Source of the DNA: Ochromonas danica
Lineage: Eukaryota; Sar; Chrysophyceae; Chromulinales; Chromulinaceae
Direction of reading: 5' to 3'
Assembly (NCBI GenBank): GCA_015146655.1
Contig: VKHL01000020.1
Coordinates: forward strand, 1 to 64,000
DNA length: 64,000 nucleotides
Shown one piece after another: positions 1 through 64,000 of the stretch. The notes under the pieces were generated by a model. The model did not search any database. It worked only from the letters and a program-made list of their open reading frames with translations, and was not told where the DNA came from. The position numbers and the translations under genes are program-made. Within the stretch, counting starts at the first letter, position 1, and each line of letters opens with the position of its first letter.

Positions 1-1
1 G

Positions 2-100
2 CGCGGTCTGGATGTGATGATCATGAGAAGTGACTTAGACCGCGCGGTGTTTGATGCTGAGACCTGTCTCATCAAGAAAAAGCAGCTGCACTGCTGTTAG
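2..100 (+). CDS. possible C-terminal end of a gene entering from the left
   Basis: An open frame runs from the window edge to a TAG at 98-100 and encodes 32 residues ending KKKQLHCC. It has no start inside the window, so if real it is the last exon of a gene that lies mostly outside. The family cannot be recognised from so short a piece. The call rests only on the open frame and ordinary residue composition, and chance is a fair alternative. Confidence 0.3.
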   Translation, partial: RGLDVMIMRSDLDRAVFDAETCLIKKKQLHCC

Positions 101-1209
101 TCAGTGGTGGAAGATCTTTTCAATGCTGATTTACTCTTCTACTCTTGTTTTGAAGTGACACAAGTCAGCAACCGTAATCATAATTATTACAAGTTCACTG
201 TAATTTCTTGGATTTCAATAGTTTGAGATGGTTTTGAACAGCTCTAAGAGAAAGAGGGAATCCAACATTTTCCAATTCAGCCTGGAATGTGGGCGATTCA
301 CCGATACTTATTTGACAGCTCCTCCTTCCTCAGTGAGTTTGCTCTTTCTTCCATATTTTCCATTCTTATTGTTGGTGATCAAGACATCGAGATGAGATGG
401 CAACGCTGGGATGAGATGATAGAGACCCAGAAGAAGGATTCTCACTTGGTTGAGCGCTCCAGTATCCCAACACTGTACTGTGAATGTCCCAGGAAACTGC
501 TTCATAATAAAGCGGATAGAATCACGATGAAATCTTTTGGTCACTGGATCCGAACGAGCTGCTCAAGCAAGAGCAATCTGTGCTTTCATCGCTCGGGAAT
601 ATTCATTCAATTCATCTTTTCAAACATCCGCTTCGCCGAAAAACAGCCAAAATTGCGCCAAAAATCGAAAATTGCAGTAGCTTTTGATGTAGAATAACGT
701 ACAGTACAGTATAATGGGTAGTAGAATTGTGTATTTGCTTATCTGCGGTGTGTGGATTAGAGAAAAAGGATAAGGAACATTCCAGGCTTCGGTTACCACA
801 CTAGCAGTGTTCAAAGAGATGGGCTTTATTGATGGTCTTGATCATCTTGATAGACGGGATCGAAAAAGAATGGACTGTCCTTGTTGAAAGCCGTTACATT
901 TCGCTTTAAGTTAACTTAAGAGAGGCAAGTTAACGCTGTTTTCCTGCGCAATAGCAATAGCCCGCTGCTGCTGCTGTTGTGTTGGCGATGCCATGCGACG
1001 GATTCTTTGTATCAATCCACCAACAGGACATGCTTCCATAGTCTCTTCCTTTCTGGTTGAGATTGTTTAGCTTTTGATCGAAAGAAGAAGCGGAGAAAGG
1101 ATATCTGAAGGACTGTTAAGACCACCCGCGGGAAGGCTTGGATTGATTCCTTTTTTCTGTTTTGGAAGAACTGCTCACTCACTCACTGCCGCTGCCACGG
1201 CACGTCGCC
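101..1209. other. intergenic / 5' region without a supported gene
   Basis: Short open frames occur on both strands (for example 287-697 plus and 308-544 minus) and overlap each other. None has a recognisable domain and the minus one opens with GTG. A CTG/CTT-rich stretch near 960-985 and a palindromic AAGTTAACTTAAG motif at 908-920 lie upstream of the large gene that starts at 1210. I see no supported gene here. Confidence 0.5.
908..920. promoter_or_regulatory. palindromic AAGTTAACTTAAG promoter-region motif
   Basis: The 13-base motif AAGTTAACTTAAG contains the palindrome GTTAAC next to CTTAAG. The same or closely related motif recurs in other 5' regions at 36775-36790, 37881-37909 and 41021-41110. 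Recurrence upstream of start codons suggests a cis-element. Nothing shows which protein binds it. Confidence 0.35.
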
Positions 1210-4200
1210 ATGACCATTCGATCAGAAGATGCCAGCATTTTATTTCAAAAACTACTCGAAAGTCAAGAGGTTATCGGGAGATTAGAAGCTCAGAATGAAG
1301 CTTTGAAGGAGAAGTTGAGCTCTGCCTTGTCTCAACTGCAGGATGATGCCAACAAGGATGACGACGACCTGGTCGATGTGAGTCACCCTCGCCCTCACTC
1401 TCACCCTTCCATGTTCTTTGTTGTTTCTTTAACTCACTCACTCTCTCTTTGGCTGTGCACAGAGTGAGGAGCCGGTGGTGCTGACGCTGCCTAACGAATC
1501 TTCTCAATTAGCGATTGCTGACGGCTTTGCTGTGGACGGCGATCATGACAACCCCCCTCCAGTCGATAAAGAGAGTGGTAAGGATGAGACAGAGGAAGAG
1601 GGTAAGATCGAGCTGCTCACCACGGCCCTGGCCAATCTGAAGCACGGCTTCAAACGCAGAGAAGCAAGTCTCAAAGATCAGCTAGAGAACCACAAGCAAG
1701 CCCTCTATGAGCTGTACGCCTCCCATGTTAAGGTCAAGAAACGATTGAAGTGAGTTGACTCTTCTCTGCTTAAGCACGATGTCTTCATACTGTAGTAACG
1801 GTGATTGTGTGTGTGGCTTTGTGTAGAGAGCTATGTGCTGCCTTGTGTGGCCAGATGGGTCTCTTGGAGTACATGGGGAGTTGTCGAGAAGACCATGCCG
1901 AGCTATTGCAGCTTCGAGAGAGAGATGTGCTATCAGTCCAAAGCGAGCTCATGGAAGCCTTCACGTTACTGCAAGAGATAAGTCGCAACCCTTCCTCTCT
2001 CCGGCCGGCCATCCAAAGCAGCGAGAGTGGGGCTGAAGAAGAGGCACAGGAGACAAATAGCGTGGACAGTGATAAGCGATGGGGCCAGGAAATGACTCAA
2101 TTCCAGACTCACGCTCCTCGCAAGATTGAGGCTCGTTCCTCCTCCGTAGATGATGGTCAGTCAGCATCTCCTCAGCAAGATGAAGATGAGTATGAAAATG
2201 GCGAGCAAGATGAAGAGGAGTATGATGGTGGAAAGAGTGATCCAGTAGAGTCTGAAGATGAAGTGGAGGTACTCCAAGACAAAGGTGGCAATAGAATGGT
2301 TGGGTCTGGAGGAATTGAAGACAAGAATAACCATGATGGGCATGATGTGTCCAAGAACATAAGCGATCGATCTGAAGAGAAATCTATCGTAGTAGATGAT
2401 TCGGATAAAGGAGATGTCTTTGAAGTGGAGCAGGAGGAAGTTGGCAGTGATAGTGATGGTAGTAGCTTACCTTCTGAGAACGATTTCAACGATTTGTCGT
2501 TGCCTATGGGTGACGAGGCAGTGTATGAACCTGATCGTGAAGATGTGGAAAACTCTCCTATTGGTTACAGTGCAGAGAGTGAGGAGCCGCCTGACTACAA
2601 GAGCGTGCTGGAAGATTCGAGGCTGTCTATCTCTCCTTCTCTCTCACAGGACAAGGTCTATACCACGGCAATAGCAGTGGATACATCTGATCTCATGTTG
2701 TCGCTATATCCCAGTAAAGAAGTCTTGGACATGGCCGTTCAGACTGACGGACAAGAAGTGAATGCTAATCGATCGACAACTCCACAACCTCCTTCCAAGC
2801 AAAGTGCTGCTGTGAATACCATCTTGTTATCGTTATCTCCCAGTAAAGAAGCGTTGGACATGGCTGTTCAGACTGAGAGCCAAGAAGCAGACGCTGTTAG
2901 TTACACGTCTCCCTCCAAGCAAGGTGCTGTAGTGAATACCATCTTCTCGCCTCTTCAAGTCTTGCCCTCAACAGCGCTGCCGGGCATGAGAGTGAGAAGT
3001 CGCAGTGCTGGCAGCTTAAGACTGCCTCCCTCCACACCCACTCTCGTTCAGCCCCAAGCATTGCAAGGCACAAGGGATAGATCTGTGGACCCTCGCCAGA
3101 GATTGTGGGCTAGCAAAGGCCAGACAGCTTCTTCCGTCTTCTCGCCGCTTCCTCCCTCTCCTGCAGCCCGTGCCTTTCCTACTACCTTGTCCTTGGAAAC
3201 AGCGCATCCCATGATGGCTGATCATCTCCTCGCTTCTCAGCCGCCAAAGAGCGTTAGTAGGCGAGATGTTGTAGACGGCGATGACGATCTCTTTGTGTCC
3301 AGTCGAATCTACTCACTTCCTTCAACACCACGTGCTCGCTCCTTGTCTGCATCTTCTCAAGCACGTGGTGCTCCTCTGGCATTGCCTCCTGTTACTATGT
3401 CCAAGGCTGACAGTGGGGTTAGTGTGGAAACTCAAACAGAGAAAACAACGAAAATGCTTCGCGATCAGACCACTTCTCCGCTTCCTCTCCATGTTGTCTT
3501 CCCAAGCATTTCCATGGAAACTCAAACGGAGAGTACTCCAAAGCTTGTCCAAGACCAGTCTACTTCTCCTGCACCGTCTCCTGTTCCGCCTCCTCCCGTC
3601 GTCTTACCAGTCATAGTCATGAAAGAGCGAGGAACCAACACTAGTCCTGTCGGTTCCATCCTGCTGGAGCAGGACAAGAACGATCTGCATGGGAAGGCTG
3701 AGTTGGTCGAGCGAGCTTGTAGTCCTATTGTATTCAGTCAAGAGGTGGAGGAGGAGAGCAAAGCTGGCGTGTTGCTGGAAGAAGTGAAGGAAGAGCTTCC
3801 CACAATCCTCCACCATGACTCGGAGGTAGAAGTCGAAGACACGGAGCTCTCAGCCATCTACCACAAGCTGGCCTCGCACATGATAGCCGCTGCGGGAACT
3901 GAACAGGAGCCCGAAGATGAGGAGGACGCTGGGAGTTTACCTTCATTGCAGTGGGAAGAAGAGGAGAAGAAGACTGACCAGGACTACCAAGAACAGCAGC
4001 AACCAGGTGCTGTTGGAGTGGCTGCTGAGCATAAGGAAGTCTCCGGCAATGATGATCTGCTGAGACTCTTGCTTGGTCAGTCAGAATCAGAGAGTGAAGA
4101 CGATGATGGCGATGAGAGTGAAGGAGAAGAGACCAGACCATTCGATGAAAAGGATGATCTCTCCATTCCTCACACTGAAGAGCCGCTGCAAGAAAATGAG

Positions 4201-6372
4201 CAAGCAAGTGCTGATAAAGCAGTCATCATAGAAGATATGGAAGCGATTACCATCCCATCTGTTGAGGAGAAGAAGGATATGCGTGATTCGATGGAAGGCG
4301 ACCAAGTGGTGGATACACAAGTGCAAGAGGAACAACGACATGATGGAGAAGAAGGTCAACACAATAATGCAGGTGTGGTAGAGAGACTGGAGTCTATTGT
4401 AGAGTATTACCCACCGGTCTCAATAGAGGCAGAGTGCAAGAAGATAGTGAATGAGGATGCTGCTGTTCAGACAGAGGAGCTGGATGTGTTGCCCCCTGCT
4501 GTCCCTGTTGCTGTTACCGAGTTACCAGCTGTAACTCCGACTACCACTGAGACGGAGGCAGAGGCAGAGGCGGGATCTTCCTCTCAGATGGTCATGCCAC
4601 CCAAAGTTATTGAGACAGTTGACGGTCAGTCTCAGACGGAAGATGATGTTGCAAAGGCTGTTGAGAGTCATTCCGTGCCCGTGGCCACGGCGTCTGCCAT
4701 CATTTCAGAATATCAAGCTCAAGTGGCGAGTATCCATCAACGAGACAACGACTACATCCATGCCATGGAGCAAGTGCAGTTTGTGTTGGGAGAGAGTCTT
4801 TACCTGCTCAACAAAGATCACAAAGAGAAGCTGGAACAAGCTTTGGAATCAAATGAAGTGAACCCTTTCAGCTCTTCATCACGTGCCCACCAGTTCCATT
4901 CTGAGAGAGGCAGGCTGCTGGAGAGTAGTTTGCTTTCCTCTCCACTCTCCAAGTCCAAGCGGCAGTCCTTCGACTCTCAACTAGCAATGGCTCACGATCA
5001 TATCATGAATCTCACAACTGCCAAAGAGAAGCTGGAAAAGGAAATTAAATCGTTGAGAGTCGCTTTTGAAGGTCAGAACCAGGCCAAGATGCACAAGATT
5101 TTGTCCTTGCAGCAAGAGAAGGACGATCTAATGGGGAAACTTGCTGAATACCTAGAGAAGCAGCAAAAGCGTGTCGTTGCCAAGGAAGATCGTGGCATAC
5201 AGGTGCATTCAGATGATCTTGCTATCATAATAAAGGCTCAGAGACCTGCCTTGGGCGATCACTACGGATATGAAGAAGGCGTCTATAGCAGTGTCCCCGT
5301 GGTGAGAGAGTTCCTCACAGGGGGTATTTCGTCTTCGCAGCCACAACCTCCACGGTTGCAGAAGGAAGATCATCTCAGTAAATTGCTCTTCGCTGATGCT
5401 CGTCAACAGCGAATGGCAGCTAGCAGTGAGGAGCAGAAGGATTTAATTGATGGTCCTCAGCCAGGCAAAGCAGGACTTAGAGATGCTGCGGAGGACTTGG
5501 AGCAGTTCATACAGAAAGAGTTGACCGACATGGAAGCCCACCTTGAGGTAATGACTGTTTCTAATCGTCCAGAAGGGAACAGACCAGAAGGAAGAGTGAG
5601 GGCTTTGCATGAAGATGAGCCATCTAGTGCTCCGGAGAGCCCCACTAAAGGCGATGACTTCGACAAAGTCCAAATGGAATGGGAAGTTCAGCAATTGAAC
5701 AAACGCTATCAAGTTCTGGAGCAACAGAACAAGGTCAGTATGTGTATTAGATCATTCATCTCTTGGTTGTTTGTGCTAATTCTTGCCTTCCTTTGTGAAT
5801 AGAAACTATCACGAGAGTTAGAGTTGTACAAGACGAAGGTGTTCACTATTGTGGAGCAAGATGTACATGGCAATTTGAAGCATGCTCTACCTGAGATCAA
5901 CTTGAGTTATGCTCTCTATAACCCCAAACTTCATGTTCAAGAAGTGCTCAATTACCACGACAATCTGCATTCCTATCAGTCTCTTTATATTCTAAATGCC
6001 TTAGTGGAGAACAACAACAATCATGTTGAAATGATCGAAGCTTTGAAGCATGACAAGCAACTATTGACGGAGAGAAACAACGAGTTAGCAACTGATATCG
6101 AATATTTCCGCGGCGAGATTACTGAGAAAGATGAAGCCATATCTCGATTGAGGATGTTGCTGAGCCAAGCGAGCAGCACTATCAATCACTCGGAAGAGGA
6201 CTACCAAGTATTGCAAAAGCAAGTGCAGATTTTGACAAAGAAGCTCCAATTACTGCTGGTTGAGAATCAGCAACTGTCCTCTATGGTGCATGGGAAAGGT
6301 GCGATGATCGCCAAAAGTCACATGCCTCTTCCCCTTCCTTCCCCTTCAAGCTATCATACACATAGTCGATAG
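1210..6372 (+). CDS. very long acidic coiled-coil protein with repeated VQT(D/E)/TQTE motifs (4 exons)
   Basis: Four exons join in frame: 1210-1377, 1463-1749, 1827-5733 and 5803-6372, separated by introns of about 70-85 bp with GT-AG ends, giving about 1643 residues. The ATG at 1210 is the first in the frame with a good context. Residues 15-50 are predicted coiled coil; the middle is very acidic and Ser/Pro-rich; the last 450 residues return to coiled coil. Residues about 447-515 contain two tandem copies of a block with PSKE(V/A)LDMAVQT. Six short motifs of the form VQTD, VQTE, TQTE or SQTE occur near residues 456, 499, 687, 717, 1032 and 1087. These resemble the dynein light chain LC8 docking consensus, which would suit a scaffold at the cytoskeleton or centrosome, but that is inference. 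No enzymatic domain or transmembrane segment is seen. The family is not recognised. Confidence 0.85.
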
Positions 6373-6536
6373 TGCTGATAACTAAGTGTTCGGCCCAGGA
6401 TCTAGCACGCCCCCCTGTATTGTTGCTAATGTAAGATATTATTTCTCCGCGTTTTCTATCAACCAACTCCCAGCTTGCTATCTTCAATTGACTAACAGTT
6501 AAGAGTTTTAACACAAGCTAGCAGGCTAAAGCTATT

Positions 6537-7127
6537 TTACTCGCCCATGTTAATGTCAATCCTCTTTTCCTCTGTAACCTCGTGCTCAAGCTTCGGGATA
6601 GTAATCGTGAGAACTCCGTGTCTATAATCAGCTTGGATATTTTCTTTGTCGGCGTTCTCTGGCAGTGCAATCGTACGTGATACTGATCCAATATGACGCT
6701 CCACTCGGCGATAGGACTGGTGCTCCTCTTTCTGTTCTGTATGTCTCTCAGCAGAGATACGAACCTCATGGCGATGCTTTGTAAGATGGATATCTTCCAC
6801 CTTTACACCAGGAAGGTCCAACAAAATCTGGTAGGTGGTGTTCGTCTCTCGAATGTCCATGGGCATCAAGTTTGGCAGAGAGGCAATGCCAGGGGCTAGA
6901 GAAGCAGGAAATGTGTCCCAATCATCAAATGCATGGGCCAAGTCCTGAGCCACACGTCCTAAAGGGAAATGAATAGCTGGCCTTCTTGCTGGAAGGCTTA
7001 AAGATCTCATGGTTGCGGTGGGTGAGTTCAATGAGGCATGAGACAGCCATGGCCTCGTAAAGGCGATAGCGTCGATAATGAGGATAGCTAACGTCGTAAA
7101 GATGATCATAGTGCAAGCAGAAGTCAT
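6537..7127 (-). CDS. small heat-shock protein (Hsp20/alpha-crystallin), probably plastid-targeted
   Basis: The protein is 196 residues from the ATG at 7127. A longer reading would need a GTG start. The alpha-crystallin domain fills about residues 88-190, with MDIRETNTTYQILLDLPGV at its front, a GVL(T/V)I-type strand (HGVLTITIPK) near the end, and the A-x-x-x-x-GVL signature region. It should act as an ATP-independent holdase. The N-terminus MTSACTMIIFTTLAILIIDA is a hydrophobic signal sequence, followed by IAFTRPW and a Ser/Arg-rich stretch. A cleavage leaving Phe at +1 would match the bipartite plastid presequence of complex red-lineage plastids. The gene ends about 160 bp from the preceding one (tail to tail) and is divergent from the LRR gene. 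Domain call is firm; organelle is inference. Confidence 0.92.
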   Translation of the reverse strand: MTSACTMIIFTTLAILIIDAIAFTRPWLSHASLNSPTATMRSLSLPARRPAIHFPLGRVAQDLAHAFDDWDTFPASLAPGIASLPNLMPMDIRETNTTYQILLDLPGVKVEDIHLTKHRHEVRISAERHTEQKEEHQSYRRVERHIGSVSRTIALPENADKENIQADYRHGVLTITIPKLEHEVTEEKRIDINMGE

Positions 7128-7461
7128 CACTTGGTTGATATCACTCCCTCTTTCAAACACTTACAGTATTCTCTCTCAGGGACAATTGATTGTGACCTCA
7201 TCAATGGAGATTGGGAGAAGACAGAAAACTGAAAGATACGCCAAAGAACTGAAAAGGTGAAAATCTTTTTCCTTTCGTTTTCAGTTTGTGGATGTGTGCT
7301 GTTGTCATCGTTGGTCCCTCCCCCTCTGAGAGAAAGAAGTCAATCGTCTGTCAATGTCACAATCAAATCCCTCCCGCAGGATTGAATGAGAGCTCAGCAA
7401 CTCAGCTGCTGTCCTTGAGACCTGCCTTGGAGATCTTCCTTCCTATTTCTCGACGTGAGGA
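7128..7461. other. divergent intergenic region between small HSP and LRR gene
   Basis: This 334-bp spacer must hold both promoters. I see no clear TATA box or heat-shock element array that I could defend, and no gene. Open frames here are short and unlike any family. Confidence 0.4.
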
Positions 7462-9078
7462 ATGCTCTTCACACTGCCTTGCAAGGTGCAGTCGTTGATA
7501 TTGAATGATCTTCTCGATGGAGCACCAGCAGAGCTCTCTGCCTTGGATATCGCCTGCGCGTCATCTATTAGGGAATCATTCTTGAGATTTCTTGCTGAGG
7601 ATGGGCAGATCCGTGTCGATCTGTTCTCTATGAACTATCATCGGTTTGGTCAGTGGCTGACTGTTCGATCTGCCCGTCTGACAACTTTGAGACTTCCTAT
7701 CCACCAATGCCATCGCCTACTTCAACTCGATCAACTCTTTTTCTTCAATATTCTGGAGCTACAGCTCTTCAATCGTTCAACTTCCAAGAGAACGACCCTC
7801 GCCACGGATGAGGACATCGAAGCAGCGCTGGAATATCTCATTTCGTCTTGTGTCAACCTTCAGTCTATCAATGTGTCCATTGACGTGCCAAGGCATATTA
7901 TACAATATGTTTTGACGATTCTGTTGGATCATCCCGCTCTCTCTTTGCAGCATTTTCATTGTTTGTCTTCACTGCCTGACTCAGTTGCACTATGGGAAGC
8001 TCTGTTGGTGACATTTTCTAGCACGTTAACATCTCTGTCCTTGCTTGAAATAGATTGCTCTACCTTGTTGACTACCATTGCAGTGTGTACAAAACTAGTG
8101 CGATTGTCTGTTCAGCTGAGCACAGAAGATGTTTCATTGACTGCGGTTTGCGAGTTCTTGAATTCTTTACCCTCTCTGGAAGAGCTTCGTTTTGATACTT
8201 GTTACTCCTCCAGCTTCTTGCGTCATTTATTCTGTGGCGCGAATGTGAAGAGAATGAATCGGCTTCATATAGGGAGCTTGATTGGTCGAAGATTGGCGCA
8301 TTCAAAGTTCTTGATGTCGATATTTAATGCTTGTCCTGATTTATGCGCTCTATATGTTCACCCCATAGCTTTGTCCGCCACCAATTGTTCCTCGATAAAG
8401 GCAAGTGCGGCGACTGTGCTAGAAATGGTGGGCGAAGACAAGACAGACAGTGTGCTAATGGACATCATGCCAGCTCTTCCTCTTGGCGAGTTGCGCGAAT
8501 TCCGTGCGGCCGGTCTCACAGGGGAAGGCCTGGTCATGTTGGCCCAGCACTGCGAAGCCACTCTTAGGGTTGTTTCGCTCAGTATTAATAGACATATGAG
8601 CTTTGTTAGCATTCATTATCTCTTCAGCAATCTGGTCAATGTGGTACATCTCGAACTCATCGACAAGACCACGGCCTCGATAACTGACGCGGTTCTTGAT
8701 TTACTTGCATCATCAGAGATAAGATTGCAAAGTTTATCCCTACAGAACAGTATCTCCCTAACAAACAAGGGGATGGATGTCTTCCTGACGACGAAGGGAA
8801 TGGATTTGACCAAATTAAGTCTCGAGGGCTGTCGGAAACTCAACCAGCAAGCTTTGTGTATTATTGTATCGTGTTGCACTGCTTTGCAAGAACTGAATCT
8901 CTCTGGCACTCTTGCAACGACAATGGATATCTTCCACAATCTCGTCAAGGCCAATGAGCTATATCATCTTCGAGCTCTTTGGGTGGGCTTGCGACAGTAC
9001 AAGCCACTCCTGGAACATATAGCTAAGAGCAGCAAGATTCAAAATCGATGGATTAGTATTATTCGAAAGAGATTGTAG
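7462..9078 (+). CDS. leucine-rich repeat protein, F-box/LRR (AMN1-like) type
   Basis: A single exon of 538 codons starts at the ATG at 7462. From about residue 70 onward the protein is a run of irregular LRRs with patterns such as LRRLxxL, SLTSLSLLEIDC, LVRLSVQL, ELREFRAAGLT and LQSLSLQNSISLTNKGMDV. The last repeats (LTKLSLEGCRKLNQQALCII and LQELNLSG) fit the cysteine-containing LRR of F-box/LRR and AMN1 proteins. The first 50 residues (LILNDLLDG, LSALDIACASSIRESF) could be a degenerate F-box, which would make it a substrate receptor for an SCF ubiquitin ligase, but the match is weak. No signal peptide or membrane segment is present. LRR identity is confident; the F-box is a guess. Confidence 0.82.
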   Translation: MLFTLPCKVQSLILNDLLDGAPAELSALDIACASSIRESFLRFLAEDGQIRVDLFSMNYHRFGQWLTVRSARLTTLRLPIHQCHRLLQLDQLFFFNILELQLFNRSTSKRTTLATDEDIEAALEYLISSCVNLQSINVSIDVPRHIIQYVLTILLDHPALSLQHFHCLSSLPDSVALWEALLVTFSSTLTSLSLLEIDCSTLLTTIAVCTKLVRLSVQLSTEDVSLTAVCEFLNSLPSLEELRFDTCYSSSFLRHLFCGANVKRMNRLHIGSLIGRRLAHSKFLMSIFNACPDLCALYVHPIALSATNCSSIKASAATVLEMVGEDKTDSVLMDIMPALPLGELREFRAAGLTGEGLVMLAQHCEATLRVVSLSINRHMSFVSIHYLFSNLVNVVHLELIDKTTASITDAVLDLLASSEIRLQSLSLQNSISLTNKGMDVFLTTKGMDLTKLSLEGCRKLNQQALCIIVSCCTALQELNLSGTLATTMDIFHNLVKANELYHLRALWVGLRQYKPLLEHIAKSSKIQNRWISIIRKRL

Positions 9079-9499
9079 ACGAGCATACTTGTACTATGAT
9101 TACTAATATATGTGCTAAACTGCGTGTTGTTTGTTTTAAAAGCCTTTATCGGCGACAATGACAATGAATGAAGACTTGTGTTGCTCCTCTTCATGATTAA
9201 TCAGTAGCTCAACGTCAACGTGCTATCCCTCGCATCAATCGCATCCACTCACACTACTGCATTAGACCACATGTGACTAGTTAGACTAATCAGACTAGTT
9301 CTGGGGTTAGACTCTGTTGCTCTATTTGAGAGAGAGGAAGACCTCTTCGTGTCCCGGTTTCGGTGCCTGTGATTGTGACTGTGTAGTGGTCCCGGTTTCG
9401 GGTTGGAGTCAGTCCGACCTTCATTTCATTCATGTATTGATTTATTCATTAATTGCAGCAGGCAGCAGGCATTCATACCTTTGCTTCACTTCACTTGCA
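9079..9499. other. intergenic region, nothing recognised
   Basis: The region holds the 3' end of the LRR gene and the 5' region of the secreted protein gene. The frame upstream of the chosen ATG at 9500 stays open to 9317 but lacks an ATG and reads as low-quality sequence, so it is taken as 5' UTR. Two ACTAGTT-like words near 9277-9300 were noted without meaning. Confidence 0.4.
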
Positions 9500-10988
9500 A
9501 TGAACGAGGTCGAGCGACGGAAGGTTCTGGCACTGCTTTGCTTCTATCTCCTCTGTTCTGTGATTAGTGCTAAAGTCACACCCGAGCAAGAAGACTTCCG
9601 CTGGCAGCGCCTGGGCAAGGTGGTCACTCCCAGCAACTACTCGCTGCAGCCCTTCCAGGCCATGGCACACCGCCAGAGACAGAGACAGATCGTGTTAGAG
9701 ACCTGGCAGCAGCGAGACGTCCTCATGAACCCCGCCCTCTCGCCCATCCCTTGGCGCGCAGATGTCCTCCTCATGGCCTGGCGCAGACCTGTCGTCCGCT
9801 ACACCGACCTCATGGAGTACCAACTCATCAACCGCACCACCTGGCAGGCCGCGAGTGACAAAGAACGCCTTGTCTTCTGGTCTGAGCGCTCTGGCCGGGA
9901 GGAGGCACTAGTGGGTGAAGACGCGCGGCTCTTCTGTTACCGCGGCCAACTTCAACTTGTCTTCAACTTGCAGTTGCAGGCCTGGCTGACCAAGCAGATC
10001 TACTACACCTCACTGCACTACCTGCCAGATACTAGGCGATTCATCGCAGGGAATCCAGTGCACAAGATGGTCTTTCCTGTGGGGTCGACTAGCAGGCATG
10101 AGAAGAATTGGACACCTTTTGAATACCACCCCCACCTCCTCCTCCTCCACCACCACCACCACCACCACCATAGTCATGGTTCTTATCTTAATGACAGACT
10201 ATGCTACTATGACTCTTCCTCTTCATCAGAGTCCTCGCTGCTGTTCGTCTACTCCATCCACCCGCACCGCATCGTCTCCTTGGCAGCCAATGCTACCCTC
10301 CACCACCACCTCCTCCTCCACCACCCAGACTACTACCAAGACACTGCACACACAGTCTTTCTCACAGCTATCGAAGACGCGAGCTTCCGCTGGCCGTGGG
10401 GAGAGCTTCGCGGAGGGTCTCAGGCGGTGGCGGTGGACGACGAGCACTACCTCGCAGTGTTTCACTCCAGCGGTGCACTGCATGGCCCACACATACACAG
10501 CTACGTCATGGGGGCCTACCTCTTTGAAAGGTAGTGGTAGTTAGCACTGTCGTAGTCCATGACCTTACTACTCACTGTGTGTGTCACTGTGTGCGGGTAG
10601 AAAGCCTCCCTTCGCCATCAAGAAGATCACGAGAGAGCCTATCATGACAGACGTCTTCCTCAACAAGTCCCTCACTGGCTGGGCGTACAAAGGGTCAGAC
10701 TTCATTCAATTCCCTGTGGGTCTGGCGGTGGAGAAGGACTTCTTCTTCGTGTCTTACGGTCGCAATGATCGTGACGGTTGGATCGTGAGGCTCAACCGCA
10801 GCGCCTTTCTCGCTGACATGCTCACCGTGCAGTCAGCTGTCTTCGGGGCTAGTGAAGTGGATAGCGAGGGACGCATCGTCCCTGACAGCTACACACTGCG
10901 CAGACCTACACGACGACGACGGCCTACCCGGCCCCCAGCCCCTCCTCCTCCTCCTCCACCACCACCTCCTCCTCCTCCATCATCATAA
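9500..10988 (+). CDS. secreted GH130-like five-bladed propeller protein (2 exons)
   Basis: Exons 9500-10530 and 10601-10988 join within an Arg codon to give about 472 residues. Residues 1-23 form a signal peptide ending CSVISA, so the product enters the secretory pathway. The second half shows the pattern of the GH130 / mannosylglycan phosphorylase-like propeller: WGELRGGSQAVAVDDEHYLA, then FHSSG, then YVMGAYLFERKPPFAIKKIT across the splice site, then FPVGLAVEKDFFFVSYGRND. GH130 enzymes cleave or phosphorolyse beta-mannosides; related eukaryotic proteins often lack proven activity, so function here is inference. A poly-His run lies at residues about 216-225, and the protein ends in a Pro-rich tail (about 15 Pro) encoded by CCT repeats. 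Its stop codon is only five bases from the end of the convergent gene. Confidence 0.75.
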
Positions 10989-10993
10989 GTAGG

Positions 10994-13900
10994 TCATGTT
11001 CGCTTATTGCTCTTGGAGGTCATGGTCGTTGTGCTGCTGTTGTTATCGCTATTGTGTTTGGGCTGTAATGGTCTGCTCTGCAAGACGAAGACTCCCTCCT
11101 GCTGCAGCTGCTGGCTAGCACTCTCTTCCTCGTGTTTGGCGTGGAAAGTGCGGTCCATGGGCAGGCTGGAGGACAATTGTTGTGCGAGGCTTTGCTGCGG
11201 TGCGGCGGATTGGCGGACAATAGCAGACATGGCGATACTGTGCGAGAACTTGGCGGAGGAGGAGGAGGTGGTGGCTAGCAGGTCTGCAGGGGCAGAGGGA
11301 GCGTCGAGGTCGTGGAAGATGGCTGTGCCCTGGTCCAGGTAGAGAGTGACTGCCTTCTTCACCACCTCTTCGTCCCCTCCTCCTCCTCCTAGCACTACCC
11401 CTCCTCCTCCTCCTCCTCCTCCATCTACTGAGGGTGAGGCACACCTACTCGCCGACCCCATGGAGAAGATGCTGTTCGACGGCTGGCCGTGAGGCAAGAA
11501 GATGGAAGAAGACGCGGTAGCCATTGCCAGGGGTAGCAACTCCTCCTCCTCCTCCTCCTCCTGTTCCTGCTCCTCTCGACTACCCACTCGCGATGGCACA
11601 GTCAGTCCAGGCAGAGGAGAAGCTAGTTGCTGGTCTCGACTGCGAGTGGCGCGGATACTGAGAATGGTAGGCGACTGCGGGTAGATGGTGAGCTCCTCCT
11701 CCTCCACCAACTTGCCTACCCGGTCCTTGGCAGGAGAAGGAGAGGCAGAAGAGGGGAAGAGTCGCTGCTTTTCTGGTGAAGCCAAGCGCTGTTTGTTAGC
11801 AGTCTTGCTAGCAGTCTTGACAGCGGAGAAGGAGGAGGGGGAGGAGGAGGAGGGTAGCAGCGGAGCACTCTTAGGCCTCGCCTCACTACCTCTTCCCTTA
11901 CTACCCTCTCCTCCTCCTGCTCCTGCTCCTGCTCCTCCTTCTCCCTGGCTGCTCTGGATGTAGACGATCTGTCTGGCGGGGGAAGTGCAACGAAAGCTTT
12001 CATAGGCACGCACGATAGACTTGGTCATGTTGACGAGGTCGTCGCTATTAGAAGCAGAGGCTTCGTGTCTGGTCATGTCCAGACAAAGTGCCGCGAGATT
12101 GGCTGCGTTTTGACTATTTGCTTGCAGGACTACCCTCCCTCCTCCTCCTCCTCCTCCTGCTATCACTTCTTGTGGCAGGGAGGGCTGAGGTTGGCTTGAT
12201 AGCATGGCCATGAGGATTGTTTGGAAAGTCCTCAAGAAGCTGTTCTTCATCTTGTGCAGATCGCTCTTGTCAGCAACTAGCCTACCCCTCCCTCCTCCTC
12301 CTCCTCCTCCACCTCCTCCTGGTATGGTAGTGCCAGTGCTCAAGACGATGTTCTGCTCGTTGATGTAGTCGTCGAGATCGCGGTAGACTGCCTCAGAGTT
12401 CTTCGTGTACTTGGCCAGCACTACCTCCACCGCCTTCACTACCTTCTGCGCCACCTTCTCCCTCACTACCTTAGCCCGCACCTCCTCCTGCCCTAGTGTG
12501 AGGCCGAGGAAGTCGTTGCTGTAGTCAAGTTGCAAGGAGGAGGCCAGGCCGGAGGGCGTCACGGTGGCCAAGGCGAGCATCGAGTGGCTGCAGTGATGTA
12601 GCAAGACGTCCTGGTCGCTGTACTGCACCGCCCAGTCACTCACTTTGCGTGCCACGGACAACACCTCGACAGCCAGAGACAGACCCACACGCCAATGCTT
12701 CTCCTTGCCCTGCGCCACCACCTGCTCTGCTACCACTGGGATGGTAGCAGTGGCAGAGGTAGAGGAGGAGGAGGGGAAGAGTTGATGAATGGTCTGCCAG
12801 GCGATGACCTTCTTAGCGACCTCTACGACAGAGTCAATCAAGCAGGGGTAGTCCTTCAGTAAGACCTTTGGATCCTCTGCCTTGAAGACTGCCTGTCGCA
12901 CTTCGCGGAGGTCTCTTGACAATGACGAGCGCATCGTCTGCATGGCTTCATGTTGACCTTCTACTAACCTCTTCATCCACTTGACCTCTTCATCTAAGAA
13001 GCTATGCTCTTCTTGACGAGTGGTCTGCGCAGTTTCAGTCGAAAGAATGAAAAGATTCACTTTCGCAGTCAGAGTGGTGACGTCATCACGACTGTGGCGC
13101 ACCTCCTCGTTGAGCAGAACGAGGTAGTGCGCCACGTCTTCGTGGGCCATGAGGGACTGTTCTAGTTTCCGTTGCAGTGTTATCAGTTCCGTTGACTGTT
13201 CCAGTTTGACCTTCTCTCTCTGCGCCTCCTGCTGGTCGAGGTAGTCGAGGCGGGGGAGGAGGAGGAGGTGTACCTCTTGTTCTAATGCTTTCACCATCTC
13301 ATCGACACTTTCCTTCAGATAGGATAGCTTCACAGTGATGGAAGACTTGTATTGGTTGAACTCTGTGCTAGTCTTCTTCATCGCCTGCTCGATAGCACTG
13401 TGCACCTCCTCCTTCTCCTGCGCTAGACTAGCCATGGCACGGTGTAGAGACTTCTTCACCTGTGCTACCTCTTCCTCTAGACCCTCTACCCGCTGCAGGA
13501 AAGGCTGTTGGCCAGCGTGCAGTTGGTCGAGCAGGTCGTCCTTGTACCGCGCTAGGCGACTAGCCAGGTGGTGCTCCTCCTCCTCCTGCTGCTCTGCGAA
13601 GGACCATCTAGCCTGCAGGTCCTCGTACGCGACCTTCTTGATGTTCGCGATCGTGAAGTTCTTGCCCAGCACGCTGTCGATGGAGGTGCGGGCGAGGTTG
13701 AAGGACGGCGAGCGAGAGCGCGAGGAGGGCGGATGGGTAGCGACCACTGACTCGAAGGCTCCTCCTCCTCCTCCTCCTGCTGCCGCTACCTGTCTCTCTA
13801 CCTCTGCTTGTGCCTCCTCTGCAATGCGATGTAAGTTAATCCCAACACTTCCCGATCGACTACCTCGCGATGACCTCGACCTACCACCACCTCCTCCTCC

Positions 13901-15967
13901 ACCACCTCCTCCTCCTATACTACCTCGTAGTGGGGTAGTGGTGGTAGTGGTAGCAACAGTTCCATCAAAGAGGCAGCCGCGGTAGCAGTTGACGACGAAG
14001 GCCTTCCACCTCTCGATGTAGAGGGAGAGGTCGGGCTGGTAGTGCGCCACGATGGACTCGAAGCGGTAGCGCAGCCATCGCCTGCAGCGGTAGAACACCT
14101 CCTGCGCCGCGCTCCTCCTCCTCCACCTCCACCACGCCTCGCGCACCACTACCCTCTGCCAGACAGTGGCTAGACGGTGTTGGAAGGCTGTGGCCTGGCC
14201 GCGGCGGTCCTCTGCCTCGCTCTCTCTGCTAGCGGCTACCCAACCCTTCCAACGCTGCCATGCGGTAGTGCGGCGGTGGTGCCAATAGCGGCGCAGGAGG
14301 AGGAGGAGGAGGAAGGCAGTGAGGCGGTGCAGGCGGTAGTCGATGGCTTGGCGGTCAGAGCTCAGCGAGTCTCGCAGTGAAGCCTCGAGGGCGACTACCC
14401 CCTGCTGCACAGCAGACACACACTCCTCCACCTCCTCCTTAGACACTCCTCCTCCTCCTCCTCCTCCACCTGGAGAGGCAGGAGCAGCAGGTGGTCTCAG
14501 GAGACTTCGTCTACTTGTTAGCCTTCTCTCCTCTCCACCCACTACCACTCCTCCTCCTGCTGCTCCTGCTGCTCCTCCTCCTCCTGCTGCTCCTCGAGCA
14601 ATGCTACCGCGAGGCTGAGCGAAAGTAGCGCGTTTACTACTAAAGCTTCCCCCTCCCCTCTCTACCACTCCCTCACTAGTAGTGCGGGGTAGCAGAGTGT
14701 GTCTGTGCGAGGGAGAGCCTCGCTGTGCAGAGAGGAAGGAGGAGGAGGAGGAAGAGGGTAGTAGGGGTCTGCTACTCACTGATGCCTGGGACAGCGCAGA
14801 CGATCTCTTGACAAGAATCTTGGTGGGATTTCTAGGCCGTTCTACCCGCTCCCCCTCCTCCTCCCCCTGCTCCTCCTCCTCCTCCTCACCACCACCTCCT
14901 CCTCCTGCTCCTCCTTTGATAGCTTGTGCTGCGACAATAGCAGCAGTGGTAGTCTGCAGGTCGAGCAGGGAGTCGTCCATCTCTCTGAGCTGGTCTGCGG
15001 TATCGCCCACCTCCTCCTCCAGCGCTAGCACTCTCTCCTGCCAGACCTCCTCCTCCTGCTGCTGCACCTCCTGCTCCTGTTTCACTCGCTCTACCTCCTC
15101 TTGCAGGGCTAGGCGAGCCCTCCGCTCCTCCTCCTGCCCCGCGACTACCTCTTCTCGCAGTGCCTGCGTGGCGCTGTCACTGTGTGCGAGGCGATCCTCC
15201 AGTGCGCGCAGGCGATCTAGCAGGTGCAGATTGTCACAGTGCACTACCTCGAGGCGACGGTGTGCAGCCTTTAGTCCTTCGATCTCCCCGCGCAATAGTG
15301 CTAGGCGATCTGATTTCACTGTCTGCTGGCGGTAGGAGGAGGAGGTAGTAGTAGGAGGAGCAGTGGTAGTGGAGGAGGAGGAGGAGGAGGGGTCGGTGTA
15401 GAGGAAGTCTTTGACGAGGTTGACCTCTGCTAGCAAGCGCTGCACAGTCTGCTGGGTCACTGTCTGCTGCTGTGCTGCCTGGCGGTAGGTGCTCTCTGTG
15501 AGGCAGTGCTGCACCTCACACTTCGTCTCGAACATGTCGCGCTGAAGACTCTGGAAGAAGTGCTCCAGCTGGAGGAGGTCAACCTCATAGCAGACTACCC
15601 GCCCCTCTGCCCCCTCTACCCCCTCCTGTCCCTCCTCTACCCCTTCCTCTACCTGCTTCTGCTTGGCTTTATGAACGATTCCATGTTTGACAAGAAGGCT
15701 TCCGGAAGGCAGAGTCTTCGAGGAAGACAGCCTCCCCACTATAATTGTCATCTCTCTTCCAAGTTTTGAATGAAGCAGTCGTTTCTTCCTAACACCGCTG
15801 CGTAATTCCACATGGATTCCACGTGGAACAGAGCAATTACACAGCCGCCAGGAAGAGAGTATAGATTGATCATCATCGGCTATAGCAAATAAGAAGACAA
15901 AGAATGCCTTGAATGATTGCATCGATGGCAAGTGAAGAGAAAATATATCATCAATAGCCTCATCCAT
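10994..15967 (-). CDS. 1657-residue coiled-coil protein with poly-Gly tracts and a Trp-rich Sfi1-like segment
   Basis: One uninterrupted frame of 4.97 kb begins at the first ATG at 15967; the frame extends to 16030 only through a GTG. Long coiled coils (about residues 150-360 and 790-1050) alternate with low-complexity Gly, Ser and Glu tracts encoded by (CCT)n on the plus strand. Residues about 550-665 are rich in Trp and Arg with spaced motifs RRYWHHRRTTAWQRWKGWV, REAWWRWRRRS and YIERWKAFVV. This spacing resembles the centrin-binding repeats of Sfi1, a centrosome/basal-body scaffold. That is similarity of pattern, not a proven family match. The poly-Gly runs (up to about 12 Gly) are probably length-variable. 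The gene is divergent from the next by about 100 bp and convergent with the GH130-like gene. The reading frame as a gene is secure; the role is not. Confidence 0.8.
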   Translation of the reverse strand: MDEAIDDIFSLHLPSMQSFKAFFVFLFAIADDDQSILSSWRLCNCSVPRGIHVELRSGVRKKRLLHSKLGREMTIIVGRLSSSKTLPSGSLLVKHGIVHKAKQKQVEEGVEEGQEGVEGAEGRVVCYEVDLLQLEHFFQSLQRDMFETKCEVQHCLTESTYRQAAQQQTVTQQTVQRLLAEVNLVKDFLYTDPSSSSSSTTTAPPTTTSSSYRQQTVKSDRLALLRGEIEGLKAAHRRLEVVHCDNLHLLDRLRALEDRLAHSDSATQALREEVVAGQEEERRARLALQEEVERVKQEQEVQQQEEEVWQERVLALEEEVGDTADQLREMDDSLLDLQTTTAAIVAAQAIKGGAGGGGGGEEEEEEQGEEEGERVERPRNPTKILVKRSSALSQASVSSRPLLPSSSSSSFLSAQRGSPSHRHTLLPRTTSEGVVERGGGSFSSKRATFAQPRGSIARGAAGGGGAAGAAGGGVVVGGEERRLTSRRSLLRPPAAPASPGGGGGGGGVSKEEVEECVSAVQQGVVALEASLRDSLSSDRQAIDYRLHRLTAFLLLLLLRRYWHHRRTTAWQRWKGWVAASRESEAEDRRGQATAFQHRLATVWQRVVVREAWWRWRRRSAAQEVFYRCRRWLRYRFESIVAHYQPDLSLYIERWKAFVVNCYRGCLFDGTVATTTTTTPLRGSIGGGGGGGGGGGRSRSSRGSRSGSVGINLHRIAEEAQAEVERQVAAAGGGGGGAFESVVATHPPSSRSRSPSFNLARTSIDSVLGKNFTIANIKKVAYEDLQARWSFAEQQEEEEHHLASRLARYKDDLLDQLHAGQQPFLQRVEGLEEEVAQVKKSLHRAMASLAQEKEEVHSAIEQAMKKTSTEFNQYKSSITVKLSYLKESVDEMVKALEQEVHLLLLPRLDYLDQQEAQREKVKLEQSTELITLQRKLEQSLMAHEDVAHYLVLLNEEVRHSRDDVTTLTAKVNLFILSTETAQTTRQEEHSFLDEEVKWMKRLVEGQHEAMQTMRSSLSRDLREVRQAVFKAEDPKVLLKDYPCLIDSVVEVAKKVIAWQTIHQLFPSSSSTSATATIPVVAEQVVAQGKEKHWRVGLSLAVEVLSVARKVSDWAVQYSDQDVLLHHCSHSMLALATVTPSGLASSLQLDYSNDFLGLTLGQEEVRAKVVREKVAQKVVKAVEVVLAKYTKNSEAVYRDLDDYINEQNIVLSTGTTIPGGGGGGGGGGRGRLVADKSDLHKMKNSFLRTFQTILMAMLSSQPQPSLPQEVIAGGGGGGGRVVLQANSQNAANLAALCLDMTRHEASASNSDDLVNMTKSIVRAYESFRCTSPARQIVYIQSSQGEGGAGAGAGGGEGSKGRGSEARPKSAPLLPSSSSPSSFSAVKTASKTANKQRLASPEKQRLFPSSASPSPAKDRVGKLVEEEELTIYPQSPTILSIRATRSRDQQLASPLPGLTVPSRVGSREEQEQEEEEEEELLPLAMATASSSIFLPHGQPSNSIFSMGSASRCASPSVDGGGGGGGGVVLGGGGGDEEVVKKAVTLYLDQGTAIFHDLDAPSAPADLLATTSSSSAKFSHSIAMSAIVRQSAAPQQSLAQQLSSSLPMDRTFHAKHEEESASQQLQQEGVFVLQSRPLQPKHNSDNNSSTTTMTSKSNKRT

Positions 15968-16067
15968 CTCATAATACAACTTTTTCCAGTTTTGATGTTT
16001 TGGAGAGGCAAAGTCTACTTTAACTCTCACTTTTCTCAGTTTGGCTGGGCCGAAGCGTTACTTTCTG

Positions 16068-17908
16068 ATGAAGAGGAAGAGTCGTCGTGGTCGGGATGTC
16101 GTCCAGGTCGATGACGTGCTGGCCGCCATGGCCGACAGTCTCATGGAGAAGCAGCCGAAGGCTTTCAAGCCAACTCTCACTTTCCACGACAAGCCGCGGC
16201 CGCACAAGCTCGGCGGTCGCCCCCCGAGGGAGATCTTCTACCGCCAGACCTCCACCTTCCTCACCAAGCTGCCGCCGCCCATCCAGCAGGAGGTCTGCGG
16301 CTGCCAGTACCTCTGCAATGGCCTCCCTGCCACGGTGAAGTGCCACAGCTGTGCCCTGTACCATCCCGCGGGGCAGGCCTACTACTGCACCCTCTGCTTC
16401 TCCGCTAGACATCCCTGGCATCGCATTCCGCATGTCTACACTGCCATTGAGCAGGATGAGTCGATTGAGAAGATACTACGCATGGCCCATCGCCTCGCTG
16501 AGGCACAGCGTTATGGCCAAGAGGGTACAGACCTCCTGGCCCGGCTGACCCAAGAGAAGAAGAAGCTGACTCATGTGGGCGATGATGAGGCGCTAGACGA
16601 CAAGATCTGGGACTATGGCCGGAGGATGGTCGCTCTGGAGGAACAGGTGGCCACTTTGCGCCAGCGCCTCCGCCAGGACAGCGTGAAGCACTCGCAGCAG
16701 AAGACTTTGATGATGGAGAGCACAGAGGCCAACCTACTCAAGCAAAAGCAGATATCGCAGGAGATAGAAGAGATGATGAAGGTTCATCTTGACCCTCTCC
16801 CTCAGTCCTCCTCGGCCTCGGCCTCGCCCACTGCCTACCAGGTCTACCGCCCTGGCCTGTCAGATGACGGAGTGGAGGAGCAGGAGGAGGAGGAGGAGCA
16901 GGAGGAGGAAAGCGCCAAGGATGATGTCGAAGAAGATGGTAAGAGACATGTCGACACTACCCAAGAAGACTCAGAGCGAGAGGTGGACCATCCGCCCAGT
17001 CCTCTCCTCTCCTGGCAAGAGACTGCCAATGGCAATGCCAAGGGCAGTGATTTCAATCGCATTGAACAGACGACTAGTGCAGAGGAAGAGGACATGACAA
17101 GAGCACTGCCGTTGCAGAGGAAGCTGTGGGATGAGGAGGGCGAGGAGGGACAAGAGGAGGAGAAGATCGTCCCGCCGCTCATCCCTGCCCACTCCACCCA
17201 TGCAGTGGTGACCATTCAGAAAGTTGTCAAAGGGCATCTGGCAAGGAAGATCGTCTCTCTCATGCTTGCCAGTCGAGTAGTTCGTGTGTGGAGTCCGCAG
17301 TTTGCAAGAGGTAGGTACCACTCGCTTCACTGCCTCTCTCATTGATGTCAACATCTCTTCCTCTCCGTCTCTGTGCTTGGGATCACAGACTATTACTATG
17401 ACCGAGTGAGTGGAGAGTCCTCCTGGATTCCCTCCAAGGTAAGAGACAACACTGACCCTGACCGCTACCCACTCTGCGTTATTGAGTAATGAGGTTGTTT
17501 GGTGACTACTTGGTATTGGATTAGCTAATGCGCACGGAGCATCTGGACAGTCTGTTGTATGTCACTGAGGCCTCGCCGAATCGCAAGTGGCACTGCAAAG
17601 ACATTGTGACGACTGTGGAGCGCAGACAGCCGCGAAGGCTCCTGGCCACTACTCAACAAGCTGTGCTCATCTTGCAGAACTTCACGCGGTGTGTCTTGGC
17701 TAGGAAGCGTCTGATCGCCCGCGCTGATCTTGCCTACCGGCGCATCTTCGACGAAGAGTCGGGCAGTTGGTACTATGCCAATGTCATCACAGGGACGACG
17801 AGCTGGAATAAGCCAGCTTTCTACTTGCTTCGTGAGCCTCCTTTTCTCTCCTCCACAGGATCTGATCGACGATCACCTCGTCTGCAACGCGTTCTGACGA
17901 GTCCATGA
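16068..17908 (+). CDS. B-box zinc finger, IQ and WW domain protein (3 exons)
   Basis: Exons 16068-17310, 17389-17438 and 17525-17908 give 558 residues. The frame is open upstream to 16041 only from a TTG, so the ATG at 16068 is preferred. Near residues 85-125 a Cys/His cluster (CGCQYLC, CHSCALYH, YYCTLCFSARHPWHRIPH) looks like a B-box zinc finger. A coiled coil follows (150-245), then an acidic stretch. IQ motifs (VVTIQKVVKGHLARK, and AVLILQNFTRCVLARKR in exon 3) suggest calmodulin or myosin-light-chain-type binding. Two WW-like units follow them: YYYDRVSGESSW, carried mostly by the 50-bp exon 2, and GSWYYANVITGTTSWNKP near the end. WW domains bind Pro-rich ligands. Domain order suggests a cytoskeletal or ciliary adaptor, as IQ+WW proteins often are, but the partner is unknown. 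Confidence 0.85.
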
Positions 17909-18078
17909 GACCTACCTACTGATTGTGTTGTATGTGTATGTATGTGTACATAGAGAGAGAAGAGAACGTGTAGGTTTGGTAGACTTGTAAAGTTAACTGC
18001 GCAGTGCACAGAGGGTTTATGTGTCAGTGTGTGGGTGTGTCAGTGAATGTCAATGAGTGTGTCTTGCGTGGAAGTGTT

Positions 18079-18561
18079 TCATTTTCGTCCCTGGCGACTG
18101 GCTTTCCGTGCGCGAATCTTCTTCAAGGTGTCCGCTGTCACCACTCCTGAGGCCTTCTCTACTACAGCCCTACCCTTCTCCTTCTTCTTCCGACTCTCCA
18201 GGATGGCCAGCTTCATCTTGAGGGGCATGGTCTGCTGTGTGAGGGGCGGTGCTCCCAGGGCAGTCAGGCGGTCCTGATGGTACTTCCTCCTGTCCTTACC
18301 AAACTGGGACTCGGCGTTGAACTCTTGAATAGACTTCATCATGGTGCGTAGCTCTTCTTTGGTCGAGGCGGTAGCTGACGAGGAGGAGGAGGAGGGTGGA
18401 GAAGAGGAAAATCGAGCTTTCTTGTTGGAAGACATTTTCGAAGAACAAGAAGAGGTAAAGCCCATATTAGCTCCTCGCTTCTTGCTGTAGAAGTCATCTG
18501 GTAGTCGATCCACTGGACAGACCACAGTTTGGACAGCAGCCTTCTTGCCAGTCGATGCCAT
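18079..18561 (-). CDS. small basic nuclear protein, DUF4602/C1orf131-like
   Basis: 160 residues from the ATG at 18561 (the frame extends eight codons further only through a GTG). The protein is Lys/Arg-rich with a Ser-rich linker. The C-terminal half, from EFNAESQFGKDRRKYHQDRL through LGAPPLTQQTMPLKMKLAIL and a run of Lys to the end, follows the layout of DUF4602 proteins such as human C1orf131, a small-subunit processome factor. If right, it works in nucleolar 18S rRNA maturation. The match is by pattern only; a generic basic nucleolar protein is the alternative. It is convergent with the IQ/WW gene, about 170 bp apart. Confidence 0.6.
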   Translation of the reverse strand: MASTGKKAAVQTVVCPVDRLPDDFYSKKRGANMGFTSSCSSKMSSNKKARFSSSPPSSSSSSATASTKEELRTMMKSIQEFNAESQFGKDRRKYHQDRLTALGAPPLTQQTMPLKMKLAILESRKKKEKGRAVVEKASGVVTADTLKKIRARKASRQGRK

Positions 18562-19438
18562 TCCTTTTCTTTCCTTGTCTGCCACTATCGTCCTGGACCA
18601 GCATCTGGAAATTTGGGTGTCTGGAGATTTGGAGATCTGAATATTTGTCTCCTAGCTAAATGCAAGACCAAGAGATGGTTACCACTTTTTGTAGATTTTT
18701 AATTATATGAGAAGAAATCATAGACTAAACTACAGTATAGGTTAGAGACTAAGACTAGGAAATGAATTACTGGTCAAGAGCCAAAGATCGTCAAAAACAC
18801 AAGACACAGATCGCTAGTCACCATCACCGAGTTGAGTGTAGGTCAGGTCAGTCAGGCGATAACTAATTCATTGCTCAACGTCCATGGGGATTGCACCATA
18901 GACACAGAGATGTTAGTCAGCTGTTGCCAATGACACGGCACCTCACACGACACCTAGCAGTACCACCACACTGCGACACAATCCAATCACACACTCACTA
19001 CATTACACAACAAGAACACAGCAGTCACACAGCAGTATTGCTATTCTCACAATAACAAGCAAAAACGTGGACATTCGGAATAGCACTTTTTCTTCCCACA
19101 AATCAACAAGCATTCATACCCTGTCCTACTCTACTCTATCTACCATGCATGATTCATCCACCTACCTCTCTCATCTACCCCTCATAATAGACAGTTCTGG
19201 TGATGAGGCGATACTACGATGCACGAAGAATTGTCCAAATGACTTTGATCACAGTAATACTACTATCTATTGTTGATTCATACAATCGAACTGGTGGAAT
19301 CGTGAAGAAGATCTGGACAAAAAGAGGAAATGCTCTATTCTCTTCCCTCACCTTCACCTTCTCCTTCTCCTTCAACTGGTCTGTCTAAGATAACCATTTA
19401 ACATATACTCTATTCTTCATCTTCCTTACTGCTCAGCA
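18562..19438. other. intergenic region, no gene seen
   Basis: The stretch is AC-rich in its right half and has only short frames on either strand. A repeated ATTTGG/GATCTGG-like wording at 18601-18650 recalls the 16-bp tandem repeat at 47154-47217. No RNA gene or element could be recognised. Confidence 0.4.
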
Positions 19439-22006
19439 TCAGCGCAGACTGTCAAGCAATTGATGGAATGCCCCCATGGCGAAGGGCTTGGACAAAAATC
19501 CATCAATTCCAACTTGAATAGATTGCTCTAACGTCTCGTCATCACTATTCGCTGACAAGCCAATAACTATGTGACGCATTTCCGGTGATGGTGGCATATC
19601 CTCCGCCATCGATTCAGGCGATTCTTTCAACCTCTTTCTATGTCTAGAGGAAAGAAGTGGAGACATGGGTAATACTTGTCCATGGCCATTGCTGGCTGCG
19701 AATTGTTGATTGATTTCTGCTTCCATTTCTCGCAAACGCTTCACTAACTCCAACCCATCCATCACCGGCATCTGCAAATCAGTCAAGATTACGTCAAATG
19801 CTGGCTCTAACTCCTGCCATCCGTTGCATTGCAATATGCGAGGAGCATCCTGCAAGGTGATTAACCGATTACGAATCAGCTCCAAAGCAATGGCGCCATT
19901 CTCAGCAGCTGTGACTTCATAGCCCTGCTTGGAGAGCATGACACTGGTGAGGCGCAAGATCATAGGGGAATCGTCCACTAAAAGGATACGCAAACGGCTG
20001 GAGGGTTGGTTATGAATGTTTTCGTTCATTGTAGTAGGTCCAAGAGTGTTGAGAGATGACGTGCTAATGGCTGGGGGCCCCAAAGGAGGAGGTAGTTCGT
20101 GTGCACATTCGAACAAGCCGGAGGGCAGTACAAGCAACGGGGCATTGGGAAAGTCTACCTTCCCTTCGACCGAGCTGTAGCGAGCAGTTGAGTCCAACTC
20201 TCTGGCTATTGCTTCACGCTTTTTTGCAGCCAAATCAGGTCGATAAGGCATGGTGAACCAAAACAAAGACCCTTGTTGCCCATCACGACGATGCGTAACT
20301 CCACATTGACCATGCAACGCCTCCACACGCTGAGCGAGGGAGAACAGTCCCAACCCTGTACCTCCTGCCAGATGCTGATTTTGTTTGAAAGGAGAGAAGA
20401 GCTCACTCATGGCCTGGTCAGACATGCCGATTCCCGTGTCTTCCACTTCAATATGGAGGAGATGTACTTGATCATCGGATGACCCGTGCTCATCTGATGG
20501 GGATCGAACAAGAGCAACCCGGTCATTGCCTTGATCGATGAGGTCAGGAAGGACAGTGGTCGATCTACGGACTCCACCTTTTCCTCTTGGGGACCATGCA
20601 ACTGAAGTTGGAGAACGATGCTGTCTCGTGGGAGACTTTTTATTACTGCCTCCTTCTGATATGGCTGCTTGCTCAAGAGAAACACGAACAGTCACCGTGC
20701 CTCCACTCGAATACTTCACTGCATTGCTCAACAAACACAACACATTCTCCTGCAACCACTGCTTGTCTGTTATGATGTGAGAACAGATCTCCAGCGAGAG
20801 AGGCTCCAACACGATCGATATTCGCTGCTGGATGTCCTTCATGCAGTTCATTGGGAGATACAACGTGTCCATCAGATCGATCGTTTCATACTTTGGAACC
20901 AGCTTCAGACCTTTCGAGGCCTTCGCATAGTCCAACACGCGATTGATCGTCATCAGCATGAAGGAGTTCGTGTTCATGATCGTGCGCAAGCTCTCCTTGA
21001 TGGTGAAGAAGAGAGAACCCACGTCATCCTTGTTCAGATCTCGATGCATGAGCTGGTTCTCATACTTGCCCATCTCCTGCTGGATCAAGTCAATGCCTGC
21101 CATGAACGAAGACAGTGGCTGCATTGAAGTCATCACAGGACAACGCAACAAACATCAAGAAAGATGAGGAGAACGAGACAGGTGAGATCACAGTCAAAGG
21201 AGGAAGGAAGGAAGGAGAAGGAGGATCCTTACTGTCTTGAGATCATGGGCCATGTTAGCCACCATATGTTTCATGCGATTCTCTCCACTTTGCAGCTGTT
21301 CTTCCAAGTCTTTCTTTTCCTCCAAGAGAGAAGCTATTTGACGTTTAGCGTCAAGACAGCGCTTTCTCATTAAGTAGAGCAGCAAGCTTGATAGGATGGC
21401 GTAATGAGCGACCTCGAACAAAGAGCTCAGGTTGTCGTCCACGATGGCTCCTGCTACTAAGAAAGCAACCACAACTAACCACTGCGCAACAACACAGCTA
21501 TCAGACAATTCAGGGACTAATCCTACTACAAGAAGAGGCGCAAACATGATGGAGCTGGTGGCGAAGGTGGGTACATTGACATAGTGGTTGTTGGCCAAGG
21601 AGAACTCTCCCACAGTATTGTCTTTGCTGGTCATCAACTGGTTAGCAGCGAGGAGGGTATTACCGGTGATGTTGACGGACGCAAACACAACAGACCATGT
21701 CACGCTTCCACATTTTGTGGGAGTGTCAGTGACAGTGGCGGCTGTTGCCGTAGCCGTGGTTGTGGCTGTGGCTGTGGCTGTGACGGTGGCTGTGGAGAGG
21801 AAGGAGGAAGTGGCGCTATTCGCCTTGAACTGGTACGAGAGAAGCACGACCGAGGCCAAGTTCAACAGCAGCTGAAAGCTGCCCATGATGAAAGTGCTGT
21901 GCGCGATATGACTGTCTCCATTCTTTGCTTCACCAGCGATCTGTAATACTGCCGCAAGAGATTGCCAAAGTAAAATGAGGGAAGTCCAACAAACCACTTC
22001 AATCAT
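19439..22006 (-). CDS. membrane hybrid histidine kinase, copy A (2 exons)
   Basis: Exon 1 is 21233-22006 and exon 2 is 19439-21118, giving about 817 residues. The first 200 residues hold about six hydrophobic segments (a membrane sensor region) with a Thr/Ala-rich insert. The dimerisation box MAHDLKTPLSS is split exactly by the intron, with the predicted phospho-acceptor His at about residue 254. The ATPase domain shows the N box LLSNAVKYSSGGT, G1 DTGIGMSDQAM, F box FSPF and G2 GGTGLGLFS. A C-terminal receiver follows with LLVDDSP, the acceptor Asp in LTDLQMPVMDG, and the Lys in SKPF. It should autophosphorylate on His and pass the phosphate to its own receiver in a multistep phosphorelay. 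The stimulus is unknown. It is divergent from, and a paralogue of, copy B. Confidence 0.93.
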
Positions 22007-22624
22007 TGAAAAGCAAAACCAAAAGCGATAATAAATGTCGAGTTCTTCGACCAGTCTAAGAGAGAAGTGAGTTCCCTATGTCTTCTTGACGCTGTGATGA
22101 CGATGATGGCGCACAAGTGGACTTCAACCTTGCAGAGCAATCGGCACAGCGCCTCCATCAAAAGAGAAGACAGAAGAGCGATGGTGCGCGAAGAGAGAAG
22201 CATGCGCGGGAATCACTTGCTGCTCTTGCAGTCCACGCCACTTCAATCCAACCTTTTCACCTCCTGCGCTACAGGCAAAAGCGCGTTTGTTTGACAATGA
22301 CGTATACCCTTCAGGAACAGGAGCAGCAGGTTCCAAATTCTGCCACTGTGCACCCTCCCGCGCACAGAGAGAACACACAGAGAGAGCACATACACACAGA
22401 GCATAGCCCGTCTCAGTCTCCAGCACAGCACAGCGCCCATCCCAATCAGAGACAAAAAGATTGCTTCTTCTTCTCCTGCTTTCGCATTTTATAGCTCATG
22501 CTGATCTACTGTTGACTTATCTGTTTTATTTGTCCTCCTTCTTCTTATTCATTCCCACTTGCCTTTCCAGCGATTTTTTCTTGTTTTTATTTAATGATCA
22601 GTCCAAGTAATTAAGTCATTCTCA
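22007..22624. other. shared divergent promoter region of the kinase pair
   Basis: This spacer lies between the two divergent start codons. Short frames on both strands have no homology pattern and no domain. An AGAGAACACACAGAGAGAGC-type purine-rich tract lies near 22367-22400. No mirror symmetry is obvious here, so the near-identity of the genes stops before the promoters. Confidence 0.45.
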
Positions 22625-25184
22625 ATGAAGCCGAATTCCATATCATACTTGGTTGTTGGAGGAATTCTCTTACTTCACCTCCCTGCAACTATCTTACAAT
22701 TCTGCTCTCACTCAATAATTGATGATCATGATAAAGCCTCCATGGCTATCTTTGTCCTCGGAATCCTTCAGATTCTGTGCTTATTGCTAACGATTCTGGC
22801 TGTCTGTGTTATGACTGACGTTCGTCAGCGATTCTGGCCGAGTTCTCTATTCCGTCACTCTTTACCACAAAATGGGAGTGTCAAGGAAGTCTCTTCCAGG
22901 ATCTTCTGTGTGACTTATGTCCTCAGCAACATCCTCCTCATGACCAACCAGCTGATCTGTAATCGACATAAAACAGGTAGTTTCTCCATCTGGAATGGAA
23001 AATATGACTATGTACCCTCGTTCTCAACAGGGTCTATTATGTTATCACCTTTATTCATCGCGGCTATGGTGCCAACATTATCCACCATTTACCTGTACTT
23101 CTCGTGGGTAAGCAGTCTTGTGATGCTCATCGTTGCCGCGGCAATAGAGCAAAGTGTTGGCTCCGTTTATGAAATAGTTCATTATGGTCTTCTTAGCTAT
23201 TTTATACTTCAAAACTTAATTCGGCCACCCGCGGAACTATCCGTTCATGAGGGACAAACCGTATTGGAGAAGCATGACCTGGAAGAACAGCTGCAAAGTG
23301 GAGAGAATCGCATGAAACATATGGTGGCTAACATGGCCCATGATCTCAAGACAGTAAGGATCCTCCTTCTCCTTCCTTCCTTCCCTCCTTTGACTGTGAT
23401 CTCACCTGTCTCGTTCTCCTCATGTTTCTGTGATGACTTCAATGCAGCCACTGTCTTCGTTCATGGCAGGCATTGACTTGATCCAGCAGGAGATGGGCAA
23501 GTATGAGAACCAGCTCATGCATCGAGATCTGAACAAGGATGACGTGGGTTCTCTCTTCTTCACCATCAAGGAGAGCTTGCGCACGATCATGAACACGAAC
23601 TCCTTCATGCTGATGACGATCAATCGCGTGTTGGACTATGCGAAGGCCTCGAAAGGTCTGAAGCTGGTTCCAAAGTATGAAACGATCGATCTGATGGACA
23701 CGTTGTATCTCCCAATGAACTGCATGAAGGACATCCAGCAGCGAATATCGATCGTGTTGGAGCCTCTCTCGCTGGAGATCTGTTCTCACATCATAACAGA
23801 CAAGCAGTGGTTGCAGGAGAATGTGTTGTGTTTGTTGAGCAATGCAGTGAAGTATTCGAGTGGAGGCACGGTGACTGTTCGTGTTGTAATCAAACAAGGA
23901 AGGTTACGGCGCATGTCTGATCCTTCCGATACGCCAACAAAGCGAGAGAGAAAGTTGAGCACCAAGTCTGGTGCCTTAGCTTGGAACTCTCCGCGTCTCA
24001 CAAAAATAAAAATTGCTGCAAGTAGTTCTCAGCAAGACGACGAAATTGCCTTTTCTGAGATTTTCCGATCGCCGTCTACTAGCTTCATGGAGAAATCAGA
24101 AATGACAGACTTCCTCCATATTGAAGTGGAAGACACGGGGATCGGCATGTCTGACCAGGCCATGAGTGAGCTCTTCTCTCCTTTCAAACAAAATCAGCGT
24201 CTGGCAGGAGGTACAGGGTTGGGACTGTTCTCCCTCGCTCAGCGTGTGGAGGCATTGCATGGTCAATGTGGAGTTACGCATCGTCGTGATGGGCAACAAG
24301 GGTCTTTGTTTTGGTTCACCATGCCTTATCGACCTGATTTTGATGCTGTTGTTTGCCATGAATCGTCGACAAGGGATGGCATGGTTGTTGCCTCTCCGCA
24401 TGGTGCTCTTCATACTTCCATCTCCACGGCTATTGAATATCCCCCTGCGCCCATCATGAAACCTATCCCGGCATCGTTTCCTGAGCTTGCCGTTGAGTCT
24501 TCATCGAGTAGTTTTAAAGAGTTAATGCTATTCACAGACGAACAGAGTTTAGTGCCCATATCGCCAAAATGCGATGCAGATCGTCCTCCATTGGAATATG
24601 TATCCCACGACCCAGCCAAAAAGCTGAGTATCCTTTTAGTGGACGATTCCCCTATGATCTTGCGCCTCACCAGTGTCATGCTCTCCAAGCAGGGCTATGA
24701 AGTCACAGCTGCTGAGAATGGCGCCATTGCTTTGGAGCTGATTCGTAATCGGTTAATCACCTTGCAGGATGCTCCTCGCATATTGCAATGCAACGGATGG
24801 CAGGAGTTAGAGCCAGCATTTGACGTAATCTTGACTGATTTGCAGATGCCGGTGATGGATGGGTTGGAGTTAGTGAAGCGTTTGCGAGAAATGGAAGCAG
24901 AAATCAATCAACAGTTTGAAGCAGCATATCGAGGAAGTCTTCGAACGGTCACGTTAAGTCTGACGCAGAGTTCAAAGCGATTGGGCAAAACGAAAAGACT
25001 AGATGGGGGAACATTATCTACCAATGACTTGGGTGCACCTGAGCTGCGCCATGTGGTCATTGGCTTATCAGCGAACAGTGATGATGAGACGTTAGAAGAA
25101 ACACTGTCCGCTGGATTTGACGGCTTTTTATGCAAGCCATTTGCTTTGCAAGCTTTCCAGGAGCTTCTTGATGCCGTCTATTGA
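22625..25184 (+). CDS. membrane hybrid histidine kinase, copy B (2 exons)
   Basis: Exons 22625-23353 and 23448-25184 give about 821 residues. Layout equals copy A: about six hydrophobic segments in residues 1-210, MAHDLKT|PLSS with His near residue 239 at the exon junction, N box LLSNAVKYSSGGT, G1 DTGIGM, G2 GGTGLGLFS, and a receiver with ILLVDDSP, LTDLQMPVMDG and CKPF. The sensor region shares the plan of copy A (NQL, GSIM(L/F)(S/A)PL motifs) but differs at most positions, so the two copies may sense different signals through the same catalytic core. The linker between the N and G1 boxes and the loop before the last receiver strand also differ. All catalytic residues expected for activity are present. 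Confidence 0.93.
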
Positions 25185-26894
25185 TGAGTATTATTATTGA
25201 TTTTCATAATATATACAGTATTCCTAGACATACAGTAAGATGGAGAAGAGAATGTTCACTCGAATGATATCTAACTAGATGATATATACTTGGATATTAT
25301 AACTAATTGGAGTGTAATAGAGGATGGGACGTCAGGTAGCGACTTCCATCAATAGTTGGAAGACAGTTGCTTTCTATATGGTTTCTTGTCTTTCGTTGCC
25401 ACCCTGGTGAATCGTGAGTGAAGACTATGGTATGGGGCCTTGTTATAGTTGTTACTGTTCGACCGTGGCAATCAAATCATCTGCGCTATGCGCTTCTTCT
25501 TCTTCTATTCCTCAATAATTGTAATACAAAGATTATTAGTTCTTCTTCTCGTTAGTGTGGTAGCAGTCTATTTGTTTGGAGTTTTCTTTATTGCGTGGTG
25601 GCATGCACTGATTGATTGATTGTTGTGGCTGGGCTATTCTCTTCTCTGTTTGTGTGTGTTGCCAACTGTTTACTATTGAGTGTTGTAGTTGTTGTCTACC
25701 AGCACCAAGCTGCTTGCTTTGCTTGCCTTTCTGCTCTTTAGAACACTCACTCACTCATACTTGAAGATCGAGGTCAATTATTTTTGCCACCGCCATTCCT
25801 GAGCCATCATATGAACATTTAAATAGCAGTTGGTTGTTTTGTGTTTCAATCTCAATGATGATGATGATGGTGATGATAATAAATAATAATGCGAAAGTCT
25901 CGTTCTCTCGCTCTTTGTGTTAGTTTGATGGTTTGTGGTGTGTGTGTATATATATAAAGATTGGATTTGGATTGTTAATGGATACTACTTCTGTTTATGT
26001 CTCTCCTGGCCATTTTCTTCCTGTAATATCTGTGTCTTCTGTTGATGGATGATGATCGGCTGTTCAATGACCAGAAGAGGCTCTTTTTCTGCCTGCGGTT
26101 CAGTTCGGAATGTTTTTTTAATTTTAATGGCTAGTCTAGCTGTGGCAGTTCCATTTGTTATTGTTGTTATTGTTGTAGTAATGCTCTTGTTCGCGTCTTC
26201 CACAGACTTGCCCGCTCTCCTCTATCTCTATCCTCATGATAATGATATTGCTCTGCTCTTCTTGTTCTTCTCTGCTGTTTCTTATTCCTTGAGTGTTCTT
26301 TCTCTTCTCTCTGTCTATGTAGTGACGCTTTTGTCACTCACCATCGTACCGTTCCCATGTCCGTGTCCGTGCCTGCTCCATGGACTACTACAACCACTAC
26401 CTCTACTATCACTCAACTTCTTCTTCGAGAGAGATCCGCCCTACCCTGTGCTAGTGCTCGGTCCACTTTTTGATCTAAACTCTCTGCGGTTTTTATTAAC
26501 CCTATGCTCGACATGTTCAGTTCTCCCTCCTTTACCATACATACCATTCCTTTCCATTCCCATTAACAACAAGTCAAGTCAGTGCATTGCATTATCCAAG
26601 TCTCTTGTGGTGATCAACCAACCCATCATGCTGTTTTCTTTGTGTGATAACTCTTGTGTCTTAACGGGTCAAGTTCAAGACAGTTGATAATGTTAAGATG
26701 TTACTTTTTTATTCTCTTTCCTCTATTCTTTGTCGGTCCATAGACGCATGTTATAGTATATCGATATCACTAGTAGTACAAGTGTATCGTTTGGTGTGTG
26801 GTGAGAGGCCAGACCTAGATCTAGGAATCTGGCGGGGGACTAGCAACTGTACTGTATCATGAGGAGTAACAATGAAGACTAAGGAAGAAAGAGA
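25185..26894. other. long intergenic region with a weak gene candidate at 26049-26687 (+)
   Basis: A TATATATAAAG box at 25948-25958 lies about 90 bp before an ATG at 26049 that opens 212 codons. The predicted product has several hydrophobic stretches (VPFVIVVIVVVMLLFA, LLFLFFSAVSYSLSVLSLL) and no known domain. The plus strand is pyrimidine-rich here, which favours chance hydrophobic frames, and the minus strand has two short Gln/Lys-rich frames of equal merit. A GAT-type trinucleotide stretch lies at 25856-25885. I treat a gene as possible but unproved. Confidence 0.25.
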
Positions 26895-28088
26895 ATGATT
26901 AGAAGCGAGGTTGCCGAGGTAGAAGCCCAGGTGATCCTTCACGACTACCTGGCAAAGATCCTTCCCACAAGGCAGCAGCAGCAACAACAGCAAAGAGAAT
27001 GCCTCTCTCTGCAGCCCTTCGGCATGGGCCAAGTTAACGCCACCTGGGCTGTCTGCCTCAACGACGTGGCATACTTTGTCCTACAACAAGTCAACACCAC
27101 CGTACTCTTAGATCCTGCTAAGACCCATCACAACTATCTGCGACTCCAAGCCTATGCTCAAGGTAGACTGTCTTCCTCACCAGTTAGGCAGCCTGGTCAC
27201 GATAGCCATCAACTAGGAGGAGAGAAGAAGCCATTTCCCTTTCTAGTGGTCTTGCCACAAAGTGAAGAAGGCTTTCTCAGGACCTCATCGGGCTGTCTCT
27301 TCCGCCTCTTCGAGTATCTTCCCACTAGCCAAACCATACGCTCTCCTTCCTCCCTAGACACCATATACGAGATGGCGAGACAGTTCGCCTGCTTTACAGC
27401 CTTCTTTCATGATTTCCCTGTGTCAGAATTAGAGATCACTATCCCTGCTCTTCATGACCTCACCGCGAAGTACGCCACTTTCGAGGAAAGTCTTCTCTTT
27501 GGGAGGGAAGATCGCAAAGCCAACGCCGAGGCACAGCGACTGATCGCCTTGGCTATAGCTCATGGAAGTGAGATTTGTCCTCTCTATTCTCAACTTTGCC
27601 ACGAGCCAGATATGAAGCAACGGGTGGTACATCATGATGCCAAGCTATCCAACATGCTGTTTGATAACCAAGGAAGAGGTCTCGCCGTGATTGACTTGGA
27701 CACTGTCATGCCAGGTTGGATCCTGTGTGACCTCGGAGAACTTCTTCGCGCAACTCTATGTGGATACACTTCTTGTGAAGATGCCGCAGATCTAGCTTCT
27801 CTTCACTTGGAGATGGACTGCTTCCAGGCAGTGGTCCGCGGCTACCTCGAGCCATTGGAAGACTTGCTGACAGCCCAAGAGAAGGTTCACCTTCTATTCG
27901 CGGGTGATTACATCATCTTCATGCAAGCGATCCGATACCTCACTGACTACTTGGTCGGCGATGTCTACTACATCGTGGTGCAATCCGAGCAGAACCTTAT
28001 ACGAGCTAGAAACTTGTTCTGGCTACTGCGTGCCTATCAAGAGAAGCGAGAGCTAATGCAGCAGATCGTCAATGATATCTTGCAGTGA
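26895..28088 (+). CDS. APH-family sugar kinase, N-acetylhexosamine 1-kinase (NahK)-like
   Basis: A single exon of 397 codons. The C-terminal lobe carries the phosphotransferase loop VVHHDAKLSNMLFD (catalytic Asp followed by Asn five residues on) and the metal-binding IDLDTVMPGWILCDLGELLR. This pairing is typical of NahK-type kinases, which phosphorylate C1 of N-acetylhexosamines. The N-lobe has GMGQVNATWAVC followed by YFVLQQVN, the nucleotide-binding hairpin. A seven-Gln run near residue 30 is a low-complexity insert. No targeting peptide is evident, so it is probably cytosolic. Family is firm, substrate is inferred from the IDLDTVMPG wording; homoserine-kinase-type or choline-kinase-type activity would be alternatives. 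Confidence 0.85.
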   Translation: MIRSEVAEVEAQVILHDYLAKILPTRQQQQQQQRECLSLQPFGMGQVNATWAVCLNDVAYFVLQQVNTTVLLDPAKTHHNYLRLQAYAQGRLSSSPVRQPGHDSHQLGGEKKPFPFLVVLPQSEEGFLRTSSGCLFRLFEYLPTSQTIRSPSSLDTIYEMARQFACFTAFFHDFPVSELEITIPALHDLTAKYATFEESLLFGREDRKANAEAQRLIALAIAHGSEICPLYSQLCHEPDMKQRVVHHDAKLSNMLFDNQGRGLAVIDLDTVMPGWILCDLGELLRATLCGYTSCEDAADLASLHLEMDCFQAVVRGYLEPLEDLLTAQEKVHLLFAGDYIIFMQAIRYLTDYLVGDVYYIVVQSEQNLIRARNLFWLLRAYQEKRELMQQIVNDILQ

Positions 28089-28222
28089 AGAGTGTCTCTT
28101 GTAGTAAGACAGCAGACTACATGACTAGTCTATGACATGATCTTAAGTGATGGCAATAGGAGAGACTGGTGGATCCTTCCTGCTTAATATACACGGTTGT
28201 ATCAATCATCAGACTAGGTGTC

Positions 28223-29071
28223 CTAGGTGTCCTTCTTGGCCTTGTCCTTCTTCTTCTTCGTCTTCTTCAGGGTAGTACTGCTGCTTTCTTTCTTGACCTC
28301 CTCCTCCGCGACTTCTTCTTTCTCCCTCTTCGTCTTGTCTGACTTCTCTTCACTTCTCTCTTTCTTCCTCTTCTTCTTGTCCTTCACCTTCTCGTCCACA
28401 TTGTCGTCGTCGTCGTCTTCACCGCGTGGACGCTTCCTGTCGATGCCCTCCTCGTGGGGCTTGTCCGCGTTACTGTGATCGAAGTTGCGTGTATGGTTAG
28501 CAATAGCATCAGGCTTGTCACTATTAGCGTGGAAGAAGTTGCGAGTGTGGGCAGCTATGGGGCTGTCCTGCTCGTCCTCTTTGCCCTCGTCCTCCTTCGA
28601 CTTCTTCGTCTTCTTCTTCTTCTGGGGCTGCTCCCCCTCCTCCTCCTCCTCCTCCTCCTGCTGCTGCTTCTTTCCTTGCTTCTCCTCCTCTTCCGCCTTC
28701 TTCTTCTCCTTCTTCTCCTTCTTCTTCTTCTTCTTGCTCTCCTTCTCATCCTCTTCTTCCGCTACCCCTTCGCTCTCTTTGTCCTTGCGCTTCTTCTTTT
28801 CTTTCTTCTCCTTCTTGGCCTTCTTCTCAGACTTATCGTCTTTTTTCTCTGATTCTTTACCTTCCTTATCGAAATTTCTTTTGTGGTATTGGCCAATGCC
28901 ACTGCCAGCGCGGACAAAGTTGGCGTACAGGGGAGTACTGGGTAAGGTGGGGTCACGCGACTCTGACCGGCCAAGAAGGCCCTTGTTTAACATGCCCAAG
29001 CCTCCTGACCGCCCCTTTGGGGCAAGCTTGGCCAGAGTATCATACAATCGTTGTAGTTTTTCTTCCTCCAT
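28223..29071 (-). CDS. Lys/Glu-rich, probably nucleolar protein with repeated H(T/K)RNF motif
   Basis: 282 residues from the ATG at 29071. The N-terminal 85 residues are the only non-repetitive part (LQRLYDTLAKLAPKG, LYANFVRAGSGIGQYHKRNF). The rest is dominated by KKEKK and EEEE runs. The motif HKRNF, HTRNFFHANSDKP and HTRNFDHSNADKP recurs three times, at about residues 64, 176 and 193, the last two as a direct repeat. Charge and composition suggest a nuclear or nucleolar protein. No catalytic domain is seen and I do not recognise the family. The low-complexity tracts are encoded by nearly pure purine runs on the coding strand and may vary in length. It is convergent with the sugar kinase. 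Confidence 0.7.
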   Translation of the reverse strand: MEEEKLQRLYDTLAKLAPKGRSGGLGMLNKGLLGRSESRDPTLPSTPLYANFVRAGSGIGQYHKRNFDKEGKESEKKDDKSEKKAKKEKKEKKKRKDKESEGVAEEEDEKESKKKKKKEKKEKKKAEEEEKQGKKQQQEEEEEEEGEQPQKKKKTKKSKEDEGKEDEQDSPIAAHTRNFFHANSDKPDAIANHTRNFDHSNADKPHEEGIDRKRPRGEDDDDDNVDEKVKDKKKRKKERSEEKSDKTKREKEEVAEEEVKKESSSTTLKKTKKKKDKAKKDT

Positions 29072-29486
29072 TTATTTTCTCTTCCGCTTCGCTTCCCCAC
29101 TGGCGAGATCTACCACGCACTGCAATAATAGGTGACACTGTTTGTCGGCGTGGTATTATTGCCTGGCGCGGTATTCCCCCCTCAGAGTGATAATTGATTG
29201 TGAAACAAAACAATTTCACTGACAAGATAGACTGACATCTTCACTTACCTCAGATAACATATCATATCTATCATATCATATCATAGCATATCATAGCATA
29301 ACATAACATCCACCAGAACTAGTCTATTGAATCACTTCCTAGAAGACCTACAAGCTATACAATTGTACTGTATTCAGAACATTAAGTTAGACTACAGTAG
29401 ACTACCTGTTCTTCTACTGTACTGTACCTCATCCTATAACTTAATACCATTTCATAGCAAGTAGTAGACTACAGTCAAAGTCAGAC
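29072..29486. other. intergenic region with ATATC/ATAGC short repeats
   Basis: Between about 29260 and 29310 the sequence is a degenerate array of CATATCATAT and CATAGCATAA words. The rest is AC/AT-rich 5' flank of the ankyrin gene and of the Lys-rich gene. No gene is seen. Confidence 0.5.
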
Positions 29487-30100
29487 ATGATGCAGAACAC
29501 ACAAGAAGAAAAGAGAAACACTGAACAAGTGAGAAGAATAAAGGAAGAGAGAGGAAGTGGCATTGAGGTAAAGCAAGAAGTCTATGCTATCCCTTGCAAG
29601 AAGGAAGAATCAAGACAGCAGCCGCTGCTACAACAACTACTACAACAGGAGGTACAGCAGCAGGAGTCAAGCAAGCAGGTCGCGGCTGCTGAGATTGTTG
29701 CTAACGTGAATAATAAACTCAAAAGAGAACAACCAGAAAGAAAGAGAGCACGAGTTGAAAAGAAAGAGAGCAGAGGAGGGAAAGGCTCTGAATGACAAGT
29801 TATTCGCTCAGCTAAAAGAGGGTCAGATCGCTGTTCTACTTCAGGATTGCTCTACTAATTGGCAGCTACGGGTTGATTTAGAAGATGTGACTGTTTTGAA
29901 AACACTGGAGACTTACAATGCAATTCAAAGAATCCCTTTGTCAGTAATCAACCGTCGCTTCAAAATGACTGTAGATGGTGAAGAAATCAAGGTAAAGTAG
30001 TCTACTGATTCTAGCCTGTTGGTTGATATAATGGTGTCATGAGGGAGAACAGTGTACTCTAGCTAGCTTAGCCTGTTAGTTAGGATGATACTTGCTGTCG

Positions 30101-30144
<44 letters not shown>

Positions 30145-33100
30145 ATGATGTTGGCGGGAGGGATGTCTGTGTACAGCTCAACTATGTTGCTGTGCATTCT
30201 AATAGGGATGGTGTGTATGTGTGTATGCTGTGGTGAATGTCTAATAATGGTCTGTAGGGTATGACAGCGCTGAATGTGTCAGCTGTGAAGGGTAATGTTG
30301 AGATGGCGAAGTTGTTGTTACTTCATCCAGCGATAGATGTCAATGCTGTGGACAGTAAGGTGAGCATACAAGCATTTCTAACAACTATTAATGATGATGT
30401 CTGTCTGGGCAGTCTGGTTGTAATTGCATGTATATTAGCAATCATCTGCCATTCCTATAGCATTTATGTCTATAGATTGTATAAATATTAATCTTTTTAT
30501 ATTGATTATTCCTATGAATTACTGATGCTAATAGATGTGATTGTGTTTGACTAGTATAAATGTTCGCCCTTGTATCATGCATGCAGATATGGTCATGTTG
30601 AATTGGTTAAGATCTTAATGCTTGATATGCGGGTGGAGATAAGCAAGGCTAACAAGGCAAGTACTCTTCTACCTAACATGGTAATAGTCTTGTAATAGCA
30701 TGTTATAAGTTAGTGTTAGTGTGGGTAGAAAGCAGGTGAATATGTTAATGTATAGTATATATTACTATGAATATATATTTAATAGTCAGTCTGTTATGAT
30801 GGTGTATATTTGATAGGTTAGTGTAGGTGTTAGTATAAAGTAGATGAAGGTGTTAGTATTAGCATATGTTAGTATGAGCAGATATACTACAATGATTACA
30901 ATGTCAATATTATTATTGTTATAGCTAATATATATGTGACTGTGATTGCCTAGGATGCATGGACGCCCTTTCATATTGCATGCTGTTATGGTAATGTTGA
31001 AGTGGTGAAGCTCTTGTTGCTGGATCCAAGAGTTGATGTGGACAAGGCTGATAAGGTAGGTGTGACTAGATATCTAATAGTTAGTCTGCTATGATGGTTT
31101 ATATGTTATAGGTTAGTGTGGGTGTTAGTATAAAGTAGACGAAGGTATTGTTGTTGGCATAAGTTAGTATGAGCAGATATAGAGTGACTACAATGTGCTT
31201 ATTGTGATAGCTAATGTATATGTGACTGTGGTTGACTAGCCTGGACGGACGCCTTTGCATGTGGCTTGTGGTTATGGTCGTATTGAAGTGGTGAAACTCT
31301 TATTGCTGGATCCAAGAGTGGATGTGAACAAGAGTAGAAAGGTTAGTGTGGCTGTCCTTTCTTCCACCTTATATGATGGTAGTATTGTACTGTATAGTAT
31401 AGTATGTCACCTTAATGATATGTAGTATGGTATAAGTTAGTGTTAGTGTTGGTAGTAAGCAGATGAGTACATTAATGTACAGTATATGTTAATATGAGTA
31501 GATGTGCAGTATAATAGTTAGTCTGATTATATGTTATAGGTTAGTGTAGGTGTTGGTATAAAGTAGGTGAAGGTGTTAGTATTAGTATATGTTAGTATGA
31601 TCAAATATCGAATGATTACAATGTGCTTATTCTTATAGCTAATATATATGTGACTGTTGTTGACTAGAATGGATGTACGCCCTTGCGTATTGCATGCAAC
31701 AATAGTCGTATTGAAGTGGTGAAGCTCTTGCTGCTAGATCCAAGAGTTGATGTAGAGAAGAGTAATAGGGTAAGTGTGGCTATCCTTTCTTCTATCTTAT
31801 ATGGTAGTAGTCTTATACTATATAGTTTAGTACTGGTATGTCGCAATAATGATATGTAGTATGTTATAAGTTAGTGTTAGGGTAGGTAGCGTGGTATAAG
31901 TTAGTGTTAGCAGATGAATGTGTTTATTTGCAGTATATGTTAATATGAGTAGATATCTAATGGTTAGTCTGTCATGATGGTTTCTATGTTATATATGAGT
32001 GTAAGTGTTAGTATTATTAACATATGTTAGTATGAGCAGATATACTACAATGATTACAATGTTGTTATTGTGATATATGTGACTGTGCTTCACTAGGATG
32101 GATGGACTCCCTTGCGTACTGCATGCTTCACAGGTAATGTTGAAATGGTGAAGCTCTTGTTGCTAGATCCAAGAGTTGATGTGAACAAGAGTAAAAGGGT
32201 AAGTGTGGCTATCCTTTGCTCTATCTTATATGGTAGTAGCCTTGTACTGTATAGTATGTCACAATAATGATATGTAGCATGTTATAAGTTAATGTTAGTG
32301 TAGGTAGAAAGCAGATGAATATGTTAATGTACAATATATGTTAATATGAGTATATATATAATGGTGTATATGTTAGTGATGGTGTATATGTTATAGGTTA
32401 GTGTAGGTGTTAGTATTGGTATATGTTAGTATGAGCAGATATAGTAAATTACAATGTGCTTATTATTATTGTTACAGCTAATATATATGTGACTGTGGTT
32501 GACTAGGATCTATGGGCGGATGGATGGACGGCCTTGCATACCGCATGCTGGCATGGTCGTATTGAAATTGTGAAGCTCTTGTTGCTTGATCCAAGAGTTG
32601 ATGTAAACCAACCTAGTAATGTAAGCGTGGCTATCCTTTCTTTCTTTCATCTGACATGGTAGTATTGTACTGTATAGTATAGTATGTCACAATAATGATA
32701 TGTAGTATGGTATAAGTTAGTGGTAGTGTTGGTAGCAAGCAGATGAGTACATTAATGTACAGTATATGTTAATATGAGTAGATGTGCAGTATAATAGTTA
32801 GTCTGATTATATGTTATAGGTTAGTGTAGGTGTTGGTATAAAGTAGGTGAAGGTGTTAGTATTAGTATATGTTAGTATGATCAAATATCGAATGATTACA
32901 ATGTGCTTATTCTTATAGCTAATATATATGTGACTGTTGTTGACTAGAATGGACGGACGCCATTTTATGAAGCGTGCTGCAAAGGTAATGTTGAAATGGT
33001 GAAGCTCTTGTTGGCAGATCCAAGAGTTAATATGAACAAGTTTGATAAGGTAGGTGTGGTTATCCTTTCTTCCACCTGACGGTGTAGTAGGTAGTCTTGT

Positions 33101-33865
33101 ACTGTAAGCAATGATATGTGGTGTGAGCAGATATAGAATGCTTACAATATCATTATTCTTGTAGTTAATCTATGTGACTGTGTTTGACTAGTATGGAGTG
33201 ACGCCCTTGCATATTGCATCAAGCGATGGTAATCTTGAAGTGGTTAAGGTGTTAGTGTTTGATCATCGAGTGGATCTAAACAAGGCTGATAAGGTAAGTA
33301 TGAACATGTGCAGTGTAGTGTTAACTTATATGGCTGTTGTCTAGTATACCGTATAGTATAGTATTGCTATATTTGAGTCTTGTATATGATAGCAGAGTAT
33401 TGATGTGTTTGTAATATCTCAACTGTGTTTGTTTCTATCATATATTGTTTGTCACAAGATGTATGAAATGGATGATGTGTTATGGTGGTGTGTATGAGAG
33501 GTTAGCAATAGGGTGTACTGTAGAGTATTATTAGAGTGAGTGACATGATGTGTGGTTATTATTGGAGTACAGTGATCAGATGGTACTACTGCTATATGTT
33601 AGTTGTAGTATATGTTAGTAGGTTATATAGTAGTAGTAAGATGGTAGTGGCAGTGGTAATTATCTTGACAGAGTGTGTTGTTGTCATTGACTCTAATCTT
33701 GTCATCTTCTCTGTCTTATGTATCTTGTGGTTGTCGTTGGGTTAGATGGGACAGACTGCTCTGTTTGCTGCTAAGACAGAAGAAGTTAAAGCACTTCTGG
33801 TGGCCAAGGGAGCAAAATTGGGAAGAAGAGGTTTGATTGCTGCTAGCATTGTTAAGACATGGTGA
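29487..33865 (+). CDS. ankyrin-repeat protein encoded by an array of nine in-phase repeat exons
   Basis: After a basic, Gln-rich N-terminal part, ankyrin repeats are encoded one per exon: 30258-30359, 30555-30656, 30954-31055, 31240-31341, 31668-31769, 32097-32198, 32507-32620, 32948-33049 and 33192-33293, then a terminal exon 33746-33865. Eight are exactly 102 bp and one is 114 bp; all begin and end in phase 0. Each reads like TPLHIACxxGxVEVVKLLLL followed by DPRVDVNK. Repeats share the second half closely and vary at residues 1-3, 7-8 and 11-13. The N-terminal coding part is uncertain: the frame from the ATG at 29487 must shift to the frame open from 29710 to 29991, most simply by a small intron ending at 29736 (donor at 29568 or 29652). 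Ankyrin repeats bind proteins; the partner is unknown. The intron after the second repeat exon has a GC donor. Confidence 0.82.
30098..30144 (+). repeat. (GTT)n microsatellite in an intron
   Basis: About fifteen uninterrupted GTT units lie in the intron 29992-30257 that precedes the first ankyrin exon. It is likely to vary in length between strains. Confidence 0.9.
30555..33293 (+). repeat. tandem exon-intron cassette array of the ankyrin gene
   Basis: Units of one 102- or 114-bp exon plus one intron of about 140-330 bp are repeated in the same orientation. The introns share long stretches such as TTAGTGTAGGTGTTAGTATA and an end reading GTGACTGT followed by TTGACTAG. The introns before the exons at 31668 and 32948 are identical over 211 bases up to the splice site (31457-31667 and 32737-32947). 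The array clearly grew by duplication of whole cassettes. Confidence 0.9.
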
Positions 33866-34637
33866 AGGAAGAAGAAGCTGTGATAGTCAAGGAGATAATA
33901 ATTATGATGATGACATGGTATTGAGAACTAGCTAATCTCCTCCTCCTAACATACAGTAACACTACTGTTGGATTAGCCTCATCCTCAGACAGCAACATCA
34001 AATCTGCTTCTTCGACAGGGTCATCCACTACACAATTATCTATGGGAGATATTTCAGGGCCATCAACAGAAAAGGAAGCGAGAAAAACAACAACACTTGG
34101 CTGTCAACTTCTTCTTCAAAGAGTGAGCAATTGATTTGTTTCCATAAAAACCTTTGACATACCATATCTCTGCGAATTTTACGATTCAACTAGCTTCAAG
34201 CACAGATTCAGAAAGAGAATTAAAACTTCTATTTCAAATCAAATCAAATCAAATCAAATCAAATCAAATCAATCTTATTTTTGCAAAAACAAAACTGAGA
34301 CTAGACTACGAGTAAAAATGTGCGAGCTTTTATCTGCAGTGACACTGTGGGAGAGAGTACAAGTACAGTAGCAGCAGTTAGCATCAACTAGGGCAAACTT
34401 GCGGATCAAAGAGGCCACGTGATGGAAGAGAATGGGAATCCCAACCATCAAAATGAGAAGAAGCAAATAAAGGCAGGCATTATAGCTCATTTACTTTCGT
34501 GAATATAACTGATAGACTGGTTTGAAAAGAAATTGAGATGTTTTTCAAAGACGATGCTTGTTGGGGAGTGAGCGTGGCGTTTTATAACTATGAGTCAAGA
34601 AGTCTGAATTAGTTTACGAAACAAGGTCAAAATGAAG
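33866..34637. other. intergenic region with a weak small-protein candidate at 34275-34490 (-)
   Basis: A minus-strand ATG at 34490 opens 71 codons whose first 30 residues form one hydrophobic helix (LYLLLLILMVGIPILFHHVA). It has no recognised family and could be chance. A CAAAT pentanucleotide repeat lies at 34234-34272, overlapping nothing coding. Otherwise I see only 3' flanks of the ankyrin and phytoene desaturase genes. Confidence 0.35.
34234..34272 (+). repeat. (CAAAT)n pentanucleotide microsatellite
   Basis: About eight CAAAT units in a row in the spacer between two convergent genes. Simple tandem repeat, no coding role. Confidence 0.9.
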
Positions 34638-36641
<2,004 letters not shown>

Positions 36642-36774
36642 CTAATCCAAAGGAATGAGGGAGAGGAAGGATGGGCAAGGCTTTGCTTGGCTGTTGTTGT
36701 TGTTGATGTGGTAGAATGGAATTGATTGAAAGCGAAGCCAACGCAACGAACGCCACGCTGACAGCACTGGGGCA

Positions 36775-36790
36775 GTTAACTTAACATAAG
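36775..36790. promoter_or_regulatory. GTTAACTTAACATAAG motif upstream of phytoene desaturase
   Basis: The motif lies about 145 bp upstream of the PDS start codon on the divergent side. It is a variant of the AAGTTAACTTAAG word found in other 5' regions of the window. A regulatory role is inferred only from recurrence and position. Confidence 0.35.
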
Positions 36791-36975
36791 CGAGCTGAAA
36801 AGGCAAAAAGTGTGTTTTACCAACAGAAACAGTTTCTCTTCTTGTGCCTCTATCACTATACATGTATTTACGTACAGCGACTGTACTTTATAAAAGCAAC
36901 TAAGGAAGTTATGAAAATCATCAAATTTTCTCTGCTTGATACTCTTCAACACGCAAGTCGTAAAATCAGGCGGTA

Positions 36976-37260
36976 GTTTGCTAAGTCCATGGTAGATCTC
37001 TGTACGATGTTAGGACGTCCGTGGACTTCGCTAATGACTCCAACATTATGCTTATGCAGCCAACACGGTTAGATAGCCAGCTCAATTCTCAGACTACCAA
37101 CCCATTATCTGAATGAGGGACCTTGTGGATCAAAAGTTATTGAAGAAATACTCCAAGCATTTTCAACAAATGTTGGCTGCATAAGCATCATGTTGGAGTC
37201 ATTAGCGAAGTCCACGGACGTCCTAACGTCGTCCAGAGATCTACCATGAACTTAGGAAAC
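36976..37260. repeat. 285-bp foldback sequence with ~90-bp inverted arms (MITE- or hairpin-like)
   Basis: The left arm 36976-37065 and right arm 37171-37260 are reverse complements with about 7-8 mismatches in 90 bases. They are separated by a loop of about 105 bp. Arms contain GTTAGGACGTCCGTGGACTT and GCTAATGACTCCAACAT in mirrored order. No coding frame lies inside and no clear target-site duplication flanks it. It is most simply a foldback non-autonomous DNA element; a transcribed long hairpin giving small RNA is an alternative. Confidence 0.8.
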
Positions 37261-37880
37261 TTCTTGGGAGATATGGATCTCCTTGGACACTTCTTAGAGA
37301 CTCGCTCACTCTCCTTGTATGGCAATTCAGTGATGTAGTAGTCAGCTTCATCCAAACCTCCGTTATGGGTCTTTGTTGCAGTCTTGGCCCGCCGACCTAA
37401 CTAACTATCATTCACTATGGTACTGAAGGAGTCCTTTCCCCCATTCTGTTTTCCAAAAGACTCATTTGTCTTTGAGATATCACCTGTCCAAAACAGAATA
37501 TGCAGAAGCAAGATTCTTGTTATTTCTAACTGATTATCATCATTCAAGTTCATTTTCCTTACCTATAGGATGGCTTTAATGTGGGTTACCTTGGGATATA
37601 TCAGAAACTGCTTTCAGATGGTCTCTGGCTTTCGAGAGCTTCTGTTCTACTACTACTACTACTGTAGTATGCTCTGTCCATTTGATTTTCTCTATATTTC
37701 TGTCAAATTTTCATTTATTATAATCAATTCAAACATTTCAAAGGTATTACCATGTGTATTCTTACATGGAAAAGGCAATGGAACTAATAGATCATTCAAT
37801 ATCGATGCCTTTGATAAGGTGATCATCGTTGTTTTCTTCCTTAACCATGGTTATTACCTTGCGCGGCAGTGGTGTGGTGT

Positions 37881-37909
37881 GAAGTTAAAGTCAACTTTAA
37901 CTTAAGAAG
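37881..37909. promoter_or_regulatory. TTAAAGTCAACTTTAACTTAAGAAG motif upstream of the USP14-like gene (split palindrome)
   Basis: GAAGTTAAAGTC is followed by an overlapping inverted copy and then by AACTTAAGAAG, about 145 bp before the ATG at 38053. The distance equals that of the related motif upstream of phytoene desaturase. Function is inferred from recurrence. Confidence 0.35.
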
Positions 37910-38052
37910 GGAAACTTATATGTGTTGCTGAGGGAAACAACGTGTTTATTTCAGAAACGGTATTGAGAAACACTTCTGCAGATTTCTGCAAACCCTTCGC
38001 CTTTGTCCCATACATTCATTCATTCGTCCCCTTGCCACACTAGACTAATATC

Positions 38053-39549
38053 ATGGTGCGAGTGACTGTAAAATGGAACAAAAGTGTCTTTGACAGTCTT
38101 GACCTAGACACCAGCCAAAGTGTGGCTGTCTTTAAGGCCAAACTTCGAGAGCTGACTAATGTGCCAGAATCGAGACAGAAGCTCATGGCCAAGGGATGTT
38201 GGGCAGGGACTTTGAAAGATGACCAAGACCTCTCTCAGTGTAAGATTTCTGATGGAGCTCAGATTCTTTTGATGGGGACAGCTGAAGTCGTCGCCCCCTC
38301 GACAACCACGGCAACCTTCATAGAAGACCTCACTGCCGATGAAATTGCTCAGAAAGGAGCTGCTATCTTACCTGCTGGCTTGGATAATCTAGGCAATACT
38401 TGCTATCTCAACTCTACTTTACAGTGTCTCCGTAGCCTGTCTGACCTGCGCCCAGTCTTCCAGCAGTCAGGCGGTGGGCTGACATCAGCTCTCTTCACTG
38501 TCCTGCAGCAACTCGATAACTCAGGGAAAAGTGTTGCACCATATCAATTTATCCAAACTCTTAGAAGACAGTTTCCTCAATTTGCTGAGATGCAACAGGG
38601 ACGATACATGCAACAGGATGCAGAAGAGCTTTACAGCGCATTGTTGTCTTCCGTGCCTCTCGATCAGCTCGCTTCTGTCCTATCAGTGGAGTTAGAAGAG
38701 ACTTTGAATTGCAATGAATCAAATGAAGAGAGAGCTGTGGTCAATCATGAAATAGTTAACAAGTTGGTCTGTAACATCCAAGGTGGTCCTGGCTCGACTA
38801 TTCAGATCGATCATGTGATTGATGGATTGAAGCTTGGAATGGAGTCTACCATTGAAAAGCGTTCAGAAGTCTTGGGAAGAGATGCTACTTGGACTCGAAT
38901 CCAACGGATTGCCTCATTACCCAAGTTTCTATGTGTTCAATTCATGCGATTCTATTGGAAAGCCACGCCAGAATCTCGTGATCATGCTGGATTGAAATGT
39001 AAGATTCTTAGACCTGTCAAGTTCCCTGAGGTTAGTTGACAATATTGTGATGGACCACTTTTTCTGGTGACGTACTGATGGTGATTGATGGTTTGAAAAT
39101 AGACACTCGATTTATACGAACTCTGCTCACCCACTCTCCAAGAACACTTGTTGAGGAATCGACAGCAAGCTTCCAAACTTCTTGAAAACCCAGCGTTAGC
39201 GAGTGTGAAAGATGAGGGGGCAGCGATGGAGGTAGAAGGAGAGGAAGACAGAAAAGCTCTGGAGACGGCTTTGCAGATGTCATTGGGCAGCGAAGTTGCT
39301 GTGCCAGCGGCCATTGCCGAGATTGGCACTGGTCTGTATGAGTTATCAGCATTGGTGACGCATAAGGGTCGGTCAGCTGATTCGGGGCACTACAAGGCTT
39401 ATGTGAGAGCAAGTAAGGGGGTGCCCATTTGGCGCTGTTTCGATGATGCGACCGTGTCTGAAGTTTCCACCGAAGATGTGCTAAAGTTATGCGGTAATAG
39501 CGGAGACAGTGACATGGCTTATTTATGCTTTTATAGCAGGAAGGCTTAA
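38053..39549 (+). CDS. USP14: proteasome-associated ubiquitin-specific protease, USP14/Ubp6 type (2 exons)
   Basis: Exons 38053-39030 and 39103-39549 give 474 residues. A ubiquitin-like domain fills residues 1-77 (VKWNKSVFDSLDLDTSQSV, KGCWAGTLKDD). The USP domain starts with the Cys box GLDNLGNTCYLNSTLQCLR (Cys about 117), then QQDAEELYSALL. The His box GRSADSGHYKAYVR (His about 422) and CFDDATVSEV are in exon 2. Ubl plus USP in this order is the USP14/Ubp6 arrangement; the Ubl docks on the proteasome base and the protease trims ubiquitin from substrates. A helix EEDRKALETALQMSLG in the insert resembles a ubiquitin-interacting motif, which is unusual for this family. All catalytic residues I can check are present. 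Confidence 0.94.
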
Positions 39550-39778
39550 CTTGCACTGGCAGGGAAATGTAGCTATGCAAACTTCATATGTGATTAAGAA
39601 TTGATTCGATGGTTCCTTTTTGTTTCAAAGGAAGGGTTAGGGTTGGGGTTGAAAACACATGAATGAGAGCGTCTTCGCTTGCAAGTTGTGTTCAATCGCC
39701 ATCATGAACGACTCTTGTTTCATGGTCTAGGGACTTGGTAGCTCCACTATTACAGTAGTGTCTACACGATGCCGAGTG

Positions 39779-40966
39779 CTACCAAAAACCCTTAACCGGT
39801 ATCATTCCCAAAATATAAGATGAATAATTCGAGACAATCCAATTCGTCTCGACATGACCTGAGACACAAGCTTCGAAGGTCCACATGCTCCTACGGAGAC
39901 TTCTAGAGCCACCATCGCTATCCCTAAGGTAGTCGTACATTTCCTCCGATGTCTTGCACAACACATCCACCTGCATGAGGATGCTGCCCAGTGGGTAGTT
40001 GATGCCCGCACAATCCCTCAGTATCCTATTGACCTCCACCTGGTCGCGTAACTCCAAATTCAAGAAGGATCGAGCACCATTGTCGACAAAGACACTCTTC
40101 ATGGACTCCCTCTCTCTTGATTCAAGGAAAGCTTCATCGACAGGAACCATGTGTACTCTAAGCACAAGAAGGCTTTCCAAATCAATAGATCGAATGACAT
40201 CCTCAGTCATGGACACTCCACAGACGAAATTGAAGTACAAGTTAGGAGTCAAGCACTGCTTCAAGAAGGTCGTAATGGAAGAGGAAGAAGTCTCTTCCTT
40301 CACACGCAAAGCCACGACTTCTTCAGAGCAAATGGCTTTGGTCATCTCCACGACAGCTTGCTTGGCCCCCACGAGGAAGTCGTCCATGTCGAAGTCGACG
40401 TCGTACTTCTTCAACAAGGGGTGCTGCAGGTCTGTGACCAGCATGAAGGAGGGGATGACTCCCCATTTGCCCACCTGCATGCTCTTATTAAACAAGTCGA
40501 AGATCTCGTTGGTAGAGAAGGAGGACAGGGAAGACAAGCGCTCCGTGAGGTCATAGGACTGGTAGAGGGCATAGTCCTCCTCCTCCTCCTCCCACTTCGA
40601 CTTGCTCTTCCTCCTCTTGTTCTTCCTCCCCTTCTTCTGTTCCTTCTGCCCTCTCCCCTCTCCCTCTTCCTCTTCCTCGTCACCCTTGTCATTGTCATTG
40701 TCATTGTTGTTGTTATTATGGGGGGATGGCTGTAGTTGTGGCTCTTTCTTCTCATCACTAAAATAGCGGCGAAGGAGAGAGAAAGTAGAGGGAGTGTGTC
40801 TTGAAAAGGCATGCCCCCCTGTGCTGCCTCTTCCTGTCTCTCGCCCCTTGAGACGATGATGACAGGCAGAGGAAGAGGACAAGATAGAGTAAGAGCGACA
40901 CTCCACCCACCGACAGCTACCAATTAAAGAAAGAGGTCTACAGGAAATTGCCAACTTGCTCAACAT
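39779..40966 (-). CDS. mitochondrial protein with a Tim44/MRPL45-like C-terminal region
   Basis: 395 residues from the ATG at 40966; the frame extends 17 codons further only via GTG. MLSKLAISCRPLSLIGSCRW and the next 50 residues are Arg/Ser-rich without acidic residues, as in a mitochondrial presequence. An Asn/Asp and Lys/Glu-rich low-complexity linker spans about 80-130. The folded C-terminal 250 residues include DFLVGAKQAVVEMTKAICSE and YLRDSDGGSRSLRRSMWTFE, followed by W and a final strand. This layout recalls the Tim44-like fold of inner-membrane import or ribosome-anchoring proteins, but similarity is weak and I give it as a suggestion only. The gene is divergent from the next with about 200 bp between starts. 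Confidence 0.7.
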   Translation of the reverse strand: MLSKLAISCRPLSLIGSCRWVECRSYSILSSSSACHHRLKGRETGRGSTGGHAFSRHTPSTFSLLRRYFSDEKKEPQLQPSPHNNNNNDNDNDKGDEEEEEGEGRGQKEQKKGRKNKRRKSKSKWEEEEEDYALYQSYDLTERLSSLSSFSTNEIFDLFNKSMQVGKWGVIPSFMLVTDLQHPLLKKYDVDFDMDDFLVGAKQAVVEMTKAICSEEVVALRVKEETSSSSITTFLKQCLTPNLYFNFVCGVSMTEDVIRSIDLESLLVLRVHMVPVDEAFLESRERESMKSVFVDNGARSFLNLELRDQVEVNRILRDCAGINYPLGSILMQVDVLCKTSEEMYDYLRDSDGGSRSLRRSMWTFEACVSGHVETNWIVSNYSSYILGMIPVKGFW

Positions 40967-41020
40967 CACGGCAAGAAAAGATGAAGAAGATGAAGAAGAT
41001 GCTTCACTCCGCACCACACC

Positions 41021-41110
41021 ATTAACTTAAGAAGAGAAAAGTGAGAGTTAAGTTAAGAGGACAAGCGATAGTTAACTTAAGAAGAGAAGAGTGAAAGTTA
41101 AGTTAAGAGG
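41021..41110. promoter_or_regulatory. cluster of alternating TTAACTTAAG / TTAAGTTAA motifs in a divergent promoter
   Basis: Within 90 bp lie ATTAACTTAAGAAG, GAGTTAAGTTAAGAGG, AGTTAACTTAAGAAG and AAGTTAAGTTAAGAGG, two direct and two inverted copies interleaved with GAGAAGAGTGA words. The cluster sits between divergent start codons at 40966 and 41171. It is the densest occurrence of the motif in the window, suggesting a shared cis-element. Confidence 0.5.
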
Positions 41111-41170
41111 AGAGCCCCCATCCAATGCGATTAAGTTAGACAAGATAGACCATAATCAGATAGATAAGAA

Positions 41171-42202
41171 ATGGAGAGCAGCAAAGGTCAAGTAGACAGT
41201 CCTGTACAGTCTGATCGTAGAGCTGCGAAGCGATCTCGTTCAGAAGAAGAAGACCATTCCTCCTCAGCCTCAGACTCTGAGAGAGATGCTAGGAGAGAGA
41301 AGCACTCCTCCTCCCATAGAAAGCGCTCCTCCTCCTCCTCCTCCTCCTCCTCGTCATCATCGAGTGAGGATGATGATAGTCGTGAGCACAAGCATAGACG
41401 GAAGCATAAGCACCACAAGAAAGAGAAGAAGAGCAAACACCACAAGAAGGAGAAGAAGAGCAGCAAGCACGATAGGAAGGAGAAGAAGACCCACCACTCC
41501 CGAGGTAGCAGTAGTGCCGCTGCTGCTGTCAGTGGGAGGGTCAGTCAAGCGCAGTATGGGCAGTACGGCATCATTCGAGAGGAGCACTTCTACCAGAAGC
41601 AGAGGTGCCATCATCACCCACCCTACCCCCCACCGCCTCTCACAGGGATTGTACTGTTTATACTATAGGGAGTTCGAAGCATACATGGCGGAAGTCAAGC
41701 GCATCCCGGATGTCTTGATGCTGAGCAAGAGAGAGGTCAGCATTGCAAACCCAGTGATTGACTGACTGACTGGCTGACTGATTGACTGACATGACAGGTA
41801 ATGGAGCACTTCAAGAGCTTCATAGAGGACTACAATACTGCCACCATGCCCCATGAGAAATTCTACAACTACGAGAAGTGGGAGATGGCGAACTATCGCA
41901 ACCAGCAAGTAGAGGCTCTTCGGCGGAACGAGAGCGAGGACTTCATCTTCAATGATGAGGCGAGCAAGCGTATTGAGAAGCAGAGGGAGAAGCAGCTGGA
42001 GGAGCAGCGAGCTTTCGCTGCTCTCCGTGCCCAGATGACTCAGGACAAAGACAAAGTGGAGAGCATGAAGAGGCAGGCTGGTCTGCAGACTGAGTTGCAA
42101 TTGGCCTACAAGCGCGGAGACATGGTAAGTGTGCGTAGATTAGAGCGATTGCTGGCGCCCGAAGAGAATGGCCAGCCACCTGCAAAGCGGCCCCGGCCTT
42201 GA
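41171..42202 (+). CDS. SCI1-like nuclear protein with Ser/Lys-rich N-terminus (3 exons)
   Basis: Exons 41171-41604, 41669-41735 and 41798-42202 give 301 residues. The N-terminus is Ser-rich (13 Ser in a row) and then Lys/His-rich, like splicing-speckle proteins. The conserved part begins at QYGQYGIIREEHFYQKQR, crosses into EFEAYMAEVKRIPDVLMLSK, and continues with MEHFKSFIEDYNTATMPHEK FYNYEKWE. This arrangement is that of style cell-cycle inhibitor 1 (SCI1)-like proteins of plants and animals, whose function is poorly known. The short intron 41736-41797 consists largely of GACTGACTGACTGGCTGACT-type repeats. A GTAAGT...GTAG pair at 42125-42141 is only 17 bp apart and is read through. Confidence 0.82.
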
Positions 42203-42789
42203 TGAACACGATGGATTGTGGTCGATATCGTGTAGTGTAGGATGGGATGAGGTGGGAAATAAGGTCACTTCATCCCTCAATAACGAGAAGGCTGATTGAC
42301 TTAGCGTGATCTCGACGGCATGTTTCTAGTCATCGCTGTCATTGTGGCAGACAGACGCTTTTCTCATGCCAACCATTGCCTTAAAATTAACACGAATTGT
42401 CATAGTTGAGGAATTGGATCACTACGTCTGAATGCAGTAGCAAAATACTCGAACAGTCCATCACTTTAGAGGACTAACGAGGTTGAGCTACAGTACAATG
42501 CTTAGAAGAGGGTAACACGAGTTACATCATTTGTAAGCAACAAGGAGTAATATTATTGCTTTGCGAGGGAGACTAGAAGGTGGCGAATTTTCTGAGCGAA
42601 AGCAGAAGGTGATATGCGACTTCAATGTCTGGTTTTCTCATGTTTCAAAGCTTTGATTTCGACTTTTGGTGAGTGTGGCTACAAAGTGGGTGGAGTAATC
42701 AAATCCTAATAAAGGAAATCAATCCTTCTCTCTGCTGTGAAGGGAAGGAAGGGTCTCTTCTCACTCATTGCTCAGGATCTACCGGTAGG
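42203..42789. other. intergenic region, no gene seen
   Basis: Contains the 3' end of the SCI1-like gene and the 5' region of the transporter. The frame of the transporter's first exon is open upstream to 42673 but only from a non-ATG codon. No repeat or RNA gene was recognised. Confidence 0.4.
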
Positions 42790-44817
42790 ATGTCCACTGC
42801 GACAGGACAGGAAGTGATCAACGAGTTGTTTCTCGCCACAGCCACGGCAGGTCACAGGGACACACACACTCAAAGTGCGATCTCACAGGCATTAGGCGGA
42901 CATGAAGCTGAAGAGATCATTCTCTCTGATGATGACTTGAAGGTCAAGGAGAAGGTCAAGAGGCATCATGAAGAGTCAGCAGGCGAAGGTAGTGATCGCC
43001 TCCACCCCATCGAATGTGAGCCACACACACACTGTCACACCCTCAGCCCACCTCTAACTCTGATCTGACAGTGGAAGGAGACAAAGTCGACCTGCTCTCC
43101 TCTGTGCCGGACATGTGGTCCTGGCCGTATATCGGCCTCTACTGCCAGTACGCCTCCGTGGGGCTGTTGTATGGAGCATCTGGCACCTTGTTACCACTCT
43201 GTGTCTACAACTTTAACGGTGCGTCTAATGTCTGTGCTAATGCCAAGAATATTGTCAACTTCGCTTGGAGCTTTAAGGTCGGCTTTGCCATGTTGACTGA
43301 TTGTTATCGCCCCTTTGGGATGAGGCGCAAGCCGTGGATGATATTGGGCTGGTCACTAGTGCTAGTGATGTTATTAGTCCTAGCTCTCACTGCAGAAGAT
43401 ATGGATGTCTCCTCCTGGTTGGTCTCCTTACTCTTCGTGCAGGCCTTTCTCATGCTCAGTGACGTGCCAGCTGATGGATATTGTGTAGAGTTAGGTCGAT
43501 TGGAACCTATTGAACGCAGAGGGCAGATCTTAGCTACAGGACAAAGGATACGGTTCACCTTTTGTATTGTAGCAGGAGTCTTACAGACCTTCCTTCTCAA
43601 TGGTCCTGACACTAACGCATCAGATTGTCCCATTAGCTTTGAGAACTGTTGGTCATGGGGGTTGACTGCCAATCAATACTATGCTGTTCTCTTCTCTATT
43701 GTCTTCATCTTGACCATTCCTATCTTGTGGCTAAAGGAACTACCCCCCGCAGAAGAAGTTCCACACAGCTTTCATCATTATTTGTCAGATTTATGGCAGA
43801 CGTTACAGAACTTGACCACTTTCTACCTCTTAGTCTATGTGATCGGAGCAAACTCCCTCACTAACTTCACCAACAATGCCACTATCACCTTGCAATACTA
43901 TGTGATTCAGCTGACTAACTTTCAATCTGGACTGGATACCATCACAACATACACGGGACTAGTCATTGCTATCTGGATCTTCCAGAAATACCTTATCAAT
44001 CGTAATTGGAGGGTAACACAGCTGTGTTCGACTTGTTTTGCAGCTATTCTTCATTTAGTTTGGATTGCTCCATTCTATAATGCAGGTGGTCTTCGAGATC
44101 CTTGGTTTACGATCTTCATTGACTTGGACACGGTGAGTTTACAGTTTATATACATCGATGATGATGATGATCGATCTACTACTGGCAGAGTGTGTGACGA
44201 TATGGTATGTCTTGTCTAGAACTTTGTGCAAGGCATCTCGCAAGTCTTGTACTCCATGGCTGTGATCGAATTAGCACTTCCAGGACAAGAAGCCACAACC
44301 TACGAGCTCATTGTGACCACAGGCAATGCAGCGCTCACCTTGAATGGTGTCATTGGAACCCAACTCTTGACTCCCATGAAGGCTACATCCTGTGAAGATG
44401 ATGACTCAAGCTGTGCCACTTCCTCTGACTCTGTGGATGTTACCACTACAGAGACCTACACAGATAGTGATGGCCCCTATCGCTTTACTTGCTACACACT
44501 TGTGCTTGTTAGTATCAGTATAGTCGCTAGCTTCATCTTCACACGCTTCTTACCTTCTTCCAAGGAAGAATGTCGAGAATGGAAGGAAAAGGGTGAAGCC
44601 TTGGGGACAAGTCGAGCTCGTGGTCGCTTGGCCATCTTTCTTTCTCTTATTGTCATCGCCGTAAGTAGTTTAGTAGATAGCTTGTTTGTCTCCTTGTCGT
44701 GTCTTTGTCATTGTGATAACATCGTCATGTCTGTTATAGTATGGAGTGACAGCGGCTATTTTGCTTCTCAATGTGGACACTTCGTGTCTGCCAGAAGTGG
44801 GTGGCAGTGGCTGTTGA
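42790..44817 (+). CDS. BT1-family (folate-biopterin transporter-like) MFS membrane protein (4 exons)
   Basis: Exons 42790-43015, 43072-44132, 44220-44660 and 44740-44817 give about 601 residues. The first 75 residues are soluble. About twelve membrane helices follow, beginning YCQYASVGLLYGASGTLLPL. The loop between helices 2 and 3 reads FKVGFAMLTDCYRPFGMRRKPWMILGW in two parts and matches the BT1 signature (K, then SDxxPxxGxRRRPY). The second signature ADGYCVELGRLEP follows. Members import folates, pterins or S-adenosylmethionine in kinetoplastids and plastids; stramenopiles carry many uncharacterised paralogues. The substrate here is unknown. The last exon adds only 25 residues with three Cys, so another splice form could exist. 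Confidence 0.85.
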
Positions 44818-45603
44818 GGAAGGTGGTTGTGGTTGTGGTTGTTGTTATTTACCTCATGTCCATGTCCTCTCCCTCTCTCTCTTCTCCTGGGCCAGCAGAG
44901 GAGAGAGAAGTAGAGGATAACACGGTGTGCTCTGTCTGTTCCACAAGAGCTCAAGTCGGTGGTACTGTCTGTAGTTGTGGGACACATTGTTATTGCTGTC
45001 GCCGTCGCCATCATTCACTCTTCGTTGTGACGTGTGGACGGTACAGTACTTGTACTCGGTCTCTTTTCACTCAACTTGGCTGATTAGTTGTGGTTCAGTT
45101 ATTCAGCTGTGTTAATTGTAATTCTGCTGTGTCAGTCCCTGTGTGGACCAAGAGCACGACATTGCACAGTCAAGAGTAGTCTAAACGCACGACATCATCT
45201 TCTATTGATTACAAAGCGCTGTTCTCATCTTGCTACTGCACAACCTCTCTGGACAACAACAAGCAAGTAGACTGCTACCATTACTACTACTACTACGACC
45301 AAACTGACGACAACACGCGACTATTGCGTAGACTAATTAAGGAAGAAGAAGAAAAGCAAACTGTCAACTATTGGAAAGAGGGCAAACGGCTTGTATTAGA
45401 AGGGATTCGTGAGAGATGGTCCTGTTGGTGGAGGGACAGTTCGCAACGCCTTTAGCTCACACGGGAAAGCAATTGATTCATCTTCCCTATTGCCTACGAC
45501 ATTGCTGACATATAAGAAGGACCCCAAACTCTCGAAAGCTCTCTAAAGTCAACAAGTCAGCAGTCAGTCAGTCAGCCAGCAGTCAGTGATACAAGGAGAC
45601 AGA
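44818..45603. other. intergenic region, no gene seen
   Basis: A frame continuing through the last transporter intron reads a Cys-rich string (TVCSVCSTRAQVGGTVCS) near 44925-45000, but it lacks a start and a splice context and is probably chance. Short CAGTCAGTCAGTCAGCCAGC repeats lie near 45555-45590, close to the end of the U-box gene. Confidence 0.4.
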
Positions 45604-47097
45604 CTACTCTACCTGGAAGGTGACAGGCCGTACTCTTTCATCTTCGATTAACTCATTCTCTACCATGAAATCGCGCACATAGGGTGGAACTTCTCCATTC
45701 TGTAAGGTCGTGAAGATGATAACGGAGTTGTTGAGGATTCGACCGTGTACTTGCAGGAGCAACCAGCTCCTCATCCTCTCAGCAGGAAGAGGTCCTCCGC
45801 CACGACTCAGGTAGCTCCGTATCTCTTCAATCAAGGTGTTGCACAGAGCAAGGTAGACCATTCTTTTGCCCAGAGAGTAGGCGTTGTCTGGACAGTCGCT
45901 ATCGACCGCATCGCGTAGCGTGCGGAGGGGATAAGGGGCACCTGCTGGCGGGTGGGAGGGACTATTGAGACTTGGTGCTGCAAATGGCGATGCTGCTGGC
46001 ACTAGTGCAGGCGCCGCTTTCGGTGTTCCGCCTGCTTTCCGTCCCTCTGATGAACTTCTGCCTGGACTTCCTCTCCCACTTGCTGCAGTTCCTGCTGCTG
46101 CTATTGTACCTGTCGCTGCCGTGCCAACTCTCTCCTCAGAGATCGTTGGCTTGCTTTCAACCACCAAGGCAGTGCCAGTGTTGCGAGTAGAAGCAGCAGT
46201 CGTCATTCTCCCTCCAACTGCTACTTCTGCTTCGACAGCCTGGGACTGGGAATGTGCCTGTGCCCGAGGTTCTGTCAAGAGTTGAAGCAGCTTCCGAGCA
46301 TCCGTGATAAGGCCATACACGTCGTCTTCCGAGAACTTGGGTCTGAAGCGAATGCTGTGCTTGCTCTTGTTGTTGAGCTCGCGTGCATTGTGCAGCACCT
46401 CGCTCTCTTCCAGGGAGATGACCTTAGCATCATGTAACAAGGTGATGCTCTCATTCAAGGTGATGTTCGAGTTAGTGGTCAACTTGCGTGCAAAGCAGAT
46501 GTTCTTCAGCAAAGACTCCAAGAAAACAACAAGATGTCCAAAATATTGAGTGGAGATCGAGAGCGTCTCTTCTCTCTTCTGTCGAGCGGCGCTCAACTCG
46601 CTCTCTAGGTGTCGCTCAATATCGCTCAGCTCGGTCTCTAGAGCGGACGCTCGAGAGCGTTGCTTCTCATCCCTCATCTCACAATAGAGATTATAGGCCA
46701 ACTCAATACTTCTCATCTCCTCTTCCATAGATTGGAACTTACGCCTATAGACGTTTTCTTTGAACTGCCAGGAGGAGATGGCGTCTTTCAAGTAGCGATT
46801 GTTGTAGAAGATCGTGGAGATCAACTCGCGGGTCATGGGCGAAGGGAAGAAAAAGCCGCCATCGCCTTGGCGTGTTCGGCTGTGAGAAGCGGCATATTCG
46901 ATGTACCGTCTCTCGTAGGAATAGCCATCGGCCGCCACGACGGGGTCGTCGAAGAGCTCACGGGAGAGTGGGCATTGGAACTCGTCTGGAATACCCACTC
47001 GAATTGGCAGCAATTCTTCTTCCCTGACATTCTCATGTGAGTTAATATGAGAGCTAGGTAGACTAGGAGCAGTGTTCGGTCGATTGGAGATGTTCAT
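45604..47097 (-). CDS. U-box E3 ubiquitin ligase-like protein
   Basis: 497 residues, single exon, ATG at 47097. A U-box occupies about residues 34-110: IPDEFQCPLSRELFDDPVVA, then DGYSYERRYIEYA, and after an insert the closing MTRELISTIFYNNRYLKDAI. U-boxes recruit E2 enzymes, so an E3 role is likely. A coiled coil follows (about 115-190). The middle is Ala/Pro/Ser-rich, and the last 110 residues are a helical region (KRMVYLALCNTLIEEIRSYL) with no named domain. The stop codon lies right after a CAG|GTAGAG word that could be a splice donor, so an extra 3' exon cannot be excluded. Confidence 0.88.
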   Translation of the reverse strand: MNISNRPNTAPSLPSSHINSHENVREEELLPIRVGIPDEFQCPLSRELFDDPVVAADGYSYERRYIEYAASHSRTRQGDGGFFFPSPMTRELISTIFYNNRYLKDAISSWQFKENVYRRKFQSMEEEMRSIELAYNLYCEMRDEKQRSRASALETELSDIERHLESELSAARQKREETLSISTQYFGHLVVFLESLLKNICFARKLTTNSNITLNESITLLHDAKVISLEESEVLHNARELNNKSKHSIRFRPKFSEDDVYGLITDARKLLQLLTEPRAQAHSQSQAVEAEVAVGGRMTTAASTRNTGTALVVESKPTISEERVGTAATGTIAAAGTAASGRGSPGRSSSEGRKAGGTPKAAPALVPAASPFAAPSLNSPSHPPAGAPYPLRTLRDAVDSDCPDNAYSLGKRMVYLALCNTLIEEIRSYLSRGGGPLPAERMRSWLLLQVHGRILNNSVIIFTTLQNGEVPPYVRDFMVENELIEDERVRPVTFQVE

Positions 47098-47153
47098 GTT
47101 TTCACCTGTTGGAGAACTTGTTTTGATGCTGTGGCACTGACTAGTCTAGATTT

Positions 47154-47217
47154 GGATATCTGGTCATTTGGATATCTGGTTATTTAGATATCTGGTTATT
47201 TGGATATCTGGCTGTCT
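47154..47217 (+). repeat. four copies of a 16-bp tandem repeat (GGATATCTGGTTATTT)
   Basis: Four units with one or two changes each lie in the divergent spacer between the U-box gene and the hydrolase gene. A looser run of similar words occurs at 18601-18650. Each unit contains the palindrome GATATC, so a binding-site array is possible. Confidence 0.8.
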
Positions 47218-47357
47218 GGTAGTCTAGGGGTGGGGTGACGAGGGGGTACACTGCACCTCGTCACAGTGTCACTACCTCATCACCACCTCATCATCATTAC
47301 CCACTGATTAGCCACTATTGAGTCAGTGCTTATAGTGCCCAGCTAAACCATCATCTC

Positions 47358-48829
47358 ATGATAGCCTTTGGTGCCACCACTGCGGTCTATCTGCAGTACC
47401 AACGCCTTCGCTGGCTGCAGTCCCTGCCACACCTCATCACCCACTACCCCCACCCCCTGCAGCCTCCCTCCCCCACCAGCCAGACCCTGCAGAGCGACAA
47501 CGAGGGTGAGACTGAGGGCGAGGGCGAGGGCGAGGACAGTATCGACGACCCTCCCCCAGCCTATGTCAACCTCTACTGCAATGCCTCCGAGCAGAGTGAG
47601 GACACCCTGTGGTGGCCAAGCCTAGTGCATGACGTCATCCAAACCACAGAGCATGCCATCCATCCCCTCGAAGTCATCGACTACTTCGGACAACTGCAAA
47701 CCGCCTTGTTCAGCATCGGTCGGCATTGCGTTCGATTGGCTAAGGAAGTGCTTGGCATTCGCCGCACCGTCTACCATCGCGAGCTAGTCGTCATGAGTGA
47801 CGAGGGTACCATCGCCTTGGACTGGGTGGGTAGCAGCGGTAGCAGTAGCAGTAGCAGTGGGCATGACAGACCCTTGGTGCTCATGCTGCATGGCATCTGC
47901 GGTGACTCCCAAGCAGAGTACATCTACCACTTCGCAGAGGAGCTCTATGAGACAGGGTATCAACCTGTGGTGATGGTAGCTCGAGGCTGTGGAGGGCTAG
48001 CCATCACCTCGCCTACCCTCTTCGCTGCTACCATTCCCTTCGATCTCTATGAATGTATTCATCACTTGCAAGAACGCTTTGGTTCAGAGCAGAAGATCTT
48101 TGCTATTGGATATTCTCTTGGAGCTGCTAGTTTGTTTCATTATGTAGCACTGTGTAAAGATCGTCGTCCTTCAGGTCTTTCCACGGCCATTTGTGTCTCT
48201 CCTCCTTGGTGCTTCCGACAAACTGTCACACAGCCGACGATCATTGGCACGCTGTGGTCCATTCTCATCTCCTTGCCACTCAAATTGCACTACCTCTCCC
48301 ATGTCAGTGAGTTGAAGAAGATGTCGAAAGAGTTCAACACTATTCATCTCTTTGACATTCTCTTCGGATTCAATACTGCATCCTTTGATCGTGTCTGTCA
48401 TCATACCTATCATAAGATGGATCGCAGTTGTATCACATTGGCAACAGAAGGAAAGGCATCTTGGATAGATCGTGGTCATCGTAGATATCATGATGTCCTG
48501 GACTACTACGAGAGCACGAGTCCATCAGGCATGGTAGGAGATGTGGATACCCCCACATTGGTCATCTCTGCTATCGATGATCCCTTGTGTATTCATGAAT
48601 ACTGTCCTAGACCTCGCTTCTTCAGTCCTCATCTTGTCGTGGTAGGCTTGCCATCCCTTGCTTGCTTCTCTCCGTCTGTCTGTTCTGTCTGTTCTCATCA
48701 TCGTTGCTTGTTGGTATGGTATAGGCCAAGACCTTCTCTGGTGGTCATCTCGCCTTCCCTGATGGTAACTATCTCTACAAAGGATGGACAGATCAAGTCA
48801 TTCATCGTCTTCTTAACCATCAGCGTTGA
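47358..48829 (+). CDS. alpha/beta hydrolase of the EMB8/ABHD1-3 (YheT) type (2 exons)
   Basis: Exons 47358-48641 and 48725-48829 give 462 residues. The start of the fold is RPLVLMLHGICGDSQAEYIY, with the oxyanion region HGI. The nucleophile elbow is GYSLGAAS with Ser near residue 253. The Asp lies in VISAIDDPLCI. The His is in exon 2 in TFSGGHLAFPDG, so the active site is complete only after splicing. Family members are esterases or phospholipases anchored by an N-terminal helix; here MIAFGATTAVYLQYQRLRWL could be a short membrane anchor. A Ser/Gly repeat (about 155-165) is a low-complexity loop. Substrate unknown. Confidence 0.88.
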
Positions 48830-49173
48830 TATGCTAGACTAGTCTAGTGTCTCTTGTTTTAGTGTATAGACTGTAAGTGTTGAATGTGTAACATAGCTAC
48901 TATTAATAAAATACTGTAACAAAGTAGTTTTGATCTGTTGAACACGTTACAAGTTACTGGGAGAGGAGAGAGGGGAGGTAAAGGGGCTGTCACACTGTAC
49001 TCGATTAATATTGTATCTAACACTGTGATGTGTTAGTAGTAAAAGACCATTACTGAGATACCAGCACAAAAATAACAATAACAACAATAACAAAAACAAC
49101 AACAAGAAGATGAAGAATAACATTCAATCATGCAAAAACAAATCAAAATCAACAGAAAGGAATCTGTTGCTGT
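48830..49173. other. convergent intergenic region, nothing recognised
   Basis: Holds the 3' ends of the hydrolase and SLC38-like genes. An AACAATAACAACAATAACAA-type tract lies at 49070-49110. An AATAAAA word at 48906-48911 is a plausible poly(A) signal for the hydrolase. Confidence 0.4.
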
Positions 49174-50697
49174 TTAGATTGCACTGCCAACAAGAACCAG
49201 TGCAAGAATGACCAATCCGAATAAAATGAGTAGTTTAGCAACTCGGCAAAGAACCTGTTCCTCAGGGAAGAGTTTCCAAACACACAACCCGGGCATAAGA
49301 AAGTAAAGAATGCTGCCGGCTACTCCACCCGTGATATTAACCACCATACCAAGACTGTTTTCATTTGGAACGAAGATTTGTAAGAAGATAGCAGCGAGAG
49401 TAATCGTGGTAATGAGAACCAAAGTAGTGATCACGAAGGATCGATCTGATTGCTTCGCGACATCTGTACGAAAGAGCTTCCAGAGTGCAGAACGCATAAT
49501 TACGAAATCACCAGGAATATAGAGGACGAGATGGACAATTAGAGCAGTTTGAAAGACAGCTCCAACAGGACCGCTGAAGTTGGAGACTATATTGGTCTCA
49601 GTCTGGTCAAGGAAGCTTAAGTAACCCACTAGTCCAGTGACCAAACACATCAAAACACCACAACCTGTTGTCTGCATGGCTGCCTTGGTGAAGTGATAAA
49701 CCGTCTTATTCTTCATACCATGGAAGGTATGGAAGATGGCAGTGATATACCCCAAGGCAAAGACGACATCACCAATTGTGGAGATCATCCCAAAGAATGA
49801 TCCCACTACCACTTGATCATGTGTGTTATGCTCGTAGTAGACTCTTTCCACGGGACCTCCCACGACGACCAACAGGACAATCGAGGCAATGACCGCAATG
49901 GAAAGATAGGAGATGATGGCCAAGTGTCCGAAAGAGCGGATCAGACAGAGCGGGACCGTGAAGAAGACGATGGGGAAGACGGTCAGAAAGGCGGGATGGC
50001 AGTACCAATGTGAGGTGGAGCAGGTGCTATAGACGATGGTGTCGATGACCTGTGCAGCCAGGCTGCCAATGATGAGGATGTAGGAGAGCAAGGCGCCAGC
50101 GTTGTTGATGACGATGGAGAGATCTACTACCATGCGGCCATAGGGACCGAGGACCTTCTCAGCCACCTCAGAGTAGTGGTAGATGTTGACCTTCTCAGCT
50201 GCTCGAATGAGCATGTCGACGCCGAAGTAGATCATCACTCCCACGATGAGGTAGGCCCAGAGGGTGACCACCAAGCCAGCCTGGGAGAAGACGTAAGGCT
50301 GCACCACAATGCCCGAGCCGATCATCGTGTTGAGCAGCAGGAAGACGGTGGCGAGGTGGCTGTTCTGGATGACCACAGGCTCTTCCTCTTCATCGGGTAG
50401 GAAGATCCAGGAAGCAGGCAGGCAGCAGCAAATGACAGAGGAAGGGGACGGGGAGGAGGAGGAAGGAGTCTCGTCGCATGGCTCAGGCTTTGTTAGACTG
50501 TCTCCACAGGCCGAGCCGTCCAACTCAAAGGCTTCCTGGACTTCCTGGACGACTTCCTCAACAGCCTCACAATCCACCACAACCTCGTGACAGTGAAGAT
50601 CCACGCTCTGCTTCATAGTATCCATCGTCTTCTTTTCAGTTCTGAGGTAATGAAAATGCACGAACTGTTTTGCATTTTCATCAAAAGATCTCTTCAT
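49174..50697 (-). CDS. amino acid transporter of the AAAP/SLC38 family
   Basis: 507 residues, single exon, ATG at 50697. An acidic, Ser-rich cytosolic N-terminus of about 110 residues is followed by eleven hydrophobic helices, the first reading ATVFLLLNTMIGSGIVVQPY. The NTMIGSGI wording is the helix-1 unwound segment of the AAAP family, where substrate and sometimes Na+ bind. IVINNAGALLSYILIIGSLA in helix 3 also fits. It should move neutral amino acids across the plasma or vacuolar membrane. No introns. A tRNA-Phe gene begins 75 bp upstream of the start codon in the opposite orientation. Confidence 0.9.
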   Translation of the reverse strand: MKRSFDENAKQFVHFHYLRTEKKTMDTMKQSVDLHCHEVVVDCEAVEEVVQEVQEAFELDGSACGDSLTKPEPCDETPSSSSPSPSSVICCCLPASWIFLPDEEEEPVVIQNSHLATVFLLLNTMIGSGIVVQPYVFSQAGLVVTLWAYLIVGVMIYFGVDMLIRAAEKVNIYHYSEVAEKVLGPYGRMVVDLSIVINNAGALLSYILIIGSLAAQVIDTIVYSTCSTSHWYCHPAFLTVFPIVFFTVPLCLIRSFGHLAIISYLSIAVIASIVLLVVVGGPVERVYYEHNTHDQVVVGSFFGMISTIGDVVFALGYITAIFHTFHGMKNKTVYHFTKAAMQTTGCGVLMCLVTGLVGYLSFLDQTETNIVSNFSGPVGAVFQTALIVHLVLYIPGDFVIMRSALWKLFRTDVAKQSDRSFVITTLVLITTITLAAIFLQIFVPNENSLGMVVNITGGVAGSILYFLMPGLCVWKLFPEEQVLCRVAKLLILFGLVILALVLVGSAI

Positions 50698-50771
50698 CCA
50701 AACACTGCATCGTCTTTGTTGCAGTGTACAGTTTCAATGTTATATACTGCAGTATAACACACTACACATGA

Positions 50772-50844
50772 GCCTCGATAGCTCAGTTGGGAGAGCGTAA
50801 GACTGAAGATCTTAAGGTCACTGGTTCGATCCCGGTTCGAGGCA
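50772..50844 (+). tRNA. tRNA-Phe (GAA), copy 1
   Basis: A 73-base cloverleaf: acceptor GCCTCGA pairs with TCGAGGC, D arm GCTC/GAGC, anticodon stem TAAGA/TCTTA with loop CTGAAGA (anticodon GAA), T arm ACTGG/CCGGT with loop TTCGATC, discriminator A. Box A (TAGCTCAGTTGG) and box B (GGTTCGATCCC) are intact. There is no intron and no encoded CCA, as in nuclear eukaryotic tRNAs. A TTTT terminator follows at 50849-50852 or so. Confidence 0.97.
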
Positions 50845-51612
50845 ATCGTTTTGCCGTTCCAAAACACCGTCTAAAAGTTCTCATTTTGCATTGCCAACAA
50901 GTTGGTTTGAAAACTTCAGGACCGGCTAGTTGTGGATACAGACCAATGTCATGCCCACTTGCACCGGCAATAACACGGACAATATGTGGCTTGCCACAAC
51001 GCTTCAGAACCCATTCTTGTCCTTGCTGAAGTTGGTGAAAAGATTGATAGACAGCTCACTGAAGTAGTTGAGTAGCTCGATCAGTGCGCCCTGCCATAAC
51101 ACACACACAGAAGTCACAGCAATCACTCACTCTGTTTGTAATTGCTATTGTTGTTTTCGTTGCTGATAGGAATGGCGGATGATATACTTTTATTGTTGCT
51201 CTCAGAAAGTCTCAACAATGCCACCAGACAAGCTTTGGATCAAGAGTGTTACTCTACAGAATGCTACCGATACTACTAAACGAAACAGAGAACGATATAA
51301 ACTAGATACTGATACAATAACAACCTCGATAGCTAATAATAGCGTGCTACCGCAGCAAACAAGATCTGAATGAAGAAGATGAGAAAATAATACTTGTTTC
51401 CAGAGGATAGAGAGAGATCTTCGACCGAACAGACACAAATATTGAAGCAAGCAATAGCAGAACAACAGATACACGACCACTACCACTATAACAACAATCA
51501 CAACAGAAAGCAAAGCTGTTGCTGCTTACTATAGACCCACATACAGCTCACATAAACAATGATAATAACAATCGGCACAGGACGACATCGTTAAACTAAC
51601 TGTACTTCTTTT
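50845..51612. other. spacer with duplicated 3' flank and an orphan coding-like block
   Basis: From 51181 onward the sequence is the 3' flank of permease copy 1 and is nearly identical to 53997-54411. Between about 50885 and 51095 the minus strand reads like protein in two overlapping frames: GALIELLNYFSELSINLFTN after a possible CAG acceptor, and VLKRCGKPHIVRVIAGASGH. Neither has a start or complete gene structure, so this may be a remnant of a disrupted gene. I do not recognise the family. Confidence 0.4.
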
Positions 51613-53400
51613 CTATTGACTCGAGAAGGCGGTTGCTAAAGGATCAGATGACATGGCTACAGGACAGACATGGCTGTGACATTCTTCCAGATCACCTCCT
51701 AGCCTCACCACTCCACTCACATTTGTGCTGTGTCCTGTGCTATCCAAAGGAAATGACAGCTGGCGCACTTCCTCTTTGAGGGAAGACACGGGGCCTGTTC
51801 GACACAAACTGTCAGCATCGCCCACGTCTCCTCGAGTCGCCACACCTGATCGAAGCGAAGACTCAGCAGAGTGATCCTCCATCCTGTTGCCCCCTGACCG
51901 ACTCGATGTGAGGTAGATAACAGCATAGTTTGGACCGCGCAATAAGGAAACAACCACCCCGCGCAGACCTCTCTTCCCACTCCGTCGATTCCTTCGCGTT
52001 CGTCGACTAAGATTGGCTATATACACTTTGAAGAACCGTGCTTGCTCTTCAGTAGAGAAGCATTGCTTCTTCTGAGCCACAAGGAAGTAGTAGATGATGG
52101 TGAGCACTGTAGAGACCACGAAGAAGGTGGTGGAGACGGTAACTTCCTTGGGGAAGGCAATAAGAGTGACAGCTGTGAAGCCATAGAGGGAGATTGCATA
52201 ACAAGCTCCTACTTTGCCCAAGGGACTGCGAAACTGCCTCTCCATATTACTGAATTTGACCGCATAGATGCAATAGGCAACCATTAGAGAGACATAGACG
52301 GGCAAAGAGCTCATCATGGAGATGGTGAAGAGGATGGAGAGATAGGTCTCATGCCGCGTGTAGAAGAGAATGACCTCCACGCTATAGCTCATCAAAGAGA
52401 CTACGAGCAGAGCTGCCAGAGGGCTTTGATTGGGGCCATAAGTGCGCTTCAACCAGGAAGGAGCCAGACCCGAGCTGGCCATGGCATAGAGCTGCTTGCT
52501 CGAGGCGAACAGAAAGCAATAGGTCGATCCGAGGATGCCAGGGGCGAAGAGCAAAGCAACGTAGCGTTCCTCCACGTGGAAGAGACGTGTCAGGCCCGGA
52601 CTGAGAGGGAACTTGGCAGAGACGAGGTGGGCGGGACCAGGCTGAATGCTGCCCATGATGACCACAATGCTGAGCACCAACACGATCATAGACCCGATAG
52701 ACAGCATCATAGCCTTCGGGACTCTCACTGAAGGGTTCTCGGTATCTTCACAGGTCAAGGTCATGACCTCGATCCCCTTGAAGCACCACCCAGCCACCGC
52801 AAAGTAGCGCAAGAAGACCCTGGGCTCGGGATCGAAATGCGCCTCAGCCGCCATACTCGCCACTCCTACATTGCCAAAGCAGTAGATGAGAATAACGAGA
52901 AGGATCCAGAGAGACATCAAGCCTCCCACTTTCCAGAAGACGCTGCCTCCTATTATCTGGAATGGGATGGCAAAGGCGTAGAAGAAGAACCAATAGACAG
53001 GCTCCAGCCACTCGTCCGTCTGACATGCCAATGTCATGATCCTGCCAAAGGCGACCAAGGAAGCGGAGACAAACATGGTGTACTCCATGGACTCGAAGAA
53101 GCCCACCATGTAGCCCATGAAAGGTCCCAGCACACACCTCACATAGCCATAGGACCCTCCAGAGAAGGGCAAGATCGACGTCATCTCCGCCACACACGAA
53201 GTGAAGCAGATGTAGCCCAAGGCCACCATGCACACACAAAAGAAGAATTCCCAGTAGCCCATGATAAATCCGCTCTGCCAGAAAGTCAGTCCCTTGCCCA
53301 ACACCAGCACTCCAAACAAGTATAATTCCGCAAAGCTGGTTTTATAATGGCGTGCAGAGAGTTTCTGACAAGCACAAGGTGTGTGGTCAGGATTGACCAT
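51613..53400 (-). CDS. APC-superfamily permease, ethanolamine/amino-acid type, copy 1
   Basis: 595 residues, single exon, ATG at 53400. About twelve membrane helices run from residue 25 to 460. Motifs GYWEFFFCVCMVALGYICFT, then EMTSILPFSGGSYGYVRCVL GPFMGY, and CFKGIEVMTLTCEDTENPSV follow the EAT (ethanolamine permease-like) branch of the APC superfamily, with the FSGGSYG segment typical of substrate binding. The hydrophilic tail of about 130 residues has a basic RRTRRNRRSGKRG patch. The C-terminus ends SSDPLATAFSSQ, whereas copy 2 reads the same DNA in another frame after a small length change. Substrate is inferred from family only. Confidence 0.9.
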   Translation of the reverse strand: MVNPDHTPCACQKLSARHYKTSFAELYLFGVLVLGKGLTFWQSGFIMGYWEFFFCVCMVALGYICFTSCVAEMTSILPFSGGSYGYVRCVLGPFMGYMVGFFESMEYTMFVSASLVAFGRIMTLACQTDEWLEPVYWFFFYAFAIPFQIIGGSVFWKVGGLMSLWILLVILIYCFGNVGVASMAAEAHFDPEPRVFLRYFAVAGWCFKGIEVMTLTCEDTENPSVRVPKAMMLSIGSMIVLVLSIVVIMGSIQPGPAHLVSAKFPLSPGLTRLFHVEERYVALLFAPGILGSTYCFLFASSKQLYAMASSGLAPSWLKRTYGPNQSPLAALLVVSLMSYSVEVILFYTRHETYLSILFTISMMSSLPVYVSLMVAYCIYAVKFSNMERQFRSPLGKVGACYAISLYGFTAVTLIAFPKEVTVSTTFFVVSTVLTIIYYFLVAQKKQCFSTEEQARFFKVYIANLSRRTRRNRRSGKRGLRGVVVSLLRGPNYAVIYLTSSRSGGNRMEDHSAESSLRSGVATRGDVGDADSLCRTGPVSSLKEEVRQLSFPLDSTGHSTNVSGVVRLGGDLEECHSHVCPVAMSSDPLATAFSSQ

Positions 53401-54411
53401 GGTTCGTTGCTTTGGAGGATTATTTTAAACAAAAATCGCATCAATTCTTTGATGTACTTGGGAATTATTCACCTTCACAGTGATAAGATACAGCGAACTA
53501 GTTGGTAATTATTCATCAGACTGTGATATGAACTACAGTTGTTTTGTTTGTTTGCAGATGCCAATCAATGACAAACAACAAGACAAAGTCTGGAAGAAGT
53601 GAATCAATCAACGCCAGAACAGAACAAGCAGCAGCAGAAACAACACCCGAAAACGAAAATGGCGACTTTCACACACAAGCGAAAACGCCGTGCTTTCGCT
53701 GTGATCTTAACATGACATCCTAACATGACATGTATGAAAACGAAAAAAATCTCCTCCCACATTTAACTAAATGTTACAAAAAAATATCAAAAAATAGAAG
53801 AGCTCAAGGGCTACAAGAATGCTCATACAAGTTCTCACTCAAATCCAAACAGTAACGATGAAATTAGAACAGGCGACCGAGCAAGACAGAAAAAGAAATT
53901 TGGGGTTTTAGGAAATGTCATGTTAGGATGTCATGTTAAGATCACTGTTTGTATAGTGTTGTTTTGGTTTCTGATATGAATGGTTGAATGGTTGGTGATA
54001 TACTTTTATTGTTGCTCTCAGAAAGTCTCAACAATGCCACCAGACAAGCTTTGGATCAAGAGTGTTACTCTGCAGAATGCTAACGATACTACTAAACGAA
54101 ACAGAGAACGATATAAACTAGATACTGATACAATAACAACCTCGATAGCTAATAATAGCGTGCTACCGCAGCAAACAAGATCTGAATGAAGAAGATGAGA
54201 AAATAATACTTGTTTCCAGAGGATAGAGAGAGATCTTCGACCGAACAGACACAAATATTGAAGCAAGCAATAGCAGAACAACAGATACACGACCACTACC
54301 ACTATAACAACAATCACAACAGAAAGCAAAGCTGTTGCTGCTTACTATAGACCCACATACAGCTCACATAAACAATGATAATAACAATCGGCACAGGACG
54401 ACATCGTTAAA
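53401..54411. other. spacer between the permease copies
   Basis: 53401-53580 is the 5' flank of copy 1, matching 56280-56440. 53581-53996 is unique and holds the inverted-repeat element at 53701-53945. 53997-54411 is the 3' flank of copy 2. No gene other than the duplicated parts is seen. Confidence 0.6.
53701..53945. mobile_element. 245-bp MITE-like element with perfect 31-bp terminal inverted repeats
   Basis: Bases 53701-53731 are the exact reverse complement of 53915-53945. Each terminus begins GTGATCTTAACATGACATCC and contains two direct copies of TAACATGACAT. The interior (183 bp) is AT-rich with no coding frame. No obvious target-site duplication flanks it, and the transposon superfamily cannot be named. 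It is most likely a non-autonomous DNA transposon. It sits about 300 bp upstream of the start codon of permease copy 1 and has no counterpart upstream of copy 2. Confidence 0.8.
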
Positions 54412-56241
54412 CTAACTGTACTTCTTTTCTATTGACTCGAGAAGGCAGCTGCTCGAGGATGATGACATGGCTACAGGACAGACATGGCTGTGACATTCTT
54501 CCAGATCACCTCCTAGCCTCACCACTCCACTAACATTTGTGCTGTGTCCCGTGCTATCCAAAGGAAATGAAAACTGACGCATTTCCTCTTTTAGGGAAGG
54601 AACAGGGCCTGTTCGACACAAATTGTTGTCTTCGTAGAAGGAAGAGCATTCCTCAGCATCGCCCACGTCCCCTCGAGTCGCCGCACCTGATCGAAGCGAA
54701 GAATCAGCAGAGTGATCCACCATCCTGTTGCCCCCTGACCGACTCGATGTGAGGTAGATAACAGCATAGTTTGGACCGCGCAATAAGGAAACAACCACCC
54801 CGCGCAGACCTCTCTTCCCACTCCGTCGATTCCTTCGCGTTCGTCGACTAAGATTGGCTATATACACTTTGAAGAACCGTGCTTGCTCTTCAGTAGAGAA
54901 GCATTGCTTCTTCTGAGCCACAAGGAAGTAGTAGATGATGGTGAGCACTGTAGAGACCACGAAGAAGGTGGTGGAGACGGTAACTTCCTTGGGGAAGGCA
55001 ATAAGAGTGACAGCTGTGAAGCCATAGAGGGAGATTGCATAACAAGCTCCTACTTTGCCCAAGGGACTGCGAAACTGCCTCTCCATATTACTGAATTTGA
55101 CCGCATAGATGCAATAGGCAACCATTAGAGAGACATAGACGGGCAAAGAGCTCATCATGGAGATGGTGAAGAGGATGGAGAGATAGGTCTCATGCCGCGT
55201 GTAGAAGAGAATGACCTCCACGCTATAGCTCATCAAAGAGACTACGAGCAGAGCTGCCAGAGGGCTTTGATTGGGGCCATAAGTGCGCTTCAACCAGGAA
55301 GGAGCCAGACCCGAGCTGGCCATGGCATAGAGCTGCTTGCTCGAGGCGAACAGAAAGCAATAGGTCGATCCGAGGATGCCAGGGGCGAAGAGCAAAGCAA
55401 CGTAGCGTTCCTCCACGTGGAAGAGACGTGTCAGGCCCGGACTGAGAGGGAACTTGGCAGAGACGAGGTGGGCGGGACCAGGCTGAATGCTGCCCATGAT
55501 GACCACAATGCTGAGCACCAACACGATCATAGACCCGATAGACAGCATCATAGCCTTCGGGACTCTCACTGAAGGGTTCTCGGTATCTTCACAGGTCAAG
55601 GTCATGACCTCGATCCCCTTGAAGCACCACCCAGCCACCGCAAAGTAGCGCAAGAAGACCCTGGGCTCGGGATCGAAATGCGCCTCAGCCGCCATACTCG
55701 CCACTCCTACATTGCCAAAGCAGTAGATGAGAATAACGAGAAGGATCCAGAGAGACATCAAGCCTCCCACTTTCCAGAAGACGCTGCCTCCTATTATCTG
55801 GAATGGGATGGCAAAGGCGTAGAAGAAGAACCAATAGACAGGCTCCAGCCACTCGTCCGTCTGACATGCCAATGTCATGATCCTGCCAAAGGCGACCAAG
55901 GAAGCGGAGACAAACATGGTGTACTCCATGGACTCGAAGAAGCCCACCATGTAGCCCATGAAAGGTCCCAGCACACACCTCACATAGCCATAGGACCCTC
56001 CAGAGAAGGGCAAGATCGACGTCATCTCCGCCACACACGAAGTGAAGCAGATGTAGCCCAAGGCCACCATGCACACACAAAAGAAGAATTCCCAGTAGCC
56101 CATGATAAATCCGCTCTGCCAGAAAGTCAGTCCCTTGCCCAACACCAGCAATCCAAACAAGTATAATTCCACAAAGCTGATTTTATAATGGCGTGCAGAG
56201 AGTTTCTGACAAGCACAAGGTGTGTGGTCCATGGTCTCCAT
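54412..56241 (-). CDS. APC-superfamily permease, ethanolamine/amino-acid type, copy 2
   Basis: 609 residues, single exon, ATG at 56241. Residues about 40-480 are identical to copy 1 as far as I can read, including all membrane helices and the FSGGSYG segment. Differences are few but clustered: the N-terminus (METMDHTP against MVNPDHTP; ISFVELYLFGLL against TSFAELYLFGVL), an insert ECSSFYEDN in the tail, and a C-terminus SSSSSCLLESIEKKYS in a different frame. The transport function should therefore be the same, with any divergence in trafficking or regulation. A tRNA-Phe gene lies about 240 bp upstream on the same strand. Confidence 0.9.
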   Translation of the reverse strand: METMDHTPCACQKLSARHYKISFVELYLFGLLVLGKGLTFWQSGFIMGYWEFFFCVCMVALGYICFTSCVAEMTSILPFSGGSYGYVRCVLGPFMGYMVGFFESMEYTMFVSASLVAFGRIMTLACQTDEWLEPVYWFFFYAFAIPFQIIGGSVFWKVGGLMSLWILLVILIYCFGNVGVASMAAEAHFDPEPRVFLRYFAVAGWCFKGIEVMTLTCEDTENPSVRVPKAMMLSIGSMIVLVLSIVVIMGSIQPGPAHLVSAKFPLSPGLTRLFHVEERYVALLFAPGILGSTYCFLFASSKQLYAMASSGLAPSWLKRTYGPNQSPLAALLVVSLMSYSVEVILFYTRHETYLSILFTISMMSSLPVYVSLMVAYCIYAVKFSNMERQFRSPLGKVGACYAISLYGFTAVTLIAFPKEVTVSTTFFVVSTVLTIIYYFLVAQKKQCFSTEEQARFFKVYIANLSRRTRRNRRSGKRGLRGVVVSLLRGPNYAVIYLTSSRSGGNRMVDHSADSSLRSGAATRGDVGDAEECSSFYEDNNLCRTGPVPSLKEEMRQFSFPLDSTGHSTNVSGVVRLGGDLEECHSHVCPVAMSSSSSSCLLESIEKKYS

Positions 56242-56479
56242 GGTTCTAATCTGCAGCTGTGTGTCCTTCTTACTTCGTTGTTTTGGAGGATAAATAAAAT
56301 CGCATCAATTCTTTGATGTACTTAGGAATAATTCACCTTCACAGTGATAAGATACAAAGGACTAGTTGGTAATATTCATCAGACTACAATTGACTTCAGA
56401 TTTGTTTGTGTTTGCAGCAATTGCCAATGACGAACAAAACTCACCGGAACTGCTGCAGTCAAGACAAAAGCAAAACGAT

Positions 56480-56552
56480 TGCCTCGAACCGGGATCGAAC
56501 CAGTGACCTTAAGATCTTCAGTCTTACGCTCTCCCAACTGAGCTATCGAGGC
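56480..56552 (-). tRNA. tRNA-Phe (GAA), copy 2
   Basis: Identical in all 73 bases to the gene at 50772-50844 but on the opposite strand. The identity extends a few bases on each side: CATGAG before it and AATCGTTTTGC after it, which includes the TTTT terminator. It lies about 110 bp from the divergent TRM6 start codon. Confidence 0.97.
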
Positions 56553-56660
56553 TCATGCAAGAACAATTGCAAGCGTGTATTGAAATGGAGTCAATCTACT
56601 GGCTAAATCTCCAGATCTATCTCCTCCAGTCATTGGGATAATAGTCCAGTGAGCAAGGCC

Positions 56661-58256
56661 ATGAGTGGTGAAGAGATTCGTATTAACGAAACAGTCGTTA
56701 TTAAAAACGCTGATGATAAGAGTGCCTTTGTGGTGAAAGTGAATGGCGAGCAGAAGATTGGCAAGTCTCGCGTCTATCTCAAGGATGTCATCGGGCTGCC
56801 CTATACCACCTACTTCGAGCTGGTGGGCAGGAAATTTCAGAAAATAGAGAATATTGTAGAGAATTGTGATGGAGGGAAGGATGGCGAGGGTGAGGTCTGT
56901 GAGGGTGGAGCAGCCGCAGAGCCCTCTCCCCCTGCAGTCGTCCCTGCAGTGGCTGGCAGCAGTCAGACAGGCGGTAGTGGCACAGGGACGAAGCTCTCTC
57001 AGCAGGAGATTCGCAGCTATGTCACCAATGTCTTAGAGAAAAATGCCAAGGTGGAAGGTGTGCGAGGAGACAACAGCTTCTACGTGGATACTAACACAGC
57101 ACAGAAGCTCTCAGACAGTGACATCCTCAAGCTGAGGGAACAAGGTCTTTCAGGGGAGGAGATCATCAAGACACTCATCGAGAACAGTGATACCTTCGCC
57201 TATAAGACAGACTATGCGCAGGCCAAGTGGATCAAGCGGAAGGAGATGAAGTACCGCAAGAAGTACCAGATCCTGCGTGCAACACCTGCTACCATCTGTG
57301 AGGCGTCCTTCTGTAAGAACAAAGAGAAGATCTGCAACATGCGCTTCGATAGTCTTGCTCAGGTGCTCAGTCAGTCGGGAGTGTACGCGGGCTGCAGTGT
57401 GCTGGTGTTAGAGAGCACGGTGGGCATGGTCACTGGGGCAGTGGCCTATCGCATGCGAGGCCACGGTAGAATTCTCTCAGTCTATGGTGGACAACAGCCA
57501 CATCTTGATATGGCTAAGTACTTCAACCTAGACAAAGGCTCCACAGATATTGTACAGCCTATCCCTGCCACAGAGTTGGGCCCAATGGCTAAGCTAGTAG
57601 CAGCAGAAGGATTTATTGATTATGAAGACCTCCCTCTAGAGCAGCAGGTCTTGGAGGAAGAGGAGTTAGAGGGTGAAGGGACAGAGGGTGACAGTGCCGA
57701 GGACAAGGTCATGGTAGGCACAGAGGAAGGCTCCAGTTCCACAGGAGAATCAGACGAGCCGGAGCCAGCCAGCAAGAAGCGCAAGCACAGCAAGGGACAG
57801 CACACTTCGTCAGTGGATCAGCTAAGTAGCACTGGTCGCACTCCTGAGGCTCAGAGACGTCTTCGGTCTCACCTGCGACAGGGTGTAGACCGCCTCATCA
57901 TAGCAGGTCGCTATCGCCCTCTCCCCCTGCTCAAGGTTGCGCTCTATCTCTTGGCTCCTAGCTCTCCCTTTGTTATCTATCACGAGTTCATGGAGCCTTT
58001 AGTGGAATGCTATCTCTATCTTCAAGAGACACAGCTGGCTCTGCGTCTCGTGCTGTCTGACACCTGGATGAGAGAGTTCCAGACCTTGCCTGGAAGAGTG
58101 CGACCCGACATGTTCATGTCCACTTCGGGTGGCTATCTATTGAGTGGCATCTATGTTGGCATGGTGCCGCGGCCTTTCCTAGCAGATGAGGGTATTGAAG
58201 GGAGGAAAGAGCAAACAACGACAACAACTACTACAAATAGCAGCAGTACAGTCTAG
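56661..58256 (+). CDS. TRM6: tRNA (adenine-58-N1) methyltransferase non-catalytic subunit TRM6
   Basis: 531 residues from the ATG at 56661 (four codons further upstream only a GTG is available). The N-terminal barrel region INETVVIKNADD and FELVGRKF is followed by an inserted Ala/Pro/Gly-rich stretch (about 75-115). Then comes the hallmark block GDNSFYVDTNTAQKLSDSDI, LREQGLSGEEIIKTLIENSD and KTDYAQAKWIKRKEMKYRKK. The C-terminal Rossmann-like domain has GCSVLVLESTVGMVTGAVAY without a catalytic SAM motif, as expected. With TRM61 it methylates A58 of tRNAs in the nucleus. An acidic, low-complexity insert lies at about 325-380. The end is a Thr/Ser-rich tail. Intron-less. Confidence 0.95.
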   Translation: MSGEEIRINETVVIKNADDKSAFVVKVNGEQKIGKSRVYLKDVIGLPYTTYFELVGRKFQKIENIVENCDGGKDGEGEVCEGGAAAEPSPPAVVPAVAGSSQTGGSGTGTKLSQQEIRSYVTNVLEKNAKVEGVRGDNSFYVDTNTAQKLSDSDILKLREQGLSGEEIIKTLIENSDTFAYKTDYAQAKWIKRKEMKYRKKYQILRATPATICEASFCKNKEKICNMRFDSLAQVLSQSGVYAGCSVLVLESTVGMVTGAVAYRMRGHGRILSVYGGQQPHLDMAKYFNLDKGSTDIVQPIPATELGPMAKLVAAEGFIDYEDLPLEQQVLEEEELEGEGTEGDSAEDKVMVGTEEGSSSTGESDEPEPASKKRKHSKGQHTSSVDQLSSTGRTPEAQRRLRSHLRQGVDRLIIAGRYRPLPLLKVALYLLAPSSPFVIYHEFMEPLVECYLYLQETQLALRLVLSDTWMREFQTLPGRVRPDMFMSTSGGYLLSGIYVGMVPRPFLADEGIEGRKEQTTTTTTTNSSSTV

Positions 58257-59262
<1,006 letters not shown>

Positions 59263-59544
59263 GCCGCGCCCGCTTATGACCTTTCTCACCACCCCTTGCA
59301 GTTGTGGCGGAGACCTCATTTAAGTAACCATTTAAGACTATTCTGTCTTCTTGACTAATCATCACTTCGCATTGAACGAGAATTGGTCATTCATTCTTTT
59401 TGATTCAAGCACATCGAAAGTGATGGCTGCTGAGCATCACCCCAGCCCATCTCAAGTCCACCAACTCATCCTATCATTATTTTACACAGCGCTCTCCCTC
59501 ATAATATCATTGCAGTAGTCGCTCTTCTATCTCCATGGCTTGTT

Positions 59545-60172
59545 CTAATCCGCTACAACCTCAACACCCATGGAGATGCAGGAGCCTGCGATGCTCCGAC
59601 AGAGTGCAAGCAAGGATTCTTTGGCCAAATGCTCGTCGCGCTTCTTAACCTTAGCGATCTCATAGATTTGCTTCACATGGATCTTGCCCACGATATCATG
59701 GCCAGGTCTACTCATCAGTCGTTACCTCCGATGAGACAAGCGAGAACAAGGGAATGTGTTTGAAATGACCATATCGCTTACCTGGAAGAGCCCTTATCGA
59801 TCTTTGCACAGCGCCGAATGAACCAGGAGGTGGTGGGAGTCTTCACTTGGAAAGTGAAAGTACGATTGGAATAGGCTGTGGCAGGTGGTCAGAGAGAGAG
59901 AGAGAGAGAGAGACAATAAGAGTGACAGTGAGTGTGTGAGAGAGAGTGAGAGAGGTGAGGGAGACAGAGAAATGGCAGAGGGTGTGATTACCATAAAGCT
60001 TGACGGGGAGGATGATGTCCTTATCGTAGCCTTTAGTGCGGTCATTGAACTGCTTGCAGAACTCAGCCATGTTAAGACCCAAAGGACCCAAGGCCTGACC
60101 AATGGCAGGACCAGGCTTAGCTGCTCCAGCAGAGACTAATAATCGTACTGTTCGATTTAAGACAACACTCAT
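59545..60172 (-). CDS. MRPL11: mitochondrial ribosomal protein L11 (uL11m) (3 exons)
   Basis: Exons 59992-60172, 59782-59875 and 59545-59707 join in frame to 145 residues. Exon 1 gives LLVSAGAAKPGPAIGQALGP LGLNMAEFCKQFNDRT, the N-terminal L11 domain. Exon 2 gives FTFQVKTPTTSWFIRRCAKI with KGSS at its end. Exon 3 starts RPGHDIVGKIHVKQIYEIAK and ends SIAGSCISMGVEVVAD. The FCKQFN wording and the length favour the mitochondrial rather than plastid form, though no long presequence is visible. It binds the GTPase-associated region of large-subunit rRNA. Intron 1 contains a GA-repeat tract (59889-59970). The downstream exons are too short to show as long open frames. Confidence 0.92.
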
Positions 60173-60402
60173 TTATTTGGCTCTTCTTCTGACAGTGTGA
60201 TAAGCAAACAAGTCGATCCCACAGGCTGGCGGACAGTCAATCAAGCCATCACACAGCACTTCCCCTGCAGAGGGAGGGAAAACACGGCCAAAGTGGTAAA
60301 ACATCTTTTACCCCTTTCTTCCTCCTTTTACGCACATTAACTTCACATCCCAGATCCAGAGGTCCAGATCTAGGTCCTCGAACCCAACAGAAACAAATTC
60401 AA

Positions 60403-62655
60403 ATGTGGTCGTATCGTCAACCACCTTTCCTTTTCTATGACAAGGCAGTGCTTAATGGCAACCAGGCCCATGTCAGTCCTCGTCGAAGCAGTCAAAGACC
60501 TCGTAAGGAGTGGAACAGCTACCTGACAGAGAACAAGTTCTCCTTGTCTCAAGAGGAGGTGGCCAGGCGCAAGGCACTCTTCGTCTCCAAGCACAACATA
60601 CTCTCAGAGCAGTACTCTCCCCCTCCCCCTCCTGCTCCTTCTCCTGCTGCTGCTAGTCGTGCAGTGAGGAGGAGGAGGAGGAAGGGTAGAGGGAGTGTGG
60701 GGGAGGAGGAGGAGGAGGAGTCCTATCTGGACGATGAGGGGCCCAATTCACTCGATCTGCTGACCTTAACTAGTGAAGACGAAGAGGAAGAGAAGGAGGA
60801 GGAGGAGGAGCACGTTGATCAAGTGCAGCGCCGCAATCTTCCTCCTCCTCCTCCTGCTACCACCTCCTCTCGGAGACTTGCTGCTACTACCACCACAACC
60901 CCTGCAGCAAGAGGAGGAAGGAAGAAGAAGACCGCAGCAGCTGCTACTGCTGTATCGTCCTCATCATCATCCCCTGCCAAATCTCCTCTTCCTATATCTT
61001 CACCCAAGCACAAGCCCTCCTCCTCCTCCTCCTCCTGCTCCTCTGCTAGCAAGAATAAGGTAATAGTCAAGACAGAGAGAGCCGTTAGCCAGCCTGCTCC
61101 TCCTCCTCCTGCCCCTGCTGCAGCTGCTGAGGGAGACTCTGACATGGAGGAGATCCACCGCGAAGTCTCTGTGCTGCTGGAGGAGCTGCGGGCCTACGAG
61201 ACCATGACAGGCAGACAGTCCTCCTCCTCCTCCTTCTCCGCCCAGGCCCTGCAGGATGTCTATTCGGGGGCCAGTGTCACTCCCAAGCAAGTGCTGCGCT
61301 TCCTCGTGCAGCTCGTCTGTCAGACGATGACTCACTTGCTGGAGAAGGAGTTGGACCACAGCCACTTGCTGGCACAGCTCGAGGCGCTCTCCCTGCAGCA
61401 CAACCAGCTGCTGGCTACCGTGCAGGCCACCGCCTCCTTCACCTCCTCCTCCTCTGCACTACCTCGCCACCAGGTAGTGAGTGGTACCCCTACTCCTCCT
61501 GCTGCTACTGCTACTGCTACTGCTAGTAGTCGTGAAGCAGCAGCTACCCCATCGAAGCCACCACTTCCCCAACCCCAGAGAACACAGTCACAGTCACAGT
61601 ACCATGTAGACGTCTATGGCGAGGGGAGAAGACAGTCTCTCTTGGACAGCGAGGAGACCGTCGAGCTGTCTCATCACACACGCTCCTATGCTCAGGATGG
61701 TCGGGGTGGTAGCTGGGCTAGCAGGGGTAGTGGAGGAGGAGGAGGGTGGGAGGAGGAGCAGGAGGAGGGTCAGTGGTCGACTAGCAAGTCTCTGGAGGAG
61801 ATGGAGCATCTCATCGCACAGTCTCGTCAGATCGCCTCACAGCTCTCTCCTGCTGCCCTGGAGGCCATCAACTCGGGCTTGTCTACGACTGCTCGACTAA
61901 CTCCTGCAGGGGACCACGTCCTCTTCACTCCTCCTCCTCCTCCTCCTGCTGCACCAGCTACCTCCTCCTCTGCTGTAATTGGACCAGCTGAAGCCGCAGG
62001 ATTGGAGCTGCGAGCCAAGGAGAAGATGCTTCAAGACGCCTCAGCCTTGGCGTCTAGCATGGCCATGGGCTTTACAGGCACATCTGCCACAGACTTCCTC
62101 TTCCTACCCTCTCCTCCTGCTGCTGCTACTACTACAACTACTACTCCAGCAACACCTGTTGCTTCCTATCATCCTTCTTCCTCATCTTCTTCTATGGCAA
62201 TGAGTGCAGCTGATCGAGCCTCACACACCTTCGATCTCTATTTACAGTCTATGACTTCAACAACAAGTAGAAGAGAGAGACAGAAGGAGCAGGAGGAGGA
62301 GGACGAAGATGCCATGGTAGCAACTACCAATGTGTCCAAGTCAAAGCTCACGGACAGCTACGAGGACATGATCGAGCGTTTGTCCTACAAGTTCTCATCT
62401 CACAAGTTACCCAACAGCAACCATGGCACAGAGGAAGAAGACTACCTCCTCTCTCTGCAGACTACCGTGCCCAGGCCCATGGCCGCTGTGCCTCACCCTC
62501 TCGTGGCTGCGGTTAATCGAAAGATCCCAGTGTCACAAGGGTCAGCCAACAAGAAAGTGAAGTTTAATGCATTCTTCGCGACGAAGGAACTCTTCCCGCC
62601 ATCGCCTGACCGCAGTGACCCGCGAGTCATCGACACTACCAATGGCTACTTCTAG
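60403..62655 (+). CDS. low-complexity protein with a SPICE1-like N-terminal motif and helical core
   Basis: 750 residues, single exon, ATG at 60403. The N-terminus RRSSQRPRKEWNSYLTENKF then SLSQEEVARRKALFVSKHN resembles the start of SPICE1/CCDC52 (spindle and centriole-associated protein), where a basic patch, a Trp and a RRKxxxxSKHN-type helix occur. The middle is Pro/Ser/Thr/Glu-rich, encoded by CCT, TCC and GAG runs. A helical core at about 247-345 (MEEIHREVSVLLEELRAYET, FLVQLVCQTMTHLLEKELDH) could be coiled coil. No enzyme domain is present. A centriolar role is inference from the N-terminal pattern only. Confidence 0.72.
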   Translation: MWSYRQPPFLFYDKAVLNGNQAHVSPRRSSQRPRKEWNSYLTENKFSLSQEEVARRKALFVSKHNILSEQYSPPPPPAPSPAAASRAVRRRRRKGRGSVGEEEEEESYLDDEGPNSLDLLTLTSEDEEEEKEEEEEHVDQVQRRNLPPPPPATTSSRRLAATTTTTPAARGGRKKKTAAAATAVSSSSSSPAKSPLPISSPKHKPSSSSSSCSSASKNKVIVKTERAVSQPAPPPPAPAAAAEGDSDMEEIHREVSVLLEELRAYETMTGRQSSSSSFSAQALQDVYSGASVTPKQVLRFLVQLVCQTMTHLLEKELDHSHLLAQLEALSLQHNQLLATVQATASFTSSSSALPRHQVVSGTPTPPAATATATASSREAAATPSKPPLPQPQRTQSQSQYHVDVYGEGRRQSLLDSEETVELSHHTRSYAQDGRGGSWASRGSGGGGGWEEEQEEGQWSTSKSLEEMEHLIAQSRQIASQLSPAALEAINSGLSTTARLTPAGDHVLFTPPPPPPAAPATSSSAVIGPAEAAGLELRAKEKMLQDASALASSMAMGFTGTSATDFLFLPSPPAAATTTTTTPATPVASYHPSSSSSSMAMSAADRASHTFDLYLQSMTSTTSRRERQKEQEEEDEDAMVATTNVSKSKLTDSYEDMIERLSYKFSSHKLPNSNHGTEEEDYLLSLQTTVPRPMAAVPHPLVAAVNRKIPVSQGSANKKVKFNAFFATKELFPPSPDRSDPRVIDTTNGYF

Positions 62656-62818
62656 CCTCTTCTTCTTTGTCTCTCGAGGTCATTCTTGATTTGGTTTGTT
62701 TAGTGTTGATTTCTGTCGTGGTCTACTAGTGATAAACAATGACACGATCTGTGTGGTGTGGTGTGTAGTGTGTGGGTATTAAATAGTATAAAATGAGTTA
62801 TTAAGTCATCTGCTCCTT

Positions 62819-63383
62819 CTACACGCTGACCAATTCCATCTATGACATGATATCATCACCATGCAGTCATCCCACCAAGCAAAACGATCCACGACAACAA
62901 GACAGACAACAACAACAACAACAACAACAAGCAGTACAGTTAGAGGGCTGGTCAGCACAGAGTAGGTGGAGGGGGAGGGGGGTAGGCTTCTAACCTGTAC
63001 AATGCTATTGCCTCGAACCACCTGACAGAAGAGAGACAGAGAGAGCAGACCATGCCGATACACAGAGAGAGACAAACACCGCGTCACATTCTGACTGACA
63101 GAGAAAGAGAATGAGTGAGGGAGAGATTGGAAGACTTACCACCATGCCTATGTTATTTCGTTGGTTATTCGAAGCTTCTTCGATAGCATTGCCTAGGACA
63201 AGATTCATGAATTGATCATAGCCACGAAGTGTACCAGTGACTTTGCGGTTCTTGTTGAGATGCAAAGCGACGGTCTTGTCGAGGTATGATCTAAGAGAAT
63301 TAGAAGAAGAAGAAAATTATCCATCCTTCCAAAGTAGTCAAAAGAGGAATGGCTTACTTCAGATTAGGTCCTTTTGATGACAT
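62819..63383 (-). CDS. SNRPG: small nuclear ribonucleoprotein G (SmG) (4 exons)
   Basis: Exons 63358-63383, 63140-63290, 62995-63021 and 62819-62839 join to 74 residues. They read MSSKGPNLKSYLDKTVALHL, then NKNRKVTGTLRGYDQFMNLV, then LGNAIEEASNNQRNNIGMV, then VVRGNSIVQ and MELVSV. The Sm1 and Sm2 motifs (GTLRGYDQFMNLVL and VRGNSI) and the length of about 75 residues identify SmG, part of the heptameric ring on U1, U2, U4 and U5 snRNAs. Four tiny exons, two of only 21 and 27 bp, are unusual for so short a gene. Intron 3 contains a CAA repeat (62908-62930). Confidence 0.94.
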
Positions 63384-63642
63384 GGTTGTCTGTCCGTCTT
63401 GTTTAGGTTTTGTTTTGATCACGTCCCGTCCTGAACCAACCCTGTCAAAACCAAAGAACACCCTTCGTCACGCTTTTTCAATATTAAGGTACGTTTATGC
63501 TGGTTGGTAAAGGTGTTCTTTGGTTTTGACAGGGCAGATATTTCGGCGGGCTGTGAGCAAGTGATACATTTTGGAAGAAGAGTTTGATTGGGTCATATTC
63601 TACCTGTGCTATAGCAGTGGTCTTCATATTAGAGCTTCTCGA

Positions 63643-64000
63643 ATGAATGCCAATAGTGCCATTATCAGCCAGGTGGAAATATGGCAGGTAAGTCGTTCTA
63701 GAACCAAGGCAGTCTTTGATATTTGGAATGTCAAGGATCTCATTGTTTTTGGTGTTGTATTGGATGGTGATCTGTTCTCCTAGGCACAGACTTATTGGCC
63801 AATCAAGGGATGGGCTGCTCCTCTCTCTGGAACGCCTCACTATACTTGTGTTCTTCTCTCTTCTGGTGTGACCGACACCTTTCCCAATGATCTCCTCCCA
63901 CCTGTCGGGTAAACCACCTTTCTCATTTTCTTTCTCCTTGAACAAGACTCACCAAGTGATAATTATTTAAACGCATAGATGGAAATGGGTGGAGGATTGG
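63643..64000 (+). CDS. N-terminal part of a dysferlin-domain protein, running off the right edge
   Basis: Exons 63643-63687, 63784-63908 and 63979 to the edge join in frame. The product starts MNANSAIISQVEIWQ, continues AQTYWPIKGWAAPLSGTPHY and DTFPNDLLPPVG, and reaches GWKWVEDW at the last base. The order VEIWxxQ-YWP-GW and then LPPxGWxWVxDW is that of the inner/outer dysferlin (DysF) domain of peroxisomal peroxins and ferlins. All three junctions have GT-AG ends and conserve the frame, which supports this strand over an overlapping minus-strand frame at 63484-63945. Further exons upstream of 63643 cannot be excluded. Confidence 0.65.

What the first reader, a model, noticed from the sequence alone, without database searches (positions are those of the whole stretch)
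31342..33049. Ankyrin exon cassettes: introns identical, exons divergent
The introns before the exons at 31668 and 32948 are identical over 211 bases that end at the splice site (31457-31667 and 32737-32947), and the match runs six bases into the exons. The remaining 96 exon bases then differ at 30 positions by my count, and only about three of these changes are silent. The flanking upstream exons (31240-31341 and 32507-32620) also differ widely. Normally introns decay faster than exons. Either the introns are being homogenised by recombination while the exons resist it, or the exons change very fast under diversifying selection or a directed mechanism. This is the most unusual signal in the window.
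Basis: seen in the sequence. Interest (0 to 1): 0.85.

Follow-up and report, generated by a model that had tools for sequence, protein, structure and literature searches.

The report
Ankyrin exon arrays with shared introns
This algal gene belongs to a large family whose repeat-coding exons differ from each other, most of all at the likely binding surface, while the introns between them stay alike, probably because they are copied between gene copies; the striking intron pair looks like one recent copy event.

Summary
In detail: 31457-31673 equals 32737-32953 exactly (217 bp, six bases into the exons), then 30 of 96 exon bases differ.

The pair is no evidence of fast exon change. Its exon distance (0.29) is ordinary: 473 same-contig pairs average 0.297. 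Unusual is the intron, a recently copied tract of about 300 bp ending near a splice site. None of 37 other exact tracts ends within 12 bp of an acceptor; 2.9 are expected.

The wider pattern is real. I catalogued 208 34-codon ankyrin exons on 21 contigs. Most of their introns (145 of 190 match the window's) form one family, found so far only before ankyrin exons. Among 70 introns of 290-350 bp, diversity is 0.208; fourfold sites of the adjoining exons differ at 0.450. Intron and exon distances are nearly independent. Surface codons show pN/pS 1.45-2.45 depending on the set, others 0.32-0.39.

Best reading: introns homogenised by ectopic exchange, exons kept diverse by selection; a variant of known repeat-exon families. 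Intron constraint is not excluded.

The parts
31457..31667 (+). 3' 211 bp of the intron before exon 31668; identical to 32737-32947 (identity runs on to 31673)
32737..32947 (+). 3' 211 bp of the intron before exon 32948; identical copy (identity runs on to 32953)
31376..31456 (+). left part of the copied tract, 4 mismatches to 32656-32736
30258..30359 (+). first ankyrin exon, 34 codons, register one residue off the others (ankyrin by eye, not run against Pfam)
   Evidence: translation; sequence
30555..30656 (+). ankyrin exon, 34 codons, followed by a GC donor (not run against Pfam)
30954..31055 (+). ankyrin exon, 34 codons
31240..31341 (+). ankyrin exon, 34 codons
31668..31769 (+). ankyrin exon of the pair, 34 codons
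32097..32198 (+). ankyrin exon, 34 codons
32507..32620 (+). ankyrin exon of 38 codons, four extra codons at the start
32948..33049 (+). second ankyrin exon of the pair, 34 codons
33192..33293 (+). ankyrin exon, 34 codons
33746..33865 (+). terminal exon with stop, capping-repeat-like by eye; not matched to a family by any search
   Evidence: translation
29487..29991 (+). presumed N-terminal exon region; two overlapping frames, structure unresolved
   Evidence: translation; sequence

Best explanation
The locus is one of a large family of ankyrin-repeat genes in which a repeat is typically one 102-bp phase-0 exon (8 of 9 in this gene), and most of the roughly 320-bp introns between exons belong to one intron sequence family. 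Introns are kept alike within and between arrays by ectopic exchange (gene conversion and unequal crossing-over; shown as exact shared tracts of 60 to 577 bp). Exons keep old diversity because codons at the ankyrin binding surface are under diversifying selection and because diverged exons are poor substrates for further exchange (both inferred). The pair at 31457/32737 is one recent intron tract of about 300 bp copied between cassettes 1280 bp apart; that it ends near the splice site is a coincidence, seen in this one tract and in none of 37 others. A role as an intracellular recognition receptor with a changing surface is inferred from the surface pattern only.
For: Exact tracts: 37 after a rough redundancy filter, 60-577 bp, among 154 dereplicated units, 20 of 37 between different contigs (at least four of the 37 are one unit pair matched at several internal repeats). 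Introns against exons: 0.208 versus 0.450 at fourfold sites (70 of 154 units chosen on intron length only, 20,720 fourfold comparisons); of 4,000 random pairs, 2,051 have both introns >=250 bp, 87% of them align over >=100 bp, at p 0.143 there, while third codon positions differ at about 0.41 in random pairs with alignable introns; a simulation shows that the alignment does not lower the estimate. Decoupling: Mantel r -0.02 (P 0.60) and 0.03 (P 0.30); third-codon distance flat at 0.39-0.41 for intron p 0.05-0.25 and lower (0.185, n=7) only below 0.05. Some clustering of introns by contig: nearest neighbour on the same contig in 34 of 86, shuffle mean 10.6, maximum 23. Recent tandem copies with 0 differences in exon and the intron stretches compared on C194 and C262. 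Surface selection: 20 close pairs, pN/pS 2.45 (1.02-10.65) at published surface positions, 0.37 (0.25-0.52) elsewhere. Exons maintained: 2 of 223 ankyrin-like stretches with an in-frame stop.
Against: Mean intron distance is the same within and between contigs (0.194, 473 pairs; 0.195, 3,622 pairs), which a mainly local process would not give. Exon under-representation in tracts is weak when all 37 are used (P 0.11) and clear only in the 33 under 300 bp (P 0.008). Independence is not perfect: the intron's nearest neighbour has mean exon rank 0.41 where 0.5 is independent, the first six exon bases correlate weakly with the intron (r 0.13, P 0.05), and one intron bin correlates with the exon (r 0.44, P 0.015). 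Two of three surface sets have confidence limits that include 1. Low linkage disequilibrium in introns would also fit recurrent mutation round a constrained consensus. Without read or population data the direction and rate of exchange cannot be shown.
Confidence: 0.65

Rival explanations
1. Intron constraint: the intron sequence is itself functional (splicing of short phase-0 exons, alternative splicing, regulatory or non-coding RNA) and purifying selection keeps all copies near one consensus; exchange is incidental.
For: Conservation spreads over the whole intron (20-column means 0.12-0.31, and 0.06 in the last 3 columns); the intron end was found only in ankyrin arrays (91 genome matches to the 27-nt pattern, none of the reversed control, all on contigs with matches; in fetched arrays 79 of 89 precede a catalogued exon and the other 10 an ankyrin-like frame by eye); equal within- and between-contig means.
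Against: Exact tracts of 100-300 bp between contigs need recent copying; no excess RNA structure in 5 intron pieces, two of them the same sequence (z 0.03 to 1.76); introns cluster by contig more than shuffles.
Confidence: 0.2
2. Exon-directed hypermutation: a mechanism changes exons and spares introns.
For: Fourfold sites in exons are twice as diverged as introns; variable codons are near random at positions such as 11.
Against: In 24 of 27 pairs (6 of 9 groups by my grouping) with no mismatch in the last 100 bp of intron the exons are identical; non-surface codons have pN/pS 0.37; the differences of the 7014/8296 pair on L014 begin where the shared tract ends; only 2 of 223 ankyrin-like stretches carry a stop.
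Confidence: 0.04
3. Assembly artefact: the two introns were made identical by collapse or polishing.
For: The assembly has runs of N in two of the fetched array stretches (L021 and L033).
Against: No N in the window; similar tracts occur across many contigs; an artefact would not give a whole family with introns less diverged than fourfold sites.
Confidence: 0.06

Closest known systems
Tetrahymena 90-bp-exon LRR gene arrays (PMC6564038; abstract, found passages and section 17 read)
   Same: One repeat per exon, tandem arrays, constant intron phase, ectopic recombination between arrays and chromosomes.
   Different: Ankyrin instead of LRR, phase 0 instead of phase 2, alga instead of ciliate; in the parts I read there is no statement that introns are less diverged than synonymous exon sites.
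Brown algal LRR-ROCO genes with shuffled LRR exons (PMC11378527, abstract and passages read; the original report, Zambounis et al. 2012, known to me only from that paper and recall)
   Same: Algal repeat-protein genes, one repeat per exon, exon shuffling, diversifying selection, proposed immune receptors.
   Different: 72-bp phase-2 LRR exons tied to ROC-COR; none of the 10 neighbouring ORFs scanned here matched ROC or COR.
RPP8 NLR family of Arabidopsis (PMC6771003, passages read)
   Same: Intergenic gene conversion plus diversifying selection; [quoted passage not shown]
   Different: A few whole-gene paralogues rather than hundreds of exon cassettes.
MHC/HLA introns homogenised next to diverse exons, and venom phospholipase A2 genes with introns more conserved than exons (both recalled; of the 10 papers listed I opened only the RPP8 one, and the single paper was not opened)
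   Same: Intron-exon contrast in the same direction.
   Different: Animal genes; not tandem exon cassettes.

Membership tests
Ankyrin repeat (Pfam PF00023) | Single exon translations exceed the curated cut-off | tested here: met
   7 of 7 window exons tested (of 9) pass the PF00023 cut-off of 21.1 bits
Repeat-per-exon array shaped by ectopic recombination (Tetrahymena LRR kind) | Exon = one repeat, constant length and phase, in tandem | tested here: met
   208 exons of 102 bp with splice-like borders in 29 stretches of 21 contigs; 0 on reversed sequence, one strand
Repeat-per-exon array shaped by ectopic recombination (Tetrahymena LRR kind) | Sequence exchange between arrays | tested here: met
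   37 exact tracts >=60 bp, 20 between contigs
Diversified receptor family | pN/pS above 1 at binding-surface codons and below 1 elsewhere | tested here: inconclusive
   20 close pairs: published set 2.45 (1.02-10.65) versus 0.37; recalled set 1.45 (0.68-4.35) versus 0.39; set chosen after seeing the data 1.50 (0.83-3.54) versus 0.32. Surface exceeds the rest in all three; above 1 is secure in one
Diversified receptor family | Population polymorphism, expression or recognition function | not testable with these tools
   one assembly, no reads or relatives
Introner elements | Same intron family in many unrelated genes | tested here: not met
   91 genome matches to the intron end all lie on contigs with matches; of the 89 in fetched arrays 79 precede a catalogued ankyrin exon and 10 an ankyrin-like frame by eye. 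A diverged copy elsewhere could be missed by the 27-nt pattern; the 211-bp intron search scored only 40 of 155 candidates
Diversity-generating retroelement or other directed mutator | Recent copies with identical surroundings but changed variable codons | tested here: not met
   24 of 27 pairs with no mismatch in the last 100 bp of intron have identical exons; the window pair is one of the three exceptions and is explained by a tract end
Dscam-like mutually exclusive exons | Pairing selector/docking RNA elements | tested here: inconclusive
   5 intron pieces fold no better than shuffles; long-range pairing and transcripts not examined

The most novel reading that the evidence does not exclude
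The intron family is a maintained homology handle: its conserved sequence, so far found only with ankyrin exons, promotes exchange between hundreds of cassettes so that whole exons are reshuffled on intact introns, giving the alga a standing, fast-recombining repertoire of intracellular ankyrin receptors.
Probability: 0.12. Interest if true: 0.8.

Novelty: new variant of a known kind. Interest (0 to 1): 0.5.

Why it matters
It is a clear case in which non-coding sequence between coding repeats shows about half the divergence of silent exon sites across a gene family, which sets concerted evolution against surface-diversifying selection inside single cassettes. If confirmed with strains, it would give algae a receptor-like family comparable to plant NLRs or brown algal LRR-ROCO genes, with a simple layout in which exchange tracts can be read directly.

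Tried and rejected
Introner reading: rejected as far as tested, the intron end was found only in ankyrin arrays. Directed mutation: rejected for lack of exon-only change in recent copies. A rule that tracts stop at the splice site: rejected, 0 of 37 right ends within 12 bp of the acceptor, 2.86 expected. Low intron divergence as an alignment effect: rejected by simulation. Bias from choosing introns like the reference (91 of 190): checked with length-only and random sets. An apparent asymmetry between the 5' and 3' intron parts was much weaker when full introns of 290-350 bp were aligned. The exon share expected from territory (25.7%) overstates the depletion; random placement within units gives 15%. 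My first surface set was chosen after seeing the variation and so is circular; one search used a recalled set, another the six positions of PMC3308923. The per-bin comparisons rest on a gappy 526-column alignment; one of them (columns 406-466 against exon, r 0.44, P 0.015) goes against independence and I did not follow it. Species: not identified. A silicon transporter match is partial (46.1 bits, positions 2-156 of 513, over the cut-off). A light-harvesting protein has its lowest E-values with chains named LHCI over short stretches, and matches XLH12 (residues 23-221) and FCPI-3 (37-215) over most of its length (I take the latter two as ochrophyte names from recall). An exon resembles 15-cis-phytoene desaturase, below that model's cut-off for a whole protein. 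A red-plastid alga is likely; the eight Parmales assemblies of a table in PMC10328945 (passages read) do not fit. Neighbouring long ORFs: 10 of 30 listed were scanned (several of the 30 are runs of N); weak matches of 20-30 bits and one clear domain, CNNM, on the array strand in L026; whether it belongs to the same gene was not tested.

Rows dropped: one search found 208 exons; 193 after dereplication; 190 with full flanks. Units need two catalogued exons 60-700 bp apart: 163, 154 after dereplication; the 32948 cassette is not among them because the 114-bp exon before it is not in the 102-bp catalogue. Searches used the 184 exons of the first 20 stretches and the window; one search tallied only pairs with up to 12 gap positions. 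In one search two stretches of C194 were labelled as different contigs. Of 24 contigs with matches listed I used 21 (not C112, C80, C130, nor C124:85 kb and C135:77 kb); that list was itself cut.

Full report
Observation. The window lies on contig C20 of a 31.2-Mb, 337-contig genome. To the left the match continues with 4 mismatches to 31376 and then breaks up.

The gene. Nine ankyrin exons lie between 30258 and 33293, eight of them 102 bp (34 codons, read in phase 0) and one 114 bp, followed by a short terminal exon with a stop at 33863-33865. Seven of the nine were tested singly and all seven exceed the Pfam PF00023 cut-off. The N-terminal region is unresolved: two overlapping frames at 29487-29991.

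The family. A search with the locus gave 171 matches on many contigs. In 28 fetched stretches plus the window, on 21 contigs, I catalogued 208 exons of exactly 102 bp with splice-like borders; the same scan on reversed sequence (one strand) gave none. A looser scan added 13 without exact borders and 2 with an in-frame stop. Of 190 exons with full flanks, 145 have an upstream intron that matches the window intron, 91 over most of its length. A 27-base pattern of the intron end has 91 matches in the whole genome with up to 3 mismatches and none for the reversed control, all on contigs that also match. Of the 89 in fetched arrays, 79 stand directly before a catalogued exon and the other 10 before an ankyrin-like frame by eye, two of these with a stop as first codon, which may be a second acceptor, and two with a stop inside. 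The intron family is thus tied to these exons as far as tested; a search with the 211-bp intron also hit only such contigs but scored 40 of 155 candidates.

Introns differ less than silent exon sites. In the 91 cassettes chosen for a family intron, mean pairwise diversity is 0.197 over 220 intron columns and 0.416 at third codon positions. In 70 of 154 units chosen on intron length alone it is 0.208 over 323 columns, against 0.450 at fourfold sites. Of 4,000 random pairs 2,051 have both introns at least 250 bp long, and 87% of these align over 100 bp or more, at p 0.143. Simulated alignments do not underestimate divergence.

Introns and exons are nearly decoupled. Distances are uncorrelated (Mantel r -0.02 and 0.03), and third-codon distance stays near 0.40 for intron distances from 0.05 to 0.25. 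Weak ties remain: mean exon rank of the intron's nearest neighbour 0.41 (0.5 is independent), r 0.13 (P 0.05) for the first six exon bases, and r 0.44 (P 0.015) for one intron bin. Linkage disequilibrium in introns falls from 0.13 at 1-3 bp to 0.02-0.04 beyond 10 bp; between intron and exon it is 0.015-0.031 against 0.012-0.023 in shuffles. Introns still cluster by contig (34 of 86 nearest neighbours; shuffles 10.6), though less than exons (51 of 86); mean distances within and between contigs are equal (0.194 and 0.195), which speaks against purely local exchange.

Exchange is directly visible. After a rough redundancy filter there are 37 exact tracts of 60-577 bp between units, 20 of them between contigs (at least four of the 37 come from one unit pair with internal repeats). 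Seven touch an exon. Exon bases are 593 of 5,213 (random placement 789, P 0.11); in the 33 tracts under 300 bp, 185 of 3,479 (random 523, P 0.008). No right end lies within 12 bp of an acceptor where 2.9 are expected, so the boundary seen at 31673 is one case and no rule.

The pair reconsidered. Exon distance within contigs averages 0.297 and the pair has 30 of 102. Thus the exons are ordinary and the intron was copied. Of 27 pairs with no mismatch in the last 100 bp of the upstream intron, 24 have identical exons. They are not independent: by my grouping 9 groups, 6 with identical exons. This is against a mutator that targets exons.

Selection. Variable residues coincide with the positions randomised in a published ankyrin library (2, 3, 5, 10, 13, 14 of PMC3308923, passage read; the mapping to exon codons 34, 1, 3, 8, 11, 12 is mine): mean entropy 3.23 against 1.67 for all positions, none of 20,000 random sets as high. 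In 20 close pairs, each exon used once, pN/pS there is 2.45 (1.02-10.65) and 0.37 (0.25-0.52) elsewhere, resting on 5.4 synonymous changes. A recalled set gave 1.45 (0.68-4.35) against 0.39, and a set chosen after seeing the data 1.50 (0.83-3.54) against 0.32. In six central window exons the published set gives 1.29 against 0.69, the recalled set 2.23 against 0.63, and all codons 0.87. Surface codons thus change more freely than the rest in every set; that they exceed 1 is likely, not secure.

Mechanism. Shown: one main intron family, copied tracts, near-decoupling, conserved frames, surface-biased variation. Inferred: that exchange is the main cause of intron likeness, that exon heterology and selection shield exons, and that the proteins are recognition receptors. 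Purifying selection on introns is the main rival; 5 intron pieces (four distinct) showed no unusual folding.

Comparison. The layout and exchange match Tetrahymena LRR arrays (PMC6564038) and brown algal LRR-ROCO genes (PMC11378527); the contrast of diversity between exon and intron with gene conversion resembles RPP8 (PMC6771003). Nine paper searches listed no paper whose title or abstract start names this ankyrin family; only open-licence papers are held and the species is unknown, so this is weak evidence of novelty.

Noticed in passing
window 36975-37065 and 37171-37261: Inverted repeat, 91-nt arms, 95% complementary, 105 nt apart.
   Followed up: no
window 50772-50844 (+) and 56480-56552 (-): Two tRNA genes with equal scores in opposite orientation on either side of two ORFs with similar amino-acid permease matches (51613-53424 and 54412-56304, both -), perhaps a local duplication.
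   Followed up: no
window 26883-28088 (+): Single open frame with an APH-type phosphotransferase domain.
   Followed up: no
window 34650-36620 (-): Intron-containing gene (limits read by eye) whose exon 35123-35768 best matches 15-cis-phytoene desaturase.
   Followed up: partly
L015 (C262), L017 (C194), L021/L022 (C251): Recent tandem amplifications: cassettes 692 bp and 458 bp apart with identical exons, and a repeat 3,932 bp apart carrying five identical cassettes.
   Followed up: partly
G000:C224:8673-16382: Four light-harvesting genes with equal scores 2,407 bp apart.
   Followed up: no
arrays, coding strand: Introns are very C-poor: 7% C in 91 family introns, GC skew 0.55; skew 0.42 in all array introns and 0.30 in exons. 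No explanation tested.
   Followed up: no
window 32507-32518: Four extra codons at the start of one ankyrin exon.
   Followed up: no
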